Position numbers and translations under genes: made by a program
Shown: positions 1 to 49,029 of the stretch, piece by piece
Position numbering within the stretch: position 1 is the first letter of the stretch
How the letters are laid out: every line of letters begins with the position of its first letter
From: Capnocytophaga catalasegens
GTDB lineage: Bacteria; Bacteroidota; Bacteroidia; Flavobacteriales; Flavobacteriaceae
NCBI RefSeq assembly: GCF_026005215.1
Contig: NZ_BPMA01000017.1
Span: 1 to 49,029, forward strand
DNA length: 49,029 nucleotides
Direction: 5' to 3'
Notes under the pieces: generated by a model
What the model was told of the DNA's origin: nothing
Database searches by the model: none
What the model saw: the letters and a program-made list of their open reading frames with translations, nothing else

Positions 1-99
1 TTAAAATTATTATTTTTGAAGTTGAATAGTCAATTAACTATATTTGTTTAATAATTCCGTTTTTTATATGGTATACATATTGGAAATGAGTTAAACGAG

Positions 100-561
100 T
101 TGGAAATAATATATTTCATAATAGCTATCATAGGTTTTTTATTCTTCGTTATATTGGCTTTTACTATGCCTAAACAAGAAGCCATTTTAAACAGGCGAGA
201 TGGCTTAATTACTTTTAACGGTTTTTTATGGCAACCTAATATAACTATGAAATTCAGTGAGGTAGAATTTTGTTACAGCACAGGGGGAACAGACCTGCAA
301 GGAGCGTACCAATTACAGGTAATGCGGCCTAACAAATGGGTAACTTTTGCACTACCTATTCTTTCAGGGAAAAATTGTTATAATGGTATTTCTTTTATTG
401 TTTGGTATATGGACAAAAATCGTCCGTTGCCACCAGGTGAGCTATTTGACCCCTATCGGGAGGCTGATTATGAGCGTCGCAAGGCAGAGGGGTTTCCTCC
501 TCCACTCTATTCCAGTAAGATAGAAACACCAGAAGCTACCCCTGAGCAACAAGCAGAATGA
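100..561 (+). CDS. Hypothetical single-pass membrane protein
   Basis: A 153-residue protein that I do not recognise. It opens with a strongly hydrophobic segment (about residues 3-22, IIYFIIAIIGFLFF...), so it is probably anchored in the inner membrane by its N-terminus. A soluble domain follows, and the tail is charged and proline-rich (around PGELFDPYREADYERRK and PPPL). The start is uncertain. The open frame begins at a TTG; an ATG at 68 is in another frame and stops at once, and no ATG is available before the hydrophobic segment. No promoter of the TAnnTTTG type is obvious upstream. Confidence 0.55.
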   Translation: MEIIYFIIAIIGFLFFVILAFTMPKQEAILNRRDGLITFNGFLWQPNITMKFSEVEFCYSTGGTDLQGAYQLQVMRPNKWVTFALPILSGKNCYNGISFIVWYMDKNRPLPPGELFDPYREADYERRKAEGFPPPLYSSKIETPEATPEQQAE

Positions 562-765
562 AAACGTATCGGAAAACGGTAGATTACACACAAAAAATAA
601 CCCATACGGGATATAAAAACCCGGTAATGCTCCGAATACGTTAATTTTATATTTTTTTAACATTGAAAATTAACTACTTCATAAAATTATATTTTAACTT
701 CGACTGTATGCTTTATCTTTGTAGATAAATAATAAGCTAAAAAAATTAAGTAAGATAGCACTTTG

Positions 766-1170
766 TGCTTCAAATGTGTTGGTCAAGAAAATATTTGTAC
801 TCACTGTCAAATTGCTCCTTAGATGAAGTTTTGGTAAAAAGGACAAAAAATAAAGCACGGAGAATTTATTGGAAAAGCAGGAAGTACAGGCAATGTTGCT
901 TCTATTTATGATGAAAAAGGAAAACTCATACACGGAATTTATCCCCAATATAGAGACATACACATTGAGGCTTTTTTAGATTTTTTTCTTGTAATGAAGT
1001 CATCTTGACTATTTGAAAAAAAATCAAGTTTTTAACAATATCAGTAATTGTTATTTTACGCTTGTCCTAAATTAGATGACGTAGATTCACCTGATTTACA
1101 TTATTTTTTGATACCTGATAACTTTGTACAAGATTTATTAAATCGCTATCTCAGTATGAAAAAATCCTAA
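766..1170 (+). pseudogene. Decayed coding remnant, possibly M23-peptidase-like
   Basis: One reading frame across this stretch keeps protein-like segments interrupted by stops. The first segment has a CFKC...CTHC cysteine pattern (from 766). The middle one (853-1008) contains GEFIGKAGSTGNV and later RDIHIEA, which loosely recall the GxTGN and HLHxE regions of M23 peptidases. The last (about 1060-1170) reads DSPDLHYFLIPDNF and ends at TAA 1168-1170. Stops at 820-822, 835-837, 1006-1008 and 1033-1035 break it. That all pieces share one frame argues for a gene killed mainly by substitutions. The peptidase link is weak. The rest of the 562-1292 gap shows no gene. Confidence 0.4.
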
Positions 1171-1228
1171 GGAAAAACAATAAAAAGTTGTGTTTAGAAA
1201 AACAAAAATTTCTTAATTGGAAAAATAT

Positions 1229-1260
1229 TTGATATAAGTCAAAAAAATTACGTATCTTTG
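1229..1260 (+). promoter_or_regulatory. Bacteroidetes-type promoter of the DUF3127-aat pair
   Basis: TTG at 1229-1231 and TATCTTTG at 1253-1260, spaced 21 bases, match the TTG...TAnnTTTG pattern of the Bacteroidetes primary sigma factor. It lies 32 bases before the ATG at 1293. Confidence 0.7.
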
Positions 1261-1292
1261 GCGGTTGTAACTAATAATTTTTAGAAAAGAAT

Positions 1293-1697
1293 ATGGAGGT
1301 ACAAGGACGTATAAAACAAATCGGTCCCGTGCAGACTTTTGGAGCCAACGGATTTCAAAAACGCGAATTGGTTGTTGTTACCGAAGAACAATATCCGCAA
1401 CCTATTTTGATTGAATTCACACAAGGCAATTGTTCTTTGTTAGATTCATTAAAAGAAGGTCAATTAGTACGCGTAAGTATCAATTTGCGCGGTCGTGAAT
1501 GGACAAATCCACAAGGAGAAGTGAAGTATTTCAATTCTGTTGTGGGTTGGCGTATTGAACTTATTCAAACAACAACGATTCAAAACACAGCAACACCACA
1601 ACAACCAATGCCCAATACTACGAATGTTGCTGAAAATTTCGAACCTTATAACGGGAATACCAACACACAAGAAGATTTTGATGATTTGCCATTTTAG
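1293..1697 (+). CDS. DUF3127 domain protein (OB-fold-like)
   Basis: A 134-residue protein whose first ~90 residues match the DUF3127 family, which is common in Bacteroidetes (start MEVQGRIKQIGPVQTFG, then KRELVVVTEEQYPQPI and VRVSINLRGREW). The C-terminal third is a low-complexity Q/N/T-rich linker ending in acidic DFDDLPF. That layout, an OB-like domain plus a disordered tail with an acidic hydrophobic tip, resembles single-stranded-DNA-binding proteins, so a nucleic-acid role is possible but inferred. It is followed two bases later by aat, suggesting co-transcription. Confidence 0.8.
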   Translation: MEVQGRIKQIGPVQTFGANGFQKRELVVVTEEQYPQPILIEFTQGNCSLLDSLKEGQLVRVSINLRGREWTNPQGEVKYFNSVVGWRIELIQTTTIQNTATPQQPMPNTTNVAENFEPYNGNTNTQEDFDDLPF

Positions 1698-1699
1698 CT

Positions 1700-2332
1700 A
1701 TGATTTGGTTGTCAGAAACCACCGGTTTTCCTGACCCTATTTTTGCTAATAAAGACGGACTTCTTGCCGTTGGTGGCGATTTGTCTGCCCAAAGGTTATG
1801 CAACGCATACGAAAATGGTATTTTCCCTTGGTATAATAGCGAAGACCCTATACTTTGGTGGTCACCAGACCCGCGTATGGTGTTATTTCCAAGTGAATTG
1901 CATGTTTCCAAAAGTATGAAAAAATTGCTCAAAGACCAAGCCTTTGAACTGACGTACAATAAGGCTTTTGAGCAAGTAATACATCAGTGTAGTAGTGTAA
2001 CTCGGTTTGGACAAGATGGTACATGGTTAGGCAAAGAAATGATACAAGCATACTTAGAGTTACATCAGTTAAAAATAGCTCATTCGGTAGAAGTTTGGCA
2101 AGAAGATAGATTGGTAGGAGGTTTTTACGGTGTTCGTGTGGGAAATATTTTCTGTGGAGAAAGTATGTTTAGCTTAGTGAGCAATGCTTCTAAGTATGGA
2201 TTTATTTCTTTTGTAAAAAATTCTCCTGATATCAAACTTATTGATTGTCAGGTATATTCTAACCATTTGGCAAGTTTAGGTGCACGAGAAATTCCTCGTG
2301 AAGAATTTTTGAAAATCTTAAAAACTAATTGA
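1700..2332 (+). CDS. aat: Leucyl/phenylalanyl-tRNA--protein transferase
   Basis: A 210-residue cytosolic enzyme that adds Leu or Phe from aminoacyl-tRNA to proteins with N-terminal Arg/Lys, marking them for ClpAP/ClpS degradation (N-degron pathway). Diagnostic segments include FPDPIFANKDGLLAVGGDL near the N-terminus, YENGIFPWYNSEDPILWWSPDPR, and VGGFYGVRVGNIFCGESMFS. Length and order fit the family. The start ATG lies two bases after the stop of the preceding DUF3127 gene, so the two form one operon. Confidence 0.95.
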   Translation: MIWLSETTGFPDPIFANKDGLLAVGGDLSAQRLCNAYENGIFPWYNSEDPILWWSPDPRMVLFPSELHVSKSMKKLLKDQAFELTYNKAFEQVIHQCSSVTRFGQDGTWLGKEMIQAYLELHQLKIAHSVEVWQEDRLVGGFYGVRVGNIFCGESMFSLVSNASKYGFISFVKNSPDIKLIDCQVYSNHLASLGAREIPREEFLKILKTN

Positions 2333-2387
2333 TTTTTATCCAAAATAATGTGGATTTTACATCTTTACAGACAAAAATAAACAACAA

Positions 2388-3590
2388 ATGAAAATTTTAG
2401 TAATCAATGCTGGTAGCTCGTCTTTGAAATATCAGCTTATAGAAATGCAAGACGAAAGCGTACAAGCCAAAGGATTGGTTGAACGTATTGGAATTAGCGG
2501 TAGCAAAATAAATCACGAATACTTTTCCAGTGGTGAAAAAGTAAAAATATCGGAAGATATAGATTTTCCAAACCACGAAGTAGCTTTTCAGAAAGTAGCT
2601 GAATACTTGACCAATACTAAATTTGGTGTTGTAAAAAATGTTGATGAAATAAAAATTATTGGACACCGAGTGGTTCACGGGGGAGAAAAATTTGCCTCTA
2701 CTCAAAAGGTAACCCCTGAAATGATAAAAGAGCTACGAGAACTTATACCGCTTGCTCCTTTGCATAATCCTGCTAATATTATTGGTATTGAAGCGGCGAC
2801 TAAAGCTTTTCCAAAAGCTGAAAATTTTGCTATTTTTGATACATCATTCCATCAGACACTTCCTGCAAAAGCGTATCGATATGCTATTCCAAGTAAATTT
2901 TATGAGCAAAACAAAATCCGTGTGTATGGGTTTCACGGCACAAGTCATAAATATGTAGATGCACGTACAAGGGCTTATTTTAACAATCCGAAGTTGAAAA
3001 ATATTACGATACACTTAGGAAATGGAGCTAGTATGGCTGCTATCAACGAAAATGGACAAAGTATTGACACAACACTTGGTTTTGGTCCCAATGAAGGGCT
3101 TGCAATGGGAACACGCTCAGGAAGTATTGATAGCTCTGTTATTTTTTATCTTTATGATTTAGGTTATTCGGTTGATGAAATTCGTAATATTCTCAACAAA
3201 GAAAGCGGTATGAAAGGAATGACAGGTTTTTCTGATTCACGAGATGTATCTGCTCTGTATCATAAAGGCGACTCAAACGGTATCCTCTGTTTAGAAGTTT
3301 ATACATATCGTATTCAGAAGTTTATAGGAGCTTATATAGCAGCTCTTGGTGGTGTTGATACTCTTGTATTTACTGCAGGAATAGGTGAAAATTCTGAAGA
3401 TGTTCGCGAGCTTATTTGCCAAGGGCTTGGATGTTTTGGTATAAAAATAAATTCTAAAAAGAATATTGAGCTAAATCACCCAAGTGATATTGTTGAAATT
3501 CAGTCGGAAGATAGTCAAGTAAAAATAGTTATTGTAGCAACTAATGAAGAATTACAAATAGCCAGAGAAATATTAGAATTTCAAAAATAA
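2388..3590 (+). CDS. ackA: Acetate kinase
   Basis: A 400-residue enzyme interconverting acetate + ATP and acetyl phosphate + ADP; with phosphotransacetylase it forms the acetate overflow pathway. Family hallmarks are the opening MKILVINAGSSSLKY, GHRVVHGG (about residue 90), the IFDTSFH segment, VYGFHGTSHKYV, HLGNGAS, and the C-terminal FTAGIGENS. Length is normal. No pta gene is adjacent, which is unusual because ackA is often paired with it. A strong hairpin terminator follows the stop. Confidence 0.96.
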   Translation: MKILVINAGSSSLKYQLIEMQDESVQAKGLVERIGISGSKINHEYFSSGEKVKISEDIDFPNHEVAFQKVAEYLTNTKFGVVKNVDEIKIIGHRVVHGGEKFASTQKVTPEMIKELRELIPLAPLHNPANIIGIEAATKAFPKAENFAIFDTSFHQTLPAKAYRYAIPSKFYEQNKIRVYGFHGTSHKYVDARTRAYFNNPKLKNITIHLGNGASMAAINENGQSIDTTLGFGPNEGLAMGTRSGSIDSSVIFYLYDLGYSVDEIRNILNKESGMKGMTGFSDSRDVSALYHKGDSNGILCLEVYTYRIQKFIGAYIAALGGVDTLVFTAGIGENSEDVRELICQGLGCFGIKINSKKNIELNHPSDIVEIQSEDSQVKIVIVATNEELQIAREILEFQK

Positions 3591-3614
3591 ATTATAGACA
3601 TTCTTCTGTAAAAA

Positions 3615-3660
3615 ACAAAAGAGGTTATCCAAAAAATTGGATAACCTCTTTTGTTATTGC
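3615..3660. terminator. Bidirectional hairpin terminator
   Basis: A perfect 16-bp inverted repeat (3615-3630 and 3639-3654, arm ACAAAAGAGGTTATCC, loop 8) lies between ackA (+) and the RND permease (-), which converge. The right arm ends inside the stop codon of the permease gene, so it can serve both transcripts. Confidence 0.85.
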
Positions 3661-6600
3661 TCGTCGGTATTATCCACCAGCACTACTTCGCCTTGCTCGT
3701 TCTGTTTGTAAACCTTTCCAAAGCGATTTGAAAATTTTGAAGTCAGGTAGAACATCACCGGAACGACAATCAGTGTGAGGAAGGTAGAAAATACCAGTCC
3801 ATAAATTACCGTCCAAGCCAAAGGTCCCCAGAAGATTACGTTATCCCCGCCGAAGTAAATATTCGGATTCAAGGAATCAAAGAACGTAAAGAAGTCTATG
3901 TTAAGCCCTATGGCGAGTGGAATAAGCCCCAGAACGGTCGTGATGGCCGTAAGCAATACCGGACGAAGCCTAGCTTTACCCGAAGCTACAACGGCATTGT
4001 AGATTTCCTCATTAGCAATTTTGTCATAAATATGCAGATGCATCGCTTCTTTCCTACGGTCGATGAGTAGCTGCGTGTAATCAAGCAGAACGACCCCATT
4101 ATTTACCACAATTCCCGCCAGAGAAATGATACCCATCATCGTCATTAGGATAACAAACGGTTGCCCCGTGATGATAAGCCCCAGAAATACCCCCGTGAAG
4201 CTCAACAAGATGGTAATGAAAATAAGTATGGGCTTCACTATCGAATTGAATTGGTATACTAACAAAAAGACAATCAGCCCCACAGCGATAAGAAGTGCTG
4301 TTGAAAGGAAAGCCATTTCCTTGTTTTGTTCCTCAATCTGTCCCGTAAAATCAATTTTGATTTCTTGCGGAAGGTCGAAGTTTTTCATCTCTTGCTGAAT
4401 TTGTCGTACAATAGCACTCGCATCGCTAAATCCAGGGCTTAAAGCCGAGTACAACGTTACCACCCTGTCGGTTTTGTTGTGTTTTATCGTACTGAACGAC
4501 GAGGTATTCTTATATTTGGTCACAGAAGATATCGGAACGTGTCGCCATTCCCCAGTATTGGCATCTTTAAAGATAATATGTTGGTCGAACAAAACATTGG
4601 TATTGTAGCGGTCTGCCTGATTAAAACGAACGTAAATATCGTAATCGTCGCCTTTTTCTTTGTAAACTCCCGCTTTCTCCCCAAATACGGAACGACGCAA
4701 CTGATTGGAAATCTGCCCAACAGAAACCCCTAATTCCCCTGCTTTTACGCGGTCGATTTCTACCTCTATGGCAGGTTTGTTTTTGTTGACATCTATTTTC
4801 AACTCATCAATTCCTGCTATGTTTTTCTGTTTGATAAAATCACGCATACGCTCGGCGGTAACAATCAGTTCATTGTAATCTTCGCCACGAAGTTCGATAT
4901 TTATCGGATGCCCGGCAGGAGGTCCGTTTTGGTCTTTTTCTACCGAAATGGAAACCCCAGGGTAAACACCACGCAAATCGGATTGAATTTTCGCACGAAG
5001 CTTCTCTGAATCCTGCCCTCGACGATATTTAAACTCACGAAGCGTTACCGTTACTTTCCCTCGATTAGGCATTTCAGCTGACGAAGCTCCGTCGGTATAA
5101 GGATTTCCTGCTCCTTCACCCACTTGAGCCACAGCCGATTCTACCATAAAGTTGTAATCACCATCGCGGTATTGGTCGCTATTGAGTAGCGTATATATTC
5201 GTTTTTCAATGTCTTGCGTTACTGCGTTGGTTTTCTCAATGTCTGTTCCTTCAGGATATTTGATGTAAACGATAATTTGATTGGGTTTGTTATCAGGGAA
5301 GAAGTTTATACTTGTACGCCCTGTCCCAACCGACCAGCCAAACAACACAAACGACACAACAAGCAACGCCACAGTGGAAACAACCATTATATACGGATTT
5401 TTTCCGCAAAGTGTAAAACGAAGTGTTCTTTCGTACATATCCTCCATCCAAGTAAGGATTTTTCGTTGGAAGTTATCCGCCAATTTTTTAATGAAATATT
5501 TGTACGACCAAAGCAAAAAGATGGTGAAATAAAGCACCGTTCCTAAGCCTCGAACCGCTCCTCCAACAAGTAAAATGAAGGTTCCGATAACGAAAAGCAA
5601 AATACTGATTTTCACCAATTGCTTAACGCTTAATACTTTTTCGTTGATATCCATAAATTCCGATACCAACATCGAATTGAAGAAGATGGCAACAAAAAGT
5701 GACGACCCCAACACAATGGAAAGCGTCAGTGGGAAGTACATCATAAAATCTCCCATAATGCCTGGCCACATTGCCAAAGGTAAAAATGCCCCAACGGTGG
5801 TTAAGGTAGAAATGATGATAGGCACAGCAACCTCTCCGATACCTGCTTTGGCGGCTTCGTATCTGCTCATTCCTTCTTTTTCCATCAGTCGGTAAACGTT
5901 TTCAACCACCACAATTCCGTTATCGACAAGCATTCCCAATCCCATAATCAGTCCGAAGAGAATCATCGTGTTGAGCGTGTAGCCCAAAGCATTGATAATC
6001 ATAAAGGACATAAACATCGACATCGGTATGGCAAATCCTACAAAAAGTGCGTTTCTAAAGCCCAAAAAGAACATCAGTACGCCCACAACGAGGAATACCC
6101 CGAAAATAACGTTATTGCTGAGGTCACTTACCATATTTTCAGTCTGTTGTGATTGGTCATTGGCAATCGTTATCGATAAATCTTTCGGAAAATCGCTTCG
6201 CATTTCGGCTACCAATTCTTTGATTTTCTCACTTGCCTGAATCATATTTTCGCCCGAACGCTTTTTCACGTCGAGCATCACCACGCCCTGACCAAACTCA
6301 CGAGCGTACGTGGTTTTGTCCTTATCTCGGAAAGAAACTTCGGCAATATCGCCCAAGAATACGATGCCTTTTTCCGACTTTACGATAAAGTTTTTCAAAT
6401 CGGAAGGTTGCTCAATTTCGCCCACCATTCGTATGGTACGTCTCTGCCCCGAAGCGATGAGATTTCCGGCAGACATTGTTACATTCCCTCTGCCAATGGC
6501 GTTAATCACATCGTCGATGCTCACCTTCGATGCCATCATTTTGTACATATCAATGGCAACTTCTACCTCTTTTTCCTGAGCTCCGCGAATGGTAGCTTCT

Positions 6601-7151
6601 TTTATTTCGGGCAGATTTTCAATTTTCTTTTGCATCTGCTCGGCAAATTCCTTGAGCTTGGCGATAGGGTAATTTCCGGCAATGTTTACATTCAAAATCG
6701 GGATAAATTCCGAGATGGTAATGTCAAACACATTGGGTTCCACTTTCGCCCCGTTGAAGGTAGGCCAATCCTCGTTGGATACCTCTTTATCCACCTCATC
6801 TTTTACTTTTTGCAATGCACTTTCGATGGTGATTTTCTCGGTAAATTCGAGGGTTATCATTCCGTAATCTTCCTGCGAGGAAGATTTTATTTTTTTGAGA
6901 TTACTTACCCCTTTGAGTTTCTCTTCCAATGGGTCAATAATCAGTCTTTCAATATCTTCGGCGGTATTGCCCGGATAGACAACACTCACGTAAATCTTCG
7001 TATCTTTAATTTCCGGAAAGCTCTCGCGAGGCATATTCATATACGCCAACATTCCGGCAAGGAAAAAGATAAAAATCATCACGTAAATGGTGAATTTGTT
7101 GTCAATTGCCCAAGACGACATCTTGAACTCTTTATCTTTGATATTACTCAT
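3654..7151 (-). CDS. RND-family efflux permease (HAE1/AcrB-like)
   Basis: A 1165-residue inner-membrane proton-driven exporter, the pump of a tripartite system with the adaptor and TolC encoded upstream on the same strand. It starts with a transmembrane helix (about residues 22-42). It has two large periplasmic loops and the TM4 motif GMLVDNGIVVVENV, which keeps the Asp used for proton relay. The matching second-half motif GIISLAGIVVNNGVVLL lacks the Lys seen in AcrB. Drug/solvent export is more likely than metal export, since CzcA-type TM4 residues are absent, but the substrate is unknown. It is separated from the adaptor gene by 608 bases of repeats, so it may need its own promoter; I see no clear TAnnTTTG upstream. 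Confidence 0.92.
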   Translation of the reverse strand: MSNIKDKEFKMSSWAIDNKFTIYVMIFIFFLAGMLAYMNMPRESFPEIKDTKIYVSVVYPGNTAEDIERLIIDPLEEKLKGVSNLKKIKSSSQEDYGMITLEFTEKITIESALQKVKDEVDKEVSNEDWPTFNGAKVEPNVFDITISEFIPILNVNIAGNYPIAKLKEFAEQMQKKIENLPEIKEATIRGAQEKEVEVAIDMYKMMASKVSIDDVINAIGRGNVTMSAGNLIASGQRRTIRMVGEIEQPSDLKNFIVKSEKGIVFLGDIAEVSFRDKDKTTYAREFGQGVVMLDVKKRSGENMIQASEKIKELVAEMRSDFPKDLSITIANDQSQQTENMVSDLSNNVIFGVFLVVGVLMFFLGFRNALFVGFAIPMSMFMSFMIINALGYTLNTMILFGLIMGLGMLVDNGIVVVENVYRLMEKEGMSRYEAAKAGIGEVAVPIIISTLTTVGAFLPLAMWPGIMGDFMMYFPLTLSIVLGSSLFVAIFFNSMLVSEFMDINEKVLSVKQLVKISILLFVIGTFILLVGGAVRGLGTVLYFTIFLLWSYKYFIKKLADNFQRKILTWMEDMYERTLRFTLCGKNPYIMVVSTVALLVVSFVLFGWSVGTGRTSINFFPDNKPNQIIVYIKYPEGTDIEKTNAVTQDIEKRIYTLLNSDQYRDGDYNFMVESAVAQVGEGAGNPYTDGASSAEMPNRGKVTVTLREFKYRRGQDSEKLRAKIQSDLRGVYPGVSISVEKDQNGPPAGHPINIELRGEDYNELIVTAERMRDFIKQKNIAGIDELKIDVNKNKPAIEVEIDRVKAGELGVSVGQISNQLRRSVFGEKAGVYKEKGDDYDIYVRFNQADRYNTNVLFDQHIIFKDANTGEWRHVPISSVTKYKNTSSFSTIKHNKTDRVVTLYSALSPGFSDASAIVRQIQQEMKNFDLPQEIKIDFTGQIEEQNKEMAFLSTALLIAVGLIVFLLVYQFNSIVKPILIFITILLSFTGVFLGLIITGQPFVILMTMMGIISLAGIVVNNGVVLLDYTQLLIDRRKEAMHLHIYDKIANEEIYNAVVASGKARLRPVLLTAITTVLGLIPLAIGLNIDFFTFFDSLNPNIYFGGDNVIFWGPLAWTVIYGLVFSTFLTLIVVPVMFYLTSKFSNRFGKVYKQNEQGEVVLVDNTDEQ

Positions 7152-7197
7152 AGTATGATATGGGTTTTATTTCTTTTAATTATAATTGTTTTTTTAT

Positions 7198-7223
7198 GTT
7201 CTTTTGTCTTGAAACAAAAGAAC
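7198..7223. repeat. Hairpin, possible dispersed intergenic element
   Basis: A perfect 10-bp inverted repeat (GTTCTTTTGT / ACAAAAGAAC, loop CTTGAA) lies just upstream of the RND permease start. The surrounding 7190-7340 looks like intergenic repeat DNA rather than coding sequence. Whether it recurs in the genome cannot be seen here. Confidence 0.5.
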
Positions 7224-7336
7224 CAAAAATTCAAGACTTTGGATACTCCGCTAAAAATCAATTCATTTCACTGAAAATATCTAAACTCGCTACGCTCAAA
7301 CAGTAGAGATTTTCTACGTTCCATTTATTGATTTTC

Positions 7337-7459
7337 TTAACGCTTCGTCTCCAAGGTCGCAAACTTACTCTTGAAAATATATCCATTTTTAATAAATTCC
7401 AAAAACTTTGCGAAATCCTCACGGGTGTTTACTTCTATTTGATGAATATTTGAGTTCAT
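7337..7459 (-). CDS. Possible 40-residue protein
   Basis: A short open frame on the minus strand, in line with the efflux genes, starting with ATG at 7459. The product begins MNSNIHQIEVNTREDFAKF and continues LEFIKNGYIF; it is mixed helix/strand-like with no signal or membrane segment. I recognise no family. It may be the stub of a longer gene destroyed by repeat insertion, or chance. Treat as tentative. Confidence 0.25.
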   Translation of the reverse strand: MNSNIHQIEVNTREDFAKFLEFIKNGYIFKSKFATLETKR

Positions 7460-7499
7460 ATTCTACATTTATTTTTAGAATCATCATCACCAATTTTGT

Positions 7500-7745
7500 T
7501 TTTACCTGATACAAATCGATTTTTACTGCTCATCAATAAGTTTTTACCAAAAAGAATTGAATATTTACTTGTCAGAAATGGATTTTTACCGGTCAGAATT
7601 CATTTCCTGTTGGTCAGAATTGATTTCTTGTTAGTCAGAATTTATTTCTTGTTGGTCAGAATCGATTTCTTATTAGTCAGAATTCATTTCCTGTTGATTA
7701 GAATTGATTTCTTGTCAGTAAAAATTCATTTCCTGTCGGACGAAT
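7500..7745. repeat. 21-bp tandem repeat array
   Basis: At least nine imperfect units of 21 bp, best preserved from about 7595 to 7740, with the form GAATTSATTTCYTGTTGGTC (+A). Units alternate between variants with CATTTCC and GATTTCT, hinting at a 42-bp higher-order unit. The period is seven codons, so the array stays open as a + strand frame with a recurring RIDFLLV/RIHFLLV peptide, which I take as a by-product. It lies between the adaptor stop and the permease start of the efflux locus. Confidence 0.85.
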
Positions 7746-7759
7746 CAAAAATCTGAATC

Positions 7760-8929
7760 TTACAAAGTCGAAACACGTTGTCCTTCTTGCACACTTCTCG
7801 CTCCTTCGCGAATAACTTTATCTCCTTTTTGAATTCCTGACAGAATTTCGGTAAATCCGTTTTGCGTTTTTCCGGTAGAAATCACAACACGCTCAGCAAC
7901 ATACTGATTTTCATTGTCTCCTTTTTTGGCAAGAAAAACATATTGTTCGCCTTGTGCATTTTCCGAAATGATATCCGTTGGCAGTAAGATAGCTTCTTTG
8001 TTCTGATAATCATTTACTTGCAAACGAGCCGTCATATTAGGTTTGATAGCGTTATTTTTGTTAGGCAAACGGATTTCAACCTTAAATGAACGATTTGCAG
8101 GATTGATAAAATTGGAAACTTGGCTTATTTTGGTGTCGAGTTGTTCGCCCAAAACGGAAATATCCACTTTGGCTTGTGAACCTTTTTTTACGTTAGCGAC
8201 GTACTGCTCAGGCACTTCCGATTCCAAATACATATCCGATAAGTTTACGAGTCGAAGTACGGGCATTCCAGGGGCAACCACCGTTCCCACGTCGGTTATC
8301 ACGTCGTCGATTACTCCCGAAAACGGAGCATAAATGTTGGCTTTGGCAACTTGTTTTTGCATCTGTTCCACGGCACTTTGTTGCGTTTCGTAAGCCGATT
8401 TGGCTTGTAAATATTGAATTTCCGACCCGATTTTATTCTCCCACAATCGCGATTGACGCTCAAAAGTAGTTTTTGCTAATTCGGCTTGGATTTTCAGTTG
8501 AGCCAATTGTTGGGAAATTCCCCCATCTTGAATTGATGCCAGAAGTTGTCCCTTTTGTACGTTTTGTCCTTTTTGTACGTGTATTCTTTCCAAAACGCCT
8601 CCAAATTCCGCATTTAGGGTGATATTTTGAGTGGTTTTTATTGTTCCTTGCAACTCCAAAAAGTGGTTGAAAAGTGTATCTTTCACCTCCAAAAGCGATA
8701 CCAACACCTGAGCCGACCCCTCTTCGGGGAATTTGCTGAGAGAAGCATCGAGGGAAGCGATTTGCGTTTCAAGCTCTTTTATTTTTGCAGAAATTTCATC
8801 TCTTTTCTGACGGATTTCCGTTTTTGAACCCTTCGCGATAACCTCTTCCACCGACGGATTTTTGGTTTCTCCGCACGATGCCAACAACACCAAAGCGGAA
8901 ACAATAAGTTGAATGTTAATGTATTTCAT
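7760..8929 (-). CDS. RND efflux periplasmic adaptor (membrane fusion protein)
   Basis: A 389-residue HlyD/AcrA-type adaptor that bridges the inner-membrane pump and TolC. A lipoprotein signal (MKYINIQLIVSALVLLASC, lipobox LASC, Cys19) anchors it by lipid. A coiled-coil hairpin follows (residues about 30-65 and 130-190). It interrupts a lipoyl/barrel-sandwich domain recognisable by FGGVLERIHVQKGQNVQKGQLLA and YAPFSGVIDDVITDVGTVV. A beta-barrel and membrane-proximal domain end at GARSVQEGQRVSTL. It is 12 bases after the Bro-N gene. Its partners are the permease downstream and TolC upstream. Confidence 0.93.
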   Translation of the reverse strand: MKYINIQLIVSALVLLASCGETKNPSVEEVIAKGSKTEIRQKRDEISAKIKELETQIASLDASLSKFPEEGSAQVLVSLLEVKDTLFNHFLELQGTIKTTQNITLNAEFGGVLERIHVQKGQNVQKGQLLASIQDGGISQQLAQLKIQAELAKTTFERQSRLWENKIGSEIQYLQAKSAYETQQSAVEQMQKQVAKANIYAPFSGVIDDVITDVGTVVAPGMPVLRLVNLSDMYLESEVPEQYVANVKKGSQAKVDISVLGEQLDTKISQVSNFINPANRSFKVEIRLPNKNNAIKPNMTARLQVNDYQNKEAILLPTDIISENAQGEQYVFLAKKGDNENQYVAERVVISTGKTQNGFTEILSGIQKGDKVIREGARSVQEGQRVSTL

Positions 8930-8941
8930 TATATCTGATTT

Positions 8942-9775
8942 TTATTTGTTGTTTGAATTATTTTTGTTTTGTAACATTTTTTTTGCACTTGCCGAAGAAA
9001 CTACTTTTTTGCCTGTTCGGGCTTCAAGCTCTTTCCGAGCAACTTTGGCAACATTACCACCCTGCTGAGCCACAGCGATGTTTTGCTCAAAGGTTTCGGG
9101 TTGTGTGGCTTGTGAAATATCTTTGGTAGAGGCTTCGGCTAACATATTTAAAATAAGTTCCGTGTTAGTCATATTATCTCGCAAGTTTTCTTTTTTCAAT
9201 CCTTTAAAAACTTTGTATTCTTTGGTGGTTTTGCCTGACCAAGTTTTGGCAATAATATCGGTTAGGGTGGCGAACTGTTGTCCTTCTTTTACACCTCGTT
9301 TTTTCCACTCGTCGGTAAGTTCTTTACGAATTTCAATGCTTTTTAGCCGTTGGTTAATCCAATTTTCGGAATACCCAAGTTGGAGATATTGTTGTAAAGC
9401 TCGGTCTATGGAAATTTCGGGGTCTTGCATTTCGTCCAAACGTTCGCTACCCACCTGAGCCAACCAAAGTTTAAAAGGTTCGGCTTTGGGTGAGGGCACA
9501 GATTGGATAAGCCTTAGTAATTGTTCGGTATCAGCAACATCGGTTTTGTAATATTTCCCGTCAGAAGAAAGCATTTTCAGTTGTCCGATTTTTTCGGACA
9601 ACTCACTTCCCTCCTTTTTAAGTTTGGCTTTTAAGTCGCTCCAATACTTTCGAGGTCTGTCGGTTCCTGTTAAAACCTCAATCACATCAACGATGGAAAA
9701 CCACCATTTTTCTTGTTGCTCGTCCCACTGCGAACGCACTTTTTTCTGTTCAAATATTTTTATGTTATTTTCCAT
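8942..9775 (-). CDS. Bro-N / DinD-like protein
   Basis: A 277-residue protein with an N-terminal Bro-N-type DNA-binding domain (about residues 8-110: IFEQKKVRSQWDEQQEKWWF, then VIEVLTGTDRPRKYWSDLK). The C-terminal half (around YKVFKGLKKENLRDNMTNTE and NVAKVARKELEARTG) resembles the C-terminal region of E. coli DinD, a DNA-damage-inducible protein of unclear role. Such genes are common in phages and as mobile cargo. Its position inside an efflux operon suggests insertion. It ends 12 bases before the adaptor gene, so it is probably co-transcribed. Confidence 0.75.
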   Translation of the reverse strand: MENNIKIFEQKKVRSQWDEQQEKWWFSIVDVIEVLTGTDRPRKYWSDLKAKLKKEGSELSEKIGQLKMLSSDGKYYKTDVADTEQLLRLIQSVPSPKAEPFKLWLAQVGSERLDEMQDPEISIDRALQQYLQLGYSENWINQRLKSIEIRKELTDEWKKRGVKEGQQFATLTDIIAKTWSGKTTKEYKVFKGLKKENLRDNMTNTELILNMLAEASTKDISQATQPETFEQNIAVAQQGGNVAKVARKELEARTGKKVVSSASAKKMLQNKNNSNNK

Positions 9776-9874
9776 TTTTTCGTATCTCTTTTTTGAGAAA
9801 TCAGCAAATTATTGTTACTAAAAATAGTTCCTTAATATGCTAAATCAATCTCTGAAATTGTGTTTATAAAATAT

Positions 9875-10492
9875 TTATTTTGTCTTAACTTCAATTTTTT
9901 CTCCACGAATGCAAATTGCTTGTGAATTGGTAATCGGGTATAAATCAAGTGTGTTGCCGTAAGTTGTTATAATTTTTTCAACAGCTTTTACAAACGGAAA
10001 GTTTGTATAATGTGGCACAGGATAGAAATCAATTACATTCAGTGCTGAAAATGACGATAATTCAGGAGCTTCTTTGGTGCTATCCATCTTTGTAACATAT
10101 TCAATATTAGGGGAAAGAATCATAGAACCTGCTGACTCGCCAATGTAGGTCTTTCTTTTTAAAATTTCTTCCACGATGATTTTATCTGCTCCTGATTTTT
10201 TCAATTCTTGAAGCAGAAAAAATGTATTCCCACCAGTGATATATATCAAATCGTTTGTTTGGAGTTTTTGTTTTATTTCGTCAGTTGTTGCGGTAGAGAT
10301 TTCCAATTTATCAATAACGAATCCCATTTTTTCTAATGCTTTTTGACCAGCTTCAACATAAAAAGTTACTTTCTCCACCAAACTTGCTGTGGGAATAAAT
10401 GTTATTTTTTTGCCTTCATTTCCCAAACCTATAAAATCCTCAAAAACAGAAACTACATCTTTAAATGATGAACATAAAAATATATTTTTCAT
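9875..10492 (-). CDS. Peptidase S51 / class I glutamine amidotransferase-like protein
   Basis: A 205-residue protein of the PepE (aspartyl dipeptidase-like) superfamily. It shows the family's ITGGNTFFLLQEL segment and the nucleophile elbow GESAGSM, with the expected Ser in the S51 position; PHYTNF supplies a downstream His. It is probably a cytosolic peptidase of unknown substrate. I chose ATG 10492 (MKNIFLCSSF...) rather than the upstream frame start at 10570, whose 26 extra residues are basic and unlike the family. About 90-100 bases separate it from each neighbour, so it is a looser fit to the operon than the others. Confidence 0.8.
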   Translation of the reverse strand: MKNIFLCSSFKDVVSVFEDFIGLGNEGKKITFIPTASLVEKVTFYVEAGQKALEKMGFVIDKLEISTATTDEIKQKLQTNDLIYITGGNTFFLLQELKKSGADKIIVEEILKRKTYIGESAGSMILSPNIEYVTKMDSTKEAPELSSFSALNVIDFYPVPHYTNFPFVKAVEKIITTYGNTLDLYPITNSQAICIRGEKIEVKTK

Positions 10493-10585
10493 ATTTTCTA
10501 ACTTTTTCAAATATTGAATTTTTATATTGTGAATGCCTTGTGTTCTTTTCTTACGGCGGAATATATACATCCATTCCCTACATTT

Positions 10586-11311
10586 TTACACCTGATGATA
10601 TATCTCTTCAAACGGAACGCGGAATCTTTCGCCCCAAATACCGCCCTCTTTTCGAATGCCACAAGTGATAATCATATTGATTTCTGTGTCGGAAGGAAGT
10701 TTCAACGCTTTTTTAACCAATTTGCTATCAAATCCTTCTAACGGACAGGTATCGTATTGTTTTTCTGCCATTGCTATCATAAAAGTTTGTACTGCCAATG
10801 CACAACTTTTATGCACTACAGTTCGTACTTCGGTTTCGGACACTTGCCTTACTATCGGGCGAAATAGTCCAATGCTCAGCACCATTATTTTGCGAATCGA
10901 ACCTAATAATCCGAAACATCTGCGATATAAAAAAGGCATCAATTTGCCATAATAGGTTTCTCGGTCTTTTATCCTCTTGGCTTGTCTTTCCAAAGGGCTG
11001 TTACGTTGTACATTGCCTTTTTCAAACTCCAAAACGGCTTTGGCTCTTTCTTTGTATAAGTCTTGCCGAGTGACGAAAACCACCATTTGCTGAGCCGTTT
11101 TCGCAGCACTTTGCGACAAACAGGCTTCGGTTAGTTTCGCTAAAACAGATTTGTCGATAACGTGATACGCCTCCCACAATTGCATATTGGAGCTTGTGGG
11201 AGCGAGCTGTGCCAATTCCAAACATTCGCGGACTTTTTCCGTTTCGATAGGTTGGGTTTCGTCATACAAACGCACGGCACGACGGTAGTTTAGTGTTTCT
11301 TTCAGGTTCAT
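10586..11311 (-). CDS. Nitroreductase family protein
   Basis: A 241-residue FMN-dependent oxidoreductase candidate. The N-terminal YRRAVRLYDETQPIE and ELAQLAPTSSNMQLWE are the family's flavin-binding opening, and the C-terminal half has CPLEGFDSKLVKKALKLP followed by a GIRKEGGIWG segment. It is longer in the middle than minimal nitroreductases because of a basic/hydrophobic insertion (FLYRRCFGLLGSIRKIMVLS). It sits 13 bases after tolC and is probably read with it. A detoxifying role beside an efflux pump is plausible but inferred. Confidence 0.85.
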   Translation of the reverse strand: MNLKETLNYRRAVRLYDETQPIETEKVRECLELAQLAPTSSNMQLWEAYHVIDKSVLAKLTEACLSQSAAKTAQQMVVFVTRQDLYKERAKAVLEFEKGNVQRNSPLERQAKRIKDRETYYGKLMPFLYRRCFGLLGSIRKIMVLSIGLFRPIVRQVSETEVRTVVHKSCALAVQTFMIAMAEKQYDTCPLEGFDSKLVKKALKLPSDTEINMIITCGIRKEGGIWGERFRVPFEEIYHQV

Positions 11312-11324
11312 AATTTTTTGTCTT

Positions 11325-12665
11325 TTAATTAACCTGCAACGACTTCAAAACTTCCTTTTTATTTAACAGATTAACCATTGATTGCAGGAATTCTTGTTGA
11401 GCAGCATAGAGTTGCAATTGAGCTTGACGCAGGTCGAAACTCGTTGCCAAACCTTCGGTGTATTTGATTTGATTTTTGTTTTCGATTCGTTTTGCCAAAT
11501 CCAAATTTTCACGCAAGGTTTGATGTTCTTCTATGGCGAACTGTAAGTCACTCAATGCTTTATCGTGTTGCATTTGCAATTGTTGTTTGGTTAAATTCAA
11601 ATCGTTTTTTGACTTTTCTAACTCAATTTGAGAGCGTTGCACCTTACTTGAACGCATAAATGAACTGAAAATCGGGATTTCCAAACTTACGCCAAAAAGA
11701 GCACTCCCGAACCATCTTTTGTTCGTGTCGAAAAATGAAAATTTGTTATCAAAAGCGTTATATGCTCCGTTAAGGAAAGCGCTCAAACGGGGCAAAGATT
11801 GACTTTTTTCGAACTTCACCAACAATTCCTGCGAACGTACGCTATTGGAAGCAATTTTAAAATCAATATTTGATTCCAAATTGAAACAAATTTCAATTTC
11901 AATGCTTTCGGCTATGGTTTGTGTTGTGAGTTGCTCCAAATTGTCTTTTAGTTGCACTTGGTCGTCCAAATTTAAACCCAAAGTGATGTTGAGCATTTTT
12001 TTGGAAAGTTCGTGCAAACGCTTGGTATTGTTTAAGTTATTGCTGATGTTTGCCAATGTAATTTGCAGTTGTTCTACGTTTTCTTCTTCGCCCAATCCGT
12101 TTTCAAAAATGGCTTTGGTTTCGTTCAGGTTTTTCTCCAAAACACGCTTATTTTCTTCCAAAATTCGGATACTTTCTTCCGATAGTAACACATTGGCATA
12201 AGCATCAACAACGGTTTTTCGCAGTTCGATGTCGCTTTTCTTTTTGGAAAGTTCTGAAATTTGTAAATATACCTTAGCACTTTGTAAACCAACTAAATAA
12301 GAGCCGTCGAAAATCAGTTGGGAGAGTGTCGCTGAAGCATTTACGTTTTGCTTTGTCCCGAAGGTAGCTTCAGCAAACTCGCCCGCCTGCCCCCCGAAGA
12401 ATTCCGCAGGGATAAGCGTAACTTGCTGCTTTAGAAAATGCTGATAATCTACTTTTGCACTAAGCTGAGGCAGTCCCATAGCAGTGGCTTCCCATTTCTT
12501 TTTTCGGGCGGCTTCTACATCTAATGATGCATTCTTCGCACTTCGATTATTCTCAATGGCAAATTGTATGGCTTCTTCCAAAGAAAATTGGTAGGCTTTG
12601 TCCTGAGCCAGTGTCGTAAAAGCCCAAAAAGAAACTATGATTAGTAAAAATCGATTTCTGTTCAT
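11325..12665 (-). CDS. TolC-family outer membrane efflux protein
   Basis: A 446-residue outer-membrane channel subunit. It has a cleavable signal peptide (about residues 1-20, MNRNRFLLIIVSFWAFTTLA) followed by YQFSLEEAIQFAIENNRSAKNA, the standard start of the first TolC repeat. Two long coiled-coil stretches (about 150-235 and 340-430) form the periplasmic helical barrel. It starts 8 bases after the TetR-type regulator gene. The adaptor and permease needed for function are 2.4 and 4.2 kb downstream, past three unrelated genes. Confidence 0.92.
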   Translation of the reverse strand: MNRNRFLLIIVSFWAFTTLAQDKAYQFSLEEAIQFAIENNRSAKNASLDVEAARKKKWEATAMGLPQLSAKVDYQHFLKQQVTLIPAEFFGGQAGEFAEATFGTKQNVNASATLSQLIFDGSYLVGLQSAKVYLQISELSKKKSDIELRKTVVDAYANVLLSEESIRILEENKRVLEKNLNETKAIFENGLGEEENVEQLQITLANISNNLNNTKRLHELSKKMLNITLGLNLDDQVQLKDNLEQLTTQTIAESIEIEICFNLESNIDFKIASNSVRSQELLVKFEKSQSLPRLSAFLNGAYNAFDNKFSFFDTNKRWFGSALFGVSLEIPIFSSFMRSSKVQRSQIELEKSKNDLNLTKQQLQMQHDKALSDLQFAIEEHQTLRENLDLAKRIENKNQIKYTEGLATSFDLRQAQLQLYAAQQEFLQSMVNLLNKKEVLKSLQVN

Positions 12666-12673
12666 ATAATTAT

Positions 12674-13272
12674 TTATAATTCTTTTAATATTTCTTCCAA
12701 AGTGGCAACACCTTTGGGGGTGGCAATCGCTCGGATGTGGTATTCTAAATACTTTGCTGAAATTGTGTTTTCGTCATAAAATGGTGTTAGAAAAGGTAAA
12801 TTATTACCCGACTCAAACGAAATATGCAAAAACAATCGCACTGAAAAGTCAAGGTCAATATCTTCACGGTACAACCCCATTTCGATTCCCTTTTGCAAAT
12901 TCTTCTTGATGGAATTCCCTACTATTTCTAATTCTTTATCCTGCATTTCTTTGTAAATCTTCGGATAGAACTTTTGGAGTTGTTTCTGTGGTGAATGAGC
13001 TTTCGCTATTGGCTGAGTAGCATAAAACCGGTCGATGATGTACAGCCTTCGTATAGGATTTTCCTCCTCACTTACAAATGCTTCGGCTTGCTTATTCAAG
13101 TTTTCAGTAACGTATAAGACTGTATGACGGATAAGGTCGGTTTTGTCTTTGAAATACTTGTAAAGTGTTTTTTGGATACGCCAGCCCTCTGAGCGATATC
13201 GTCCATCGTACCACTTTTGATGCCCAATTCGATGTGCAATTGGCAAGCTGTCTCAATTATTCTCTCTCGCAT
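12674..13272 (-). pseudogene. TetR/AcrR-family regulator, frameshifted
   Basis: The natural start is ATG at 13272, which gives MRERIIETACQLHIELGI, then SGTMDDIAQRAGVSKK, a classic TetR helix-turn-helix. At the Lys-Lys codons a run of six A (T on +, 13168-13173) puts the frame out. Adding one A restores KTLYKYFKDKTDLIRHTVLY and the rest of the ligand-binding domain to the stop at 12674. Gene length (599) is one base short of 200 codons. It is 8 bases upstream of tolC and would be the pump's repressor. Either the regulator is lost, the tract is phase-variable, or this is a sequencing error. Confidence 0.85.
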
Positions 13273-13292
13273 AATAGAGTTTATTTTCGGGG

Positions 13293-13332
13293 CAAATATA
13301 CTAAGGAAACTAAATTAGAGAAGTTAGTTTTC
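13293..13332 (-). promoter_or_regulatory. Promoter and possible operator of the efflux locus
   Basis: On the minus strand TATATTTG (13293-13300) is a -7 element 20 bases before the regulator's ATG. Just upstream lies an inverted repeat, GGAAACTAA (13305-13313) and TTAGTTTTC (13324-13332) with a 10-base spacer, one mismatch. This is a fitting place for autoregulation by the TetR-type protein; binding is inferred. Confidence 0.5.
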
Positions 13333-13439
13333 TGTATTTAACTTATATTTAACTTTATTTTATTGCAATGAAACAATATTTCTATTAGATAAAAATCAAC
13401 AAGATTGTTAATTGGCTTTTGTAAAAAGTTTAGTCTCAA

Positions 13440-13880
13440 TTGATTATTTTTTGACAAAAATGTGGATAATTTTTCAGCAAAAAGTGATTAAAAAATTTTA
13501 GATTTTAAAATACTTGTATAAGGAAAATGGATTTTAATTTTCCAAATTTTGTTTCTGTTTTTTTTCTCTCATTTATCAACAATTTTTCAATAAAAAATAA
13601 CCTACAAAACTTCATTTTTTTATCAAAAATTAGCTCTAAAAAAACTTGTTGATAATTTATATCCTAAGCTGTTTATCAGAAATTTATATTTTTCATTTTA
13701 TGTTGATAATTCTTCAAAAATTGATAGTTTGTAATTTTCAAAATATTCTTCAAAATATTTTTAATGAACATTGACAAGATATAATCATCATTATTTTTTT
13801 ATTTTTCATTCAAAAATTTATTTTTTATAATTTGATTTGTTAAAAAGTTATTCATTTTCGATTTTAAATTTTTCAAAAAG
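13440..13880. other. Candidate chromosomal replication origin segment
   Basis: The ~600-bp gap between the leftward efflux locus and the rightward rnr gene is extremely AT-rich and has no gene. It holds one perfect DnaA box on the minus strand (TGTGGATAA, 13461-13469) and three single-mismatch versions: TTATCAACA at 13573-13581 and TGTTGATAA at 13647-13655 and 13701-13709. Further partial matches occur around 13674. Flanking genes diverge from it. With the parS-like cluster at 26-27.4 kb this points to oriC, but no dnaA gene is in view and A/T-rich DNA yields near-matches by chance. Confidence 0.45.
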
Positions 13881-13933
13881 TGAATTGCAAAATTTTTTGT
13901 ACCTTGCGAGCTGAAAATAAAAACAAAATACCA

Positions 13934-16105
13934 ATGCAAAATAAAAAATTTTTAAAGAAAAAAAATAAACAATTTACCAAAGAAATCTTTGCCGTTCTGG
14001 AAAAAAATAACGAAAAAGATTTCAATTGGAAACAAATTGCTGCCAAACTAAATCTGACATCAACCGAAGATAGAAATCAACTAATAAAATCACTCGAAAA
14101 ACTCAAAAGTAAAGGACGTATTCAAGAAATAGATCGTGGTCGATATAAGGCTATTCCAGCAATTTATTATTATCAAGGTATTGTTGATATGTCTGCGAAT
14201 GGCAATGCATACATTGTCTGTGAAGGCTTAGATGATGATATTTTTGTTCCTAATAATTTGCTTAACAGGGCTTTGCATGGAGATTTGGTTGAAGTATATC
14301 TCTTTCCAAGAAGACGAACAGGGAAACTCGAAGGAGAAATCACCAAAATCATTGAACGAAAACGAACTACTTTTGTTGGAATTGTACAAATGCGTAAAAA
14401 TTTTGCTTTTGTTGTCCCTACTGATAAACGTATGTATACTGATATTTTCGTATCAAAAAATGATTTTAATGGTGCTCAAGATGGCGATAAGGTTCTGGTT
14501 CGTATTAAAGAATGGACAGCCAAGACAGACTCACCTTATGGTGTGATTGAGCAAATCCTCGGCAAGCCAGGTGAGCAATCCACCGAAATGCACTCTATTT
14601 TGGCAGAATATGGCTTGCCGTACGAATTTCCGCACGAAGTGGAAGAATATGCCAAAAATCTGGATACTTCCATTACAGAAGAAGAAATCGCCAAGCGACG
14701 AGATATGCGTAACGTGCTGACTTTCACCATAGACCCGAAAGATGCCAAAGACTTTGACGATGCACTTTCGTTTCAAATTCTGGAAAATGGAAATTACCAA
14801 ATCGGTGTGCATATTGCCGACGTTTCGCATTACGTGAAAGAAGGAACGATTCTGGACGAAGAGGCTTACAACCGAGCCACGTCTGTATATTTGGTGGATA
14901 GGGTAGTGCCGATGCTTCCTGAAGTGCTGTCCAATTTTGCGTGTTCGTTGCGTCCGAATGAAGAAAAATACACTTTTTCGGCGGTTTTCGAGATGAACAA
15001 AAAAGCTGAAATTTTAAATAGTTGGTTCGGAAGAACGGTTATCAATTCCGATTGTCGATTTACCTATGAAGAAGCACAGGAAATTATTGAAAATCAGGGA
15101 ATAGGGAATAGGGATCAGGCAATAGGAAACGATGAAAAAACTATTGACTATTCCCTATTCTCTAATGCCTTATTAATTTTCGATTCTTTAGCCAAAAAAC
15201 TGCGTGAAAAACGTATGCGAAGCGGAGCAATTTCTTTTGACAAAATCGAAGTAAAATTTGATTTGGACGAAAACGACAATCCAACGGGAGTGTATTTCAA
15301 AGAAGCGAAAGATTCCAACAAATTGATTGAAGAATTTATGCTTTTGGCAAACCGAAAAGTAGCAGAATTCATTTCCAAACAGAAGAAAACTTTTGTGTAT
15401 CGTGTTCACGATGAGCCAGATAACGAAAAATTATTGCAACTCAATGGCGTAATTTCTCGCTTCGGTTATGGCATCAATATGAAAGATAGAAAAACCATTA
15501 CACAATCCTTAAATACACTTTTGGAGGAAGTTAAAGGCAAAAAAGAACAAAATTTGGTGGATACCCTTGCCATTCGTTCTATGTCAAAAGCCTCATATTC
15601 AACGGATAATATTGGTCATTACGGATTGGCTTTTGATGATTATACGCATTTCACTTCGCCCATTCGTCGTTATCCTGATGTGATGGTACACAGGCTGTTA
15701 CAACATTATTTGGACGGTGGAGCTTCTGCCGATGCTGCGGCTTATGAACAAAAGTGCAAACATTCCTCACAGATGGAAAATTTGGCTTCGTCTGCAGAGC
15801 GTGATTCCATCAAATATATGCAAGTGAAATATATGGAAAACCATAAGAATCAGACTTTTATGGGAGTAATATCGGGTGTAACCGAATGGGGAATTTATGT
15901 AGAAATCGTTGAAAACAAATGCGAAGGATTGGTCAGAACCCGAGATATAAAAGATGATTATTACGTTTTCGATGAGAAGCAATACGCTTTGGTAGGTGAA
16001 GTAACCAAAAATATGTATCAGCTTGGCGATGAGGTATTTGTCCGTGTAAAAAACACCGATTTGATGAAAAAACAATTGGATTTTGAGTTGGTGGGCAGAA
16101 ATTAG
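13934..16105 (+). CDS. rnr: Ribonuclease R
   Basis: A 723-residue 3'-5' exoribonuclease that digests structured RNA. In order: a basic N-terminus and winged helix (to about 65), cold-shock domains (about 70-225), the RNB catalytic domain with FTIDPKDAKDFDDALSF supplying the metal-binding Asp residues, and a C-terminal S1 domain (FMGVISGVTEWGIYVEI). I prefer ATG 13934 over the frame start at 13880, because a promoter-like TACCTTGC (13900-13907, one mismatch to TAnnTTTG) lies between them. Residues about 388-412 are encoded by an in-frame palindromic heptamer-repeat insertion, described separately. Confidence 0.95.
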   Translation: MQNKKFLKKKNKQFTKEIFAVLEKNNEKDFNWKQIAAKLNLTSTEDRNQLIKSLEKLKSKGRIQEIDRGRYKAIPAIYYYQGIVDMSANGNAYIVCEGLDDDIFVPNNLLNRALHGDLVEVYLFPRRRTGKLEGEITKIIERKRTTFVGIVQMRKNFAFVVPTDKRMYTDIFVSKNDFNGAQDGDKVLVRIKEWTAKTDSPYGVIEQILGKPGEQSTEMHSILAEYGLPYEFPHEVEEYAKNLDTSITEEEIAKRRDMRNVLTFTIDPKDAKDFDDALSFQILENGNYQIGVHIADVSHYVKEGTILDEEAYNRATSVYLVDRVVPMLPEVLSNFACSLRPNEEKYTFSAVFEMNKKAEILNSWFGRTVINSDCRFTYEEAQEIIENQGIGNRDQAIGNDEKTIDYSLFSNALLIFDSLAKKLREKRMRSGAISFDKIEVKFDLDENDNPTGVYFKEAKDSNKLIEEFMLLANRKVAEFISKQKKTFVYRVHDEPDNEKLLQLNGVISRFGYGINMKDRKTITQSLNTLLEEVKGKKEQNLVDTLAIRSMSKASYSTDNIGHYGLAFDDYTHFTSPIRRYPDVMVHRLLQHYLDGGASADAAAYEQKCKHSSQMENLASSAERDSIKYMQVKYMENHKNQTFMGVISGVTEWGIYVEIVENKCEGLVRTRDIKDDYYVFDEKQYALVGEVTKNMYQLGDEVFVRVKNTDLMKKQLDFELVGRN
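15097..15168 (+). repeat. In-frame heptamer-repeat palindrome inside rnr
   Basis: The left half is heptamers GGGAATA, GGGAATA, GGGATCA, GGCAATA (15097-15124). After a 16-base centre, the right half is CTATTGA, CTATTCC, CTATTCT, CTAATGC (15141-15168), roughly the reverse complement. The element is open in the rnr frame, encoding QGIGNRDQAIGNDEKTIDYS and the next few residues, and sits between the conserved YEEAQEIIE and SLAKKLREKRM segments of the RNB domain. Confidence 0.8.
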
Positions 16106-16135
16106 TAAAATTTTATTAAATTTATACTAAAAATT

Positions 16136-16166
16136 TTGGTAGAAATATTTTTTTATTTTACCTTTG
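16136..16166 (+). promoter_or_regulatory. Strong promoter of the 6S-like RNA
   Basis: TTG (16136-16138, within TTTTGG) and TACCTTTG (16159-16166), spacing 20, give a full Bacteroidetes consensus promoter. No ORF starts nearby, so transcription beginning near 16172 would make a non-coding RNA. Confidence 0.7.
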
Positions 16167-16172
16167 CGTCTC

Positions 16173-16389
16173 AAAAGTATTAAAAAATATAATGAAATAG
16201 ATTTATAAGATAACATAACAATATTGCGTTTGCTAACAAACCTGTAAGTGAAAAGTCCAAAAGTTTCAATGTACAACAGGGAGGTTTAAGCATAGCGCTC
16301 ATGTGTATAGCGTGAGCTTTTGCTTTACTTTGTTGTACAGGGCTTGGACTCCCTCACTTACAAGTAAAGGCGAAAGTTCGCGTTTTTTT
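16173..16389 (+). ncRNA. ssrS: Candidate 6S RNA (6S-Flavo-like)
   Basis: A ~215-nt transcript predicted from a consensus promoter to a T-run preceded by a short GCGA/TCGC stem (16370-16388). Its core folds into one long interrupted hairpin. Nested pairs are GTAAGTG/CACTTAC (16244-16250 with 16355-16361), AGTCC/GGACT (16254-16258 with 16346-16350), TGTACAACA/TGTTGTACA (16270-16278 with 16331-16339) and a terminal GCTCA/TGAGC stem (16297-16301 with 16313-16317). A rod with a central bubble is the shape of 6S RNA, which mimics an open promoter and binds RNA polymerase. Family assignment is from shape, size and promoter, not a covariance match. tmRNA and SRP RNA hallmarks are absent. Confidence 0.6.
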
Positions 16390-16475
16390 GTAGTTTTTTT
16401 CTAAACTAAATATTTTGGAAACAGTAAACGCAATAACTGCTACAATTATTATTAACTTTCTAAAATAGAATTCAA

Positions 16476-16910
16476 ATGTTTAATAAATTAAAAGACTTAG
16501 CTTCTTCTGTTTCTGGAAGTGTTTCAGAATCATTATCAAAAGTAAAAGAAACCGTTTCTTCAACTTCAGCATTTGAAAATACTTCTTGTGCATTAAAATC
16601 TACAAAAGATTCTCTCATTTCTGTTTCAAATTTAGCACTTGAAGGTAGTACAGAAATTTTAAATAAAAGTGAAAATTTGGCTCTGACACAGGTTGTAGAA
16701 GCTGATGCTAAAGTTGTGGCAGATATGATTGATGTTGTGACTTCTATACTTCCTTTTATGCGTGTTCTAGATGTTACAAATAAAATAGGCATTACAAACA
16801 AGAATGCACTTATCGAAAAAGCTATTAAAGGGATACAAGAAGTTGCCAAAAAACAATTAGAAACTACTGATTTGTCTAATAATTCAGAAAATTTACTTGC
16901 CATAGAGTAA
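16476..16910 (+). CDS. Hypothetical protein, first gene of a small-gene cluster
   Basis: A 144-residue protein of unknown family. The N-terminal half is Ser/Thr-rich and predicted helical (MFNKLKDLASSVSGSVSESL...). The C-terminal half has an amphipathic to hydrophobic stretch (VVADMIDVVTSILPFMRVLDVTNKIG) without a clear transmembrane helix. No signal peptide. It begins about 90 bases after the 6S-like RNA and is followed 15 bases later by a 59-residue gene, so it heads a probable operon running to about 17.8 kb. Confidence 0.7.
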   Translation: MFNKLKDLASSVSGSVSESLSKVKETVSSTSAFENTSCALKSTKDSLISVSNLALEGSTEILNKSENLALTQVVEADAKVVADMIDVVTSILPFMRVLDVTNKIGITNKNALIEKAIKGIQEVAKKQLETTDLSNNSENLLAIE

Positions 16911-16925
16911 GGACAATCTTCTCAG

Positions 16926-17105
16926 ATGAAATTATATAGCCAACAATTAGAACAACTTATTGAATTTGCTTTATTGGATAATGTTCTTACTGAACAAGAA
17001 AAACAAGTTTTGTTTAAAAAAGCAGCTTCTGAAGGTATTGATTTATCTGAATTTGAAATGGTACTACAAGCAAAATTATTTGAAAAACAAAAAAATATAG
17101 AGTAA
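16926..17105 (+). CDS. Small TerB-like helical protein (59 residues)
   Basis: ATG 16926 to TAA 17105 encodes a short acidic helical protein beginning MKLYSQQLEQLIEFALLDN and containing LTEQEKQVLFKKAASEGIDL then SEFEMVLQAKL. That pattern, a helix, 'D..LTE.E...L...A...GID..EFE..L', is the start of TerB-like helical bundles, often found as an N-terminal module of larger proteins; here it stands alone. It lies 15 bases after one gene and one base before the next, good support for translation in an operon. Confidence 0.7.
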   Translation: MKLYSQQLEQLIEFALLDNVLTEQEKQVLFKKAASEGIDLSEFEMVLQAKLFEKQKNIE

Positions 17106-17106
17106 T

Positions 17107-17469
17107 ATGAGTTTATTTAACAAAATTGTAGATACTTTCACTTCTACAGAATTTGAAGTAGAAAGTTCAATGAAAGTAACAGAATTAACCAAGCAGTTTA
17201 AAGAAAAATTTGGTATTTCATTACGTGTTTATAAAGGAAAAAAACTTGCTAGTGATGGAAGAATGACTTTGAAAACTTTAGACCAACGAACACAAACTTC
17301 AGTAAATTTTGATTCTGAAAAGTTAAAAATACGAGCTACTCAAAAAGTAGGCGAAGTGGAAAAATTATTTTTAAACCACTTCGGAATAGTAGTACAAATA
17401 GCTGATATTGAGAATAAAAACTTACTTGATGATGCACTTACTTTGGGTGATGCAAGACGACAAAAATAA
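17107..17469 (+). CDS. Hypothetical protein with duplicated beta-alpha-beta unit
   Basis: A 120-residue protein, paralogous to the next gene. After a short helix it has two related halves. One reads MKVTELTKQFKEKFGISLRV followed by YKGKKLASDG. The other reads KVGEVEKLFLNHFGIVVQIA followed by DIENKNLLDDALTL. Each half looks like strand-helix-strand, reminiscent of beta-grasp or TGS-like folds, though I cannot name the family. No signal or membrane segment. It is 1 base after the TerB-like gene. Confidence 0.7.
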   Translation: MSLFNKIVDTFTSTEFEVESSMKVTELTKQFKEKFGISLRVYKGKKLASDGRMTLKTLDQRTQTSVNFDSEKLKIRATQKVGEVEKLFLNHFGIVVQIADIENKNLLDDALTLGDARRQK

Positions 17470-17496
17470 TGTTTAATAATTAAAAATTTTTTGAAA

Positions 17497-17733
17497 ATGG
17501 CAGATTTTATTATTTCAGGAAAAATGAAGGTTAAAACCCTTAAAGCAAATTTTAAAAACGAATTTGGTTCTACGCTTCGTGTCTATAATGGGCAAAAATT
17601 TGCAGATGATGATGCCACTTTAGCTTCTATCAGAAAAAATGACGCCAAAGGTGGCGATGTGAAAATCAACGGAAAAATGTTGGTGGGTAACTTTGAAAAA
17701 AAGATTTTTGAAGAATTCGGAATTAAGGTATAA
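17497..17733 (+). CDS. Paralogue of the preceding gene, ending at a premature stop
   Basis: A 78-residue product from ATG 17497 (MADFIISGKMKVKTLKANF). It repeats the same two-unit design: KNEFGSTLRVYNGQKFADDD, then GKMLVGNFEKKIFEEFGIKV. The TAA at 17731-17733 stands where the paralogue has Gln (FGIVVQIADIEN). The frame then stays open and alignable for 21 more codons (VATPDDSKLSEDSITLTAS...) to TAA 17797-17799, followed 8 bases later by a perfect terminator hairpin. One base change (C to T in a CAA codon) would explain this. It is either a truncated allele or a readthrough site. Confidence 0.7.
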   Translation: MADFIISGKMKVKTLKANFKNEFGSTLRVYNGQKFADDDATLASIRKNDAKGGDVKINGKMLVGNFEKKIFEEFGIKV

Positions 17734-17807
17734 GTAGCTACGCCAGATGATTCAAAACTTTCAGAAGACTCCATCACGTTGACAGCCTCGGGTAAATAAA
17801 AACATTA

Positions 17808-17840
17808 TGTGCGAGTTTTATTAAAACTCGCACATTTTTT
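17808..17840 (+). terminator. Hairpin terminator of the paralogue pair
   Basis: Perfect 12-bp stem (TGTGCGAGTTTT, 17808-17819, with 17823-17834) and a T6 run. Its position right after codon 17797-17799 supports that the upstream gene originally ended there. Confidence 0.85.
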
Positions 17841-17858
17841 CAAAACAAAATTTTCACA

Positions 17859-18548
17859 ATGGGATTTTTTAGTTCACTCAAAGGGCAATTGGGGCGTGAT
17901 ACAGGTAGATTTATTTCTAATAAAATTTTCGGAAACAAACATGCTTCAAAATATCAACGAGTTAATGGAACGGGCAGAAGTTTGCTCGGTAGTGATGGAG
18001 TTTCCGTAAAAAGTGATGGAATTATCAAAACTTTCTTTAAAACAAAAATAGATACATTTGTTGATAATAAAAGAACTGAAAATCAGTTAAAAATAGAAGA
18101 AAAGGAATTTGATAGAAAACAAGCTTTAAAGTTTGAGCAAAATATTGAAAACTTAATAGCTATCAAAATTCCAAAGCAAAAACAGTCTTTAATTGACACA
18201 ATGTATTATTTGTCTGCTATAATTTCTTCCAATTCTTGGAAAAATGCTTTGGAAGATGAAAATAAAAGAGTAAATGCTTATGCTGATATTGCTCTCAAAA
18301 AGTATAGTCAATGTTTGCAAATGCTTAAAATGAAATATCCAAATGCTATTGAAATACCTATTTTTGAACGAATTTATCGACAAAAACAACGAAAAGCATT
18401 TTTTCAACGTTATTGGATTTTTATAATCATGATTGTTTTGTTTACCATAATGGGTGTTTTTGCTTATTTTGAGAAAGATAAACCCAAAATGCAACCTAAA
18501 GAAACTGTTATTGAACGAATTATTAATAAAATAAAAAATAATGAGTAA
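17859..18548 (+). CDS. Hypothetical membrane-anchored protein
   Basis: A 229-residue protein of unknown family. Residues about 1-60 are Gly/Ser/basic-rich (MGFFSSLKGQLGRDTGRFIS). A charged helical region follows (about 70-175), then one transmembrane helix near the C-terminus (YWIFIIMIVLFTIMGVFAYF) and a short basic tail. A C-terminal anchor with a long cytosolic N-part is the likely topology. It overlaps the next gene by 8 bases, so the two are translationally coupled. Confidence 0.7.
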   Translation: MGFFSSLKGQLGRDTGRFISNKIFGNKHASKYQRVNGTGRSLLGSDGVSVKSDGIIKTFFKTKIDTFVDNKRTENQLKIEEKEFDRKQALKFEQNIENLIAIKIPKQKQSLIDTMYYLSAIISSNSWKNALEDENKRVNAYADIALKKYSQCLQMLKMKYPNAIEIPIFERIYRQKQRKAFFQRYWIFIIMIVLFTIMGVFAYFEKDKPKMQPKETVIERIINKIKNNE

Positions 18549-18825
18549 AGAATATTATAGAAAAAGAATAGCTGATAAAAAGCAAGATATTATTGTATTA
18601 CGGGCAAAAATAGATAAATTGAAAGAAGATAAAAAGAAACGAATGGATTATTTTGCTCGAAATATAAAATCGACAACCTCAGCATCTTCTAAAGAAAATT
18701 ACCGAAAAAATAAAGTCAAAGAATCTGAAAAATATACGCGAGATATTGATAATCTTAAAAAGAAGATAGAAAGTATAAAAAAAGAAATTGATCAATATAA
18801 AAAATTGATGACCAATTCAAAATAA
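18541..18825 (+). CDS. Small coiled-coil protein
   Basis: A 94-residue, highly charged protein made of two helical stretches with heptad spacing (RKRIADKKQDIIVLRAKIDK and RDIDNLKKKIESIKKEIDQY) around a Ser-rich middle. It resembles short coiled-coil partners rather than an enzyme. Start ATG 18541 lies within the end of the membrane-anchored protein gene, implying co-translation and possibly a complex with it. Confidence 0.65.
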   Translation: MSKEYYRKRIADKKQDIIVLRAKIDKLKEDKKKRMDYFARNIKSTTSASSKENYRKNKVKESEKYTRDIDNLKKKIESIKKEIDQYKKLMTNSK

Positions 18826-18963
18826 ATTATTGAAAGAATAAAAAAACAATAGAAAAATAACTCAGATGAATGCTTGATTATTATATTAGTGAAATACAGC
18901 TTCTATATATGTTAGGATATTTGTACATATAAAAAATATTTTATATTATATAAAGAAAATAAT

Positions 18964-18971
18964 TATATTTG
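18964..18971 (+). promoter_or_regulatory. -7 promoter element of the small lipoprotein gene
   Basis: TATATTTG fits TAnnTTTG, 25 bases before ATG 18997. No convincing TTG element is seen at the right distance. Confidence 0.5.
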
Positions 18972-18996
18972 CAAAAATTATAAAATATAAATAATT

Positions 18997-19107
18997 ATGA
19001 AGAAAATTATATGTTTGTTACTTATTAGTTTGTTTATAGCTTCGTGTGCTTCAAATCATAAACCCGTAGGAAAACGCAATGGTTGTAGAGGTGGTTTGTG
19101 TCGATAA
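18997..19107 (+). CDS. Small lipoprotein (36 residues)
   Basis: A 36-residue precursor with a complete lipoprotein signal peptide (MKKIICLLLISLFIASC, lipobox IASC, Cys17). The mature peptide is only 20 residues, containing KPVGKRNGCRGGLCR with two more Cys. Such mini-lipoproteins with a C-terminal GGLC-type motif occur in Bacteroidetes; function is unknown. A good -7 promoter and a downstream terminator make it a single-gene unit. Confidence 0.7.
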   Translation: MKKIICLLLISLFIASCASNHKPVGKRNGCRGGLCR

Positions 19108-19175
19108 AAACATACTATAATACACAAGTTTTTTTGTGTTTGAGGAAATGAATATTTACCACACTGTGGAAAAAA

Positions 19176-19209
19176 ATTGCGAGATTTTTCAATAATCTCG
19201 CAATTTTTA
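19176..19209 (+). terminator. Hairpin terminator
   Basis: Perfect 10-bp stem ATTGCGAGAT (19176-19185 with 19195-19204) followed by T5, between the small lipoprotein and the converging T9SS gene. Confidence 0.75.
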
Positions 19210-19277
19210 TTATTTATTTTTAGATAAAAAGAAGCAAAAGTTTTATAAACTATGAGGTTTTACTTGTTCTAACAGAT

Positions 19278-21704
19278 TTATTGTGTATGTATATATAACC
19301 AACCTGTTTTTTGTTTATTTTCGCTATTATCTTCATAATTGAGTACATAATAATATGTACCTGTAGGTAATTGTGTTTTTATAGGAATAGATTCTACATT
19401 TGTATTAGCATATCCGTTGAATGAATTATCGTATTTATTTTTTTCAAAAACAAGCATTCCCCATCTATTGAAAATTTTTAAAGTATTAGTTGGATAATAT
19501 TCAATTCCTTTTATTATGAAAGTGTCATTAAGCCCATCTCTATTAGGAGATATGTAGTTATGAAAGTCAAGAGAAGCATCTCCAACTCTAAAATAATAAA
19601 TAGCTGTACAATTATTATCAAATGTTAATGTTACTCTGTAAATTCCTTCATTATCAACAGTAAAAACCTTTTGAGAATGAATAGATTGCCATATATCGGC
19701 TGGGTCAGGATAGCAAGGACTATTGGCTGGTAATACGGCTTGTCCTGTATATTTTTCCCATAGAATGTTTTTTAAATTACTGATAGATTGTAAATCAATT
19801 TGTTGTGGATTATTTTTATTTAAATTTAGTTGTACAAAATCTTGTAGGGTTTTATTGCAAAAAAATATTGTTTTAGCATAAGGTTTTAATGGATTTTCTC
19901 CATATAATGAAATTTTTACGTTGTAAATTTCTTTTCTTTTTACACAAGTTTTGTTTGATTTTATTACAGTGTAAACACCTTCTTTGGTTACGTTAATAGA
20001 TTGTGTATTGCCAATAGGTTGATTATTTTGATCTATCCATTGGTAAGTTTCAAATCCGTCTGAGGCTTTGAGAATTTCACTTCCATTACACGGAATAATT
20101 ACTTCTTTTTCAAGTACGCAATTATTTATATCGGCATATACAAATGTAGGACTGAGGTCTCCAATGTGGCAACTATCATACGATGAATATACTTTTGAAT
20201 CTGTGATAGTTATATTATTAAGTTCACCTTTGTATGTAAGACTTATTTTGTCTTCTATAATTTCTGAACAAGGACTTTGAAAATTGTTACAATTAGCATC
20301 AAGTAATACTTCAAAACGAATTTTTGTAGTTGTAGTTAAGTCTTTTTTTACCAAATTGTCAGGAATTTTAAATATTATTTCAGTAGTTCCGTCAGACATT
20401 TTATTAAAAGTATGAGTAATACCACTACCTGTGGGAATTTGAATACTTTTATCTTGAAAGATGAGATTTTTTGGAAGAATTTCTTTAATAGAAAAGTCTT
20501 TAGCATTATCATTTCCTATATTTTTAAATTCTAATTCATAGAAAAATTTATTTCCAAGTGCAATAGTTTTTTTGTGAATATTACTACCTGCATTATCTCG
20601 AATTGTTTTTAATAAATCAATTTTGGCTTCAACAACTTCTATTTCAAGAGCTGTAAGATAAATATCATATTTATCTTGAGTTGTATAAGCCTTAAATTTG
20701 GCAGAACTTTGATTATTTGCAATTATTTGATTATTTGTATTAGGAATACTAAACAAATGAATATCCCAACCCAAAGTATTTTTCGAGTTAGGACGCCGTT
20801 GTGTTAACAGAGAATTTTCATAACTAATAGAACTATTAAAGAAATTATCTGTTGGATTGACACTTGTTGATAATTCATAATACGAATTATCAGGTTTTTG
20901 AATAGAAAGTTTATCTCCTTTAATACTTAAATCTCCTTCTAAGCCTATTACTCCAAATTTAGCTTTTACTGGAAGAGGTGAAGGTAGAGTTTTAAATCCT
21001 GAAAACGAAAAAAATACTTCATTTTCTGGTAAAGTACTTCCATATCCATTTGATAGAATATTAGCATATCCATCAAAAGTGGTAATTTGTTTTGGAGTTT
21101 CTAATGGATTTTCATAAATAATTACTAATGCCCATCCTGCTGAAACACCTCCTGCAAATGTTCCTGCTTCTGCTTCACTAGCTCTTACATTAGCTACTAT
21201 ATATTCTCCGTTAGGATTACCTTTTGTTATAATATCTGTTACATCTTTGTAACAAATGTAAGGAGTATATTCAATAGTTTTTTTTGAAATAGAATTATCA
21301 TAAATATAATTATCGGCAGTAATATCTATGTAAGAGACTTGTGAAGGAATTTTAATTTTGATATTTTGTTTTTGAGAAGTATTTTCTTTATACATTCCTC
21401 CCCAATAAAGTCCTGCATATCGAATTTTGGAACATGTACTATTAGGTATATTCAATGTAGCAGCACTTGAACTAAATGTATTGCTATCATTATCAATATC
21501 AATATATTTCATATCAAGGTAGTCATTGACAGAAGAGTCGTTGTAGTCATCATTGGCAGGATTTTTATTTAGTATGTTATTACCTACCATTTGTAATCCA
21601 CCTTTTATAGTTTGTTGTTTACGTTTTGTAAAGGGGATAATTTCTTGCCCGTAAGAAGTACTTACAAGGAAGAATAACGTTAATAATAATGTTTTTCTTA
21701 GCAT
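19278..21704 (-). CDS. Secreted protein with T9SS type B sorting domain
   Basis: An 808-residue exported protein. The signal peptide (MLRKTLLLTLFFLVSTSYGQ) sends it to the periplasm. The C-terminal ~95 residues (HNYISPNRDGLNDTFIIKGI, LKIFNRWGMLVFEK, LPTGTYYYVLNYED) are the CHU_C/gliding-associated type B sorting signal of the type IX secretion system, placing it on the surface or outside the cell. A DUF11-like adhesin repeat occupies about residues 355-480 (KIDLLKTIRDN..., FFYELEFKNIGNDNAKDFSI). The N-terminal part is a large beta-rich region of unknown role. A minus-strand TATCTTTG at 21777-21784 is its promoter. Confidence 0.9.
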   Translation of the reverse strand: MLRKTLLLTLFFLVSTSYGQEIIPFTKRKQQTIKGGLQMVGNNILNKNPANDDYNDSSVNDYLDMKYIDIDNDSNTFSSSAATLNIPNSTCSKIRYAGLYWGGMYKENTSQKQNIKIKIPSQVSYIDITADNYIYDNSISKKTIEYTPYICYKDVTDIITKGNPNGEYIVANVRASEAEAGTFAGGVSAGWALVIIYENPLETPKQITTFDGYANILSNGYGSTLPENEVFFSFSGFKTLPSPLPVKAKFGVIGLEGDLSIKGDKLSIQKPDNSYYELSTSVNPTDNFFNSSISYENSLLTQRRPNSKNTLGWDIHLFSIPNTNNQIIANNQSSAKFKAYTTQDKYDIYLTALEIEVVEAKIDLLKTIRDNAGSNIHKKTIALGNKFFYELEFKNIGNDNAKDFSIKEILPKNLIFQDKSIQIPTGSGITHTFNKMSDGTTEIIFKIPDNLVKKDLTTTTKIRFEVLLDANCNNFQSPCSEIIEDKISLTYKGELNNITITDSKVYSSYDSCHIGDLSPTFVYADINNCVLEKEVIIPCNGSEILKASDGFETYQWIDQNNQPIGNTQSINVTKEGVYTVIKSNKTCVKRKEIYNVKISLYGENPLKPYAKTIFFCNKTLQDFVQLNLNKNNPQQIDLQSISNLKNILWEKYTGQAVLPANSPCYPDPADIWQSIHSQKVFTVDNEGIYRVTLTFDNNCTAIYYFRVGDASLDFHNYISPNRDGLNDTFIIKGIEYYPTNTLKIFNRWGMLVFEKNKYDNSFNGYANTNVESIPIKTQLPTGTYYYVLNYEDNSENKQKTGWLYIHTQ

Positions 21705-21776
21705 AATTATGTATGATTTTATTTTTTTTTGTAGTTATTTTCCTTATAATTAAGGATAAATTTTATAAATTTGTGG

Positions 21777-21784
21777 CAAAGATA
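21777..21784 (-). promoter_or_regulatory. -7 promoter element of the T9SS-protein gene
   Basis: TATCTTTG on the minus strand, matching TAnnTTTG, 73 bases before the start codon. It overlaps the region just beyond the terminator of the SDR gene. Confidence 0.55.
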
Positions 21785-21788
21785 ACAA

Positions 21789-21825
21789 AAAATATAGGGA
21801 AAAATTTTATTTTTCCCTATATTTT
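21789..21825 (-). terminator. Terminator of the trpS-SDR operon
   Basis: Perfect 15-bp stem (AAAATATAGGGAAAA at 21789-21803 with 21811-21825) downstream of the SDR stop, with T-rich flank on the minus strand. Confidence 0.75.
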
Positions 21826-21917
21826 TTGTTAGAAATTAAATTTGATTTTTTTTTAAAAGAAAAAGTTAAATATAATTTTGTTTTCTTTTGCGTAATAAAA
21901 ATATCCTAAAATAATTT

Positions 21918-22637
21918 TTACGGATTAGTTGACCAAAGAGAAGCATTAGCAAGCATTGCACGTTTGTTTAGTTTTAGTAAGTCAACAATAAGTTCAGCAA
22001 AATCATCGGGTTGAAGTATTTTTTCAGGATTTCCATCGGTTATTTTCAGTACATTTTTGGTCATATCTGAAGCGATGGTGCTTGGTGTAAGTGTTGTAAC
22101 TCGAATGTTATGTTTTCGTAATTCAAACATCATTGATTCTGATAAACCTATCAATCCAAACTTAGAGGCCGAATAAGCTGATGTAACAGCATTTCCTTTA
22201 AGTCCAGCCGTAGAAGAAATATTTACTACATCCCCTGATTTTTTTTCTACCATACTCGGAACAACAGATTTGATTACATAATATGCTCCAAACAAGTTCG
22301 TTTTTACAATCTCTTCCCACTGATTTTCTGGCATTTCCAGCACACCACCGAAGGCTGCAATGCCCGCATTGTTTATCAGAATATCAAATGTTCCAAAATC
22401 TTTTTGTAAGTTGTCAAGTGAGGCAAATACTTCATCTTTGTTAGCCACATCAAATACAGCATAAGTAGCTTTCACACCTGTTTTTTTAATTTCATTAACG
22501 GTTTCTTTCAGAGTTTGTTCCTTTCTCCCTGTAATGGCAATATGAACGCCTTCGTTAGCCAATGCTAACGCTATAGCTTTTCCTAAACCACGACTTCCTC
22601 CGGTGATGAGCGCTTTTTTGTTTTTTAAGTTTTGCAT
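21918..22637 (-). CDS. Short-chain dehydrogenase/reductase (FabG-like)
   Basis: A 239-residue NAD(P)-dependent oxidoreductase of the classical SDR family. Seen: the nucleotide-binding GGSRGLGKAIA (about residues 13-23), NNAGIAAFGG, the catalytic Ser (NISSTAG) and YSASK (Tyr and Lys). Close to 3-oxoacyl-ACP reductase in sequence, but FabG-like SDRs have many substrates, so the reaction is not fixed. It starts 27 bases after trpS and is read with it. Confidence 0.9.
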   Translation of the reverse strand: MQNLKNKKALITGGSRGLGKAIALALANEGVHIAITGRKEQTLKETVNEIKKTGVKATYAVFDVANKDEVFASLDNLQKDFGTFDILINNAGIAAFGGVLEMPENQWEEIVKTNLFGAYYVIKSVVPSMVEKKSGDVVNISSTAGLKGNAVTSAYSASKFGLIGLSESMMFELRKHNIRVTTLTPSTIASDMTKNVLKITDGNPEKILQPDDFAELIVDLLKLNKRAMLANASLWSTNP

Positions 22638-22664
22638 ATGAATATGTTTTTGTTAGAAATTTTT

Positions 22665-23633
22665 TTAATATCCAATTTTTGTTTGCACTTTTTCAAGCAC
22701 TTGATTTGCAATTTCAGAGGCTTTTTTAGCACCTTTTTGCAATATTTGCTCTATTTCATTAGTGTTTTGTATATAATAATTAAATAATTGACGAGGTTCT
22801 GCAAATTTGTCTAAAATAAGTTCGTATAGTGCCATTTTAGCATGTCCATATCCATAGCCTCCATTTTGGTAATTGGTTCTCATTTGAGCAATTTGCTCAG
22901 TTGTAGCAAGTAATTTGTAAATAGCAAATACGTTACAAGTATCAGGATTTTTAGGTTCTTGCAAAGGAGTACTATCGGTTTGAATAGCCATTATTTGCTT
23001 TTTCAAACTTTTATCATCTGAAAAGATATTGATATAATTGTTTCGTGATTTGCTCATTTTTTGCCCATCGGTTCCAGGGATAATCATAATTTCTTCTTTT
23101 ATTTTTGCTTGTGGAAGCACAAAAGTTTCTCCCATTTGATGATTGAAGCGAGAAGCCACATCACGAGTAATTTCAAGATGTTGTAATTGGTCTTTTCCTA
23201 CAGGGACAATTTCTGCATTGTATAGTAAAATATCAGCAGCCATAAGCATTGGATAAGTAAAAAGTCCTGTATTGACATCTTCTAATCGGTCTGCTTTATC
23301 TTTGAAAGAATGTGCTAAAGTAAGGCGCTGATATGGGAAAAAGCAACTCAAATACCAAGAAAGTTCAGCTGTTTGAGGTACATCACTTTGGCGATAGAAC
23401 GTAATTTGGTTGTAATTTAACCCAAAAGCAAGCCATGTAGCTGCTACATTGTATGTATTTTGTCGAAGTTGTTCGCCATTTTTGATTTGTGTAAGTGAGT
23501 GCATATCGGCAATAAATAAAAATGAGTCGTTTTCTGGTTTGTTTGCCATTTCAAGAGCTGGAAGTATAGCACCAAGTATATTTCCCAGATGTGGAATTCC
23601 AGTACTTTGTATCCCTGTGAGTATTCGTGACAT
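22665..23633 (-). CDS. trpS: Tryptophanyl-tRNA synthetase
   Basis: A 322-residue class I aminoacyl-tRNA synthetase that charges tRNA-Trp. The signature regions are GIPHLGNILGA near the N-terminus (HIGH-type), ADIHSLT-like ADMHSLTQ, the AMQ-type GKDQLQHLE, and KMSKSRNN (KMSKS loop). Length is normal. A minus-strand TACCTTTG (23654-23661) provides a -7 element 20 bases upstream of the start. Confidence 0.96.
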   Translation of the reverse strand: MSRILTGIQSTGIPHLGNILGAILPALEMANKPENDSFLFIADMHSLTQIKNGEQLRQNTYNVAATWLAFGLNYNQITFYRQSDVPQTAELSWYLSCFFPYQRLTLAHSFKDKADRLEDVNTGLFTYPMLMAADILLYNAEIVPVGKDQLQHLEITRDVASRFNHQMGETFVLPQAKIKEEIMIIPGTDGQKMSKSRNNYINIFSDDKSLKKQIMAIQTDSTPLQEPKNPDTCNVFAIYKLLATTEQIAQMRTNYQNGGYGYGHAKMALYELILDKFAEPRQLFNYYIQNTNEIEQILQKGAKKASEIANQVLEKVQTKIGY

Positions 23634-23653
23634 AAATTTAATTTTTGAAAGGA

Positions 23654-23661
23654 CAAAGGTA
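23654..23661 (-). promoter_or_regulatory. -7 promoter element of trpS
   Basis: TACCTTTG on the minus strand, a perfect TAnnTTTG, 20 bases before the trpS start codon. Confidence 0.55.
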
Positions 23662-23706
23662 CTGATTTTCTATAAAATAATATAAATTGGTTGAAGAAGT
23701 TTATAA

Positions 23707-23738
23707 AAAAATCCTCAAAAGATATCTTTTGAGGATTT
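23707..23738 (-). terminator. Hairpin terminator of tRNA-Ser
   Basis: A perfect 32-bp palindrome (AAAATCCTCAAAAGAT and its complement) just after the tRNA 3' end on the minus strand, with a T-rich flank. Confidence 0.75.
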
Positions 23739-23742
23739 TTTG

Positions 23743-23827
23743 CGGAGAAAGAGGGATTCGAACCCCCGGAGGTGTTACCCTCAACGGTTTTCAAGACCGC
23801 CGCATTCGACCGCTCTGCCATTTCTCC
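23743..23827 (-). tRNA. tRNA-Ser (anticodon TGA)
   Basis: An 85-nt class II tRNA. Acceptor GGAGAAA/TTTCTCC, a D arm, anticodon loop CTTGAAA (anticodon TGA) on a GCGGT/ACCGT-like stem, a long variable arm (GAGGGTAACACCTC), T arm with GGTTCGAATCC, and discriminator G. CCA is not encoded. Minus-strand TATCTTTG at 23855-23862 is the promoter. Confidence 0.95.
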
Positions 23828-23854
23828 AAAAGGAAGAATTTTGTTTTGCGAGTG

Positions 23855-23862
23855 CAAAGATA
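23855..23862 (-). promoter_or_regulatory. -7 promoter element of tRNA-Ser
   Basis: TATCTTTG on the minus strand, 28 bases before the tRNA 5' end. Confidence 0.55.
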
Positions 23863-24050
23863 CGAGTTTATTTTAATTCTGCAAATTTTTTTTGAATAAA
23901 TTTTATTTTATTGAGCTCTATTAAAATTAACTTATATTGAAATAAATGAAATTATTATATATAAAGCACTTGTTCAAGTGTATTAAAATACATATTTATT
24001 TTTAGTAATTGCCATCTTATGAAGATATACAATTAAAAATAATATTTTTG

Positions 24051-24058
24051 TACTTTTG
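24051..24058 (+). promoter_or_regulatory. -7 promoter element of the Crp/Fnr pseudogene
   Basis: TACTTTTG fits TAnnTTTG and lies 17 bases before ATG 24075; it supports that start over the upstream open frame. Confidence 0.5.
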
Positions 24059-24074
24059 CTCAAAAATATTGATA

Positions 24075-24650
24075 ATGCTAAATTCATTTGATTTTTCTAA
24101 AATATATACGCACCCATTGATTTCTGAAAACAACCTTGCGAAAATCGTTCAGGCACATCATAGAATTGAATTTAAAAAAGGGGATTTTATTCTCCGAAAA
24201 AACGAAATTGCTCGTGGGTATTTGATTTTGGAAAGCGGTATTGTTCGTTCTTATGTAGTTGATTATGAATGAAATGACATAACAACTGACTTTTTCTCTA
24301 CGGGTGAAATCATCGTGCAGGAACTTTCTCTTTTTAAGCATTTGCCTAGTGCCGAAAACATCGTAACGCAAACCGATTGTGTGACTTGGTATATTGATTT
24401 TAAGGATTTTCAAGAGCTTTATCACTCCATCGGGGGCTATTCTGAATGGGGGCGACTTTTTATGACCGAGAAATTTTTTCAAGTAAAAAAGCGTTCGCTT
24501 GAAATGATAACGCTTCCTGCCAAAGAGCGTTATTTGTAGTTTTTGAGTCAAAACCCCCAAATTATGCAGTCCGTTCCACTGAAATACATCGCTTCGTATT
24601 TGGGAATTACCGATACATCGCTGAGTAGAATTCGTAAAGAAATTTTTTGA
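24075..24650 (+). pseudogene. Crp/Fnr-family transcription regulator with two nonsense codons
   Basis: One frame of 192 codons reads as a full Crp/Fnr-type regulator: the cyclic-nucleotide-binding-like domain (FKKGDFILRKNEIARGYLIL, ESGIVRSYVVDYE) through to the C-terminal helix-turn-helix (VPLKYIASYLGITDTSLSRI, RKEIF). Codon 66 is TGA (24270-24272), where relatives usually have Gly before an N/K-x-x-T segment; codon 155 is TAG (24537-24539). There is no frameshift, so decay looks recent. It is directly upstream of the VOC gene. Confidence 0.88.
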
Positions 24651-24661
24651 GAAATAAATGA

Positions 24662-24688
24662 AATCTTGTCCTACGGCAAGAATTTTTT
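24662..24688 (+). terminator. Hairpin terminator
   Basis: TCTTGTC CTAC GGCAAGA with one mismatch, followed by T6, 13 bases after the Crp/Fnr pseudogene stop. Confidence 0.6.
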
Positions 24689-24701
24689 CGTTTTTTTAGC
24701 T

Positions 24702-24709
24702 TACATTTG
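24702..24709 (+). promoter_or_regulatory. -7 promoter element of the VOC gene
   Basis: TACATTTG, a TAnnTTTG match, 31 bases before ATG 24740. Confidence 0.5.
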
Positions 24710-24739
24710 CCGTGATAAACAATATAAAATTAAAATAAT

Positions 24740-25156
24740 ATGGCAAATCAAATTAATCCGTATTTGAATTTTGACGGAAATTGTGAACAAGCATTCAATT
24801 TTTACAAAAAAGCCTTCGGAGGTGAATTTACAATGATTTCTCGTGCAGGAGACAATCCCGTTCCTGTGCCAGAGGAAGAGAAAAATTACATTATGTATGT
24901 GGAACTTCCTATCGGAAATGGTAAACTTATGGGGTCGGATATTTTGAAATCTTTTGGGCATTCGTTGGCTTTGGGCAACAATAATTATGTAGCAATTACT
25001 GCTGAAAGCAAAGCTGAAGCCGACCGTCTTTTTACGGTATTGAGCCAAAATGGTGAAGTAGAAATGCCGATTAGTGACGAATTTTTTGGGTATTTCGGAA
25101 GTTTTCAAGACCAATTTGGCGTTTGCGGGATGATTGTTTTTGAAGAAGAAAAATAG
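24740..25156 (+). CDS. VOC-family (PhnB/glyoxalase-like) protein
   Basis: A 138-residue protein of the vicinal-oxygen-chelate superfamily, PhnB/DUF1338-type branch. Opening INPYLNFDGNCEQAFNFYKK (the family's P-Y-L-x-F-x-G-x-x-x-x-A-x-x-F-Y), then GGEFTMISRAGD, and the C-terminal DEFFGYFGSFQDQFGVCGMI. Two beta-alpha-beta-beta-beta units are expected. Substrate unknown. It is a single-gene unit with its own promoter, between two look-alike terminators. Confidence 0.9.
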   Translation: MANQINPYLNFDGNCEQAFNFYKKAFGGEFTMISRAGDNPVPVPEEEKNYIMYVELPIGNGKLMGSDILKSFGHSLALGNNNYVAITAESKAEADRLFTVLSQNGEVEMPISDEFFGYFGSFQDQFGVCGMIVFEEEK

Positions 25157-25181
25157 TTTTTTTATTGAAAATCAAATGCAA

Positions 25182-25207
25182 ATCTTGTCTTCGGACAGGA
25201 TTTTTTT
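25182..25207 (+). terminator. UUCG-loop terminator
   Basis: ATCTTGTC TTCG GACAGGAT (25182-25201) followed by T7; a cUUCGg tetraloop caps the stem. Confidence 0.8.
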
Positions 25208-25299
25208 GTAGTATTATTTTATTGAATTTAGAACTACCAACATAAAACAAAATGTACTAATTGAATTTTTGAACACAATCTTCTATTAAAAAATATTTG

Positions 25300-25307
25300 T
25301 ATCTTTG
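25300..25307 (+). promoter_or_regulatory. -7 promoter element of the DUF2461 gene
   Basis: TATCTTTG, 24 bases before ATG 25332. Confidence 0.55.
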
Positions 25308-25331
25308 CGAAATAAAAGACTTTAAAAATAA

Positions 25332-26000
25332 ATGAATACAATAGATAAAATACAATTTCTCAAGGATTTGGCACAAAATAACAATCGGGAGTGGTTTGCC
25401 GAGCATAAAAAAGAGTACGATGCGATTGCCAAAGATAACAAAGCTTTTTTTCAAGAAATCTTTCAGCAATTGCAACGACACGATGATGTTACCGATATGC
25501 ACATTTTCCGTATTTATAAAGATGTGCGTTTTTCAAAAGATAAATCTCCATATAAGACTAATTTTGGAGCTTCTTTCACCCGAAGAAAACCCGAACTCAG
25601 AGGCGGATATTATGTTCATATTGAGCCGAATAATTCGTTTGTAGGCGGAGGGTTTTGGGCTCCTGAAAAAGAAGATGTTTTCCGTGTTCGCAAAGAATTT
25701 GAAATGGACGACGAGCCGATTCGTAAGATTATTGCCGAGCCTACTTTTCAGAAATATTTCGAGGAAATAAAGGCTTACGATTCCCTTAAAACCGCTCCCA
25801 GAGGTTTTTACAAAAACCATCCTGCCATTGATTTGATAAAGATGAAACATTGGGTGGTAATGCGTCCTTTTTCTGACAAGGAACTCGCCGATGAAGATTT
25901 TTCAAAAGAAATCATTGCTACTTTTTTAGCGATGCGTCCGTGGTTTGATTATATGAGCGAGGTGCTGACCACCAATTTGAATGGCGAAAGCATAATTTAA
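25332..26000 (+). CDS. DUF2461 family protein
   Basis: A 222-residue cytosolic protein of DUF2461, a family found in many bacteria with no established function. Key segments: FLKDLAQNNNREWFAEHKKEY (the typical opening), FRIYKDVRFSKDKSPYKTNF, GYYVHIEPNNSFVGGGFWAP, and KHWVVMRPFSDKEL. Length is normal. It has its own promoter. Confidence 0.9.
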   Translation: MNTIDKIQFLKDLAQNNNREWFAEHKKEYDAIAKDNKAFFQEIFQQLQRHDDVTDMHIFRIYKDVRFSKDKSPYKTNFGASFTRRKPELRGGYYVHIEPNNSFVGGGFWAPEKEDVFRVRKEFEMDDEPIRKIIAEPTFQKYFEEIKAYDSLKTAPRGFYKNHPAIDLIKMKHWVVMRPFSDKELADEDFSKEIIATFLAMRPWFDYMSEVLTTNLNGESII

Positions 26001-26035
26001 ATATATAATGTTTGTATTATATAAACAAAATTAAA

Positions 26036-26051
26036 TGTTCCACGTGAAACA
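26036..26051. other. parS-like site 1
   Basis: TGTTCCACGTGAAACA, a hybrid of the two common parS half-sites (GTTCCAC and GTGAAAC) of the ParB centromere-binding protein. It is the leftmost of four in 1.4 kb. Confidence 0.75.
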
Positions 26052-26074
26052 TTTTATTTTCAATATTCAGATAT

Positions 26075-26104
26075 AAAAAAGTGTTCCACGTGGAACACTT
26101 TTTT
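26075..26104. other. parS-like site 2 within a terminator-like palindrome
   Basis: The 16-bp site TGTTCCACGTGGAACA (26082-26097) is the centre of a perfect 30-bp palindrome flanked by A6 and T6. It therefore also has the form of a bidirectional terminator between the converging DUF2461 and methyltransferase genes. Confidence 0.8.
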
Positions 26105-26105
26105 A

Positions 26106-26948
26106 TTATTTTATTTTTTTAAGAATATAGATAAGTGAAGAATATTCTCCAGTTTGTATTGCAGAAAGATTAGAACGAAATCCATTTACAAACCCTTTTA
26201 TAAAATTTATTTTACCTGTTTTGTATTTTTCAGAAAGCAAACTAATATAGAAAGCATCAAATAGCATAGGTTTTATATTAATGATTTGAAAATGATTATC
26301 ACTAAAAAGTTTTGAAATACTTGTTTTAGAAAAATGCCACAAATGTCTCGGAACATCATATCCTGCCCAAAATTCTTGATAAATAAAAGCATCTTTACTT
26401 TTATAATTAGGAACAGCTATAATTAGAATTCCATTAGTTTGTAAATGTTTGTTTATAAAGTCTATTTGTAGTTGCAAATTGGGAATATGTTCCAATACGT
26501 GCCATAGTGTAATACAATCAAAAGTTCTTTGTACCTCTTCTAAGTTTTTATATAGAGAAATATTTTTTTTACGTGCGTTATCAATTGCTTTTTGATTTGG
26601 TTCTACTCCAGTAACTTGCCAACCTTTTTTTTGAGCTATTCGCAAGAAATCGCCTGTTCCTGCTCCTATATCAAGTAAAGTACCTTTGTTTTTGATATAT
26701 TTTTCAAGCAATTGAACCTTTCTGCTGAGCATATATCTTTTTACCAATTGATATATTTTTTCAAAAAGACCTTTATTTCTATCCGTATGTGATATATAAT
26801 CTTCGCTTTCGTAGTATTTTGCTATGTTTTCAGGTTGTGGAAAAGTTTGCAAATAATCATATTCTTCATTATAAAAAAGAGAAAAATCTTCTTTACTGAC
26901 GGAAAAATCCTTAGTTTTGATGTATAAATTATCTGGTGATGTATTCAT
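26106..26948 (-). CDS. Class I SAM-dependent methyltransferase
   Basis: A 280-residue methyltransferase of unknown acceptor. Motif I GTLLDIGAGTGDFLRIAQKK, motif II VTGVEPNQKAI, and FDCITLWHVLEHIPNLQLQI are clear. The later EFWAGYDVPRHLWHFSKTSI segment is typical of Methyltransf_23-type enzymes that often act on sugars, lipids or quinone-like molecules. It is flanked on both sides by parS-like palindromes (site 2 just past its stop, site 3 before its start). Confidence 0.88.
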   Translation of the reverse strand: MNTSPDNLYIKTKDFSVSKEDFSLFYNEEYDYLQTFPQPENIAKYYESEDYISHTDRNKGLFEKIYQLVKRYMLSRKVQLLEKYIKNKGTLLDIGAGTGDFLRIAQKKGWQVTGVEPNQKAIDNARKKNISLYKNLEEVQRTFDCITLWHVLEHIPNLQLQIDFINKHLQTNGILIIAVPNYKSKDAFIYQEFWAGYDVPRHLWHFSKTSISKLFSDNHFQIINIKPMLFDAFYISLLSEKYKTGKINFIKGFVNGFRSNLSAIQTGEYSSLIYILKKIK

Positions 26949-26974
26949 AAGTAATAAAATTAAAAGACATTTAG

Positions 26975-26990
26975 TGTTCCACGTGGAACA
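26975..26990. other. parS-like site 3
   Basis: Perfect 16-bp palindrome TGTTCCACGTGGAACA, 27 bases upstream of the methyltransferase start. Confidence 0.8.
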
Positions 26991-27385
26991 TTGAATAAAA
27001 AAACTAAATAATTAAGATATGTTTTGTATATAACTTATTTTGTCAAAATATTCAAAATAATGTAACTTTATATTTGTTAAAATCAACTTTCGTTTTATAA
27101 CATAGAAATTAATTTCAAAAAAAAATAAACCAACGACATTATTGATATTTGATATAATAATGTAAAAATATAAAAAAAAATATTTTTAGCATTAAAAAAT
27201 GGCTTTCAGAAACCTATCAAATTTCGACTTTTATAAAAAATATGACTAAATATTCATATAGGTTATAAATAATGAAAAAAATAGGCTTTAAAATAAGAAT
27301 TTTATATTTTAGGTTCATTTTTTTGTAACTGATGATTTGTTTATAATCTTTTTGTATTGAAAATGGGTTTATTTTATTTATTTTA

Positions 27386-27399
27386 GTTCCACGTGGAAC
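27386..27399. other. parS-like site 4
   Basis: Perfect 14-bp core GTTCCACGTGGAAC with different outer bases (A and G). It lies in the gene-free, AT-rich stretch 26949-27528, in which I see nothing else. Confidence 0.7.
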
Positions 27400-27528
27400 G
27401 ATAGATACTGATTCTTTTTATTTTGAAATACTAATACTTTTTGTTATTTATATACTTTTTATTTTTGTTGTATTAAAAATTATAATATAAAATATTGATT
27501 ACTAATGTTTTGTGTAAAAAATATAGCT

Positions 27529-28635
27529 TTATAATAACGATTTCTTGTACAAATTCCACCAACGTTTAGGAATTACGCCCGAGCAAGCTTGTTCATAATC
27601 TTTTTCTGTGCAAGGTAACATTGCACTTCCGTTGGTATATTCGTTGGGCAAAATCCACCATCGACCTGTGAAATTACTTTTGTAAAATTCAATAATTAAA
27701 TCATCGATAAGTACATTATATTTGGTAAAATTCGGGTCAGATGGTGTAGGAAACTCTTGTGTGCGATAGTTATAGCCTTCGATAAAGTACCAAAGTATTT
27801 GTGCAACTAATTGTAAAGCACGCTGTGTATTAGGAATTTCGAATAGACCGAAGACCGAAGTTTGCATACTAAGTCCTGCATATCGTGCGATTGTACATAT
27901 TTCTCGATTAGAAAATCCGTTAGGAAATGCATCAGAGCAATCTAGGTCAGCGGCTTGAACTGAGCGCATATCAACACTAACTATATCGGTATTACGAAGT
28001 ATAGGTTCTATCATTTCTATATAATGAGTAACTTGTCCTAAGCGATAGCTTTCAAAATACATTTTGTCCAAAACATCGAGTGTTTCTTGAGCATTGTAAT
28101 AGGTTTGATAACCGATGTTGGTAAAGTGATTCAGATTGGTAGGTTCTTCCATCAGAATCCGGCTCATATAACTATTGGCCGAAACAAATTGGTGTTCGTT
28201 ACCGAAATCAAAAGAAGCATCAACACAGACTAAATTGACTAATTGTTCGAGTCTGTCAAAGGCTCTATATATCCCATAAGTAATCTCTTGTTTTGGAGCA
28301 ACGATTATAGGTGTAATACCTTGATACAGAAACTCATAGACAATTTCTTTGATAATAAAAAAAGTATCCTCATCGGTGTTTCCAGCTGGAAGATTGCCAA
28401 AATCGGCAAGCGAAACGTTCCAGTTACCGACAAAAAGATTATAAAAATGTTTGCGAAATGTATGAGGAGCGAGACTTTGCTCATCAATTACAGCCAAGAG
28501 GGCTATTTGCACGCCTTGTATGGTGGGTAATCCGTTTTTTTTGGTATGTTTTGCTATGCGTCCGCCTATTTTTTCATAGGGAAACTCTTGTAGTGCTTCA
28601 TTTTCTTGAATGGGTTGTAGATATATTAATGACAT
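27529..28635 (-). CDS. Arginase/formimidoylglutamase-fold protein, probably not a metal hydrolase
   Basis: A 368-residue protein of the ureohydrolase (arginase, agmatinase, formimidoylglutamase) fold, recognisable by overall order and length. The manganese ligands are mostly gone. The GGDHS position reads VAPKQEI (112-118), the DAHxD position reads DASFD (139-143, His replaced by Ser), and the later DxD region reads SVDMRSV (about 220-226). Databases often call such Flavobacteria proteins formimidoylglutamase, but the sequence argues for a non-catalytic or changed role. The C-terminal segment GRWWILPNEYTNGSAMLPCT is highly aromatic. Confidence 0.7.
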   Translation of the reverse strand: MSLIYLQPIQENEALQEFPYEKIGGRIAKHTKKNGLPTIQGVQIALLAVIDEQSLAPHTFRKHFYNLFVGNWNVSLADFGNLPAGNTDEDTFFIIKEIVYEFLYQGITPIIVAPKQEITYGIYRAFDRLEQLVNLVCVDASFDFGNEHQFVSANSYMSRILMEEPTNLNHFTNIGYQTYYNAQETLDVLDKMYFESYRLGQVTHYIEMIEPILRNTDIVSVDMRSVQAADLDCSDAFPNGFSNREICTIARYAGLSMQTSVFGLFEIPNTQRALQLVAQILWYFIEGYNYRTQEFPTPSDPNFTKYNVLIDDLIIEFYKSNFTGRWWILPNEYTNGSAMLPCTEKDYEQACSGVIPKRWWNLYKKSLL

Positions 28636-28787
28636 TTTGTTGTATTTTTACTATAAAATAGACCAAATCTTAAAAATTTTTTCAAAAGTATAAAAAAAAA
28701 AGGAAAGCAACAATCTTTTTTAAGAGTTTCAAAAATTATTATGAAAAAAAATTAGCTTAACAAAAGGGAAAATTATATATTTTTTTA

Positions 28788-28795
28788 TATCTTTG
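28788..28795 (+). promoter_or_regulatory. -7 promoter element of the LacI-family gene
   Basis: TATCTTTG, 38 bases before ATG 28834. Confidence 0.55.
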
Positions 28796-28833
28796 CCAAG
28801 CCACAACATATTTTTGATAAAATTGGACTATTT

Positions 28834-29853
28834 ATGAAAAAAAGAATTACTATAAAACAATTGGCAAAGGAGCTAAATGTTTCTATTTCGACTGTGTCCA
28901 AATCACTCAATAATAGCAAAGAAATAAGTGAAGAAACCAAAGAACGTATTAGAGCATTTGCCCAAGTACATAATTATAAACCCAATCCGATTGCTTTGCG
29001 TTTGAAGAATAAGCGAAGTCAAAACATTGGGGTAATTATTCCTGAAATAGCTCATGATTTTTTCTCGACAGTTGTTAGTGGAATAGAGCAAGTGGCTTAC
29101 AAGAAAGGATATAATATTACGGTGTGCTTTACCAATGAACAATTTGACCGTGAGGTTCAAAATATGGATACCCTTGCCAATACAAATATTGACGGATTTA
29201 TCATTGCCGTATCTAAAGAAACTCAACAGCTCAAAGACTACCATCACTTGCGAGAGGCTATCAATCAGGGATTTCCTATTGTGCTTTTTGACCGAATAAT
29301 TGATAGTATTTATTGTGATAAGGTTATTAGCGATGATGCAATGGCTGCTTATAATGCAACAAATAATCTTATCGAAACAGGATATCGGCGTATTGCTCTT
29401 TTGACGATTCCTGACTATATTAGTATTGGTCAATTACGTACGCAAGGATATAAAAATGCGTTGAATGATGCTGGATATCCGATAGATGATAATCTGATAC
29501 TCCCTGTTGAGGATATTCATTCAGACCAGATAATTATTGATTTTTTCGATACACGAATTTTTGATGCGGTGGTTTGTGCCAATGAGTTTTTGGCGCTTAA
29601 AGTTATCCGACAGGCACACGATAGAGGTATAAAAATACCACAACAATTGGGTATTATTGGGTTTGCAGACGGATTTTTGGCTCGAAATTCGTATCCTAAG
29701 CTTACAGCTATCGACCAACATCCGTACGAAATGGGAAAAACAGCAGCAAAACTTTTAATAAAAACCATTGAAAGAAACAATGAAGAAAAACCTTTCCGTA
29801 CCGAAATTATAAAAACGACACTTATAGAGCGAGAAACTACGCGAAAGTTGTAA
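28834..29853 (+). CDS. LacI-family transcriptional regulator
   Basis: A 339-residue DNA-binding regulator. The N-terminal helix-turn-helix is TIKQLAKELNVSISTVSKSL (residues 5-24), followed by hinge KPNPIALRLKNKRSQNIGVI and a periplasmic-binding-like effector domain (FDRIIDSIYCDKVISDD, IGFADGFLARNSYPKLTAID). Such proteins usually sense sugars. No sugar transport or catabolic gene is next to it, so the target is unknown. It sits alone with its own promoter. Confidence 0.94.
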   Translation: MKKRITIKQLAKELNVSISTVSKSLNNSKEISEETKERIRAFAQVHNYKPNPIALRLKNKRSQNIGVIIPEIAHDFFSTVVSGIEQVAYKKGYNITVCFTNEQFDREVQNMDTLANTNIDGFIIAVSKETQQLKDYHHLREAINQGFPIVLFDRIIDSIYCDKVISDDAMAAYNATNNLIETGYRRIALLTIPDYISIGQLRTQGYKNALNDAGYPIDDNLILPVEDIHSDQIIIDFFDTRIFDAVVCANEFLALKVIRQAHDRGIKIPQQLGIIGFADGFLARNSYPKLTAIDQHPYEMGKTAAKLLIKTIERNNEEKPFRTEIIKTTLIERETTRKL

Positions 29854-29902
29854 AAATAAAGATGAAAAAAGTTAAATTTCAAGATAAATGATATCAAAAG
29901 GC

Positions 29903-30072
29903 AACGATTCATATCATTTATTATCCTAAACGAAGCAAACCGCTGCCTGTTGAGCTTATTTAGGATGCTAAACAGTCCAAAAGGGCAGACGTTCATATAA
30001 TTTAGGACGCTAAATTCTGCAAACTGGCAATGATTTATATAATTTATACTGATAAATTATCCCAACGGGTGA
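29903..30072. repeat. Degenerate ~42-bp tandem repeats
   Basis: Four imperfect units of about 41-44 bp, each of the form (A)CGTTCATATAATTTA, then CTAAA, then GCAAACTGGCA. Units begin near 29903, 29947, 29988 and 30029. No open frame fits. The 29854-30336 gap otherwise holds a short segment TTCGACTTTGTTCAGCGTG (within 30156-30180), which resembles a widespread intergenic motif in Bacteroidetes genomes. Confidence 0.5.
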
Positions 30073-30336
30073 ATATTTAACTAATTTAGCAATATTTTTT
30101 AGAAAAAAAATCTATTTGCCATTGTATAAATATTTATTGCGTAGTATAAAAATAACGCTTCGACTTTGTTCAGCGTGACAGGGAGTGTATCAGTCTCTCT
30201 AAAACCGAAGACAATGTTCTTGGTTTTTCAGCTGTGAATAATTTCAACATAAATTTTCAATAAAAATTAAATAAACAACACAGAAAATAACGACTAACAA
30301 ACACATAATCTGCTAATTTTTTAAATAATTAAAACT

Positions 30337-31014
30337 ATGATAACCAAAGTAGACTTAAATGCAATTCGTATGGGTTCATTTCTGACGATAATGAACAATG
30401 TTCGCGATTATTTAGCGAAAGAAAACGTACAAGAACTGGGCTTAGAAGCCATTAAGAATGAATTTTCGGCATCAGTAGATAGCCTTACCGAGCTGTTCAA
30501 ATCCCACGAGCGAGGAAGCAAACATACCGAAAAACTTACACAGTTAGACAATCAGCGTGATAGGGCTTTGGTAGGTTTTATAAAGCACGTAGAGCTTTTT
30601 ACTAAGTTTCCTGAAGAAGATAAAGCTATCGCCGCCAGTGATTTGGCACGTATTGTAAAAAAATATGGCAAATCACCGCAGCTAAAGCCTTTCAATGAAG
30701 AAACGGGGATTATCATTGGGCTACTTGCCGAGCTTTCTGACGCTGAAAGCAAAGCGAAAATAGCCCTAATCGGTGCAACTCCTTGGATATCGGTGCTAAC
30801 TACCGCCAATGCCGAGTTTGCTGAGCTTTCCAAAGAGCGTGTTTATGAGAGTGCTGGCGTAGAAGTTGGGGCAACTAAAACCGCCCGAAGCAAAACCTAT
30901 GAGGTATTCAAAAAATTGGTGAAAACAATCAATTCGTTGGCTTTCCTCAATGGCGAAGACAAGTACAAACGCTTGGCAGACAATATCAACAAAGAACTGG
31001 CAAATAACAAATAA
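30337..31014 (+). CDS. DUF6261 family protein
   Basis: A 225-residue, mostly helical protein that fits the DUF6261 family of Bacteroidetes (start TKVDLNAIRMGSFLTIMNNV; middle LDNQRDRALVGFIKHVELF). Function is unknown; no signal peptide or membrane helix. Members often occur next to repeats or mobile DNA, as here. Its codon use is plainer and slightly richer in G+C than its neighbours. Confidence 0.7.
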   Translation: MITKVDLNAIRMGSFLTIMNNVRDYLAKENVQELGLEAIKNEFSASVDSLTELFKSHERGSKHTEKLTQLDNQRDRALVGFIKHVELFTKFPEEDKAIAASDLARIVKKYGKSPQLKPFNEETGIIIGLLAELSDAESKAKIALIGATPWISVLTTANAEFAELSKERVYESAGVEVGATKTARSKTYEVFKKLVKTINSLAFLNGEDKYKRLADNINKELANNK

Positions 31015-31020
31015 TTCACA

Positions 31021-31064
31021 AAAAGAAGCAAATACATCATTTGCTTTCTTTTTTTGTATTTTTG
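31021..31064 (+). promoter_or_regulatory. Terminator/promoter cassette A, before the R-M-like module
   Basis: An imperfect hairpin (core GCAAAT/ATTTGC, 31028-31033 with 31039-31044) runs into a T7 tract (31049-31055) and directly into TATTTTTG (31057-31064), a -7 element. Thus the terminator of the DUF6261 gene abuts the promoter of the next gene. The last 21 bases are identical to 32733-32753. Confidence 0.65.
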
Positions 31065-31083
31065 TCCCATTAAAAATTATCTT

Positions 31084-31701
31084 ATGCACCTAAATTTGGA
31101 ACAATTAGAAATTCACCTGAAAAAACGATTGGATTTTCCGTATGTATGGGGCAGAAAGCAATCAGATAGCTGGGATAAGCAGACCAATTTCGTATATCAT
31201 ATACGCTCTTTTACCGATTTGGAACATCGGATCAAGTTTTTAGATGAAAAACAGCAAAATTATGCTCTAAATCGATGGTTAAATTTCTGGTCAGCAAAGG
31301 CAGTGGAGCAAATTTTTGCCATGAACCAACGGGTTGTACCTTATCGAAATGAATATGATAAATGGATTGATTTTACTATTGACAATATTCCTTTTGACCA
31401 TAAAACAAGTGTATTTCCTAATGGATTTGGCAAAGATTTGAACTATGCACGTATCCATAAGGGCGAACTTATCCAATGGTTTTACGAAAATCAAAGCCAA
31501 CAAGGACGAAAACATTATAAAAATAGAATTTTTGTAGTTCTTTTTGCACAGAATGGACAACATTGGAAGCTCAAAACGGAAATTAACTTTATAAAAATAC
31601 AAATAGAAGACTATTTACATCATTTTTCAGTTGAAAAATTAAAAGAAATTACATTTAATCAAGAAAAAATCTTATCAGATATCATTTGGATTATCAATTA
31701 A
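31084..31701 (+). CDS. Candidate restriction endonuclease (PD-(D/E)XK-like)
   Basis: A 205-residue cytosolic protein I do not recognise by family. It directly precedes a DNA adenine methylase with no gap, the usual layout of a type II restriction-modification pair. It contains YRNEYDKWIDFTIDNIPFDH followed by KTS, in which Asp96 (WID) and Asp105-x-Lys107 have the spacing of a PD-(D/E)XK nuclease core, with Glu90 nearby. I chose ATG 31084 because the promoter -7 element at 31057-31064 lies inside the longer frame. An alternative is an accessory protein of the methylase. Confidence 0.6.
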   Translation: MHLNLEQLEIHLKKRLDFPYVWGRKQSDSWDKQTNFVYHIRSFTDLEHRIKFLDEKQQNYALNRWLNFWSAKAVEQIFAMNQRVVPYRNEYDKWIDFTIDNIPFDHKTSVFPNGFGKDLNYARIHKGELIQWFYENQSQQGRKHYKNRIFVVLFAQNGQHWKLKTEINFIKIQIEDYLHHFSVEKLKEITFNQEKILSDIIWIIN

Positions 31702-32700
31702 ATGAACTATATTGGTTCGAAATATAAGCTATCAGAATTTATCAAACAAGGCGTACACTCAGTAGTTGGGCAAGATTTGTCCAATAAGGTTTTCTGTGAT
31801 TTGTTTGCTGGTACAGGAATTGTGGGGCGTTCTTTCAAGAAGGAAGTCAAGCAAGTGATTTCCAACGATATAGAATATTATAGTTTTGTTCTCAACAAAA
31901 ACTATATCGGAAATTATGAGCCGATGGATTTTTCGACTTATATCGATATTTTGAACGCATTGCAAGGTGAAAAAGGATTCATTTTTGAACAATATTCCGA
32001 AGGTGGAAAAGCACAACGACAATATTTTAAGCAAGAAAATGGCAAAAAAATTGATGCTATTCGCAAAAAAATAGAACAATGGCACAAAAAAAGTGATATT
32101 TCGGACAATTTGTATTATTTTCTGTTGGCTTCCCTTTTAGAGAGTGCCGATAAGGTAGCCAATACAGCTTCGGTATATGGAGCTTTTCTAAAACATATCA
32201 AAAAATCAGCACAGAAAGATATTTTTATAGAACCAGCGTACTTTACAGAAAGTAAACATACTCACTTGGTTTTCAACAAAAATGCCAATGATTTGATTCA
32301 AACCATTCAGGGCGATATTTTATACCTCGACCCACCTTATAACGCTCGTGAGTATGGTGCTAACTATCATTTACTTAATACCATTGCCATGTACGATTCT
32401 TTTGAACCCAAAGGAAAAACAGGTTTGCGCAATTATCAAAAATCAATGTATTGTAAAAAAAATCAAGTAATAGATACTTTTGATAAACTGATAAAACAAG
32501 CAAATTTTCAATATATCTTTTTGAGTTACAATAATGAAGGATTGATGACTGCCTCCGAAATACAAACTATTATGAGAAAATATGGTAGCTATGACTTAGT
32601 AAGCACCAATTACCAACGATTTAAAGCCGATAAAGAAGAAAATAGAAATCATAAAGCCGAGAAAACAACCGAATTCTTACACATTTTACAGAAAAATTAA
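31702..32700 (+). CDS. DNA adenine N6-methyltransferase (D12 class)
   Basis: A 332-residue methylase that modifies adenine in a short DNA site. The D12 (Dam-like) features are NYIGSKYKLSEFI at the N-terminus, SAM-binding FAGTG (35-39) within FCDLFAGTGIVGRSF, and catalytic DPPY (210-213) followed by NAREYGANYH. The start codon follows directly on the stop of the candidate nuclease gene, so both are made from one message. The specificity cannot be read from sequence. The module is bracketed by near-identical regulatory cassettes, suggesting a mobile insertion. Confidence 0.9.
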   Translation: MNYIGSKYKLSEFIKQGVHSVVGQDLSNKVFCDLFAGTGIVGRSFKKEVKQVISNDIEYYSFVLNKNYIGNYEPMDFSTYIDILNALQGEKGFIFEQYSEGGKAQRQYFKQENGKKIDAIRKKIEQWHKKSDISDNLYYFLLASLLESADKVANTASVYGAFLKHIKKSAQKDIFIEPAYFTESKHTHLVFNKNANDLIQTIQGDILYLDPPYNAREYGANYHLLNTIAMYDSFEPKGKTGLRNYQKSMYCKKNQVIDTFDKLIKQANFQYIFLSYNNEGLMTASEIQTIMRKYGSYDLVSTNYQRFKADKEENRNHKAEKTTEFLHILQKN

Positions 32701-32709
32701 ACGATACAC

Positions 32710-32753
32710 AAAGAAAGTAAATTGCATAGTTACTTTCTTTTTTTGTATTTTTG
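32710..32753 (+). promoter_or_regulatory. Terminator/promoter cassette B, before the PurF-like gene
   Basis: A perfect hairpin AAAGAAAGTAA/TTACTTTCTTT (32710-32720 with 32730-32740), a T tract, then TATTTTTG (32746-32753). A TTG in the hairpin loop (32722-32724) is 21 bases upstream of the -7 element, completing a promoter for the next gene that overlaps the methylase terminator. Confidence 0.75.
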
Positions 32754-32773
32754 CACCAGTAAAATCAGAAAGG

Positions 32774-32808
32774 CGATTGCCTATTGATTAACCCCTATTG
32801 CCTAAAAA
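32774..32808 (+). repeat. Heptamer repeat patch
   Basis: CGATTGC, CTATTGA, TTAACCC, CTATTGC, CTAAAAA in register, period 7, in the 5' leader just before the PurF-like gene. The CTATTG unit is the same as in the rnr insertion. Confidence 0.55.
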
Positions 32809-32811
32809 CAG

Positions 32812-34707
32812 ATGAGCGACAACATTAAACACGAATGCGGTATCGCGATGGTGCGACTGCTAAAACCTTTGGAGTACTACAAGGACAAGTACGGAACACT
32901 CTTTTACGCCATCAACAAAATGTATTTGCTGATGGAAAAACAACACAACCGCGGACAGGACGGAGCCGGACTGGCAAGTATCAAGATGGATATGCTTCCT
33001 GGGGAACGTTACATCAGTCGGATACGCTCCAAAGAGCCGCAGCCCATTCAGGACATCTTCAAGCAAATAAACACCCGAATCAATAACTTGCTCAAAGAGT
33101 ATCCAGAACTCAAAAACGACGTGCAGGAACAACGCCGTACGCTGCCTTACTTGGGCGAGGTCTATTTAGGACACGTGCGTTACGGTACTTTTGGCAAAAA
33201 TAGCATCGAGAATGTGCATCCGTTCCTACGTCAGAACAACTGGCAATCACGTAACCTCATTGTAGCGGGAAACTTCAATATGACCAATGCCAAAGAACTC
33301 TTCGAACGGCTGGTACAACTCGGGCAGCACCCCAAAGAACAGACTGATACTGTTACCGTTATGGAGCGTATCGGGCATTTCTTGGATACGGAGGTCGAAG
33401 AACTGTATCAGAAGTTCAAAGAAGAAGGGCTTACCAAGATAGAAGCCTCAAAACGCATCGCACAAGAGATAGATGTTACCAAAATATTGCGTAAGGCAGC
33501 CCGCCGATGGGACGGAGGCTATGCAATGGCAGGTATTTTAGGACACGGAGACGCTTTCGTGGTGCGAGACCCCGCAGGAATACGCCCAGCATACTATTAT
33601 AAAGATGACGAAGTGGTCGTAATCGCTTCAGAACGCCCCGTGATTCAGACAGCTTTCAATGTGGAATATGACAAAGTCCAAGAGCTTGACCCAGGGAAGG
33701 GAATTATCATCAAGAAAGGCGGAAGTATCAGCATAGAACAGATTACCGAGCCGTTGGAAAGAAAGGCGTGTTCGTTCGAACGTATTTATTTCTCGCGAGG
33801 AAGCGATAAGGAAATCTACAAAGAGCGTAAGAAGCTCGGAGCTTTGTTATTGCCCGATGTTTTACAGGCTATTGATAATGATTTAAAGAATACGGTTTTT
33901 GCATATATCCCTAATACAGCCGAAACTTCCTATTTGGGGCTGGTAGAAGAAGCCGATACGTACCTGAATCAGCTTAAGCAGCAGCAGATTTTGGCTCAGC
34001 CAAACATCACTCCCGAAGGGCTAAGCGAAATTCTCTCTCAGAAAATCCGAAAAGAGAAAGTTGCCATTAAAGATGCCAAGTTACGCACCTTTATCACCGA
34101 AGATAGCAGCCGAGATGACTTAGTTGCCCACGTATATGACATTACGTACGGCTCAGTAGAGAAGGGCGACAATCTGGTAATCGTAGATGACAGTATAGTT
34201 CGGGGTACGACGCTCAAGAAAAGCATTCTGAGCATACTAAGTCGCCTACATCCGAAGAAAATCGTAGTAGTTTCCTCTGCACCACAGATACGTTATCCGG
34301 ATTGTTACGGAATCGATATGGCACGTATGGAAGAGCTGATCGCTTTCGAGGCTGCGTTGGCACTACATCGCCAGCGGGGTACGTATGACATCGTGGAGCA
34401 GGTGTATCAGAAGTGTATTTCGCAGGTACATCTGAGCGATGACAAGGTAGTAAACTATGTGAAGGAGGTATATGCACCTTTTACAGACCAAGAAATCACT
34501 CAGAAGATTACAGAAATGCTTCTGCCGAATAATTTTGTTCCGGAGGTGGAGATTCTTTTCCAAAGCGTCGAGAATTTGCACAAGGCGTGTCCAAAGAACT
34601 TAGGCGACTGGTATTTTACCGGCAATTACCCAACCGATGGCGGAAACCGCGTGGTAAATAGGGCGTTTATCAACTATTACGAAGGAAAGAAAGACAGAGC
34701 GTATTAG
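32812..34707 (+). CDS. Long amidophosphoribosyltransferase (PurF-like)
   Basis: A 631-residue protein with an N-terminal class II (Ntn) glutaminase domain and a C-terminal phosphoribosyltransferase domain. HECGIAMVR places the nucleophile Cys at residue 9 after a short propeptide; RGQDGAG is the glutamine pocket. VIVDDSIVRGTTLKKS (from residue 456) is the PRPP-binding loop. It makes, or is related to the enzyme that makes, phosphoribosylamine, the first step of purine synthesis. It is ~130 residues longer than standard PurF. I recall Bacteroidetes often carrying this long form besides a normal PurF, so a specialised role is possible. It is more GC-rich than its neighbours. Confidence 0.85.
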   Translation: MSDNIKHECGIAMVRLLKPLEYYKDKYGTLFYAINKMYLLMEKQHNRGQDGAGLASIKMDMLPGERYISRIRSKEPQPIQDIFKQINTRINNLLKEYPELKNDVQEQRRTLPYLGEVYLGHVRYGTFGKNSIENVHPFLRQNNWQSRNLIVAGNFNMTNAKELFERLVQLGQHPKEQTDTVTVMERIGHFLDTEVEELYQKFKEEGLTKIEASKRIAQEIDVTKILRKAARRWDGGYAMAGILGHGDAFVVRDPAGIRPAYYYKDDEVVVIASERPVIQTAFNVEYDKVQELDPGKGIIIKKGGSISIEQITEPLERKACSFERIYFSRGSDKEIYKERKKLGALLLPDVLQAIDNDLKNTVFAYIPNTAETSYLGLVEEADTYLNQLKQQQILAQPNITPEGLSEILSQKIRKEKVAIKDAKLRTFITEDSSRDDLVAHVYDITYGSVEKGDNLVIVDDSIVRGTTLKKSILSILSRLHPKKIVVVSSAPQIRYPDCYGIDMARMEELIAFEAALALHRQRGTYDIVEQVYQKCISQVHLSDDKVVNYVKEVYAPFTDQEITQKITEMLLPNNFVPEVEILFQSVENLHKACPKNLGDWYFTGNYPTDGGNRVVNRAFINYYEGKKDRAY

Positions 34708-34759
34708 TTTGTCAGTTTACAGATATAATATAGATAAAGTAGATTTATATTCTTGAAAT

Positions 34760-35737
34760 CTATACGTTTCTATTCATTAAATCAGTTCCAAATTGTCGTA
34801 AAATGCTCTTTTTTTCTTCTGAAATATTTAATTTTTCAAGAAATGAAAAAGCTTTAAAAGTATAGTTTTCAATTTCTTCCCTTAACAAGATATCGCTTTG
34901 TACAGATTTAAATAAAGTTGTTGTACGTTCTATTTTTTCTTGTTCGGAAACTGAACAAGATGTTGTATATAAAGAAGCGAGTTCTTCTTTTTGAGAAGGG
35001 TTAGAATTTTCAAAAGTTTTTATATAGAGTAATGTTTTTTTGTTTTCCAGAATATCACCACCTATTTTTTTACCAAAAGTTTTGGCATTACCAAAAGTAT
35101 CTAAATAGTCATCTTGAAGCTGAAAAGCAATACCAAGTGCCACACCAAAATCATAAATAATCTGTTTGTTTTCTTGGGTTGTTTTGGCTACAACAGCTCC
35201 CATTTGTAGGGCTGCTCCAACCAAAACAGCAGTTTTGTATTCTATCATTTTCAGATATTCTTCGGTAGAAACTTCATTTCGATTTTCAAAATCTAAATCA
35301 TATTGTTGTCCTTCGCAAACTTCTAACGCTGTTTTACCAAAGATAATAGCCAATTCTCTAAAAATATGAGGTTCATATCGCTCAAAGTACTGATAAGCCA
35401 AAATAAGCATAGCATCTCCAGACAGAATACCTGTGTTAAGATTCCATTTTGTATGAACCGTCGCTTTGCCTCGTCTCAAAAGTGCTTTGTCCATAATGTC
35501 ATCGTGAACAAGAGAAAAATTATGAAAAATTTCGATAGCTAAAGCGGCAAACATTGCTTTTTTATAGTCTCCTTTAAAAATATCAGTACTGAGAATTGTT
35601 AAGATAGGACGAATGCGCTTTCCTCCCAAATTCAAAATATAATGTATTGGGTCATAAAGCGTTTCGGGTTGTGTTTTCGTTATATTTTCTTTGAGAAATT
35701 GAGCAAATTCGTCTCGATATTTATCAATTAACAACAT
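34760..35737 (-). CDS. Polyprenyl (farnesyl/geranylgeranyl-type) diphosphate synthase
   Basis: A 325-residue isoprenoid chain-elongating enzyme. It has GGKRIRPIL, the first Asp-rich motif LVHDDIMD, GDAMLILAYQYFER, and the second motif QLQDDYLDTFG followed by GKKIGGDILENKKT. Product length is not certain from sequence; geranylgeranyl- or octaprenyl-type use for quinones or carotenoids is possible. A minus-strand TATCTTTG (35758-35765) is the promoter. Confidence 0.93.
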   Translation of the reverse strand: MLLIDKYRDEFAQFLKENITKTQPETLYDPIHYILNLGGKRIRPILTILSTDIFKGDYKKAMFAALAIEIFHNFSLVHDDIMDKALLRRGKATVHTKWNLNTGILSGDAMLILAYQYFERYEPHIFRELAIIFGKTALEVCEGQQYDLDFENRNEVSTEEYLKMIEYKTAVLVGAALQMGAVVAKTTQENKQIIYDFGVALGIAFQLQDDYLDTFGNAKTFGKKIGGDILENKKTLLYIKTFENSNPSQKEELASLYTTSCSVSEQEKIERTTTLFKSVQSDILLREEIENYTFKAFSFLEKLNISEEKKSILRQFGTDLMNRNV

Positions 35738-35757
35738 AAATTGTACATTTGTAAATG

Positions 35758-35765
35758 CAAAGATA
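35758..35765 (-). promoter_or_regulatory. -7 promoter element of the polyprenyl synthase gene
   Basis: TATCTTTG on the minus strand, 20 bases before the start codon. Confidence 0.55.
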
Positions 35766-35904
35766 ATAACTCTGCATCAAAAAGCAGAATTTTTTTGAAT
35801 TTATTTTGGAAAAATACAATATTTGCTGAAAGATAAAGATTAAATCTCAGAAAAACACTTTTTTATTCAGATAAAACGTTTAAAAATAATTAAAGATTTT
35901 TCTT

Positions 35905-35912
35905 TAATTTTG
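35905..35912 (+). promoter_or_regulatory. -7 promoter element of the exonuclease gene
   Basis: TAATTTTG, a TAnnTTTG match, 28 bases before ATG 35941. Confidence 0.5.
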
Positions 35913-35940
35913 CACTCAAAAGCCATAAAAACTTCAGAAT

Positions 35941-36606
35941 ATGTTTCATTTTTTTATCAAAAAACAAAGAGACCTTAGTAAATATCCTATATTTTGGCAG
36001 TCTTATTTGCAGAAATTTGTTAAAGAAAATCCTCCTATTTCGCAAGTAAGATTTGTTGTTTTTGATACAGAAACCACAGGATTTAATTATGCAAACGACC
36101 GTATTCTGTCCATAGGTGCTGTAGATATAGTTGATGACCGAATCAATTTGAAAAATGCATTTGAAATATTTTTAGAGCAAGAAACTTTCAATCCACAAGC
36201 GGTTTCTATTCATGGCATTAGAAAACATCATCAGTATACGAAATACTCTGAATCAGAAGCTATGGAATTATTTGTGAAATATATAGAAAATGCAGTTCTT
36301 GTAGGACATCACGTTGGATTTGATGTTAAAATGCTCAACGCGGCTTTAGAACGAATGCATTTGGATTCTTTGCAAAATAAGATGATAGATACCAATGATT
36401 TGTTTCGTAAAACTAAGATAATCAATCCATTACTTAACAATGACAAACATTATACACTTGACGATCTTTGTACGGAACTTAATATTACTATGCACGACCG
36501 ACACAATGCCGCAGGCGATTCACTATTAACAGCCTTAGCTTTTTTAAAAATAAAAAACAAATTGCTTAAAAATAAAAAACAACCTTTGTTAAGTTTCTTA
36601 TTTTGA
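35941..36606 (+). CDS. DEDDh 3'-5' exonuclease (DnaQ-like)
   Basis: A 221-residue exonuclease related to the proofreading epsilon subunit. Motif Exo I is FDTETTGFNY (Asp42, Glu44), Exo II is VGHHVGFDVKML, and Exo III is DRHNAAGDS with the His and Asp of the DEDDh type. The N-terminal ~35 residues are extra (FFIKKQRDLSKYPIFWQSYL). It may be a stand-alone nuclease acting in DNA or RNA turnover rather than the replicase subunit. Confidence 0.88.
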   Translation: MFHFFIKKQRDLSKYPIFWQSYLQKFVKENPPISQVRFVVFDTETTGFNYANDRILSIGAVDIVDDRINLKNAFEIFLEQETFNPQAVSIHGIRKHHQYTKYSESEAMELFVKYIENAVLVGHHVGFDVKMLNAALERMHLDSLQNKMIDTNDLFRKTKIINPLLNNDKHYTLDDLCTELNITMHDRHNAAGDSLLTALAFLKIKNKLLKNKKQPLLSFLF

Positions 36607-36640
36607 AAAAGATAGCTTTGTGAAAAGTTTTTGAGTTTTT

Positions 36641-36672
36641 TTTGGTGAAAAGAAAAAAAAATTGTACCTTTG
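36641..36672 (+). promoter_or_regulatory. Promoter of tRNA-His
   Basis: TTTG (36641-36644) and TACCTTTG (36665-36672) with a 20-base spacer: a full consensus promoter just before the tRNA. Confidence 0.7.
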
Positions 36673-36685
36673 CACCCGAATAAAT

Positions 36686-36760
<75 letters not shown>

Positions 36761-36780
36761 CGTATTTATAACTACTTGAA

Positions 36781-36805
36781 AAATACGCTTTTAGCGTATT
36801 TTTTT
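36781..36805 (+). terminator. Terminator of tRNA-His
   Basis: Perfect stem AAATACGCT/AGCGTATTT (36781-36789 with 36793-36801) and a T run, ending at the integrase ATG. Confidence 0.75.
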
Positions 36806-38071
36806 ATGTCAAAAATCATCAACTTAATCAATACCGAGTATAAAAGCGAGTATAACCTCTGTTTGCCAAAACCCAACGATATGAAGCCGTACAAAAAGCC
36901 TCAGATTTTCCCAAAGGTCATCGCTGAAAAGCCTTTGTCCGCTTTTTCCGATAAGGAAAAGCAGGAAATGATGGCTAAATACAAACGTTGGTACGTGTAC
37001 TATTATTTCCAAAACAAAGACGGAAAAATGGTCAAACAGCCCTCCATTTACTACAAACTAAATCAGGAATACAAAGAGTTTGACGACCGATACAGAGCAT
37101 TCCATCGATTGCGAAATATCGTTGAAAAACTTTTGAAAGGCGGATTTTATCCATACGATGGTAAGGAAGCAGAAAATAAATACACCTGCTTTTCGGCGTT
37201 GGACTATGTCCTTGAAATCAAAAAAAGCATTGTCAAGGAAAGCACCTTTAAAGACTATAAAAGCCGTGTAGAGCAATTCAAAAAATACCTCAAAGCAAGA
37301 GGATTGCACAATTCCAACATTGCAGACCTTACCAAAAAGGATATTAACGATTATCTAAATCACGTGCTGGTCAAATCCAGTCCGAGAAATCGGAACAATA
37401 CCCTTGCTGTACTGAGTGCCGTGTTTTCCACATTGGAAGAAAACGAATTGGTAACGCACAATGTAACCGACAAAATCAAAAAACTACAAGCCAAACCCGA
37501 ACGCAATAAGACCTACACCCAAACACAACAAAATGAAGCCTTTGCACTTATGGAACAAAAAGACAAGGACTTACTTCTGTTTGTGAAATTCGTATCGTAT
37601 AACTTTTTGCGTCCGATTGAGGTGTGCCGTTTGCAAGTGAAAGACATTGATTTTTCCGATGCTAAATTGAACGTTCGGGCTAAAAACAAACTCGTTAAAA
37701 CCAAAATTATTCCTGAAATCCTGATGCAAGAAATTCAGCATTTCAAAGGAATAAACCCCGATTTTTATCTATTTGCTCCCAATGGTGCGGACTATTGGGC
37801 AACCCGAGAAACAGACAAACGGGACTATTGGACAAAGCGTTTTAAAGAAATCAAAAACGAATTAGGATTAGGCAAAGACTACGGATTATACTCATTCCGT
37901 CATACGTTTATCACAAAACTATATCGAGAATTACGCTCTCAATACGGACAAATGGAAACTTACGATAAACTGATGCTCATCACGGGACACACCACACTGA
38001 CCGCATTACAGCAGTATCTCCGAGATATTGACGCAGAACTCCCAGAGGATTATTCAAACCTTTTAAAATAA
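36806..38071 (+). CDS. Tyrosine-type site-specific integrase
   Basis: A 421-residue phage integrase. The N-terminal arm-binding part is followed by a SAM-like core-binding domain (about 165-235: ESTFKDYKSRVEQFKKYL) and the catalytic domain. Catalytic residues: Arg269 (FLRPIEVCRL), Arg365 (YSFRHTF; the usual first His is Tyr), His395 (ITGHTT) and Tyr404 (QQYLR). I set the start at ATG 36806, since the longer frame begins inside the tRNA gene. It likely recombines at the tRNA-His 3' end. Confidence 0.93.
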   Translation: MSKIINLINTEYKSEYNLCLPKPNDMKPYKKPQIFPKVIAEKPLSAFSDKEKQEMMAKYKRWYVYYYFQNKDGKMVKQPSIYYKLNQEYKEFDDRYRAFHRLRNIVEKLLKGGFYPYDGKEAENKYTCFSALDYVLEIKKSIVKESTFKDYKSRVEQFKKYLKARGLHNSNIADLTKKDINDYLNHVLVKSSPRNRNNTLAVLSAVFSTLEENELVTHNVTDKIKKLQAKPERNKTYTQTQQNEAFALMEQKDKDLLLFVKFVSYNFLRPIEVCRLQVKDIDFSDAKLNVRAKNKLVKTKIIPEILMQEIQHFKGINPDFYLFAPNGADYWATRETDKRDYWTKRFKEIKNELGLGKDYGLYSFRHTFITKLYRELRSQYGQMETYDKLMLITGHTTLTALQQYLRDIDAELPEDYSNLLK

Positions 38072-38077
38072 TTGATT

Positions 38078-38332
38078 ATGCAAGACACCATTTCCATACA
38101 GATAACAAACCGTTTTTTTAAGGCTTTGGAAGAAATCATTGCGAAGAAAGAAATTAGAGGCATACAAACCTTTTGCAAACTCTACGAAATAGACAAAAGA
38201 AACTTGTATAAAGTAAAAAAAGAGCCTGACAAATTCTACTTAAAACCATCTTGGCTTCATTATTTGGTTAAAGATTTTTCCGTGTCTGCTACTTGGTTGA
38301 TAACAGGGTCTGGAAAAATATTTACAAAATAA
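38078..38332 (+). CDS. Small helix-turn-helix-like phage protein
   Basis: An 84-residue protein starting at ATG 38078 (MQDTISIQITNRFFKALEEI). The middle (IQTFCKLYEIDKRNLYKVKK) resembles a helix-turn-helix, and the end (VSATWLITGSGKIF) matches the usual tail of Bacteroidetes Cro/CI-type repressors. It is 6 bases after the integrase stop. A repressor or excision-control role is likely but not shown. Confidence 0.6.
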   Translation: MQDTISIQITNRFFKALEEIIAKKEIRGIQTFCKLYEIDKRNLYKVKKEPDKFYLKPSWLHYLVKDFSVSATWLITGSGKIFTK

Positions 38333-38350
38333 TGATACCAATTAAGCAAC

Positions 38351-38381
38351 AAAAAAACACTATAAAATAATCTTTATAGTG
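38351..38381 (-). terminator. Terminator of the spanin-like genes
   Basis: Stem CACTATAAA/TTTATAGTG (38358-38366 with 38373-38381) followed on the minus strand by T7. Confidence 0.75.
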
Positions 38382-38409
38382 CTAAATAATTAAAAAGAGA
38401 AGTAAAGTA

Positions 38410-38829
38410 TCACCTGACTATTGTTAAAACACCTAATAAAACAGATATACCCGATAACAAATAAACGTTTTTTCGGTGTTTTTTCTTGATTTCTTTAATT
38501 TGTTGCTTGTATGATTGCTGAATAATGTCGTTGTTTTCTATAATATTACTCTGCAAGCTGATTTGTTTTTGCAAAGAACTATTCAGAGCTGTCTGATTAT
38601 CAATAAGCACGCTATCTTGCTGTATTTTGCTTAGTAATGCCGATTGGATTTCTTCGCATTCGTCCGCTCGGAATTTTAGCAAGTTTAGTGTGTGTACGTC
38701 ATTGGTTGTTATCTGAATTAGTGTGTCTTTGCCAATGATTATAATTGGTGCGCTCTTGTTCCAAGTTTTCTGCGAATATACGTAATTGTTCATCAAGCAC
38801 AGAGTTAAGATAATGAATATATTTCTCAT
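38410..38829 (-). CDS. Phage protein, signal peptide and C-terminal membrane helix (spanin-like)
   Basis: A 139-residue protein from ATG 38829 (MRNIFIILTLCLMNNYVYSQ, a signal peptide). A periplasmic coiled-coil region (ADECEEIQSALLSKIQQDSV and on) follows, then a C-terminal hydrophobic segment (VYLLSGISVLLGVLTIV). It overlaps the 3' end of the upstream gene by 131 bases in a different frame. A protein reaching across the periplasm, nested with a partner, fits the spanin role in lysis; no lipobox is seen. Confidence 0.55.
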   Translation of the reverse strand: MRNIFIILTLCLMNNYVYSQKTWNKSAPIIIIGKDTLIQITTNDVHTLNLLKFRADECEEIQSALLSKIQQDSVLIDNQTALNSSLQKQISLQSNIIENNDIIQQSYKQQIKEIKKKHRKNVYLLSGISVLLGVLTIVR

Positions 38830-39082
38830 TGTTTTTGATTTTGATTTTTTCAATTATTTTTTCTTTGGACGTTTCTTTCCATACATTGACCAAACTATCA
38901 TTTTTTTTCTGCAACAGAAAAGAAATTTGTTTTTGATTTGACAACTCTTGTTTTAATTGTTTATTTTCGGTTTCTGTTTGCTTGATAATTTCTGTTTGCT
39001 TGCTGATTTTTTCTACCGAAAATAAATGAATTGTCAAACTTCCTGCAAGCATCACACTTAAAAAAAAGATTGTTTTTTTCAT
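38699..39082 (-). CDS. Phage protein, N-terminal membrane anchor and coiled coil (i-spanin-like)
   Basis: A 127-residue protein with an N-terminal transmembrane anchor (KKTIFFLSVMLAGSLTIHLF) and a long periplasmic coiled coil (EIIKQTETENKQLKQELSNQ...). This is the layout of lambda Rz-type inner-membrane spanins. Its last 131 bases also encode the start of the next gene. It lies after the antirepressor gene, away from the lysin. Confidence 0.55.
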   Translation of the reverse strand: MKKTIFFLSVMLAGSLTIHLFSVEKISKQTEIIKQTETENKQLKQELSNQKQISFLLQKKNDSLVNVWKETSKEKIIEKIKIKNNEKYIHYLNSVLDEQLRIFAENLEQERTNYNHWQRHTNSDNNQ

Positions 39083-39094
39083 TTCAATATATGA

Positions 39095-39742
39095 TTATGC
39101 TGTTATTGGTTTATCAAATATTTCTTTTAAAATATGCGCTGGGTAGGTTTTTACCAACCCAAAACGAGGGTCAGGAATTTCTTCGGTTGGTATGCCTCGC
39201 TCTTTGCAAAGTTTTGATGCCTTACGACCGAGCGAACTGGCTAACTTAATACCGCAATCTATTCTCAAAAGTGATGCGTAACCTGCAACCGTAAAATATT
39301 CGGGTCGGGTGGTGAGCTTTGCTTCAATGAGATTGACCTGCTCTTGCACTTGATTGATACGGCGGTCTTGCTCTAATAGTATTTGTGCTGATTGCGCCAA
39401 TATTTCAAGTTGTGAGAGTGGTTTTATCTGCTTGGCGAGTTTTTCGCATTCAAGAAAATACTGCCTTGCTTGTTTGCCTTTCTCTGACCTTTGAAGCATT
39501 GATATTTCTTTGGCACAATCTAATGATAGAGCGTAGTCTTTTTTGTTTGTGCCACCTATGCCGTTTGATGCCTGAACAAAAATGTTTATCGCCTGATAAT
39601 CAATATTTTCAGTAAATCCATATTCAAACATTCTTTCAATCCAGCGATTAAAACCTTCTTTAATCTCTAAAAATTCGTACAATTCTCTTGCGGACACAGC
39701 TTGAATGCCGTTTTGCTCTGTTATTTTTATTAACTCTTTCAT
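39095..39742 (-). CDS. AntA/AntB-type phage antirepressor
   Basis: A 215-residue protein. The N-terminal AntA/AntB domain is clear (QAVSARELYEFLEIKEGFNR, WIERMFEYGF, NKKDYALSLDCAKEISMLQR, GKQARQYFLECE). The C-terminal part (EYFTVAGYASLLRIDCGIKL and after) looks like a small DNA-binding region. Such proteins counter the phage repressor on induction. It starts 2 bases after the stop of the upstream 103-residue gene. Confidence 0.85.
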   Translation of the reverse strand: MKELIKITEQNGIQAVSARELYEFLEIKEGFNRWIERMFEYGFTENIDYQAINIFVQASNGIGGTNKKDYALSLDCAKEISMLQRSEKGKQARQYFLECEKLAKQIKPLSQLEILAQSAQILLEQDRRINQVQEQVNLIEAKLTTRPEYFTVAGYASLLRIDCGIKLASSLGRKASKLCKERGIPTEEIPDPRFGLVKTYPAHILKEIFDKPITA

Positions 39743-39744
39743 AA

Positions 39745-40056
39745 TTAAGCGGTTTTTTGGGTTAATAAATTATTGCTCAATATTTGCACTTTCTCAAAGT
39801 AATCAGGACTTTTAGGTAACAAATCTACAAGCATTTCAAAGAGTGCTGTTACTTTATTGCTTCGTATCAGCAATATTTCACGTGGTTCATCTTCGTTGAT
39901 TTCGGTATGCAAATCTTCGATGTTATCACGCAAAACCTCTATCATATTGCGTAATTTGTAGTCTAACAGATAATCAACTGATGATAATTCTTTGACTAAT
40001 TCAAGGGTTCTTTTGGCTGTTGCAACTGCTTGGTTCCTTGTTTGGGTTTTTGACAT
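39745..40056 (-). CDS. Hypothetical phage protein preceded by a structured leader
   Basis: A 103-residue helical protein of unknown family (MSKTQTRNQAVATAKRTLEL...). It is the first gene after a consensus promoter at 40213-40243 and a ~150-nt leader. Its first codons (ATGTCAAAAACCC) are part of an element present three times in this region, so translation is a likely point of control. The antirepressor follows directly. Confidence 0.6.
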   Translation of the reverse strand: MSKTQTRNQAVATAKRTLELVKELSSVDYLLDYKLRNMIEVLRDNIEDLHTEINEDEPREILLIRSNKVTALFEMLVDLLPKSPDYFEKVQILSNNLLTQKTA

Positions 40057-40209
40057 AAATTAAAAAAAATTAAACGGCGTGAGTAGGTGTTGTCAAAAAC
40101 CCGTATTTACGAATTTGCATAACATTACTATTATGCGACACCCTCACGCCGTGAGTTATAAATATTTTACTTAATATACAGAAATAAAAATCTGTACGGG
40201 TTTTTGACA
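40044..40209 (-). promoter_or_regulatory. Candidate RNA switch in a prophage leader
   Basis: On the minus strand the leader holds TGTCAAAAACCCGTA (A, 40209-40195), its exact complement TACGGGTTTTTGACA (B, 40105-40091), and TGTCAAAAACCC again (C, 40055-40044), which overlaps the start codon. B can pair with A or C but not both. Also present are CGGCGTGAG/CTCACGCCG (40075-40083 with 40143-40151, extended by GGTGT/ACACC), GCATAA/TTATGC (40117-40122 with 40131-40136) and TACAGA/TCTGTA (40177-40182 with 40191-40196). A DNA operator array is the alternative. Confidence 0.6.
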
Positions 40210-40212
40210 CTG

Positions 40213-40243
40213 CAAATGTACGACAATTTTTTAAATGTGCAAA
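40213..40243 (-). promoter_or_regulatory. Consensus promoter of the structured leader
   Basis: On the minus strand TTTG (40240-40243) and TACATTTG (40213-40220) with 19-20 bases between: a perfect Bacteroidetes promoter. Transcription would start near 40208, at the first base of element A. Confidence 0.75.
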
Positions 40244-40290
40244 TTATTTTCATCAAAAAAAATCATTTTTTTTGCCTATCGGTACTACCG

Positions 40291-40320
40291 ACAAAAAAGC
40301 CCGTTGATTTTCAACGGGCT
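40291..40320 (-). terminator. Terminator of the 82-residue gene
   Basis: Perfect 10-bp stem AGCCCGTTGA/TCAACGGGCT (40298-40307 with 40311-40320) followed on the minus strand by T6. Confidence 0.85.
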
Positions 40321-40345
40321 GGGTGTAATTAAAAGGCAGCTATAA

Positions 40346-40594
40346 TTATTGAAAATTATCAGCTGTTTTTCGTATGCGGGCGGCTAAGTCATACAAAGCA
40401 CCTTTAAATTGTTCTTTTTCGGTTTCGGTAAAGCCCCCAACACCTCCGTTTCCGTCAATTTCTGAAAGTTTATTGTATATCCACGAAGCAGATTTTCCGA
40501 AATAACGCTGTGAAATTTTAGCCCAAGATATTTCAAGAGCAATGTCTTCTATTTGTTTTTTTGTAGTTTCTCTTTTACTGATAATTATTTCCAT
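40346..40594 (-). CDS. Small phage protein (possibly DUF5053)
   Basis: An 82-residue protein. The middle segment EISWAKISQRYFGKSASWIY reads like a helix-turn-helix region, and GGVGGFTETEKEQFKGALYD is a Gly-rich link to a C-terminal helix. It resembles the DUF5053 phage proteins of Bacteroidetes as I remember them; not certain. It ends just before a strong terminator. Confidence 0.6.
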   Translation of the reverse strand: MEIIISKRETTKKQIEDIALEISWAKISQRYFGKSASWIYNKLSEIDGNGGVGGFTETEKEQFKGALYDLAARIRKTADNFQ

Positions 40595-40609
40595 ATGATA
40601 AGGTTTTAA

Positions 40610-40633
40610 AGTAGTGAGGTTGCCCTCACTACT
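40610..40633 (-). terminator. Hairpin between two small phage genes
   Basis: Perfect 10-bp stem AGTAGTGAGG/CCTCACTACT, loop TTGC, with only a short T run: an attenuator or mRNA-processing hairpin. Confidence 0.5.
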
Positions 40634-40636
40634 AAG

Positions 40637-40825
40637 TTATTTTTTCTTTTGTTTAGCACGTTCTTTTTTTAGTATTTCCTTACGCTCTTTGTCTCCTTCT
40701 CCATCTAAAACCTTTTCAAAAAGTTCTCTTGCGTACCATTCCAGTTCAAACGAAGGGTTGTGTTGTGCTTCTCTAAAATTACGAATTGCTATAATCAGCT
40801 CTTCTTCTACCTTTGTTAATTTCAT
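40637..40825 (-). CDS. Small charged phage protein
   Basis: A 62-residue protein of unknown family, helical and strongly charged, with a Lys-rich tail (KERKEILKKERAKQKKK). It starts after a promoter with an overlapping operator-like inverted repeat (40850-40880) and ends just before a hairpin. Confidence 0.55.
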   Translation of the reverse strand: MKLTKVEEELIIAIRNFREAQHNPSFELEWYARELFEKVLDGEGDKERKEILKKERAKQKKK

Positions 40826-40849
40826 TTTTATATCCTTTTAATTACTCTA

Positions 40850-40880
40850 CAAATATATTGTGAATTTCCACAATATGCAA
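40850..40880 (-). promoter_or_regulatory. Prophage promoter with overlapping operator-like palindrome
   Basis: Minus-strand TTG (40878-40880) and TATATTTG (40850-40857), spacing 20. A perfect inverted repeat ATATTGTG-N6-CACAATAT (40855-40862 with 40869-40876) fills the spacer and overlaps the -7 element, as expected for a repressor site. Confidence 0.65.
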
Positions 40881-40955
40881 GTTTTTTTGTAAAAAAAATT
40901 TGAAATATTTTCTAATTAGTTGATTTTCAGAAATAAAAAAGATTGTTTTTTTTAT

Positions 40956-41021
40956 AGTTCCAAGTTTCAAGTTCCAAGTTTCAAGTTCTAAGGACATTAA
41001 ACATTAAACCTTAAATATTAA
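40956..41021. repeat. Two adjoining heptamer repeat arrays
   Basis: AGTTCCA, AGTTTCA, AGTTCCA, AGTTTCA, AGTTCTA (40956-40990), then ACATTAA, ACATTAA, ACCTTAA, ATATTAA (40994-41021). Strict 7-base period. It lies between the endolysin stop and the promoter of the next gene. Confidence 0.8.
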
Positions 41022-41028
41022 AACCAAT

Positions 41029-41418
41029 TTACACCATCTGCCAACGTGCTTTTACTCCACGAATATCATAATGCGTAAAAGTTTTGTAAATACCAATGCC
41101 TCCTTGTTTCATTTTGCCTTCTTTTATCAGGTTTTCGATAGTCTGAGCTACTTTTTTGGGCGATACCCCTTGTATGACTATATCGGCAGCTTTACCCAAA
41201 ATATGCTGACTTTTAGGTGAGGCATTTTTTATTGTAGCGTTATATTTTGGGCTTCGATACCCGCTGTTAATCGTTATTTTTTTTCCTACAAAATCGCGCA
41301 AAACTTGTAGGTTTTTTGCCAATTCTTGAATATTTTTCAATACATCAGCGGGCATAGTTGAGCCGTCTTTGCTGTCAAATTCCGATTTTGAAAAATTATT
41401 TGTTAATTGAAAATCCAT
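41029..41418 (-). CDS. Phage endolysin, M15-type peptidase
   Basis: A 129-residue D-Ala-D-Ala carboxypeptidase/endopeptidase-like lysin that would cut peptidoglycan peptides. Zinc-site motifs: SQHILGKAAD (S-x-H-x-x-G-x-A-x-D) and FTHYDIRG (H-x-D). INSGYRSPKYN is the usual M15 segment. No signal peptide, so it depends on the holin-like proteins encoded just upstream. Confidence 0.88.
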   Translation of the reverse strand: MDFQLTNNFSKSEFDSKDGSTMPADVLKNIQELAKNLQVLRDFVGKKITINSGYRSPKYNATIKNASPKSQHILGKAADIVIQGVSPKKVAQTIENLIKEGKMKQGGIGIYKTFTHYDIRGVKARWQMV

Positions 41419-41429
41419 ATTTTTATACT

Positions 41430-41552
41430 TTAAAAATTTGCTAATGTTATTAAAAACGCTTTTCTTATAATGTATATCAGTAATGCAAAATAAGCGATAT
41501 ACGCTATGGTTTTAATATTCTGTTTCTGCTCCTTGCTTACTTTGAGTTTCAT
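41430..41552 (-). CDS. Hidden 40-residue membrane protein in the lysis cassette
   Basis: ATG 41552 to TAA 41430. A basic N-terminus (MKLKVSKEQKQNIK) is followed by one transmembrane helix (TIAYIAYFALLIYIIRKAFL). It overlaps the 3' end of the holin-like gene by 41 bases in another frame and ends 11 bases before the endolysin start. Position, size and topology fit a small holin, antiholin or release factor. Confidence 0.55.
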   Translation of the reverse strand: MKLKVSKEQKQNIKTIAYIAYFALLIYIIRKAFLITLANF

Positions 41553-42141
41553 TGTCGTTTTCATTGGTTTTTGCTCCATTTTGGAAACTATCAAAAAAAT
41601 CTTTTAATTTGCCTTCTTTTTCATAATTATAAAGCGCTTGAATAACAAACTTGGGCGGGTGTTTGCCGTCGGTAATTATAAAAATGTTTTTCAATGCTTT
41701 TGAAACAGGGTAAAGTACCGATATAAATTCAATCGTTCCAACAAATACGCTCCCAGCAAAGCTATCAAGTAGCGGATTTGCAAGCACTCGAAGCAAGATA
41801 TACACCGAAACCACTACGAACAGCATTTCGATTTCTTTGCGTAACATAATACCTATATTAAACGTGCCTCGTTTCCAATGATAACGAATGCCAACAATCA
41901 AATTGAGCAACAAAGCACTCGAAATAGACAACGCAAACACACGATTGTTGTCATACCATTGCGACCACAATGTATAAACGAACAAAAACGGCGTTGATTT
42001 GATAACAACATCAACGAAATAGCGCGTTTTGTCTTGCCATTTTACAACATTTATATTGGCAAAAAACAAAATAAGAGGCGCTATTAGTATTCCTATCTTT
42101 ATCCATTGTCTTTTGAAAAACTCTTTTACTTTTTCTTTCAT
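41512..42141 (-). CDS. Holin-like membrane protein
   Basis: A 209-residue protein with about four hydrophobic segments (IGILIAPLILFFANI; STPFLFVYTLW; FALSISSALLLNLIVGI; LFVVVSVYILLRVLA) and a charged, disordered tail. The stretch SKALKNIFIITDGKHPPKFV resembles C-terminal parts of Bacteroidetes phage holins. It directly precedes the small membrane protein and endolysin genes, the standard lysis order. Confidence 0.65.
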   Translation of the reverse strand: MKEKVKEFFKRQWIKIGILIAPLILFFANINVVKWQDKTRYFVDVVIKSTPFLFVYTLWSQWYDNNRVFALSISSALLLNLIVGIRYHWKRGTFNIGIMLRKEIEMLFVVVSVYILLRVLANPLLDSFAGSVFVGTIEFISVLYPVSKALKNIFIITDGKHPPKFVIQALYNYEKEGKLKDFFDSFQNGAKTNENDNETQSKQGAETEY

Positions 42142-42160
42142 TGTTTATAATTATAAATTT

Positions 42161-45100
42161 TTAATCTCTATGAGACATAATATACCAATCAGCTCCATAA
42201 TTGCGTACTACTAACGTATCTCCCCTTCCCATATCTATATAGCCTACGCTTCCGTTATATCTGTTACCATTATTATCCAATAAAAAACCACCTTCTGAAC
42301 CTTCAATACGCATTATTGCATCTGCGAAACTATGAGCGCAAATTATAGATAATTCAAAGGTTACATCTCTACCTACCGATTGTCTAATTTCAGAGGCTTT
42401 TGGTAAGCGAACGTGTCCATTACCTATTCGAGTTGTAAAAATATACGTGTGCGTTTTTGTGAAATTATCAACAATAGCTCCGTAATATGTACCTCCTCTG
42501 TAAGCGTCTTCAAATATTACAGAATTTCCTTTTTGAATGGAATTTCCTTCTTGGTATGTATCACCTTTCATATAGATAGCTCGTGTAATTCCCTGTTTTA
42601 CAATACCAGCTTTTGGGGTCATATCTATATAAATTCCATAGTTTTCATATTTTGTTGATTCTCCTTTGTTCATCAAAGAAAGTAAAGCAGCTATTTGTGA
42701 GCTTGATGATATGGTTTCTTTGCCTAATGAAACAAATTTATCTACATTGCCATCTCTGTCAGCAAATAGTATACTTCCTCTACCTAAGTGCAACCCTCCC
42801 TGATTTCTTGTATATTCGCCTCCACTTATCAAATGCGAAGGTTTGTCTATTTTATTTATAGTCTTATAATTTTCAACATCGAAATATCCAGATTGGATAG
42901 CTTCTGACAAAATTCTAAAATCACCAATAAAACACCCTTCTTTTGCGTGAAGTTTCGTTGCATATACGCGTCCATCTCTGGTTACTCGAAATGGGGCATT
43001 GTTTCTGCCTGCAAAATCACTTCCTGAATAAATACTTACATCATTGTTTCCTCCCACACCCGTAATTCCTGTGTTTGCTCCGTTTTCATTTCCTAATACA
43101 AGCGTACCTGTGGCTACTACATTGCCATCTATACGAGTTTCTGAAAGAAAATCTGTTTTGTTTTCGACTTTCGTAATTTTGGACGTATTTTGTTCTATTT
43201 TATGTCGAAACGTATTGGGAATTAAATTTGCATTATAGTCAATCGGATTAAATCGTGTATTGTTATTGTTTGTCCAGCCATTCTCAAACACTTCTACATT
43301 GATGTCTTGGTCTGTAAATACGTGATATTTTGCGCCTCCTCGCAAGTAAAATAGTTCTCTACTATCCGTCCAAGATTGGGAAATATCCAATAATGGTGAT
43401 TTTCCTTCTTTTGTCCAAGCGTATGTGAATATTTCAATTATTCGTTCTATGTCAATAGTTCCCCAGCTGCATCCGTTGGTTGTCCATTGACATAGTAACG
43501 AAAAACTTTTACTTCCGTGTGTTGCCCACGAAGGACTATGAACATTATAATACAAATCCATAGTTACTCTAAACGTTTTTCTGCCTGTCGGTGGCATACT
43601 CGAAGATACCACTGGAAACCATTTATTTTGGTCAAAAGTCGTTAAATCCAATTCGGTAAGTTTGAGGCTGTCCGCTTTTTTGTCAATATTCTGCTGTAAT
43701 TGATTTTGTGTATTCGTAATATTTTGATTTGTGTTAATAATCTGTTGTTGTACATCTTCGGGAGCGGGCGCCCAATCGGTGGCTTTGTTGCCTTTTTCTA
43801 ATTGAACTTTTTTAACATTTGTAGCCCCGTACAAGTGTGGAAATATTATGTGCCCCTGATAGTCATCTTTTTTAAACTTGAATGTAGTATTAAATCGTTT
43901 CCAATCTGTTGTGTTTTCAGCTGGAAAATGCCCATCTGTACTATTATTAAAAAATACTCGCCCTTGCAGATCTCCTTTTGCATCAAAAGAAAACGTATAG
44001 GTTTCTCCTTCAACAAGTGGTTGTGTTAATTCTACATCATAATAAAACGTATCTTTTTCAATATGTGAATTTCTAATTAAATTTCGCCCACCAATCCGCA
44101 AATTATTTACTTCTTTTTGACTGATTTGTTGGATTTGCTCTTTGCTTTCTCGTGTAAATGTTACATCGGCTACAATGTTTATTTTGTCATCTAACATTTC
44201 AATGTATTGCTTTCCATTACTTGATGCTATTTTGCGTGTTGTGATTTGACTGGGCAATACTTCTGTAAATCCGTACATTTTAGAAAAGCCTCTTGTGCCT
44301 TCACGTTCCGAATTGAGAATACCAAACAGAAAATGATAAAAACCCATCTCTTGTTCCATATGTATCACATTTTCAGACAGAAAAAAAGTAGCTTCCGAGT
44401 TTGTTTTATTGGCTTTCACATACAAATAATACGACTTTTTTTCATCATTTAATCTTCCTGAGGTAAAAGCTGGCAAATCCCAAAATTTATATTCACTAAC
44501 TGACCGCTTGGGCTTTATCGTGTCTATTCCCAATGTAAGATGTTGCAAAATGGACTTAGGTAGGCTTATTTGTTTTGTGTTGGCATCATACGTTACAGGC
44601 ACAATTACTTCATTAGTAGTGGTTTTATTATCAACAAAACGAAATTGTAACGAAGCATCGCCAACCATTAGTTGCATTGTCTGAATAGTAGCAGGATTGA
44701 TACTTTTGCTATATTCTGTAAAAGCGTTTTCTATCAAAGTTTGCGTTTCTTGTGTATCCTGAAAGCGTCTTTTTGAATAATCGATGATTTCTTTTCTTTG
44801 TTTTTGAGCTAATATTTCTTGTTGCTTGATTGTTCCAAATAGAGAAGAAATTCCCCCACTTACTACTTCATTGCTTAATTCTATAAGTGGATTTTCTGGG
44901 CTATTGATATGGTCTTTTATATTAACAATACGAATTAGAACCCCGTCAGGTTTGAAATGATTATCTTTAAAATTAACATACCCACCCAAAACAATTTTAC
45001 CTCCATAATTCGCCCAATTATTTTTTATGAAAATGCCGTCTAATTCTCCTACAAATGAAAATTTATCTTGCTCATTTTCATACAAATATTTTACCGCTTC

Positions 45101-46276
45101 ATTGAGCATTTCAAAACTTGCACCTGTTTTATTTTGCAGATTTGAAATATATTCATCGGGCATCTGCATACCGAAAACGGCAAATTGATCACCTTTCTTT
45201 GGGTGAAAATGTCCATATCGGTCGTCTTCGGGAAAGGTTCGCCCATCTTCTTCCTTGGGTATAATATGAAAACGTCCTTTTTCATACTTGACATCAAACT
45301 CTCTACCAGAAAGCATTCCACTCTCAAAGATAATCGTCAATTTTTCACCTGCAATCTTTAATTTCTCAAAATCAATCCCTTGCATCTGAGGACTTTGTAT
45401 AGAGTAATTATTACCTCCAATGTTTTTCTTCCATATTTGGTCAATCGTATAAACGGCTTTGGGATAAATATGAGATAAATCCAAACTTGCCTCATTGGTA
45501 AAATTCACTTTCTCTTTTCGCTCAATATAAAGCCCTTGCGGGTCTGTTTTATATACAATGCCATTGTAAGTAAATTCATAATTTTTTGGCAAAAGCAATG
45601 TATCATTCCCGTACTTTGAAGGGTCAATGTTTCTATCCCCTCCCTGTACATACAAGCGAGTTATACGCTGATTTTCTGAATTTCGACCTACACCCGATTT
45701 AAACCCGTTGCCTTTGCCATAAGCAAGCACCAATGGATTATCTTTATTGTATTCAACTTTTTTTAAATCAATCGTTTTATTCTTTATTTCCCATTCGGTT
45801 TTGAAAGTCTCAGCTATCAAGGTTAAAGCCTCTAAACAACTCTGATGATTGAAAGCAATGAGTTTTTCGTTACTTGATATGTATTCTCCGATTTTCCATT
45901 TATTGGCTGATGTATCATTTTCATTTAAAACATCGGTCAATAACCGCAAATACTCCTGAGGTGTTGCCGTCAAGGTAAATTTTACCTTTTTACTTACCAA
46001 ATCTTTAAATCGAATGGTAGTTAAAAGCGCTTGCGAACTTTCCATAACCAACGTATATTCATAGTGTCGATTACTGATTTTCTTAAAGTTTTGAGGCTTC
46101 AAAAGCGTGTATCTTTCGCCTTGAAAATCGCAAAACGAACCTATGGGAAACTCGATAAATTCAGGCAAATCAAACAATAATGTAATATTGTGTTCGCCTG
46201 CTATTTCACGAAGGCGATAACTATCATCTTTTACATCAATTTCTTTAAATTCGGTTTGAGAAATATATATTTTCAT
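42161..46276 (-). CDS. Large phage tail protein (tail tip / spike)
   Basis: A 1371-residue structural protein. The N-terminal ~470 residues look like a tail-hub or endopeptidase-tail region (MKIYISQTEFKEIDVKDDSY, LLFDLPEFIEFPIGSFCDF). A coiled-coil part follows, then a carbohydrate-binding-like module (RIGGRNLIRNSHIEKDTFYY, FSFDAKGDLQGRVFFN). The C-terminal region has DGRVYATKLHAKEG and RVTRDGRV repeats typical of fibre or spike shafts. It would contact the host surface. Order (tape measure, distal tail, this) is as in siphoviruses. Confidence 0.8.
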   Translation of the reverse strand: MKIYISQTEFKEIDVKDDSYRLREIAGEHNITLLFDLPEFIEFPIGSFCDFQGERYTLLKPQNFKKISNRHYEYTLVMESSQALLTTIRFKDLVSKKVKFTLTATPQEYLRLLTDVLNENDTSANKWKIGEYISSNEKLIAFNHQSCLEALTLIAETFKTEWEIKNKTIDLKKVEYNKDNPLVLAYGKGNGFKSGVGRNSENQRITRLYVQGGDRNIDPSKYGNDTLLLPKNYEFTYNGIVYKTDPQGLYIERKEKVNFTNEASLDLSHIYPKAVYTIDQIWKKNIGGNNYSIQSPQMQGIDFEKLKIAGEKLTIIFESGMLSGREFDVKYEKGRFHIIPKEEDGRTFPEDDRYGHFHPKKGDQFAVFGMQMPDEYISNLQNKTGASFEMLNEAVKYLYENEQDKFSFVGELDGIFIKNNWANYGGKIVLGGYVNFKDNHFKPDGVLIRIVNIKDHINSPENPLIELSNEVVSGGISSLFGTIKQQEILAQKQRKEIIDYSKRRFQDTQETQTLIENAFTEYSKSINPATIQTMQLMVGDASLQFRFVDNKTTTNEVIVPVTYDANTKQISLPKSILQHLTLGIDTIKPKRSVSEYKFWDLPAFTSGRLNDEKKSYYLYVKANKTNSEATFFLSENVIHMEQEMGFYHFLFGILNSEREGTRGFSKMYGFTEVLPSQITTRKIASSNGKQYIEMLDDKINIVADVTFTRESKEQIQQISQKEVNNLRIGGRNLIRNSHIEKDTFYYDVELTQPLVEGETYTFSFDAKGDLQGRVFFNNSTDGHFPAENTTDWKRFNTTFKFKKDDYQGHIIFPHLYGATNVKKVQLEKGNKATDWAPAPEDVQQQIINTNQNITNTQNQLQQNIDKKADSLKLTELDLTTFDQNKWFPVVSSSMPPTGRKTFRVTMDLYYNVHSPSWATHGSKSFSLLCQWTTNGCSWGTIDIERIIEIFTYAWTKEGKSPLLDISQSWTDSRELFYLRGGAKYHVFTDQDINVEVFENGWTNNNNTRFNPIDYNANLIPNTFRHKIEQNTSKITKVENKTDFLSETRIDGNVVATGTLVLGNENGANTGITGVGGNNDVSIYSGSDFAGRNNAPFRVTRDGRVYATKLHAKEGCFIGDFRILSEAIQSGYFDVENYKTINKIDKPSHLISGGEYTRNQGGLHLGRGSILFADRDGNVDKFVSLGKETISSSSQIAALLSLMNKGESTKYENYGIYIDMTPKAGIVKQGITRAIYMKGDTYQEGNSIQKGNSVIFEDAYRGGTYYGAIVDNFTKTHTYIFTTRIGNGHVRLPKASEIRQSVGRDVTFELSIICAHSFADAIMRIEGSEGGFLLDNNGNRYNGSVGYIDMGRGDTLVVRNYGADWYIMSHRD

Positions 46277-46308
46277 TTTTAACTTTTTTTCGTTTGTTTC
46301 AATAGTTT

Positions 46309-47106
46309 TTAAATAATAACGATATTCATATCAAACTGGCAACGCACACGGGTTTTATTTTCGTGCAAATCAAAATATAGCACTTTACTACTTTCATAAT
46401 AACATTGATAGGTTTTGGTTTCTGCTCTGAGTTCTCGTGCATTTTTCTTTATCCAATTATGCAAAAAACCATAATAAATATTCCAGAAGTTAGACAACTC
46501 ACAATTTAAAAAACATTTTATAGTTGCTTTTCGACTTTTCTTTTTTAAAGATTGGTCAAAGGTTTTTACACCCGAAAGTAGCCCATTGGTTACCTCTAAT
46601 ATGGGTTTAACTTCTTTCTCACTATACACATTTTCACTCCCTTCCAAAACAACTATTCCATATTTTGAAAAAGCAACACCATCTAAAAACCAATCATCCG
46701 TACCTTGATTGATAGTTACGGGGTTGTACGTATAATTCCATAACGGCAAATCATCACTTAGTTTTATTTTTATTTCTGATTTGTTTAAAAACTCCTGATA
46801 ACCCGAAAATTCAACAATCCGAAGTTTAAACACTTTCTCTACATCAGGAAAATACCAATCTCGGTGATTTTGCTCCAACAAAAAAGCAATAAAATCAAAG
46901 TATTTACTTTTATCAGCCAATAAAAACGATAATTCAAGCGTTTTTTTATCCAATTTAGGCGCTGATAAATCGACTTCCAAGCCGTCATATTCAGCCCAAT
47001 CGTTACTCAGAACGTTTTTCATCGAAGGGTACGAAACCAAACTTGAAAAATCATTGATAAGTAGCGTGGCTGTAAAATCGGATATGTTTTTTTGGCTGAT
47101 GGTCAT
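46309..47106 (-). CDS. Phage distal-tail-like protein
   Basis: A 265-residue protein between the tape measure and the tail-tip gene, where distal tail proteins lie. It is beta-rich (YDGLEVDLSAPKLDKKTLEL, then a second domain at KPILEVTNGLLSGVKTF). I set the start at ATG 47106, because a good minus-strand promoter (TTG 47150-47152, TAACTTTG 47125-47132) covers the start of the longer frame. Confidence 0.65.
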   Translation of the reverse strand: MTISQKNISDFTATLLINDFSSLVSYPSMKNVLSNDWAEYDGLEVDLSAPKLDKKTLELSFLLADKSKYFDFIAFLLEQNHRDWYFPDVEKVFKLRIVEFSGYQEFLNKSEIKIKLSDDLPLWNYTYNPVTINQGTDDWFLDGVAFSKYGIVVLEGSENVYSEKEVKPILEVTNGLLSGVKTFDQSLKKKSRKATIKCFLNCELSNFWNIYYGFLHNWIKKNARELRAETKTYQCYYESSKVLYFDLHENKTRVRCQFDMNIVII

Positions 47107-47124
47107 CGTTATATTTTTCAAATG

Positions 47125-47161
47125 CAAAGTTACAAAAAACGTGTAAAATCAACACGTTTTT
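47125..47161 (-). promoter_or_regulatory. Overlapping terminator and promoter between tail genes
   Basis: A perfect hairpin AAAAACGTGT/ACACGTTTTT (47135-47144 with 47152-47161) ends the tape-measure gene on the minus strand. TTG inside it (47150-47152) and TAACTTTG (47125-47132, spacing 17) form the promoter of the distal-tail gene. Confidence 0.65.
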
Positions 47162-47173
47162 ATAGGTGTTTTT

Positions 47174-49012
47174 TTACTTTATTTTTAGCCCATGCAATTT
47201 AATTTCTTCAAAATTTGAACTCATTTTTGATATATCCGTTTCTATTTTTGCCAATCTACCTGTATTGGTATCTATATTTGCTAAGTGTTGCAGAGACCTT
47301 GCCGAAAAGTCTTTCATAAAATCGGTACTTTCTTTTATTCCTTGTGCTATGGTAACTGCTTTTTTCAATTCTTCATTACTCACTCGTTGGAGTTCGTTCA
47401 TCGAGGAAAAACGAGCGCTTAATTCGCTACCTGTATCTTGGCTCATTGATTGTAAACCTTTTACTTGACCTTTTTGGTTTTCTTTATTGTTTTTCAATAT
47501 ATCTAACCCGTAATTATCTTTTCCTACTTTTTGTAATTGTTCAAGAGCTAAGTGCATATTTTTAGCAACACCGCTTAATTTTCCTGCACTTTTTCCGATA
47601 GCGTCTAAAAGTCCTGCTTCTCCTCTTTCTTTTGTTTGTTTGATAATATCTTGTTTAATTTCTTGAATTACGGGCTCTGCTAGAGCATCAAAAATCAGTT
47701 TTGTTCCCAAATCCTCAAAAATGGAACTTACTACCTTACGCAAAGCAATAGCTGCGTCTTCTCCTGCTTTAAATGCATCTACTAATGAATTTCTTAATTT
47801 GTTTCCTAACTCAGATAGTATCTCTGTGGCTATATCATTGATTTTCTTATTAGATTCTTCTATTTGTTTGTTCCAATCTTCAATGTTTTGTACAATTTCT
47901 TTTGTTTTTTCATCAAGCTGGTTGTTTGCCTTGATGTTTTCAAGTAGCGCTTTATTTACATGCAAAAGTCCATCTGCTCCTCGCCATACTAATTCAGGAA
48001 ATTCATGTAAAATACCGCTCCACTCTTGTTTTCTCTTTTTCTTGAACAGCCCCCCAACAAACCCAACAACTGCGCCGATAGCACTGCCTATGACTGTCCC
48101 TACTATTGGCACAACAGACCCAATAACCGCCCCCGCTCCCGCCCCCTGCAAGGCTGTATTAGCAACCGCCCCCCAGTCAGTAACATTTCTCGAACCTTTT
48201 TTTACCCTACCTTCATTTATTAGCTGGTGGATTTTCTTTTGTTGCTCTTCTGTTGCATAGGATAACGATTTTAGTCCGTCTTTCATTCGATTAACGTACT
48301 GGTGTGTAAGTCCGCTACTATTAAGTTCTGTACGCATTCTCAGCTCTTGTGCAAGGGCTAAATTATAATCTTCTTGCGCTTGTCTTTTGTCTCTTGCATC
48401 TTGTGCATTTTGCGCTCGTATGGCTCTGTTTCGAGCGGATATTTCCCCTATTGTTCCAGTAATAAAACTCACTCCTGCACTAATAGCTGAAAGCCACCCT
48501 TCACCCTTTGACATTCGCCCTGCATTTATTTGAATGGCAGTATTAAGTCCCTGCAATCCTACTTGTATGCCTTCCGTTATTTTTGCAAATGTTTTTAGTA
48601 AGGAACTTTCTAAATCATCACCTAATTTGTCGAAAATAGAAGCAATTCTCTCTGATACGTTTTGAAGTTCGTTTATTCCATTGCTTATATTGTCTGATGC
48701 TTGTAATTTGTTTTGTGAGGTTGTATTCGGGTTTAAAATAATATGAAACCCTTTTATCATATTTGTTAAATTGTTAGAAAAACTTCCCCTTGCTGTTCTT
48801 TTTAACTCTTCAAGTCTTTTGTTAAGTCGGTCTAAATATTCAATGTCTTCGGATTTAGTTAAGTCTAAGTTTTCTTTTACTTTCTCGATAGCTTTTTCAC
48901 TTTCGGCTATCATTTCATTTAACTGCTTATTTGTAAAGTGAGAAAAATCAGAAAATAATTTTTTTGTATATCCGTAATTAAAAATAATTTTGTATATTTG
49001 CCTCAAAATCAA
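47174..49012 (-). CDS. Phage tail tape-measure protein, probably truncated
   Basis: Up to 612 residues. The middle has the Gly/Ala-rich hydrophobic stretch AGAGAVIGSVVPIVGTVIGS AIGAVVGFVGG flanked by long helices (SEKAIEKVKENLDLTKSEDI; YVNRMKDGLKSLSYATEEQQ). That is the C-terminal half of tape-measure proteins, which are normally over 1000 residues. The frame is closed by TAA at 49016-49018. The open start is a TTG (49012) and the first ATG is at 48913. Protein-like sequence (KKLFSDFSHFTNKQLNEMIA) runs right up to the stop, so the N-terminal half appears lost or in another gene. Confidence 0.7.
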   Translation of the reverse strand: MILRQIYKIIFNYGYTKKLFSDFSHFTNKQLNEMIAESEKAIEKVKENLDLTKSEDIEYLDRLNKRLEELKRTARGSFSNNLTNMIKGFHIILNPNTTSQNKLQASDNISNGINELQNVSERIASIFDKLGDDLESSLLKTFAKITEGIQVGLQGLNTAIQINAGRMSKGEGWLSAISAGVSFITGTIGEISARNRAIRAQNAQDARDKRQAQEDYNLALAQELRMRTELNSSGLTHQYVNRMKDGLKSLSYATEEQQKKIHQLINEGRVKKGSRNVTDWGAVANTALQGAGAGAVIGSVVPIVGTVIGSAIGAVVGFVGGLFKKKRKQEWSGILHEFPELVWRGADGLLHVNKALLENIKANNQLDEKTKEIVQNIEDWNKQIEESNKKINDIATEILSELGNKLRNSLVDAFKAGEDAAIALRKVVSSIFEDLGTKLIFDALAEPVIQEIKQDIIKQTKERGEAGLLDAIGKSAGKLSGVAKNMHLALEQLQKVGKDNYGLDILKNNKENQKGQVKGLQSMSQDTGSELSARFSSMNELQRVSNEELKKAVTIAQGIKESTDFMKDFSARSLQHLANIDTNTGRLAKIETDISKMSSNFEEIKLHGLKIK

Positions 49013-49029
49013 TAGTTATGAATATTTTT
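48993..49029 (+). CDS. Start of a + strand gene, cut by the window edge
   Basis: TATATTTG (48993-49000) is a TAnnTTTG element on + and an ATG follows at 49018 (MNIF..., only four codons visible). This would be a gene divergent from the tape measure. Too little is visible to say more. Confidence 0.3.

Follow-up and report, generated by a model that had tools for sequence, protein, structure and literature searches.

A covarying C4-like antisense leader ahead of an antirepressor operon in a flavobacterial prophage

The flavobacterial prophage leader that precedes an antirepressor operon in Capnocytophaga catalasegens is real: it covaries and is a C4-like antisense leader. It lies on the minus strand of the window, the whole stretch of 49,029 nucleotides (nts) analyzed here (contig NZ_BPMA01000017.1, assembly GCF_026005215.1), in the order A, closing stem P1 with the P2 and P3 hairpins and the antisense stretch B held inside it, C at the start codon, ORF1, and the antirepressor gene. 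By analogy with the C4 RNA of phage P1 and the CI RNA of phage P4, it probably gives rise to a processed, trans-acting antisense RNA that would block ORF1, and hence the antirepressor, and so confer immunity against phages. The element thus looks like a C4-like leader in bacteria unrelated to the hosts of phage P1, operating the same kind of immunity switch. If true, this is a Bacteroidota phage version lacking a detectable sequence relation to C4 and offering 22 readable specificities, such that immunity groups could be predicted from 12 letters. It would also suggest that antirepressor control of this type arose more than once, or is far older than can be traced in sequence.

Transcription of the leader would start from a promoter at 40213–40243 (minus strand, as for all parts of the element below) with the sequence TTTG-N19-TACATTTG. 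The promoter consensus of Bacteroidota is TTTG-N19-TAnnTTTG, which the window promoter fits. Similar promoters stand upstream of the homologues, and a looser form, TTG-N17–22-TAnnTTTG, is present in all of the distinct upstream stretches but L077 (32 of 33, a raw count over the 150 nts 5′ of the core). Directly upstream of the leader is a gene for a DUF5053 protein (40346–40594), which is followed by a terminator-like inverted repeat at 40298–40320.

Three repeats define the element, and all three are exact where the preliminary description had placed them. A (40195–40209), at the predicted 5′ end of the transcript, is complementary to the antisense stretch B (40091–40105, 12–15 nts) in an exact inverted repeat of 15 nts, and B is in turn complementary to C (40044–40055) in an exact inverted repeat of 12 nts spanning 40091–40102. 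C spans codons 2–4 and, just before them, the UG of the start codon. When 40040–40210 was dinucleotide-shuffled 2,000 times, an inverted repeat of at least 15 nts arose in none of the shuffles and one of at least 12 nts in six. The window has other exact 15-nt inverted repeats, whose arms start 19–34 nts apart. In 8 of the 25 different A/B combinations, position 1 of A (40209) is a C opposite an A, and therefore incompatible, so that this position is probably either untranscribed or unpaired, as expected for a transcript starting at position 2; the earlier prediction of a start at about 40208 fits this mismatch.

The region between A and C is highly structured. A small hairpin, P0 (40176–40197), overlaps the 3′ end of A in the minimum free energy fold, and the hairpins of homologues look alike by eye. 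The core is closed by stem P1, whose 5′ strand (40138–40152) and 3′ strand (40074–40090) share an exact stem of 10 nts (40074–40083 with 40143–40152), extended in the fold by 40086–40090 with 40138–40142 to 15 pairs; the proposal that a stem encloses B is thereby confirmed. Within it lie the P2 hairpin (40117–40136), capped by a GUAA loop, and the short P3 hairpin (40102–40111), which holds the 5′ end of B. Judging from the extent of stem P1 and from the 77 nts of phage P1 C4, a mature C4-like RNA core would measure 79 nts, with predicted ends at 40074 and 40152. For the leader of 180 nts, the predicted folding energy is −44.5 kcal/mol (z −3.97). In this simple fold, C and all but the last bases of A are mostly unpaired, and a hairpin enclosed by the long stem P1 takes up part of B, so that A:B and B:C would each form a pseudoknot with P1, as had been foreseen. 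Even in the predicted core B is only partly unpaired (mean 0.43–0.76). At gathering level, an Rfam search of the whole window returned two tRNAs and nothing else. The leader itself drew 14 permissive Rfam matches (E of at least 0.058, all under the gathering score), which resemble the inverted repeat itself or chance and were rejected.

Relatives of the element amount to 52 copies from 28 sources in Capnocytophaga, Riemerella, one more genus, and phages. A first DNA search matched 18 of 60 genomes; among the matches listed, most cover only the promoter and the start of the leader, and leader plus ORF1 are matched over their full length on another contig of the own genome and in two relatives, G019 and G011. 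Against phages, a blast search with leader and ORF1 returned 14 records, 13 of them named Riemerella phages; in these records the leader is matched and the coding sequence that follows is not. Two such searches produced 19 different records, 15 of which were scanned with a covariance model (NC_019490, a second RAP44 record, GDF21, of 6.3 kb, PJL1, and GRAP2 were left out); in this set, preselected by blast, two records carry one copy and 13 carry two. With covariance models of the core, R1 and then R2, six copies were located in the own genome, and 7 of 20 genomes of the genus, counting the own, had the element. Larger searches, of over 40 genomes, were run with stricter filters, which lose weak matches: at this setting the model found the own genome alone in the family sample (1 of 397) and in the phylum sample (1 of 395), the own genome together with G688 in the order sample (2 of 395), and 4 of 296 genomes in the family of G688, three in the genus of G688 and one in another. 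The two copies of G688 have coordinates identical to those in the R. columbina contig. A degenerate pattern search identified four Capnocytophaga contigs, one R. columbina contig, and three viral contigs, and the plasmid collection contained no match to the element. In a record named Shigella phage Henu10 (OQ791282, L111), both elements stand at coordinates equal to those of Riemerella phage PT15, which makes the Shigella label or the sample doubtful. A match to the DUF3800-VIII RNA (L033:3879–3944; 34.8 bits, under the gathering score of 40.2) lies near a DUF3800-annotated gene of phage PT03.

The three repeats of the element vary in concert. The 12-mer of B occurs in 22 forms among the 52 copies, and C, comprising the TG of the AUG plus ten further bases, matches B at 12 of 12 positions in 49 copies and 19 forms; C is lacking in G002, G013, and G000:C23. 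Pairs were counted in an alignment (A7) of 25 of the 28 distinct leaders, the three without C having been omitted beforehand. Across these 25 leaders, the 13 pairs of A:B are formed in 325 of 325 cells (100%) with two-sided change at 12, and the 12 pairs of B:C in 300 of 300 cells (100%) with two-sided change at 10, upholding the suggestion that B has two mutually exclusive partners. The covariation score is 0.850 for A:B, for which none of 500 shuffles reaches any of five measures, and 0.727 for B:C, for which none of 500 shuffles reaches three of the measures and 3 and 2 reach the two lesser ones. Sliding the partner by one to three columns reduces the score to at most 0.133 (A:B) and 0.135 (B:C). 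A single gap column in the A:B alignment takes up a 1-nt insertion in one copy of A.

Compensatory change in relatives was one of the tests named in the preliminary description, and repeats that diverge uncompensated, its refuting condition, are not seen: the number of differing positions in B equals that in C in 300 of 300 leader pairs, and that in A equals that in B in 292. Non-cognate 12-mers match at a mean of 7.4 of 12 positions and a maximum of 11. Taken over all leader pairs, divergence of the triple does not exceed that of the remaining leader (median 0.364 vs. 0.366; larger in 184 of 300). Of the 22 closest leader pairs listed, 15 have different 12-mers, and in 13 of these the triple diverges more. 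An example is provided by R. columbina copy 2 and G1166 copy 3, whose leaders are alike at all but 6 of 163 other positions and in which one change has been made in all three places. Codons 2–4 of ORF1 vary together with C, such that the proteins of Riemerella phages begin with MLNHQ, MLIQE, MFKTQ, or MFKQE ahead of a conserved TTAPTANNSS.

The scaffold around B covaries as well. Over 21 copies in a model-fitted alignment, P1, P2, and P3 together are paired in 91.6% of 559 cells, and 21 of their 27 pairs show two-sided change; a MAFFT alignment of the first eight copies gave 92.6% and 15 of 27. By helix, the 21 copies are paired at 91.4% in stem P1 (two-sided change at 11 of 15 pairs), 98.2% in P2 (6 of 8), and 77.6% in P3 (4 of 4), and the GTAA of the P2 loop is invariant in 25 leaders. 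These observations bear on the alternative already raised in the preliminary description, namely that the repeats are three DNA sites, two direct and one inverted, for one protein such as a repressor or recombinase. A change in the specificity of that protein would also shift three fixed copies of a 12-mer together. However, the scaffold around B covaries as RNA, 49 of 52 copies have C at the AUG, and the substitutions between A and B at positions 2–15 are G–U compatible in five of five cases, with one 1-nt insertion besides (25 combinations). The covarying scaffold and the G–U compatible substitutions together disfavor three protein-binding sites, which we regard as highly improbable. Inversion of DNA by the 15-nt repeats was also considered and is weakly excluded: the promoter lies outside the repeats, and all 52 copies have one orientation, although the search models disfavor inverted forms.

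The preliminary description knew of no described element of this form. That view is not supported, as phage P1 C4 displays the same layout and, compared by eye, the same topology, and the CI RNA of phage P4 with seqA and seqC, as described in the available part of PMC4825925, is a second case. The phage P1 record annotates, in order, a1, b1, c4 (77 nts), a2, b2, icd, and ant1. As in the immI region (c4-icd-ant) of phages P1 and P7 (RF01695), the present element has an upstream target, a downstream target by the first ORF, a short ORF, and an antirepressor, and as in C4 a closing stem surrounds two hairpins, the single-stranded antisense coming immediately before the closing strand. There are differences as well. 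Here a single contiguous antisense of 12–15 nts replaces the two blocks of phage P1, which have a1 b1 and a2 b2 as targets; C covers the AUG, whereas a2 and b2 are upstream of icd; and, unlike in P1 and P7, promoter and hosts are those of Bacteroidota. The Rfam C4 model, which scores phage P1 C4 at 68.8 bits as a positive control (gathering cut-off 45 bits), has no match at E up to 10 in 39950–40300 or at E up to 5 in 10 homologous loci, and none in the own genome, the control genomes giving none either; conversely, model R2 does not find phage P1 C4. Given the missing RF01695 match and the one antisense block instead of two, the element is not a member of Rfam C4. The precursor of C4 is reportedly processed by RNase P.

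As far as the available portions of the respective papers go, synthesis of the phage P1 Ant proteins is repressed by trans-acting c4 RNA (PMC8546580), full repression of ant requires the C4 antisense RNA (PMC8198154), and Ant is regulated by C4 and Icd (PMC8201110). The P4 CI RNA likewise consists of one antisense with complementary copies, seqA and seqC, upstream and downstream in its leader; it differs in controlling replication genes, by premature termination, and is likened here by the description in the accessible text (PMC4825925). The same portion of that source describes isrK in the leader of Gifsy-1 anrP (RF01394), also a prophage leader RNA that controls an antirepressor via an upstream ORF; with E allowed up to 10, the isrK model still finds nothing in the leader of the window. 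In the available part of an RNA survey (PMC2864571), c4 antisense RNA is entered for Proteobacteria and for phages. Among the open-literature papers listed on C4, P4, antisense immunity, and Riemerella and Capnocytophaga phages (subscription papers falling mostly outside this set), none reports such an element for Bacteroidota in its title or abstract opening. A parallel can also be drawn on the side of mRNA folding. In metastable mRNAs of the hok/Sok type, a 5′ element swaps partners and thereby exposes or hides the start codon. The present leader resembles these in having a 5′ element with alternative partners at a start codon, but neither a toxin gene nor a separate promoter for an antisense RNA was noticed here.

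How such a leader might confer immunity can be outlined on the model of C4. The leader transcript of a resident prophage would be cut at or near stem P1, yielding a stable RNA of about 80 nts in which B is partly single stranded. Once released, this RNA could pair in trans with newly made transcripts at their A and C, and the transcripts of an infecting phage that shares the 12-mer would be targets as well. Pairing at C would block initiation at ORF1, and the antirepressor behind it, separated by a gap of 2 nts, would then not be made, through either lost translational coupling or premature termination; without antirepressor, the repressor of lytic growth would remain active. In an uncut transcript, A may instead hold B as a cis pseudoknot, which would allow an infecting genome lacking the pre-made RNA to express the operon. 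A phage would escape by altering A, B, and C together, and many specificities would result.

The preliminary description had likened the leader to an attenuator or riboregulator. As a switch working only in cis, A:B would form first and leave C open, until some signal moved B to C, with no RNA acting in trans. The alternative pairings at the start codon are borne out, and several features are congruent with this arrangement. A is transcribed ahead of B and C, both pairings are conserved, and A:B is predicted to be the stronger duplex (−22.1 vs. −16.9 kcal/mol for B:C in the window, and in 23 of 23 combinations with both values). Yet diversification is needless for pairing in cis, and there are 22 different 12-mers; no conserved sensor is seen apart from the scaffold; and A and B are kept in units whose target ORF is missing or cut short. 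In G000:C23, A and B are present without any C in the 114 nts to the contig end, the stem being followed by a T run and then another promoter-like sequence. R. columbina copy 1 is followed by an ORF of 36 codons whose end overlaps a terminator-like hairpin, and the upstream copy of G1145 by one of 31 codons, its 12-mer being that of phages PT03, PT15, PT33, and Henu10. The diversity of the 12-mers and these units argue for action of the leader RNA in trans, which is likely, over action in cis only, which we hold to be unlikely. One further prediction of immunity, that the copies within one source should carry different 12-mers, is no evidence either way: the 12-mers are all different in 18 of 18 sources with at least two copies, but shuffling gives that outcome at P 0.70 in Capnocytophaga and 0.15 in Riemerella and the others.

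Transcription attenuation is another candidate, if stem P1 and the U run after it terminate transcription and pairing of B with A or C alters the yield. Premature termination is the mode of action reported for P4 CI RNA in the available part of PMC4825925, and all 26 distinct cores have a T run of at least four near the end of stem P1 (25 of them one of at least five), although these counts are raw and come from AT-rich DNA. In the window itself, moreover, the T run is interrupted by AA soon after the stem. We consider attenuation as the main explanation very improbable, and it may coexist with the C4-like antisense mechanism, which remains the preferred reading. A bolder extension of the latter, which we put forward tentatively and with more doubt than belief, is that flavobacterial phages possess an interchangeable antisense immunity, in which a fixed scaffold displays 12 nts of specificity, altered at three sites at once, and that prophages such as that of G1145 stack immunity-only units, with cut-short or missing target ORFs, against other phages. 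Tandem leader units are seen before one antirepressor operon in G1145 (L137:3836–4220) and in R. columbina (L081:4916–5348), the upstream unit in each having a different 12-mer and the cut-short ORF1 of 31 or 36 codons.

ORF1 (39745–40056, 103 aa) occupies the position of icd and has no convincing match in domain and family searches; against viral contigs it yields two weak partial matches, at 31% over residues 8–55. In Riemerella phages, an N-terminal stretch, TTAPTANNSSEVQ, is attached to several different bodies, which marks ORF1 as a mosaic. The antirepressor gene (39095–39742) starts 2 nts past the ORF1 stop and encodes an AntA domain (E 6.3e-24), supporting the earlier view that C covers the AUG and next codons just ahead of an antirepressor gene. 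The window antirepressor has no Pfam match to KilAC, a domain carried by phage P1 Ant1 and found with AntA, pRha, or KilA-N in 10 of 10 other antirepressors scanned. The full set of leader, short ORF, and KilAC antirepressor is complete in nine homologous operons as well as in phage P1, and in the viral contig G439 the KilAC antirepressor is itself ORF1.

Among 26 units that were read, 11 (the window included) have an antirepressor, 11 have none that is recognized, three end too soon, and one, R. columbina copy 1, precedes copy 2 of the same operon. Pfam found no antirepressor in the first one or two ORFs of C16, C1, C29a, and C29b of G000, C. gingivalis, G019, G438, G1144, GRNRAP2, G002, and G013. 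With 11 of 26 operons lacking a recognized antirepressor, control of an antirepressor is not universal, and the element can be said to control an antirepressor operon often, though not always. In Capnocytophaga, several copies (G000:C16, C1, and C29, that is L067–L069; L073; L076; L082) precede short ORFs without a recognized antirepressor. In phages GRNRAP2 (L121) and PJA1 (L104), the start of ORF1 is seemingly fused to the gene that follows the antirepressor in other phages, which bears a WYL_2 domain, as if the antirepressor had been deleted and the RNA kept.
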